From contig CAMLSI010000048.1 in the NCBI GenBank assembly GCA_946482585.1, positions 1 through 16,585 on the forward strand: a stretch of 16,585 bases of DNA. The letters run 5' to 3'. Every line of letters begins with the position of its first letter. Position 1 is the stretch's first letter. The notes under the pieces were generated by a model. That model did not search any database. It had not been told where the DNA came from and was given only the letters and a program-made list of their open reading frames with translations. The DNA is from an uncultured Lysobacteraceae bacterium (GTDB taxonomy: Bacteria > Pseudomonadota > Gammaproteobacteria > Xanthomonadales > Rhodanobacteraceae). Shown here in pieces: positions 1 through 16,585 of the stretch. Made by a program: the position numbers and the translations under genes.

Positions 1-540
1 CTGCTGCAGCGCCACGGCGTCGCCGACGCGCTCATCAACGTCGGCGGCGACGTGGTCTCGCTCGGTCGCGCGGGCGACCGGCCGTGGCGCGTCGGCATCC
101 GCTCGCCGCAGCGCGAAGACTTTGCCGGCGCCGAAATCCAGGACGGCGAAGCACTGTTCACGTCGGGCAACTACAACAAATACCGCGAAGACACAGGCCA
201 GCGCTGGGGTCACGTGCTCGACCCGCGCACCGGCCAGCCGGCGCGCGGCGTCGCCGCGGTCACCGTGATCCATGACGACCCCGTCGTCGCCGATGTCGCC
301 GCGACGTCGCTGATGATTGCCGGAACGACCGACCTCGTCCGCATCGCGCACGGCCTCGGCATCGCCTGCGCCCTGCTCGTCACCGACGACGGCACGGTCT
401 GGATGACGCCGGCCATGCAGCGACGCCTGGTTTTTGCGGTCCCGCCGGCGAAGGTTCAGATCACCGAGACGCTCGGGGCCGAGTGCGGTCGTCGGAAAGC
501 GGGGCCCGGGACAGAAGCAGGCGTCGCGGCGCGGAGATGA
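1..540 (+). CDS. apbE: FAD:protein FMN transferase (ApbE family), C-terminal part
   Basis: Open from the first base in frame 1, so the start lies outside the window; 179 residues are visible. ApbE enzymes split FAD and attach FMN covalently to a Thr/Ser of target proteins such as RnfG/RnfD or NqrB/NqrC, in the periplasm. Visible family hallmarks are INVGGDV near the start, FTSGNYNKY in the middle, the GHVLDPRTGQPA block, and the VADVAATSLMIAG block, whose Asp and Thr correspond to the Mg/FAD-binding region. The last 30 or so residues are Arg/Gly-rich and not conserved. The gene converges on the outer-membrane protein gene downstream. The flavinylated target is not in view. The family call is firm; the partner protein is unknown. 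Confidence 0.93.
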   Translation: MLQRHGVADALINVGGDVVSLGRAGDRPWRVGIRSPQREDFAGAEIQDGEALFTSGNYNKYREDTGQRWGHVLDPRTGQPARGVAAVTVIHDDPVVADVAATSLMIAGTTDLVRIAHGLGIACALLVTDDGTVWMTPAMQRRLVFAVPPAKVQITETLGAECGRRKAGPGTEAGVAARR

Positions 541-576
541 TTCGGGAGAAATCCATGACCGCGCATGGCGAACAAT

Positions 577-602
577 GCGGCATCGCATCCGCCCGATGCC
601 GC
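577..602. terminator. Inverted repeat between convergent genes, possible bidirectional terminator
   Basis: GCGGCATCG (577-585) and CGATGCCGC (594-602) form a perfect 9-bp stem with an 8-nt loop. It sits 37 nt after the apbE stop and 11 nt after the stop of the convergent outer-membrane protein. No clean T-run follows on either strand, so intrinsic termination is plausible but not proven. Confidence 0.5.
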
Positions 603-612
603 CGGCCCTTCC

Positions 613-1425
613 TCAATAACGCGCCTTGACGAACAGCGACGGCCCGTTCAGCCGGATATTGATCTCGCCGTCGAAGCTGCGCTTTTCGGCTTCGATCTTG
701 ATGCGCTGTGCCCCGTATTCGACGCCGAAGCCGATGTGCTCCCACGGGAAATATTCGAAGCCGAGCGACAGATTGTAGATGTGACCGCTCAGCGAACCGT
801 TGTTCTTGCGCACGCCCGAGATATCGGCGTAGAGGCGCGCGGAATCGCTGAACGCATGCCGCCAGCCGAGTTCCACGAGCGGCGCCCACGCCGACGCGCT
901 GTCGCGCAGATCGAGTTGCTGCACGTTGCCGTTGAGCGACCCCTGCCCGGCGACTTCGCCGGCGACGCGGTAGTAGCCGCCGCCGAGACCTATACCCCAG
1001 ACATCGCGATCGCCGGCCGGCAGCCACCAGCGCCAGGCCACGCTGGCGAAATCGAGATCGAGCTTGCCGTAGACCTCGGCGTCGACGTTGAACGTGCTGC
1101 CGTCGTAGTTGATCGTGCGAGTCAGCCGCTCGGAAGCGCTGCGGTGGAAACGGTAGCCGTCGACCTCGATGCCCTGACTGTCGCCGACGAGAAAGCCGAA
1201 GCGGGCGCGTCCGACGGTGCGGTCCTTGGTCAGACCGAAATCGTCTTCGAAATTGACGTCCGTGCCGATCACGCCGTTGTTGCCGTCGATGCGCGCGTCC
1301 GCGTCGCTGTCGGCCTGATAGCCGCCGATCGACAGATAGAAGCGGTCCAGTGCCATCGGTTTTTCGGCATGAACGGCCGGTGCGAGGGCGGCGAGTACGA
1401 GAACGGGCAAATAGCGTTTTTGCAT
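613..1425 (-). CDS. Outer-membrane beta-barrel protein, family not identified
   Basis: 270 residues from ATG at 1425, preceded by AAGGA about 8 nt upstream; the frame extends another 53 codons, but that stretch has no ribosome site and does not look like protein. Residues 1-19 are a signal peptide (MQKRYLPVLVLAALAPAVHA, cut before EKP). The rest alternates polar and hydrophobic residues with many Gly, Tyr, Trp and Phe, for example GIGLGGGYYRV, IYNLSLGFEYFPW and IGFGVEYGAQRIKIEA. It ends in FVKARY, consistent with a C-terminal barrel strand recognised by the BAM complex. Size and strand pattern suggest an 8- to 10-strand porin-like or OmpW-like barrel. I see no motif that gives a substrate. 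It lies 110 nt downstream of the XRE regulator on the same strand and may be partly co-transcribed with it. Confidence 0.85.
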   Translation of the reverse strand: MQKRYLPVLVLAALAPAVHAEKPMALDRFYLSIGGYQADSDADARIDGNNGVIGTDVNFEDDFGLTKDRTVGRARFGFLVGDSQGIEVDGYRFHRSASERLTRTINYDGSTFNVDAEVYGKLDLDFASVAWRWWLPAGDRDVWGIGLGGGYYRVAGEVAGQGSLNGNVQQLDLRDSASAWAPLVELGWRHAFSDSARLYADISGVRKNNGSLSGHIYNLSLGFEYFPWEHIGFGVEYGAQRIKIEAEKRSFDGEINIRLNGPSLFVKARY

Positions 1426-1456
1426 GGTCGTGTCCTTGAATTCTGGAAACGTCGTT

Positions 1457-1475
1457 GCGGGGAAGAGCTTCCCGC
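1457..1475. repeat. Short palindromic hairpin upstream of the outer-membrane protein gene
   Basis: GCGGGGAAG (1457-1465) and CTTCCCGC (1468-1475) pair over 8 bp with one bulged G and a two-base centre. It lies between the regulator stop (1536) and the start at 1425. It could terminate the regulator transcript or be a protein-binding site; the sequence does not decide. Confidence 0.3.
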
Positions 1476-1535
1476 GCCTGCGCTGATTCTGGCATGCCCG
1501 CGCCGCCGCGGACTCCCCTGTGGCGATGCGGCGAA

Positions 1536-2276
1536 TCATGGCTTCCGCGCGCGTCGAAGCCGTGTGAACTCGGAAAACTCCCACTGCCGCAGGCCCAGCA
1601 TCAGACTGAAGCCGTCGCGTTCGCGCAGCGGCAGGCGCGCATCCTGGCGCGCCAGTTCGTCGAACTCCTGCGCGAGCCGGATCAGCGCCGTCTTCATCCG
1701 CGTTCGCGAACTCATCGACAGCATGCCGCTCAGGAAGCGGAACTCGTCGCCGACGCCGTCGAACCTGCCGCGCAGGAATTCGCCGGCCACGCGCGCGAGA
1801 AAGAATTCGTGCACCGGTCCGTCCTTGCGCCAGGCGAAGTTGCGCGCGGTCAGCTTCTTGACGCGTCGCGGCGGCCGGTAGTCGACGATACCCAGCTCGT
1901 CCAGGCGCAGCAGCAGACTGACCAGGCGCGCTTCGTCGAATTCGTAGGCCGTGGAAATTTCCGCGAGCTTCCAGTCGTTGACCAGCAGATAGGTCAGCAG
2001 CAGCAATTGCGGATCGCGCACGAGCGCACGTTCCTGCACCTCGCTGAGTTCCTGCAGCGCGGCCGGCGCCTGTCCGCCGTCGACGAGGTCGGAGAGGCTG
2101 AGCTCGAGCACCTCGCAGATCCGGTCGAGCCGGCCCAGCGAAAAATCGCCGCGGCTGAGATCGCGCTTGATCGTCGGTTCGCTGAGGTCGAGCAATTCGG
2201 CCAGCTGCCGGTAAGTCATGCCGCGCTGTCGCAGCACGCTGCGGATGTTGCGCACGAGGGTCTGTCCCGCGCTCAT
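1536..2276 (-). CDS. XRE/Cro-C1-type transcriptional regulator with a helical C-terminal domain
   Basis: 246 residues from ATG at 2276; the AGGGAA upstream is a fair ribosome site. Residues about 5-63 are a classical helix-turn-helix: LRQRGMTYRQLAELLDLSE, then the recognition helix SEPTIKRDLS at about 32-41, then the CEVLELSLSDLV helix. The remaining 180 residues are mainly helical. They include a possible second winged helix (KLAEISTAYEFDEARLVSLLLRLDELGIVDY) and a region recalling the DUF4423 domain of TIGR02147-type regulators; I offer that only as a resemblance. It is divergent from the ketosynthase operon with 132 nt between, the usual arrangement of a local regulator and its target. The same frame stays open through the ketosynthase on the opposite strand, but the ATG at 2276 has the ribosome site and begins the HTH domain. 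Confidence 0.85.
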   Translation of the reverse strand: MSAGQTLVRNIRSVLRQRGMTYRQLAELLDLSEPTIKRDLSRGDFSLGRLDRICEVLELSLSDLVDGGQAPAALQELSEVQERALVRDPQLLLLTYLLVNDWKLAEISTAYEFDEARLVSLLLRLDELGIVDYRPPRRVKKLTARNFAWRKDGPVHEFFLARVAGEFLRGRFDGVGDEFRFLSGMLSMSSRTRMKTALIRLAQEFDELARQDARLPLRERDGFSLMLGLRQWEFSEFTRLRRARKP

Positions 2277-2408
2277 GACGTCGTTCCCTGGTATCAGATA
2301 GCGATACGGATCAGACAACAGGGATAGACCCCGCGCAAGGATTTGCGCGCACGCCGCGCGCTGCGGCAGTCTCTGCCGCCGTATCGGCGCATCGCGAGGA
2401 CCATCTGC
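2277..2408. promoter_or_regulatory. Divergent promoter region between regulator and ketosynthase operon
   Basis: The 132-nt gap carries two dyads. GTATC-N7-GATAC lies at 2291-2307, just upstream of the regulator start. GCGGCAG-TCT-CTGCCGC, a perfect 7-bp inverted repeat with a 3-nt centre, lies at 2363-2379, 30 nt before the ketosynthase ATG. ATCAGA also occurs twice, 17 bp apart (2293-2298 and 2310-2315). I see no clear sigma-70 hexamer pair. These are plausible operators for the XRE protein, by inference from position. Confidence 0.5.
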
Positions 2409-3467
2409 ATGAGCCCAGCCACGCCCTTCCGCGCATTGCGCGCGGACGCCGCCCCGGCCACCTCGGCCTGCCGTCCGCTGCGCCTGCTCGGCAGCGGCGT
2501 CGCGAGCGCGGTGGCGACCGTGCCGAGTACGGCGATCGACGCGCGCCTGGGGCTTGCACCCGGCACCGTCGAACGGCGCAGCGGCGTGCGTTCGCGCGGC
2601 GTCGAGGCCCGTCGCAGCGCCGCCGAACTCGGCGCCGCGGCGGCGCGCGCCGCCGTCGCGGAAGCCAGCCTCGCATGGCACGAGATCGACGCCGTGATCG
2701 CCGCGAGCGCGACCATGGACCAGGCCATGCCGTGCAACGCCGCGCTGATCCATCGCGAACTCGGTCTCGGCGAGTACGGAATTCCGGCCTTCGACATCGG
2801 CGCGAGCTGCCTCGGCTTCGTCGTCGCGCTCGACACGGCCGCGGCGCTGCTGGCGGCCGGACGCTACCGGCGCGTGCTCGTCGTCGCGGCCGACATCGCT
2901 TCGTGCGGTCTGAACTGGGAACACCTCGAAGCCAGCGCGATCTTCGGCGACGGCGCGGCGGCCGTCGTCGTCGATGCCCACTCCCACGGCGACCGCGCCG
3001 GAGCCGGCGTGCTCGCCGCATCGTTCGCGACCTACAGCGAAGGCGCGCATTTCTGCGAGATCCGCGGCGGCGGTTCGCGCTATCACCCCAGCCGCATCGC
3101 CGAACCGTTCGCGCCGCTCGCGCAGTTCCGCATGGACGGCCAGGCCGTGTTTCGCCTCGCGAAGCGCCGCCTCGGCCCCTTCATCGACGCGCTCCTCGCC
3201 GACGCGGGCCTCACGCTCGCCGACATCGACCTCGTGATTCCGCACCAGGCGAGCCGGCACGGCCTCGATTTCCTCGCCCGATTGCTGCGCCTGCCGCGCG
3301 AGCGCATCGTCGACATCTTCGCGACGCATGGCAATCAGGTAGCCGCTTCGCTGCCGAGCGCGCTGCATCGCGCGAACAGCGAGGGCCGCCTGCGGCCGGG
3401 CACGCTGGCGCTGCTGATCGGAACCGGCGCCGGCGTCAGTTTCGGCGGCCTCGTGCTGCGCTGCTGA
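2409..3467 (+). CDS. 3-oxoacyl-ACP synthase III-like ketosynthase (FabH/OleA superfamily)
   Basis: 352 residues. ATG at 2409 is chosen because GAGGA lies 8 nt upstream; the frame opens earlier without support. The thiolase-fold catalytic triad is present: Cys134 in DIGASCLGF, His279 in VIPHQAS and Asn309 in THGNQVAAS. Other family blocks are AIFGDGAAAVVV (177-188), RMDGQAVFRLAKRRL (241-255) and the C-terminal GTGAGVSFGGL. Such enzymes condense an acyl thioester with malonyl-ACP (FabH) or with a second acyl-CoA (OleA) to make a beta-keto product in the cytosol. Roughly 26 residues before the Cys, where OleA keeps a catalytic Glu, I see MPCN and no Glu, so the OleA reaction should not be assumed. 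About 20 extra N-terminal residues precede the usual fold. It is the first gene of the operon and there is no ACP beside it, so it is unlikely to be housekeeping fabH. Confidence 0.9.
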   Translation: MSPATPFRALRADAAPATSACRPLRLLGSGVASAVATVPSTAIDARLGLAPGTVERRSGVRSRGVEARRSAAELGAAAARAAVAEASLAWHEIDAVIAASATMDQAMPCNAALIHRELGLGEYGIPAFDIGASCLGFVVALDTAAALLAAGRYRRVLVVAADIASCGLNWEHLEASAIFGDGAAAVVVDAHSHGDRAGAGVLAASFATYSEGAHFCEIRGGGSRYHPSRIAEPFAPLAQFRMDGQAVFRLAKRRLGPFIDALLADAGLTLADIDLVIPHQASRHGLDFLARLLRLPRERIVDIFATHGNQVAASLPSALHRANSEGRLRPGTLALLIGTGAGVSFGGLVLRC

Positions 3468-3477
3468 GGCGATCGCG

Positions 3478-4344
3478 ATGAACCCTGCCCCGCGCCTACG
3501 TGTCCATCTGCTGCAGGTCGGACAATGCCGCCATCCGGAATGGATCACGCTGCGCGGCGGCCGCTGGTCGGCCGCGCCGTTCCCGGCGCTCGCCGCGCTG
3601 TTGATCCATCCGCAGCGGGGCCCGATGCTGTACGACACGGGCTACGCGGCGCATTTCGACGCGGCGACGGCGCGTTTTCCCGAACGCCTCTACCGCTGGA
3701 TCACACCGGTGCAGTTGCCCGAGACGCAGACCCTGGAACGCCAGCTCGCGCGCCATGGTGTCGCGACCCGCGACATCGCGCGCGTGCTGATCTCGCATCT
3801 GCATGCGGACCATGTCGCGGGCCTGCGCGACCTGCCGCGCGCGCGCTTCACCGCGCTGCGCGCCGAAGTCGCGCAACTGCAGACACCGGGCCGCCTGAGG
3901 TTGCTCACGCGCGCCGTGCTGCCGGCGCTGCTGCCCGACGATTTCGCCGCGCGCCTCGACCATGCCGACGATGCGCCGGCCCGCGATCTCGGCCCGCTCT
4001 GGGCGCCGTTCGCGCGCGGTTTCGATCTGCTCGGCGACGGCAGCCTCGTCGCGGTGCCGCTGCCGGGCCACAGCAGCGCGCAGATGGGCGTGCTGCTGCG
4101 CGACGAGGACGACCGCCCGCTGCTGCTCGCGGCCGACGCCTGCTGGTCGGCACGCGCATGGCGCGAGCAGCGCCTGCCGTCGCTGTTCGCGCGTCCGCTG
4201 ATGCACGACTGGTCGGCGTATCGCACCACCCTCGCCGGGTTGCTCGCAGTCGCGCAGCGCCAGCCCGATCTGCTGATCGTGCCTTCGCACTGCGCCGACA
4301 CCATTGCCGCCTATGCGCCGCGCGCGCAGGAAGCTGCCGCATGA
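3478..4344 (+). CDS. Metallo-beta-lactamase-fold hydrolase (AHL-lactonase-like subgroup)
   Basis: 288 residues from ATG at 3478, 10 nt after the ketosynthase stop; its GAGG ribosome site overlaps that stop codon. The zinc motif HLHADH is at 107-112. Further ligands are expected at His198 (PGHSS), Asp220 (AADACW) and His271 (PSHCAD). YDTG at 52-55 is the usual strand-turn before the metal site. This is the layout of the two-zinc lactonase/thioesterase group that includes AiiA/AttM. No signal peptide, so cytosolic. In this operon a thioester, lactone or ester intermediate is a more likely substrate than a quorum-sensing lactone, but that is inference. It overlaps the next gene by ATGA (4341-4344). 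Confidence 0.9.
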   Translation: MNPAPRLRVHLLQVGQCRHPEWITLRGGRWSAAPFPALAALLIHPQRGPMLYDTGYAAHFDAATARFPERLYRWITPVQLPETQTLERQLARHGVATRDIARVLISHLHADHVAGLRDLPRARFTALRAEVAQLQTPGRLRLLTRAVLPALLPDDFAARLDHADDAPARDLGPLWAPFARGFDLLGDGSLVAVPLPGHSSAQMGVLLRDEDDRPLLLAADACWSARAWREQRLPSLFARPLMHDWSAYRTTLAGLLAVAQRQPDLLIVPSHCADTIAAYAPRAQEAAA

Positions 4345-5303
4345 AGAGCCCGCGACACATCCTCGTGACCGGCGCGTCGGGCTTCATCGGCTCTGCCTTT
4401 CTCGATCGCTACGCCGCACGCGACGACCTCGTGCTGCACGGTGTCGGCCGCCGCACGCTCGCACGCGCGAACTACACCGCGGTCGATCTCTCACGCCCGT
4501 TCGATATCCCGTTCCGGCCCGATGTCGTCATCCATGCCGCGGCGCGCTCGTCGCCCTGGGGCACGCCGCGGGACTATCGCCGCCACAACGTCGACGCGAC
4601 GCGCGAGGTGCTGGCCTGGTGCCGCCGCAACGGCCTGCCGCGCGTGGTCTACGTGTCCTCCAGTTCGGTGTTCTATCGCGATGCCGACCAGTTCGGCATC
4701 ACCGAAGACAGTCCGATCGGCCCGCAGTTCGTCAACGACTACGCCGCGACGAAATACGCCGGCGAGACGTTGGTCGCAGAGTACGAAGGCAGCTGGGTCG
4801 TGGCGCGGCCGCGCGCCGTGTTCGGTCCCGGCGACACGGTGCTGTTCCCGCGCATCCTGCGCGCGGCGCGGCGCGGCCGCCTGCCGCTGATCGACACCGG
4901 ACGCGCGCCCGCGGTCGGCGATCTGATCTATGTCGAAACGCTCTGCGACTACCTGCTGACGCTCGCGCTGCGCGACGATCTGCGCGGCAGCTACAACCTG
5001 ACCAACAACGCGCCCGTCGCCATCCAGACGTTCCTGCTCGACGCGTTCGACCGTCTCGGTCTGCCGGCGCCGCGGCGGCGCGTGTCGCTGCGCCTCGCGC
5101 GCAACGCGGCGACCCTGGGCGAATGGTTCTACCGCACGTTCCGCCTGCCGGGCGAACCGCCGATCACGCGTTTCGGCGTCGGCGTGTTCACGCAATCCAA
5201 GACCTTCGATGCGACGCGGACGCTGCGCGACCTCGGACCGCCGTCGGTCTCCCTCGACGAAGGCGTGGCGCGTTTCGTCGACTGGCAGCGCCGGCAATGC
5301 TGA
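4341..5303 (+). CDS. NAD(P)-dependent extended SDR, epimerase/3beta-HSD type, OleD-like
   Basis: 320 residues, start overlapping the previous stop (ATGA). The Rossmann motif TGASGFIG is at 10-17, the active-site serine stretch VSSSS at 105-109, and the catalytic Tyr134 and Lys138 in YAATK. RPRAVFGPGD (156-165) is the usual cofactor/substrate loop. The AARSSPWGTPRDYRRHNVDAT segment and the following VVYVSSSSVFYRDADQFGITED recall OleD, which reduces the beta-keto acid made by OleA to a beta-hydroxy acid. Sugar-nucleotide epimerases share the same fold, and a sugar-modifying role is the main alternative. Its place two genes after a ketosynthase favours lipid keto-reduction. It ends 7 nt inside the next gene. 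Confidence 0.88.
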   Translation: MKSPRHILVTGASGFIGSAFLDRYAARDDLVLHGVGRRTLARANYTAVDLSRPFDIPFRPDVVIHAAARSSPWGTPRDYRRHNVDATREVLAWCRRNGLPRVVYVSSSSVFYRDADQFGITEDSPIGPQFVNDYAATKYAGETLVAEYEGSWVVARPRAVFGPGDTVLFPRILRAARRGRLPLIDTGRAPAVGDLIYVETLCDYLLTLALRDDLRGSYNLTNNAPVAIQTFLLDAFDRLGLPAPRRRVSLRLARNAATLGEWFYRTFRLPGEPPITRFGVGVFTQSKTFDATRTLRDLGPPSVSLDEGVARFVDWQRRQC

Positions 5304-6442
5304 CCGTCTGCCTGCTGCTCTGCGCGCTCTACGCGCTGCTGCTGCTCGGCAAGACCGCGTTCGCGCTGCGCTATGCCGATGCGACGCAGCCGCGGGTCGC
5401 GGCGACGGTTCCGGTCACGACCATCCTGCAGCCGATACTCGGCGGCGATCCGGCCTTGTCCGAGGTACTCGAGAGCAACCTGCGCGCGCTGCCGCGATGC
5501 CGGTTCCTCTGGCTGATCGACGCGGATGACGCGATCGCGCAGGCGACCGCCGATGCGTTGCGCGCGCGCCATCCGCACATCGCCATCGAGTGCCTGCGGC
5601 TGCCGCCCGCACCGCACGGGCACAACCCCAAGATCCACAAACTGGACATTGCCGCGCGCCGGGTGACGACACCGCATCTGGTCGTGCTCGACGACGACAC
5701 GCACCTGCCGGCCGCCACGCTCGCGGAACTGCTCGCACGATTGCACCACGACGATCTCGCGACTGGCCTGCCCTGCTATCTCGACGACGGCCGCTTCGCA
5801 TCGCGCCTGCTGGCGCAGTTCGTCAACAACAGCGCGGCGCTCACCTATCTGCCGCTGCTGTCGGCCTGGCCCCCGGCCAGCATCAACGGCATGGGCTATG
5901 CGCTGCGCACCGACGCACTCGCGCGCATGGGCGGCTTCGCGCCGCTGGCGCGCCACCTGACCGACGACCTCGCAGTCGCGCTCGCGCTGCGCGCCAGCGG
6001 CGGCAGCATCCACCAGAGCGTCGCGCCGCTGTACGTGCGTACCAGCGTCCGCGATCTTCGTCACTACGCGCAGCTGCTGCATCGCTGGTTCCTGTTCGCG
6101 CTGCTGCTGCTCGAGCGTCAGCCGCGCGCGCTGCGCACGAACATCGTGATACTGCACGGCCTGCCGCCGCTGTTGCTCGCCGCCGCCTGCGCCAGTACGG
6201 CCTTCGCCGCCAGCCCGCTCGGCTGCGCCGCGCTGGCCGCGCTGTTCGTCGTCCGCGGTTTCGTGCTGCGCACCCTGCAGCGGCGTCTCACCGGCGAAAA
6301 CCGGCACCGCGTACTGCTGTCCGTATTCGCCGAACTGCTGCAGCCGCTGCATGCCCTGCACGCCCTGTTGCAGCGGCGCATCCGCTGGCGCACACGGCAC
6401 TACCGCGTGCGCGCGAACGACGATTTCGAACCGGTCGCATGA
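5297..6442 (+). CDS. Membrane glycosyltransferase, ceramide-glucosyltransferase-like (GT21/GT2)
   Basis: 381 residues, starting 7 nt before the SDR stop ends. A membrane anchor spans about 3-23, followed by a GT-A domain: D1 in LIDADDA (73-79), NPKIHKL (110-116), a DDDT metal site (132-135), the TDDLA acceptor aspartates (222-226), and LLHRW (260-264) in place of the (Q/R)XXRW motif. Two or three hydrophobic segments follow at about 264-320, and the tail has RIRWRTRHYRVR (361-372). NPKIHKL, the HRW region and the WRT..YR tail are features of GT21 enzymes (eukaryotic ceramide glucosyltransferase, bacterial HpnI), which move a sugar from a nucleotide donor to a membrane lipid at the cytosolic face. 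No sphingolipid gene is in the window, so the acceptor is probably the lipid made by this operon. Confidence 0.85.
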   Translation: MLTVCLLLCALYALLLLGKTAFALRYADATQPRVAATVPVTTILQPILGGDPALSEVLESNLRALPRCRFLWLIDADDAIAQATADALRARHPHIAIECLRLPPAPHGHNPKIHKLDIAARRVTTPHLVVLDDDTHLPAATLAELLARLHHDDLATGLPCYLDDGRFASRLLAQFVNNSAALTYLPLLSAWPPASINGMGYALRTDALARMGGFAPLARHLTDDLAVALALRASGGSIHQSVAPLYVRTSVRDLRHYAQLLHRWFLFALLLLERQPRALRTNIVILHGLPPLLLAAACASTAFAASPLGCAALAALFVVRGFVLRTLQRRLTGENRHRVLLSVFAELLQPLHALHALLQRRIRWRTRHYRVRANDDFEPVA

Positions 6443-6996
6443 GGCCGCACTGGCAGATCGCGTTCCTGACCGGCCAGAGCGACGCCGGCGCCTGCGCGCT
6501 CAGCGACGTGCAGCGCCGTTTCATCGACAGGCTCGACAACGCGCCCGCGATTCCGCGGAATTTTCCGTACGACGCCGAAACCCGGCCGTTCGCGCCGACA
6601 CCGCTGCTGCGCGCGAGCTTCAACAACGCGCGGCAATACTGGGCCTCGCGTACGCGCGCGTTCCGCCAACGCCATCGCCCGGCCGTCGAACGCCTGCTCG
6701 ACGGCGCCGAGCGCAGCGTGCTGCTGACCGGCAGCTGCGGCCTCGAATTGTTCAACAACCTCGCGCTGCCGCGCGCCTGGCTCGATCGCATCGTCGTGTT
6801 CGCCTACGGACCCGTCGCGCGACGCCGGCCCGATTGCGACGCCGTACTCGTCCAGGGTCGCCGCGATCTCATCTCGCGCTGCTGGTTCCGCCGCGTCGAC
6901 ATTCGCGTCGACGCCGGGCACATGGACTACCTCGCACGCGAGGAGGTGCTGCAGCACTGCCGCGCGATGCTCGCCCGCTGGGGCGTTCGCGCATGA
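6439..6996 (+). CDS. Protein of unknown family, possibly a small alpha/beta-hydrolase
   Basis: 185 residues, joined by ATGA overlaps to the genes on both sides (6439-6442 and 6993-6996), so it is almost surely translated with them. I do not recognise the family. Visible features are a hydrophobic strand, then VLLTGSCGLEL (94-104), which resembles a nucleophile elbow with Ser99 or Cys100, then VVFAYGPVA (119-127), and near the end VDAGHMDYL (157-165), where His161 would fit a catalytic His. The spacing (nucleophile, strands, late His) suits a reduced alpha/beta-hydrolase such as a thioesterase or esterase. The first 90 residues are Arg-rich with a PRNFPYD stretch and look like a lid or cap. 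No signal peptide or membrane segment. The assignment rests on motif shape only. Confidence 0.75.
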   Translation: MRPHWQIAFLTGQSDAGACALSDVQRRFIDRLDNAPAIPRNFPYDAETRPFAPTPLLRASFNNARQYWASRTRAFRQRHRPAVERLLDGAERSVLLTGSCGLELFNNLALPRAWLDRIVVFAYGPVARRRPDCDAVLVQGRRDLISRCWFRRVDIRVDAGHMDYLAREEVLQHCRAMLARWGVRA

Positions 6997-8243
6997 ACCG
7001 GCATCGCGTCGCGCTCGTCGCACCGCCGTTCAGCGGACACCTGCATCCGCTGCTCGGCATCGGCCGCGCGCTGCGCGACCACGTCGACGTCCGCGTCTTC
7101 AGCAGCACCGCCGCGCAGGCGGCCATCGCGTCCGCGGATCTCGACGGCCGTGCGCTGCTGGCCGGCTGCGATGCCGCGATCGCCGCGATCGCCGATCCGC
7201 CGCGCCGTGCGGGCAGCAATCCGCTGCGCCTGCACGCGCAACTGCGCGCGAACCTCGCGCTGATGCAGCGCTTCCGCAGCGAACTCGATGCCGCCCTGCG
7301 CGAGTGGCGACCCCAGCTCGTGATCGCCGATTTCACCGTGCCCGTCGCCGGCGCCGTCGCGCGTGCGCTGCGGATTCCGTGGTGGACCAGCCTGCCTTCG
7401 CCGTGCGTCGTCGAAGCCGCGGGAGGTCCGCCGGCTTATCTCGGCGGCTGGAAACCGCGCGGCGACGCGTTCGGACGCACACGCGACGCCCTGGGCCGCT
7501 TCGCCATCCGCGCGTTCAAGCGCAGCGTGGGGTTCGTCTATCGCCGACAGCTCGCAGCACTCGGCATCGACAGTCTCTATCGCCGCGACGGCAGCGAAGC
7601 CGTCTATTCCGACGAACGCATACTCGCGCTGGGTTCTCAGGAATTCGAGTACGCGCGCGACTGGCCGGCAGCGCTCACGTTCACGGGCCCCGTGCTCTAT
7701 ACACCGCCCTACGACGGACCCGCACCCGCGTTCACTGACGGCAAGCCGCACGTGCTCGTGACACTCGGCACGCATCTGCGCGCGCACAAACCCAGCACGA
7801 TCGCCGCCGTCCGCGCCGCCGCGCGCCTGCTGCCCCACATCGAATTTCATTTCACTCACGGGGATCCGCACAGCGCTCAACGCGTCCACGACGGCAACTA
7901 TCAGGAACTCGCCTACGTGTCCTACGCACGCGACCTGCCGCGCTATGAGCTCGTCGTCCACCACGGTGGCGCGGGCATCCTCTACCGCTGCCTCAGCCTC
8001 GGCATTCCCGCGCTCGTATTGCCGCTCGACTACGACCAGTTCGATCATGCGGCACGTCTCGAATCGACCGGCGTGGCGCGATGGCTGCGGACGCCGGGCG
8101 AACTGTCGCGAGCCGTCGGCGCCGCTATCGACGATGAAGCGTTGCGCACGCAGTGCCGCGCATTCCGGCGACGGCTCTGCGCTGGCGGTGCGGAAATCCG
8201 CATCGCCCACGCCGTGCGGGAACGACTCGGCACGATGGGGTGA
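6993..8243 (+). CDS. GT1-family (UGT/MGT-type) glycosyltransferase
   Basis: 416 residues, start overlapping the previous stop. Two Rossmann lobes as in GT-B enzymes. The N-terminal PPFSGHLHPLLGIGRAL contains His16, the usual catalytic base of GT1. The C-terminal half has VLVTLGTHLRAHK (donor lobe entry), YVSYARDLPRYELVVHHGGAGI around 310-330 (the HHGGAGT-type donor-binding motif) and IPALVLPLDYDQFDHAARLE, a relative of the usual P...DQ..NA segment. Relatives glycosylate small hydrophobic acceptors: macrolides, sterols, carotenoids (CrtX) and hydroxy-fatty-acid lipids (RhlB). As last gene of the operon it probably adds a sugar to the same lipid handled by the upstream enzymes. No signal peptide; peripheral or cytosolic. 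Donor and acceptor cannot be read from the sequence. Confidence 0.9.
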   Translation: MNRHRVALVAPPFSGHLHPLLGIGRALRDHVDVRVFSSTAAQAAIASADLDGRALLAGCDAAIAAIADPPRRAGSNPLRLHAQLRANLALMQRFRSELDAALREWRPQLVIADFTVPVAGAVARALRIPWWTSLPSPCVVEAAGGPPAYLGGWKPRGDAFGRTRDALGRFAIRAFKRSVGFVYRRQLAALGIDSLYRRDGSEAVYSDERILALGSQEFEYARDWPAALTFTGPVLYTPPYDGPAPAFTDGKPHVLVTLGTHLRAHKPSTIAAVRAAARLLPHIEFHFTHGDPHSAQRVHDGNYQELAYVSYARDLPRYELVVHHGGAGILYRCLSLGIPALVLPLDYDQFDHAARLESTGVARWLRTPGELSRAVGAAIDDEALRTQCRAFRRRLCAGGAEIRIAHAVRERLGTMG

Positions 8244-8297
8244 AGCGTTCGTTGGCGCGCAGACGTCTCGCCTGTTCGCGAAACACGCAGGGCGCGC

Positions 8298-8333
8298 GAG
8301 CGGCGCCGCGGCGAAACCGCCGCGCCGCCGCTC
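8298..8333. terminator. Strong hairpin, likely bidirectional terminator at the operon end
   Basis: The arms 8298-8313 and 8318-8333 pair at 15 of 16 positions (one C/C mismatch at 8306/8325) around an AAAC loop. It lies between the last glycosyltransferase stop (8243) and the convergent small gene stop (8343). Only short T-rich stretches follow, but stem strength and position suit transcription ending from both sides. Confidence 0.6.
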
Positions 8334-8342
8334 CTCGTTGCG

Positions 8343-8591
8343 TTACTGCTTGTTGCCGCGATCCGCATTCTTGCTGCTGCGCGGATTGTCGGCATCATGG
8401 TCCGACACGCGGTTGCGCTGGTTGACGCGGTTGTTGTCGTTGTCGACGTCGTTACCGTCGCTCTGACGCGCGTTCTTGCGCTCGGTTTCGTAGTTCGCCT
8501 GACGCTGCTGTCCCTGCTTGGCGTCCTGGCGTTCCGTGTCCGGGTTGCGGACGTTCGTATCCGGCTTGCGGGTATCGTTCGTGTTCGGCAT
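8343..8591 (-). CDS. Small intrinsically disordered Asn/Asp/Arg-rich protein, 82 aa
   Basis: ATG at 8591 is set by an excellent ribosome site, AAAGGAGAG, 5-8 nt upstream; the frame opens 58 codons earlier, but that part is unsupported. The protein has 15 Asn, 12 Asp and 11 Arg in 82 residues and no Leu, Ile, Phe, Trp or Cys at all, so it cannot form a normal hydrophobic core. Near the N-terminus R-x-P-D-T occurs twice (RKPDT, RNPDT). No signal peptide. I do not recognise a family. Such composition is seen in stress-linked hydrophilic proteins and in nucleic-acid- or protein-binding disordered proteins, but nothing here selects between them. It converges on the glycolipid operon and is divergent from the CotH gene. 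The good ribosome site and sustained composition make a chance frame unlikely. Confidence 0.7.
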   Translation of the reverse strand: MPNTNDTRKPDTNVRNPDTERQDAKQGQQRQANYETERKNARQSDGNDVDNDNNRVNQRNRVSDHDADNPRSSKNADRGNKQ

Positions 8592-8854
8592 CAAGTCTCT
8601 CCTTTGGGGTGAGCTGCGCGGTTGCGCTCCCTGGTTTCCGCAAGCCGCGTGCCATCGGCCGAGTCCGCCGCAATGCCGCATGGCTGCGTCGCCGGCCTCG
8701 GCATTCCGCACCGTCGTCCGGCGGCATCGTGCAGGATGCGCCGTGCGGGACCGCTCGACAGCCAATGCTGGAGTTCTGCGAAATCCCGCCGGACTCCCGC
8801 GTATTCTGTCGGCATCGTCGCGCGGCCGCGCGACACGCCCAGACGGAGTTCTCC
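8592..8854. promoter_or_regulatory. Divergent intergenic region with an 18-bp palindrome
   Basis: These 263 nt separate the small disordered gene (minus) from the CotH gene (plus) and must hold both promoters. GTCGCGCGGCCGCGCGAC at 8817-8834 is a perfect 18-bp palindrome with no spacer, ending 20 nt before the CotH ATG. TATTCT at 8802-8807 is a passable -10 for the plus-strand gene, but I find no good -35 at normal spacing. Confidence 0.4.
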
Positions 8855-11017
8855 ATGGATTCGCTGCGCCGACTCGCCGCCCGCGCGTTGCTGCTGTTCG
8901 CCCTGCCGTTCGTCGCGGCCGCGCAGGATTTCTACGATCCAGCGACCCTGCGCACCGTGAACCTCCAGTTCCACGACGCGAACTGGCTGACCCTGCTGCG
9001 GCAGAACTACGCCTCGGAGACCAACATCCTCGCCGACCTCACGGTCGACGGTGTCACCTATCCGAGCGTCGGCGTGCGCATCCGCGGCAATACGTCATAT
9101 ACCGCGCTGCCCGGCGGCTCGGAGAAGTTCTCGCTCAAAGTCGAGACCGATTTCGTTGATCCGGAGCAGGAAATCCTGGGTTACGACACCTTCAACTTCA
9201 ACAACGGATTCCGCGATCCGACCTTCAGCCGGGAGGTCGTCTACAACAACTACGTCGCGCAGTTCATTCCAAATCCGCGCGCGAACAACATCGTGCTGAC
9301 GTTGAACGGACAGAACTGGGGCGTCTACATCAACGTGCAGCAGCCCGACAAGCGCATGCTGCGCGATTATTTCGTCAACGCCGACGGCCTGCGCATCCGC
9401 TGCGCGAACCAGCCGAACGGCCCGGGGCTCGCCTACAACGGCACGGCCGCGTCGGGGTATACGGCCTATGAGATCCAGGCCGACGGCGGCCTCGCCGATC
9501 CGCTCGGCGCGCTGATCGCGGTCACGAATTCGCTGAGCAACGAACCGCTCGCGACCTGGCCGAACATCGACACGAAGTTCGCGATCGATCCGTCGATCTG
9601 GTCGGTCGCGCTCGAGAACTTCCTGACCGACGACGACAGCTACGTGAGCAAGGGTTGCGATTTCATGACCTACCGCGATCCGCTCGACAGCCGCATGCAC
9701 CTGATGCAGCGCGACGCGAACGAGACGTTCACGCGGGCCACCTGGTCGCACACGCTGAACTTCAACCTGGCCAACAAACCCGTGCTGAATCGCGTGCTGT
9801 CGGTGCCCGAGCTGCGCCAGCGGTACCTGGCGCATTACCGCACGCTCAAGCGCGACCTGAGCTGGGACTATTTCGGGCCGCAATTTACCGCGCGGCGCGC
9901 GCTACTCGACGCCGCGGTCCAGGCCGACCCCAAGAAGCTCTACAGCCATACGCTGTTCCAGGACAATTTCACGAGCACCGTGACCATGCCCTATTCCGGC
10001 CTGGCCGGCGGCAGCCTGATCGGCCTGCAGCAGTTCGTGACGCAGCGCGCGACCTTCCTCAGCGCCAATGCCGAACTGTCAGCGAGCGGCCCGACGATAT
10101 CGGCGGCACAGGCTTCGACGACGACGCCGGCGCCGGCGCAGGCCGTCACGATCACGGCGACGGCCGCGCCCGCGGGGAGCGCGATTTCCAAAGTGGAATT
10201 GTTCTATCGTCCGGATGCCGGCAGCGTCTACCTGCGCACGCCGATGCTCGACGACGGCAACTCCGGCGATGGCGCCGCGGGCGACGGCGTCTACGGCGTC
10301 GCCCTGCCGGTTGCCGGCACCGCGGGACAACGCGTCGCGTGGTACGTCGCCGCCACTGCGTCGAATGCGTATTCCTCGCTGAGCTTCCTGCCGGAACTGG
10401 CGGAACGCGATTCGAACCTCGTGCAGTACACGGCCTCGGCGAACAGCGCCGGCCTGCGCATCACGGAGTGGATGTACGCCGGAGTCAGCGGCGAGTTCGT
10501 CGAATTGACCAACCTCGGCGCCCAGGCGATCGATTTGACGGGCTGGAGCCTCGACGACGACCACGCGGTGGCCGGCGCGTTCAGCCTGAGCGCTTTCGGC
10601 ACCGTGCAACCCGGCGAGTCGGTGGTCGTGACCGAAAGCGTCGACAGCAATTTCCGCGCGGCGTGGACACTCGCGCCGACGGTCAAGGTGATCGGCCAGC
10701 TCGGCGTCGCGTCCGGCAACAACTTCGGCCGAGCCGATCAGATCCATCTGTTCAACGCGAGCAACCTGCTCGAAGACCGTCTCGACTACGGCGACCAGAC
10801 CTATGCCGGCAGCATCCGGACGCAGAACGCGAGCGGCCAGGTGCCCTGCAGCGCGATCGCGCAGAACACGGTCATGGCCTGGCAGCTCTCGGCCGTCGGC
10901 GATGCCTTCGGTTCGCACACCGCCACGAGCGGCGACGTCGGCACGCCGGGCAGCTTCGTGCTCGTCAATTGCGCCGCCAACGACGCGATCTTCAGCGACG
11001 GATTCGAGACACCCTGA
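8855..11017 (+). CDS. Secreted CotH-kinase family protein with lamin-tail domain
   Basis: 720 residues from ATG at 8855, with GGAG 6 nt upstream. Residues 1-23 are a signal peptide (LLLFALPFVAAAQ). Residues about 30-410 match the CotH family, atypical protein kinases first known from spore coats: VGVRIRGNTSYTALPGGSEKFSLKVE, FNNGFRDPTFSREVVYNNYVAQ, LTLNGQNWGVYINVQQPDKRML and ENFLTDDDSYV. Many relatives have Glu where this one has the second Gln of NVQQ. An Ig-like beta domain follows at about 410-525, then a lamin-tail (LTD) domain at about 533-650 starting LRITEWMY and containing FVELTNLGAQAIDLTGWSLDDD. The tail ends in IFSDGFE (712-718) plus two residues. The layout indicates an extracellular or surface protein. 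Kinase activity and substrate are not shown. Single transcription unit with a hairpin after it. Confidence 0.88.
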   Translation: MDSLRRLAARALLLFALPFVAAAQDFYDPATLRTVNLQFHDANWLTLLRQNYASETNILADLTVDGVTYPSVGVRIRGNTSYTALPGGSEKFSLKVETDFVDPEQEILGYDTFNFNNGFRDPTFSREVVYNNYVAQFIPNPRANNIVLTLNGQNWGVYINVQQPDKRMLRDYFVNADGLRIRCANQPNGPGLAYNGTAASGYTAYEIQADGGLADPLGALIAVTNSLSNEPLATWPNIDTKFAIDPSIWSVALENFLTDDDSYVSKGCDFMTYRDPLDSRMHLMQRDANETFTRATWSHTLNFNLANKPVLNRVLSVPELRQRYLAHYRTLKRDLSWDYFGPQFTARRALLDAAVQADPKKLYSHTLFQDNFTSTVTMPYSGLAGGSLIGLQQFVTQRATFLSANAELSASGPTISAAQASTTTPAPAQAVTITATAAPAGSAISKVELFYRPDAGSVYLRTPMLDDGNSGDGAAGDGVYGVALPVAGTAGQRVAWYVAATASNAYSSLSFLPELAERDSNLVQYTASANSAGLRITEWMYAGVSGEFVELTNLGAQAIDLTGWSLDDDHAVAGAFSLSAFGTVQPGESVVVTESVDSNFRAAWTLAPTVKVIGQLGVASGNNFGRADQIHLFNASNLLEDRLDYGDQTYAGSIRTQNASGQVPCSAIAQNTVMAWQLSAVGDAFGSHTATSGDVGTPGSFVLVNCAANDAIFSDGFETP

Positions 11018-11050
11018 TCGACCGACGCGCCAGGCGCTGCATCAGTGAAA

Positions 11051-11078
11051 GCTCCGCGGCACCGAGGTGCCGCGGAGC
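11051..11078. terminator. Perfect 12-bp hairpin after the CotH gene
   Basis: GCTCCGCGGCAC (11051-11062) and GTGCCGCGGAGC (11067-11078) pair perfectly around CGAG, 33 nt after the CotH stop. On the plus strand GAAA precedes and no T-run follows; read on the minus strand a TTTC follows, so it may serve both sides. A weaker GGGAC/GTCCC hairpin lies at 11094-11109. Confidence 0.6.
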
Positions 11079-11254
11079 CGCCGGGTCGGTCGCGGGACTT
11101 GTTCGTCCCATCGGCGTTGCGGGTCTCCCTTACCCACCGCGTGCCCGCATCCTCGCCGGCCGGGAGAGAGTGCCGCGAGCGGATGCGAAAGCGCATCGGG
11201 GAAATCCCTTGCCGCTGCGCACAAATACGGACGGGCCGGGAAATCCGCCTGCGG

Positions 11255-11584
11255 TCAGTAGCTGATCACCTGCGGATGCTCCGGCGTGGCCATCAGCAGG
11301 AGACCCGGTCGCGCAGCCGGGTCGGCGGATACGGTATCGCCGCGCTGACGGTCGAGCCGCCTCAGCATTGCCTGCAGACGACGATCGGCAGCGGAATCGG
11401 GAGGATCGATGCCCGCGGCCCGGCGGCTCCCGCGAACGAGTTCCACGAACGCTTCGTCCAGAGAGATATTCACGCTGACCTCTCCCGCTTCGCTGCTGCC
11501 CGGCGTCAGCGAGACCGCTGCGGCGACGAGAGCGCCCATCGCGAATCCATGGCGGCGGCTGCATGACGGTGTGTCGCTGTACAC
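11255..11584 (-). CDS. Small secreted protein of unknown function, 109 aa
   Basis: GTG start at 11584, chosen because AGGAGGTG (11589-11596, read on the minus strand) is almost a perfect anti-16S match with AGGAGG 6 nt away. Residues 1-33 look like a signal peptide, with an Arg pair in SRRHGF, then GALVAAAVSLTPGSSEA. The twin Arg is suggestive of Tat export but the motif is incomplete. The mature part is about 75 residues, mostly helical and charged (LDEAFVELVRGSR, ADRRLQAMLRRLDRQRG), ending ATPEHPQVISY. No cysteine in the mature part and no family I recognise. Upstream lie a perfect 19-bp inverted repeat and an FNR/Anr-type box, so expression may be oxygen-controlled. Confidence 0.72.
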   Translation of the reverse strand: MYSDTPSCSRRHGFAMGALVAAAVSLTPGSSEAGEVSVNISLDEAFVELVRGSRRAAGIDPPDSAADRRLQAMLRRLDRQRGDTVSADPAARPGLLLMATPEHPQVISY

Positions 11585-11613
11585 GAGTCACCTCCTGCCG
11601 GCGAATGCGCTTC

Positions 11614-11632
11614 TTGCTGCACGATGCAGCAA
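11614..11632. promoter_or_regulatory. Perfect inverted repeat in the leader/promoter of the small secreted protein gene
   Basis: TTGCTGCA (11614-11621) and TGCAGCAA (11625-11632) are perfect 8-bp arms around CGA. Read on the minus strand it lies 30-48 nt before the GTG start and directly follows a possible -10 (TAAAAAT, 11644-11638). It would be either an operator at the transcription start or a 5'-leader hairpin. Confidence 0.5.
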
Positions 11633-11681
11633 TCGGGATTTTTAGCCTTGGGTGCAGCGTAGCCATCGCCGCCCCGCGCGC

Positions 11682-11697
11682 ATTGACCTGCGTCAAT
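11682..11697 (-). promoter_or_regulatory. FNR/Anr/FixK-type binding box upstream of the small secreted protein
   Basis: TTGAC-CTGC-GTCAA (11683-11696), flanked by A and T, is a fully symmetric FNR-superfamily site (family consensus TTGAT-N4-ATCAA, with TTGAC/GTCAA half-sites accepted by Anr/FixK-type proteins). For the minus-strand gene, TACGCT at 11661-11656 would be a -10, placing the box centre near -40.5 to -41.5, the class II activating position. On the plus strand no -10 is found at that spacing. Confidence 0.6.
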
Positions 11698-12569
11698 AGG
11701 GCCGCCGGCCGCTCAGCCGCCCACGCCGCAAAAGACCCCGATATCGATCCCGCGAACGCCTCGGCGTTGGCGCAGAGCGACACTGTCCGATCCCGCACGA
11801 CGCGGCGACGACGTCCGTCCGAGCGCGTGCTTTCAATCAGTTGGCAAAGGCGTGCTTCGAATGCATGAAGCATCGCGCACCTCGATTGAGTCGATACGTC
11901 GCACTCGGAACCTCGGCATCGGCGCTCGAGTAACCGTGGGTAACGGCCGCGCGCGTTCGCGTAACCGACGGACGGACTCGCCCTGTTGCGAGCGGCCTGG
12001 AGGATGCCGGCCCTGAGCGCTGCCGAAACCGGACGCCGTTGCCGCACATCCCGCGTGCATGGCCGCGGCGCAGACCGTCTGCCGGGCGACGCCGGCGAAG
12101 TCGCACGAGACTTTCTGCCCGCCGGAGAGAGACGGCAGTCAGCAGAATCCAGAAAGTATCCGGACACGCGACGGACGGCACATCACCGCCGCGCCTCGAC
12201 TGGTGTCGACTGCCGCGACGACCCACACGAACATCCGCGCCCGCATCCAGCGCTGGGACACCTAACGTCGGCGTCGACGCCGATCTGCTCCAATGCGACC
12301 GGCGTCGTGATTTCGGCAGACACGGGCCCGGTGACGACGACCGCGAATACCGTCAGCACGCTGACGATCACTCTGCCGTTGCCGCTGTTCGACGTCGACT
12401 GTCCACGTCGACTGTGCGCGACGGCGACGCAGGATCCCGCACAGCCCCGGCTCCGGCTTTTTTTCGTCGAACCGAGCAGCGACGCCCAATCTTCATCGCT
12501 CGCTTCGCACAGCCCACCCAACGCGAGTTCGGTTAACGTCGATCGCGTCGCCTGAATCCGGAGCACGCC
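11698..12569. other. About 870 bases without a convincing gene
   Basis: Several frames stay open here, but they are Arg/Ser-rich, lack ribosome sites and overlap one another, as expected by chance at this GC content. Contents I can point to: a TGCTTC/GAAGCA dyad at 11853-11872; three TAACSG repeats around 11931-11967; an 11-bp direct repeat ACGTCGACTGT at 12392-12402 and 12405-12415; and a run of seven T at 12458-12464 after a short AGCC/GGCT stem, a weak plus-strand terminator. On the minus strand 12371-12183 (GTG start) encodes a signal-peptide-like stretch, GRVIVSVLTVFAVVVTGPVSA, and a short Cys-rich tail, but no ribosome site, so I do not call it a gene. Confidence 0.5.
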
Positions 12570-13022
12570 ATGGACCTCGTCGCGTTCGATGCGCACGAAC
12601 TGCACGCACTGAAACAGCTGGCCGAATTGCGCGCCGGATCGTCCGCCGACCGCGAGGCACTGGAGCTGCATTTCGCACGCCGATACACATCGGACCACTG
12701 TCTTGCGGTCTACGGCACCCTGGCGCCCGGCAAGCCGAATCATCATCAGCTGAGCGCGCTCGACGGCGCCTGGCATTCCGGCTGCGCCGTCAAAGGGTTG
12801 CTGCAGCACCTGGGCTGGGGCGCCGATCTCGGCTACCCGGCGCTGCGCTGGTCGGAGGATTCGGACGAATCCGTTCCGGTCCAGCTGTTCGTTTCCGCGG
12901 ACCTGCCGCGCCACTGGGCGAGGCTCGATGCGTTCGAGGGGGACGAGTACCTGCGCATCCTCGTTCCGGTGCATGGCCCCGACGGCATCGTCGCCGTGGC
13001 CAACGTGTACGCGGCGCGCTAG
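12570..13022 (+). CDS. Gamma-glutamylcyclotransferase-like (AIG2/GGCT fold) protein
   Basis: 150 residues from ATG at 12570, with GGAG about 6 nt upstream. The substrate loop YGTLAPG is at 48-54, and the LDAFEGDEYLR segment (119-129) carries the Glu expected to be catalytic, most likely Glu123. Members of this fold release 5-oxoproline from gamma-glutamyl compounds; many bacterial members have unknown substrates. About 45 residues precede the fold, longer than in minimal members, and look helical. Cytosolic. It appears monocistronic, with tRNA-Thr on the opposite strand immediately after. Confidence 0.85.
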   Translation: MDLVAFDAHELHALKQLAELRAGSSADREALELHFARRYTSDHCLAVYGTLAPGKPNHHQLSALDGAWHSGCAVKGLLQHLGWGADLGYPALRWSEDSDESVPVQLFVSADLPRHWARLDAFEGDEYLRILVPVHGPDGIVAVANVYAAR

Positions 13023-13051
13023 CCGCGGGACGCGACTGGGAACTGGATAGC

Positions 13052-13127
13052 TGGTGCCGGCTGTCAGAATCGAACTGACGACCTACTGATTACAAATCAG
13101 TTGCTCTACCAACTGAGCTAAGCCGGC
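13052..13127 (-). tRNA. tRNA-Thr (anticodon UGU)
   Basis: Read on the minus strand, 76 nt fold into a full cloverleaf: acceptor GCCGGCT/AGCCGGC, D stem GCTC/GAGC with loop AGTTGGTA, anticodon stem ACTGA/TCAGT with loop TTTGTAA (anticodon TGT), variable AGGTC, T stem GTCAG/CTGAC with loop TTCGATT, discriminator A and encoded CCA (13054-13052). It reads threonine codon ACA and, by wobble, other ACN codons. It lies 51 nt downstream of xerD on the same strand. Confidence 0.98.
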
Positions 13128-13155
13128 GCCGCGCGGATTGTAGGCGCGGCGCCGG
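13123..13155. repeat. 12-bp inverted repeat spanning the tRNA-Thr 5' end and its promoter
   Basis: CCGGCGCCGCGC (13123-13134) and GCGCGGCGCCGG (13144-13155) are perfect arms around a 9-nt loop that contains the -10 hexamer. Five bases of one arm belong to the tRNA acceptor stem. Read-through from xerD would form this hairpin, which may end xerD transcription or affect 5' processing. Confidence 0.55.
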
Positions 13156-13165
13156 GTCGGAGCAA
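13137..13165 (-). promoter_or_regulatory. Promoter of tRNA-Thr
   Basis: On the minus strand TTGCTC (13165-13160), a 17-nt spacer and TACAAT (13142-13137, one change from TATAAT) form a sigma-70 promoter. Transcription would begin near 13130, about 3 nt before the mature tRNA 5' end. The bases between the -10 and the start are all G/C, as in promoters under stringent control. Confidence 0.65.
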
Positions 13166-13178
13166 CGCAGCCGGGCCG

Positions 13179-14102
13179 TCAGCCGCGCGGATGATGCTGG
13201 GCGTGCAGGCGCTTGAGGCCCTCGCGCGCGACATGGGTGTAGATCTGCGTCGTCGACAGGGAACTGTGGCCGAGCAGCAGTTGCAGCGCGCGCAGGTCGG
13301 CGCCGTGATTGAGCAGATGGGTCGCGAACGAGTGGCGCAGCACGTGCGGGGAAATGCGCTGGCTCGCGATGCCGGCGGCGAGGCCGTGTTTCTTGACCAT
13401 GACCCAGAACATCTGCCGCGTCATGCCGGCGGCGCGCGTCGTGACGAAAATCGCCTCGACCGTGCGCCCGCGCGTCAGCAGCGGCCGCGACTGTGCGACG
13501 TAGCGCTCGAGCCAGTGCTGCGCTTCCTCGCCGAGCGGCACGAGGCGATCCTTGCCGCCCTTGCCGGTCACGCGCAGCACGCCCTGGCGCAGGTTGATCT
13601 GGTCCGCGCGCAGGCCGACGAGCTCGCTGACGCGCAGGCCGGTCGCATAGAGCAGTTCGAGCATCGCGCGATCGCGCAGACCCAGCGGGGTATCGACGTC
13701 GGGCGCACGGATCAGCCCCTCGACCTCGCCTTCGCTGAGCGCCTTGGGCAAGGAGCGAGGCAGCTTCGGCGCATCGAGCAGCAGGGTCGGATCGTCGGCG
13801 ACGGCACCGATGCGCCGCATGAGTTTGTAATAACGCCGCAATGTGGAAATAAGCCGCGCGTTCGAACGCGCGGTGTATTTCGCGGCGGAGCGCGCGGCGA
13901 GGTAGCGATACAGCAGTTCGCGCGACGCCGAGCCAAGACCGCTGCCCTGGCCGGCGAGCCAGCGCGCGAAGCCGACGAGATCGCTGCGATAGCTCGCGAG
14001 CGTGTTCTCGGCCAGGCCGTACTCGGACCAGGCCTGTTCGACGAAGCGCTCGATTGCGGCTCGATCGGCGTCGGTCAGCGGCGGCGTGGCGAGTTCGTTC
14101 AT
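13179..14102 (-). CDS. xerD: Site-specific tyrosine recombinase XerD
   Basis: 307 residues, the normal XerD length. ATG at 14102; there is no clear Shine-Dalgarno, but the N-terminal SAM-like domain begins just after (AIERFVEQAWSEYGLAENTLASYRSDL). Catalytic residues are visible in order: Arg in ATGLRVSEL, Lys in TGKGGKDR, His and Arg in SPHVLRHSFATHLL, His in LLGHSSLSTTQIYTH, and the nucleophilic Tyr in the same block. With XerC it resolves chromosome dimers at dif under FtsK control. The core-like sequence and the neighbouring lptFG genes argue for housekeeping XerD and not a prophage integrase, in spite of the tRNA beside it. No dif site is evident here. Confidence 0.95.
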   Translation of the reverse strand: MNELATPPLTDADRAAIERFVEQAWSEYGLAENTLASYRSDLVGFARWLAGQGSGLGSASRELLYRYLAARSAAKYTARSNARLISTLRRYYKLMRRIGAVADDPTLLLDAPKLPRSLPKALSEGEVEGLIRAPDVDTPLGLRDRAMLELLYATGLRVSELVGLRADQINLRQGVLRVTGKGGKDRLVPLGEEAQHWLERYVAQSRPLLTRGRTVEAIFVTTRAAGMTRQMFWVMVKKHGLAAGIASQRISPHVLRHSFATHLLNHGADLRALQLLLGHSSLSTTQIYTHVAREGLKRLHAQHHPRG

Positions 14103-14227
14103 CGGAGACGGGCGGCAACAGGAGCCGCAGGGTAGCCCAAGTCCGCCGCTGCGACGAAACGCCCGGATGACAGCCCCGCTGAATCGCTGCATGCTTGCGC
14201 GGTTCTCACGACCGTCGACTGCCGCGC
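14103..14227. promoter_or_regulatory. Divergent intergenic region, xerD / RDD protein
   Basis: These 125 nt must hold both promoters. I find no clear hexamer pair, no strong dyad and no good ribosome site for either gene. Confidence 0.3.
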
Positions 14228-14653
14228 ATGAACGACGCAACGCCACGGCCGGCCCACCTGGGTCTGCGCATCGCTGCCGCGATCTACGATTTCTTTCCGC
14301 TGCTGGCGATCTGGATGGCGACCGGTGCCGCGTCGATCGCGGTCACCGGCGGCAAGCTCGACTACCATGTCTGGTGGTATCGGCTGCTGCTGCTGTCGGT
14401 GACGGTCGGCTACTACGTGCTGTCCTGGCGCTACGGCGGCCAGACCATCGGCATGCGCGCGTGGCGTCTGCGCGTCGTCGACCGCAACGGCGCCTCGCCG
14501 GGCTGGGGCGCGGCATTGCTGCGCTTCATCGTCGCGCAGGTGTCGTTCGCGGCATTGTTCATCGGCTTTCTCTGGTGCCTGTTCGAGCGCGAGCGGCGCG
14601 GCTGGCACGACCTCGCCAGCGGCACGCGCGTGCTGCGGCTGCCCCGACGATAG
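14228..14653 (+). CDS. RDD-family integral membrane protein
   Basis: 141 residues from ATG at 14228; an earlier TTG at 14195 is possible, but the 11 extra residues are not membrane-like. The RDD signature is present: LGLRIAAAIYDFF (Arg and Asp in the first helix), RYGGQTIGMRAWRLRVVDRNG in the loop after helix 2, and HDLASGTRVL at the end. Three or four hydrophobic helices lie at about 11-33, 48-68 and 98-118. Members are small membrane proteins of mostly unknown role, a few linked to ion exchange. In this order an RDD gene is commonly found beside lptG/lptF, as here. Followed 8 nt later by another membrane protein gene, likely in one operon. Confidence 0.9.
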   Translation: MNDATPRPAHLGLRIAAAIYDFFPLLAIWMATGAASIAVTGGKLDYHVWWYRLLLLSVTVGYYVLSWRYGGQTIGMRAWRLRVVDRNGASPGWGAALLRFIVAQVSFAALFIGFLWCLFERERRGWHDLASGTRVLRLPRR

Positions 14654-14661
14654 GAACCGCG

Positions 14662-15078
14662 ATGCTCGCCCTGACCCTGTTCGCCGCCGGCGGCGCCATC
14701 TTCGGCGTGCTCGGCACCTTGCACCTGATCCTCACGTTCCGCGGTCCCAAGCTGCATCCGTACGACGAGGCGGTGCGCACGGCCATGCAGGCCACGACCC
14801 TGCGCATCACGCGCGAGACGACGCTCTGGAACGCATGGATCGGCTTCAACGCGAGCCACAGCCTCGGCGCGATGGTGTTCGCGGCGTTCGTGCTGCTGCT
14901 CGCGATCGGTTACGGCGAGTTCCTGCGCAGCGCACCGGTGTTCGCGTGGCTCGCCTTCGCGAACGCGGCGGTGTGGCTCGCCGTCGCGCGACGCTACTGG
15001 TTTCGCATTCCGCGCAACGGGCTCGCCCTCGCGACCGCGTGCTTCCTGGCGGCGGCGCTGCTGCTCAGCTTCGGCTGA
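14662..15078 (+). CDS. Small integral membrane protein, LIC_13387-like
   Basis: 138 residues from ATG at 14662. AGGAA (14652-14656) overlaps the preceding stop codon, so the two genes are probably co-translated. About four transmembrane helices: 2-25, 61-83, 90-108 and 118-136. Between the first two is a loop with RGPKLHPYDEAVRTAMQATTLRITRETTLWNAWIGF, and NASHSLGAMVF begins helix 2. The W-GFN-SHSLG pattern is what I associate with the LIC_13387 family, whose function is unknown; that name is from memory. It ends 10 nt from the convergent lptG stop. Confidence 0.75.
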   Translation: MLALTLFAAGGAIFGVLGTLHLILTFRGPKLHPYDEAVRTAMQATTLRITRETTLWNAWIGFNASHSLGAMVFAAFVLLLAIGYGEFLRSAPVFAWLAFANAAVWLAVARRYWFRIPRNGLALATACFLAAALLLSFG

Positions 15079-15093
15079 GCCGGAAGCCTCAGC
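15074..15093. terminator. Small hairpin shared by two convergent stop codons
   Basis: GCTGAG (15074-15079) and CTCAGC (15088-15093) pair over 6 bp with an 8-nt loop, and each arm contains the stop codon of one of the converging genes. The stem is short, so the terminator role is tentative. Confidence 0.35.
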
Positions 15094-16189
15094 TCGCGCG
15101 CCGGAAATACGCGATCGCGGCCGCGATCAGCAGCAGCGCGGGCAATGCCGTCGCCAGCGCGAGATTCATGCCGTAGACCGCGCCGATGCTGACGAACGAA
15201 CGCTGCAGGAAATACCAGGCGATCGACAGCACCATGCCGATGAAGATGCGCTTGCCCATGCCGCCGCTGCGCAGCGTGCCGAACGCGAACGGCAGCGCGC
15301 AGACCACGAGCACGAGCACGTTGAACGGCCACAGCAGGCGCGCCCAGTACGCCATTTCGAAGCTCGACGCGTCCTGCTGGTTGCGCTGGAGATAACGGAT
15401 GTTGCGCCGCAGGTCGTTGACCGACAGGTAGGACGGCTGCACGATCGACAGCGCGAGCATGCGCGGGTCGAGTCCCGACTTCCAATGCGTCGACGCGTCG
15501 GTCGTGCTCTTCGCCTCGGCCGCGCCGAACTCGGTGCGGCGCACTTTTTCCATGGTCCATTCGCCGGCGCGATGCAGCGCGCTTTCCGCGAACGCGATCG
15601 ACAGCAGTTGCCCCTTCGGCGTGAACTCGAACACGCGCACGTCCGCCAGCCGCACTTCGCGCACGCCGCCGACCTGCCGCGTCGTGCCCTGTTTGGCGTT
15701 GATGAACGTGTCGCCATCGCGCGCCCAGATCCCGCCGCTGCGGCGGCCGATCGCGATGTCGTTGGACTTGGCCTGCAGCGCGAACGACTGCGCCTGCTGC
15801 TCGGCCATCGGCGCGATCGTTTCGCCCATGGCCGCGACCAGCAGCGTCGCGATCGCGAGCGACAACGCCGCGGAAAGACAGATGCGCAGTTTGGACATGC
15901 CCGCCGCACGCAGCGCGGTCAGCTCGCCGCTGCCGGCCAGGGTGCCGAGGCCGAGCAGCGAACCGATCAGCGCCGCATTGCCGAACCATTCGTAGCCGCG
16001 CCGCGGCAGGGTCAGGAGAATCTGTACCGCGACCGCGCCGACACCGTAGTCGCCCTTGCCGATATCGACGGCTTCGCTGACGAACGAGCGCGCAGCGTCG
16101 AGGCCGACCAGCAGCAGCCAGGTCATGAGTACGGCCGACAGCACGGTGTACGCGACGAGGCGGTCGACCTGCTTCATGCGCCAGATCAT
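15089..16189 (-). CDS. lptG: LPS export ABC transporter permease LptG
   Basis: 366 residues, the normal LptG length. ATG at 16189 overlaps the lptF stop (ATGA); a second Met four codons later (MKQVDRLV) is an alternative start. Topology fits: helices at about 10-30, 55-80 and 95-120 near the N-terminus (LVAYTVLSAVLMTWLLLVGLDA, GNAALIGSLLGLGTLAGSGEL), a periplasmic jellyroll domain of about 145 residues in the middle (IWARDGDTFINAKQ, VRVFEFTPKGQL), and three C-terminal helices (WPFNVLVLVVCALPFAFG onward). LSVNDLRRNIRYLQRN is the usual segment before helix 4. The ELTALRAAGMS coupling helix contacts the LptB ATPase. LptBFG extracts LPS from the inner membrane and passes it to LptC. Confidence 0.95.
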   Translation of the reverse strand: MIWRMKQVDRLVAYTVLSAVLMTWLLLVGLDAARSFVSEAVDIGKGDYGVGAVAVQILLTLPRRGYEWFGNAALIGSLLGLGTLAGSGELTALRAAGMSKLRICLSAALSLAIATLLVAAMGETIAPMAEQQAQSFALQAKSNDIAIGRRSGGIWARDGDTFINAKQGTTRQVGGVREVRLADVRVFEFTPKGQLLSIAFAESALHRAGEWTMEKVRRTEFGAAEAKSTTDASTHWKSGLDPRMLALSIVQPSYLSVNDLRRNIRYLQRNQQDASSFEMAYWARLLWPFNVLVLVVCALPFAFGTLRSGGMGKRIFIGMVLSIAWYFLQRSFVSIGAVYGMNLALATALPALLLIAAAIAYFRRAS

Positions 16190-16585
16190 GCGCGGCCTCC
16201 GCCGCCGGTCTTGCGCGGCGGCACGGCGACCGCGGCCGGCGCGGTTGCCTGCGCCGACGGCTGCGGCAGACGATCGCTGCGGCGGAACAGCCACCACGCG
16301 ACGACCGCCGCCGGCAGATGCACCCACCAGAGCCCGACGAACGCGGGCACCCTGCCCTGCTCGATCAGCGAACGCGCGATGCCGAGCCAGCCCAGATAGA
16401 TCAGATAACACAGCAGCGCGACGAGGACTCCCGCATAGCGCGCCTCGCGCGGCCGCGTGCGCGACAGCGGCACGGCGAGCACCGCGAGGATCAGCACCGA
16501 CAGCGGCGCGGCGAGTCGCCAGTGCACTTCGGCACGCTGCAGCGGTTCGTTGCCGGCCAGCAGTTCGGCGAACGGCGCGGCGCGC
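16186..16585 (-). CDS. lptF: LPS export ABC transporter permease LptF, C-terminal part
   Basis: The frame runs off the right end of the window; 132 residues plus stop are visible. EVHWRLAAPLSVLILAVLAVPLSRTRPR is the typical start of the C-terminal helix block of LptF, and two more helices follow (ARYAGVLVALLCYLIYLGWLGIA and VGLWWVHLPAAVVAWWLFRR). The tail after the last helix is a Pro/Ala/Gly-rich cytosolic extension (PQPSAQATAPAAVAVPPRKTGGGGRA). It pairs with LptG, with which it overlaps by four bases. Confidence 0.93.
   Translation of the reverse strand, partial: RAAPFAELLAGNEPLQRAEVHWRLAAPLSVLILAVLAVPLSRTRPREARYAGVLVALLCYLIYLGWLGIARSLIEQGRVPAFVGLWWVHLPAAVVAWWLFRRSDRLPQPSAQATAPAAVAVPPRKTGGGGRA

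Follow-up and report, generated by a model that had tools for sequence, protein, structure and literature searches.

What product is made by an operon that brings together a class III ketosynthase, a reductase, two hydrolases and two glycosyltransferases is the question raised by a 16,585-nucleotide stretch of DNA from an uncultured Lysobacteraceae bacterium (contig CAMLSI010000048.1; hereafter, the window). A sequence-only reading had proposed a six-gene glycolipid pathway. A reading-frame check confirmed six plus-strand genes spanning positions 2409-8243, with a 10-nt gap between the ketosynthase (KS) and the metallo-beta-lactamase-fold hydrolase (MBL), overlaps of 4, 7, 4 and 4 nt at the remaining junctions, and a divergent HTH gene (Table 1). 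The proposed families also agree with Pfam and NCBIfam scans. As detailed below, the core of that proposal is upheld, in that this is a conserved operon most likely making a glycosylated lipid, while the affinity assigned to its ketosynthase and its six-gene scope need correction.

Table 1. Positions in the window of the operon genes and of the divergent HTH gene
Feature	Position	Strand	Remarks
Class III ketosynthase (KS)	2409..3467	+	MxnB/CorB-like; Cys134, His279, Asn309; Met at the OleA Glu117 position
Metallo-beta-lactamase-fold hydrolase (MBL)	3478..4344	+	AHL-lactonase-like; proposed thioesterase
Extended SDR	4341..5303	+	nearest NCBIfam model OleD, below cut-off; proposed beta-keto reductase
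Membrane GT21-type glycosyltransferase	5297..6442	+	ceramide glucosyltransferase/HpnI-like
Small alpha/beta serine hydrolase (ABH)	6439..6996	+	predicted triad Ser99-Asp143-His161; no Pfam/NCBIfam model
GT1-type (GT-B) glycosyltransferase	6993..8243	+	EryCIII-like_C and Glyco_tran_28_C matches
Cro/C1-type HTH gene, divergent	1536..2276	-	132 bases to operon

The flanks of the operon are ordinary, comprising a partial ApbE gene, genes for an outer-membrane barrel, a CotH/LTD protein, GGACT, an RDD protein, LptF/G and a phage-integrase-family protein that we take to be XerD-like, and a tRNA-Thr gene. A promoter scan found no sigma-70-like site, and terminator-like sites occurred at chance level. 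The dN/dS values of the operon genes against the two nearest relatives range from 0.20 to 0.47 (42 codons only for GT1 against L002) and, together with the co-occurrence described below, indicate that the operon is no chance assembly.

Loci were collected by scanning genome contigs with an ABH profile, which returned 66 pattern matches corresponding to 40 loci, and each locus was searched by tblastn with the window proteins and with the ligase of locus L006. The suspected co-occurrence of the six families was borne out, with all six genes on a single strand in 34 of the 40 loci, a conditional count because the loci were gathered via ABH, which gives how often the other genes accompany this hydrolase and is silent on the ketosynthase occurring alone. 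The full loci span five phyla (Pseudomonadota, Verrucomicrobiota, Acidobacteriota, Gemmatimonadota and Planctomycetota), and a sixth, Actinomycetota, is represented by two Agromyces loci without MBL. Less biased samples were provided by genomes taken from two orders. ABH was detected in seven of 299 genomes from that of L001 (Lysobacterales) and in three of 394 from that of Citrobacter gillenii, starting genomes included. The six Lysobacterales genomes newly identified in this way yielded five full operons and one broken copy. These ABH counts and the opened genomes therefore indicate that the cluster is conserved where present, yet patchy; the operon does recur in the Lysobacterales, as anticipated, but reaches far beyond them. 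ABH had no tblastn match on plasmids.

Gene order is nearly constant across distantly related bacteria. Eleven of the 34 full loci present the order KS-MBL-LIG-SDR-GT21-ABH-GT1, where LIG denotes a ligase, and another 11, all from Enterobacterales, add a second SDR between KS and MBL. The ligase-free order is found in ten (three from the window's group and seven from the Luteimonas group), and two are rearranged and ligase-free (L038, counted as full with SDR matched in two pieces and GT1 in three, and L040). Among the incomplete loci, L005 lies at a contig end, with KS, an SDR, MBL, the ligase and part of GT21 on another contig (L054); L008 is a second, partial copy in the genome that holds L016 as its full copy; and in L024 and L029 the KS-SDR-MBL segment is located elsewhere (L043/L044). 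The Agromyces loci (L037 and L039) complete this set, L039 beginning inside GT21 and having its SDR and ligase on L042/L057. All frames of the 40 loci, with flanks unannotated, were clustered, and among the first 60 listed of the families occurring in at least four loci we saw no further one that adjoins the cluster at a constant position from group to group. The HTH gene adjoins the operon in three of the 40 loci (L001, 91%; L002, 89%; and, more weakly, L015, 37%), and L003 is uninformative in this respect because its contig starts within KS. The nearest loci, L001 to L003, belong to Lysobacterales, including Tahibacter caeni, which makes this group the probable source of the window. The HTH protein is a possible regulator of the operon in the window's lineage.

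The additional gene between MBL and SDR matched TIGR02304 (F390 synthetase-related) with 386-627 bits in the four loci scanned (cut-off 252), and searches with the L006 protein identified this PaaK-like adenylate-forming ligase in 22 of the 34 full loci. The six genes of the window hence represent a pared-down form of a cluster of seven or eight genes, and the lack of a ligase remarked upon earlier is true of the window but not of most full loci. The ligase had no Pfam match, and its PDB relatives are weak and only of the phenylacetate-CoA-ligase type. It was found in two of 16 genomes asked (Agromyces tardus and Citrobacter gillenii), in none of the 12 Lysobacterales genomes asked and in neither the L038 nor the L040 genome, some of these being incomplete drafts. 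Its presence and absence require a minimum of four changes on the KS tree. No paper on an 'F390 synthetase-related' protein was found in the PMC literature; a ligase annotated as F390 synthetase is mentioned, in a different context, within a D. psychrophila fatty-acid cluster (PMC2649909), and a table line names a coenzyme F390 synthetase (PMC9823363). The second SDR, present in 11 of the 34 full loci, scored best with OleD models in the single copy scanned (L009). Furthermore, five enterobacterial loci (L013, L016, L017, L019 and L022) share three insert families between ligase and SDR, which on scanning of L013 corresponded to PAP2, a fatty-acid hydroxylase and a fatty-acid desaturase.

The ketosynthase of the window matches ACP_syn_III_C (96 bits) and retains the Cys-His-Asn triad. 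It had been set beside OleA and FabH, a placement to be corrected in that the catalytic glutamate of OleA is missing and MxnB and CorB, the stand-alone ketosynthases of myxopyronin and corallopyronin biosynthesis, are nearer by both score and fold. In profile searches MxnB reached 304 bits against 146 for PqsD, with MxnB/CorB some 70 bits over the best FabH, and the structural comparison with FabH and OleA that had been suggested placed MxnB/CorB as the top match of the predicted structure. Scores with the fabH subfamily models were below cut-off (202 against 292 bits for TIGR00747, 226 against 249 for PRK09352). The position of OleA Glu117 is hydrophobic in 35 of the 36 cluster KS rows, the exception being L037, which has a glutamate, a residue also read in L039. 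Without this residue, deprotonation must go another way, as proposed for MxnB, which acts on beta-keto substrates. MxnB is reported to join two long chains and, according to 18O work, its reaction yields no beta-keto acid via hydrolysis (PMC5724707), and a beta-keto acid is the physiological product of OleA (PMC7064751, PMC4578411).

Catalytic residues are likewise conserved in the remaining putative enzymes. MBL matches Lactamase_B (51 bits) and its best model is an AHL lactonase, scoring below the AttM equivalog cut-off (80 against 390 bits). Its metal ligands are present, with HxHxDH, His198 and Asp220 kept in 36 of 36 rows and His271 in 25, the other 11 being gapped where their tblastn segments end early. 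The SDR yielded an NAD epimerase match and its highest scores with OleD models (146 bits, cut-off 580), ahead of the hopanoid HpnA model (68 bits, cut-off 368), and Tyr134 and Lys138 are present in all 52 rows, second SDRs counted. ABH is predicted to adopt the alpha/beta hydrolase fold with a Ser-Asp-His triad, whose residues are kept in 41 of 41 rows. Its profile found no PDB sequence relative at E up to 1, and OleB is not named among the 50 structure matches listed, which is uninformative either way.

The GT21 protein matches Glyco_transf_21 with 110 bits (cut-off 21.7), carries DxD and (Q/R)xxRW motifs and has hydrophobic segments at both ends (residues 1-25 and 281-327). The second motif reads QLLHRW in the window, its first place being occupied by Q in 14, R in 21 and E in three of 38 rows, and D75, D132, D134, D223, R263 and W264 are present in all 38. 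Its sole relative of solved structure at E up to 0.01 is ceramide glucosyltransferase (E 7e-9, 39 bits, residues 28-373), and its score with the HpnI equivalog lies below cut-off (108 against 310 bits). The likeness to both enzymes extends over nearly the full length, with motifs kept, but the operon differs from these systems in lacking sphingolipid and hopanoid genes. GT1 is nearest to natural-product transferases; its His324 and Asp348 occur in 37 of 37 rows and its Gln349 in 36.

The two Agromyces loci provide a natural exchange of ketosynthase type. L037 has the order LIG-SDR-GT21-ABH-GT1-KS, and its ketosynthase carries the Glu-Pro motif, which was read by eye in L039, and groups with OleA (support 99/96, on a long branch). 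One Stenotrophomonas genome (G007) encodes, besides its cluster ketosynthase, a separate OleA-type protein (L049) that matches PRK09258 with 466 bits (cut-off 285). The same model is the best NCBIfam match of the L037 ketosynthase, at 159 bits, and the latter is therefore OleA-type yet under the model cut-off. MBL was detected in neither Agromyces genome at E 0.001 and in all four others asked. The joint occurrence of an OleA-type ketosynthase and a missing MBL is expected if MBL is a thioesterase, and the simplest reading, drawn from two genomes of one genus, is that MBL would serve as the thioesterase of the MxnB-like ketosynthase. This exchange makes the reaction order directly testable. 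A P450-like frame observed by eye after KS in both Agromyces recalls the OleA-glycosyltransferase-OleC-P450-OleD cluster of Actinoplanes atraurantiacus, which shares a glycosyltransferase with the cluster described here and for which its authors infer a glycosylated Ole product (PMC7064751).

From this gene content, conservation, catalytic residues and nearest families we infer the reactions, substrates and product that follow. We favor, with a probability of roughly one half, the operon being the short form of a widespread, uncharacterised pathway in which two acyl chains, once coupled and released, undergo reduction and glycosylation to a two-tailed, ceramide-like glycolipid. With one acyl chain loaded on Cys134, the ketosynthase would couple this chain to a second acyl thioester at the alpha-carbon of the latter, and MBL would hydrolyse the resulting beta-keto thioester with its two tails. 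The OleD-like SDR, together with the second SDR in enterics, would reduce the ketone to a hydroxyl, with the carboxyl either kept or lost as CO2. At the inner membrane, the membrane-bound GT21 enzyme would then attach a sugar to this hydroxyl, much as ceramide glucosyltransferase acts on ceramide. GT1 would add a second sugar, and ABH may edit or trim an ester or a thioester. The TIGR02304 ligase of most relatives would activate one of the acids, and in Lysobacterales activated chains would be supplied by general metabolism. The joining of two chains is supported by the proximity of KS to MxnB/CorB in sequence and predicted structure and by the ketosynthase exchange in Agromyces, and a lipid product by the kinship of GT21 to ceramide glucosyltransferase and by the enterobacterial lipid-gene inserts. 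Counting against the model are the missing OleA glutamate, the preference of MBL for lactonase models and an SDR score far under the OleD cut-off.

Tree support for an MxnB-like ketosynthase depends on the treatment of long branches. With all rows included (matches under 850 bases, from L003, L007, L022 and L039, were omitted), the cluster ketosynthases group with MxnB/CorB to the exclusion of FabH (support 95/91). After removal of six long rows (two FabH and four cluster KS), support for this clade falls to 52/83 and trees grouping MxnB/CorB with FabH are compatible with the data (p-AU 0.41), which leaves room for a FabH-like reaction with a malonyl unit. A FabH/PqsD-like ketosynthase would then lengthen a single activated acyl group, fatty or aromatic, by a malonyl unit, a PqsE-like MBL would act as thioesterase, the SDR would reduce the beta-keto acid and the transferases would produce a rhamnolipid-like or aryl-lipid glycoside. 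The scores with FabH-type models and the absent OleA glutamate fit this scheme, as does the weakly PaaK-like ligase; members of the PaaK family often activate aromatic acids. The early PQS pathway comprises PqsA, PqsD and PqsE, which the ligase, KS and MBL of ligase-bearing relatives resemble as a set. We nevertheless regard this route as unlikely, given the precedence of MxnB/CorB over FabH in score and structure, the still lower score of PqsD and the OleA-type ketosynthase of Agromyces; the cluster also departs from PQS biosynthesis in its SDR and two transferases and, in the window, in lacking the ligase.

The kinship to MxnB/CorB, which share with KS the Cys-His-Asn triad and a hydrophobic residue at the OleA glutamate position, and which form pyrones, could alternatively point to an alpha-pyrone or another small signal or antibiotic, decorated by the glycosyltransferases and tuned or degraded by the lactonase-like MBL and the serine hydrolase. 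The affinities of MBL and GT1 and a patchiness resembling that of secondary metabolism agree with such a product. MxnB and CorB, however, belong to PKS pathways, and the family-model scan found no PKS or carrier protein among the operon's six products, which do include a reductase and glycosyltransferases; the GT21 relationship and the lipid-gene inserts suggest a membrane lipid instead, making a small-molecule product distinctly improbable. Still far less credible is that the cluster acts on a lipid already present, be it a hopanoid, a sterol-like compound or a carotenoid, for which KS makes an acyl ornament: the resemblance of SDR and GT21 to HpnA and HpnI invites this idea, but both scores fall far under the cut-offs, which also led us to reject hopanoid glycosylation, and the clustering of frames, with its unannotated flanks, exposed no further family that stays in place next to the cluster from group to group.

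The olefin/beta-lactone pathway was rejected as well, in agreement with the sequence-only reading. Similarities to OleABCD comprise a class III ketosynthase (OleA-type in Agromyces), an OleD-nearest SDR and, in most relatives, an adenylate-forming ligase. Yet the non-Agromyces ketosynthases lack the Glu117-Pro base, the SDR is below the OleD cut-off, no OleB, OleC or ACP match was obtained among the six products, the relatives' ligase is TIGR02304, and the cluster adds MBL, a serine hydrolase, GT21 and GT1. A sphingolipid locus was discarded too, the operon containing no such gene, as already noted from the sequence.

No description of the cluster or its product, and no matching characterised pathway, was found among the papers listed in searches of a PMC collection that includes neither preprints nor most subscription papers. 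The cluster represents a conserved, lipid-like pathway common to environmental and enteric bacteria. Extending the two-chain model, we tentatively suggest that bacteria of at least six phyla, including some Enterobacteriaceae, might make a mycolate- or ceramide-like two-tailed glycolipid with C-C-joined tails (either an alpha-alkyl-beta-hydroxy acid or the corresponding secondary alcohol), whose synthesis would dispense with sphingolipid enzymes and whose glycosylation would fall to a relative of ceramide glucosyltransferase. If the model is true, it would define a new two-tailed membrane glycolipid arising via head-to-head condensation, give roles to the orphan families ABH and TIGR02304, and provide enzymes for joining acyl chains.

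The KS tree also bears on the origin of the operon, rejecting a single Lysobacterales clade (p-AU 0.0005); without the long rows, no starred set positions the window ketosynthase. Among the window proteins, KS, MBL and ABH resemble those of Acidobacteriota/Gemmatimonadota more than their Luteimonas counterparts, as does the SDR by a slight margin. For GT21 and GT1 the identities do not clearly differ between these groups, and horizontal transfer of the operon as a single unit is therefore not claimed.

The clusters of four enterobacterial genomes (L010, L013, L016 and L023, loci in other genomes) are preceded by one common gene, identified as narI in the scan of L013, and their right-hand neighbours are likewise shared. 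The shared preceding gene and the matching right-hand neighbours suggest a single insertion site common to these four clusters. Extra genes lie between the adenylate-forming ligase and the OleD-like reductase (SDR) in five enterobacterial clusters (L013, L016, L017, L019 and L022).

In Stenotrophomonas, the cluster is divided over separate sites, with ketosynthase (KS), SDR and metallo-beta-lactamase-fold hydrolase (MBL) genes at one (L043, L044) and SDR-GT21-ABH-GT1 at the other (L024, L029), where ABH denotes the alpha/beta hydrolase; this separation hints at a cluster made of two functional modules. Citrobacter gillenii carries two ABH copies, one in a full cluster (L016) and one in a partial set (L008; SDR, ABH and GT1). 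In both Agromyces clusters, the MBL gene is absent and an OleA-type ketosynthase is positioned after GT1, directly followed by a cytochrome P450-like frame.

Coordinates of features in the window and at loci of other genomes
Feature	Location	Remarks
CotH kinase and lamin-tail-domain protein	window 8609-11017	same strand as operon, downstream, outside operon
PAP2, fatty-acid hydroxylase and desaturase insert	L013:3778-7912	scanned in L013
Agromyces cluster, region of the OleA-type ketosynthase	L037:11880-14100	
Agromyces cluster, region of the OleA-type ketosynthase	L039:3200-5600	
Broken cluster copy	L063:8245-11495	Lysobacterales genome
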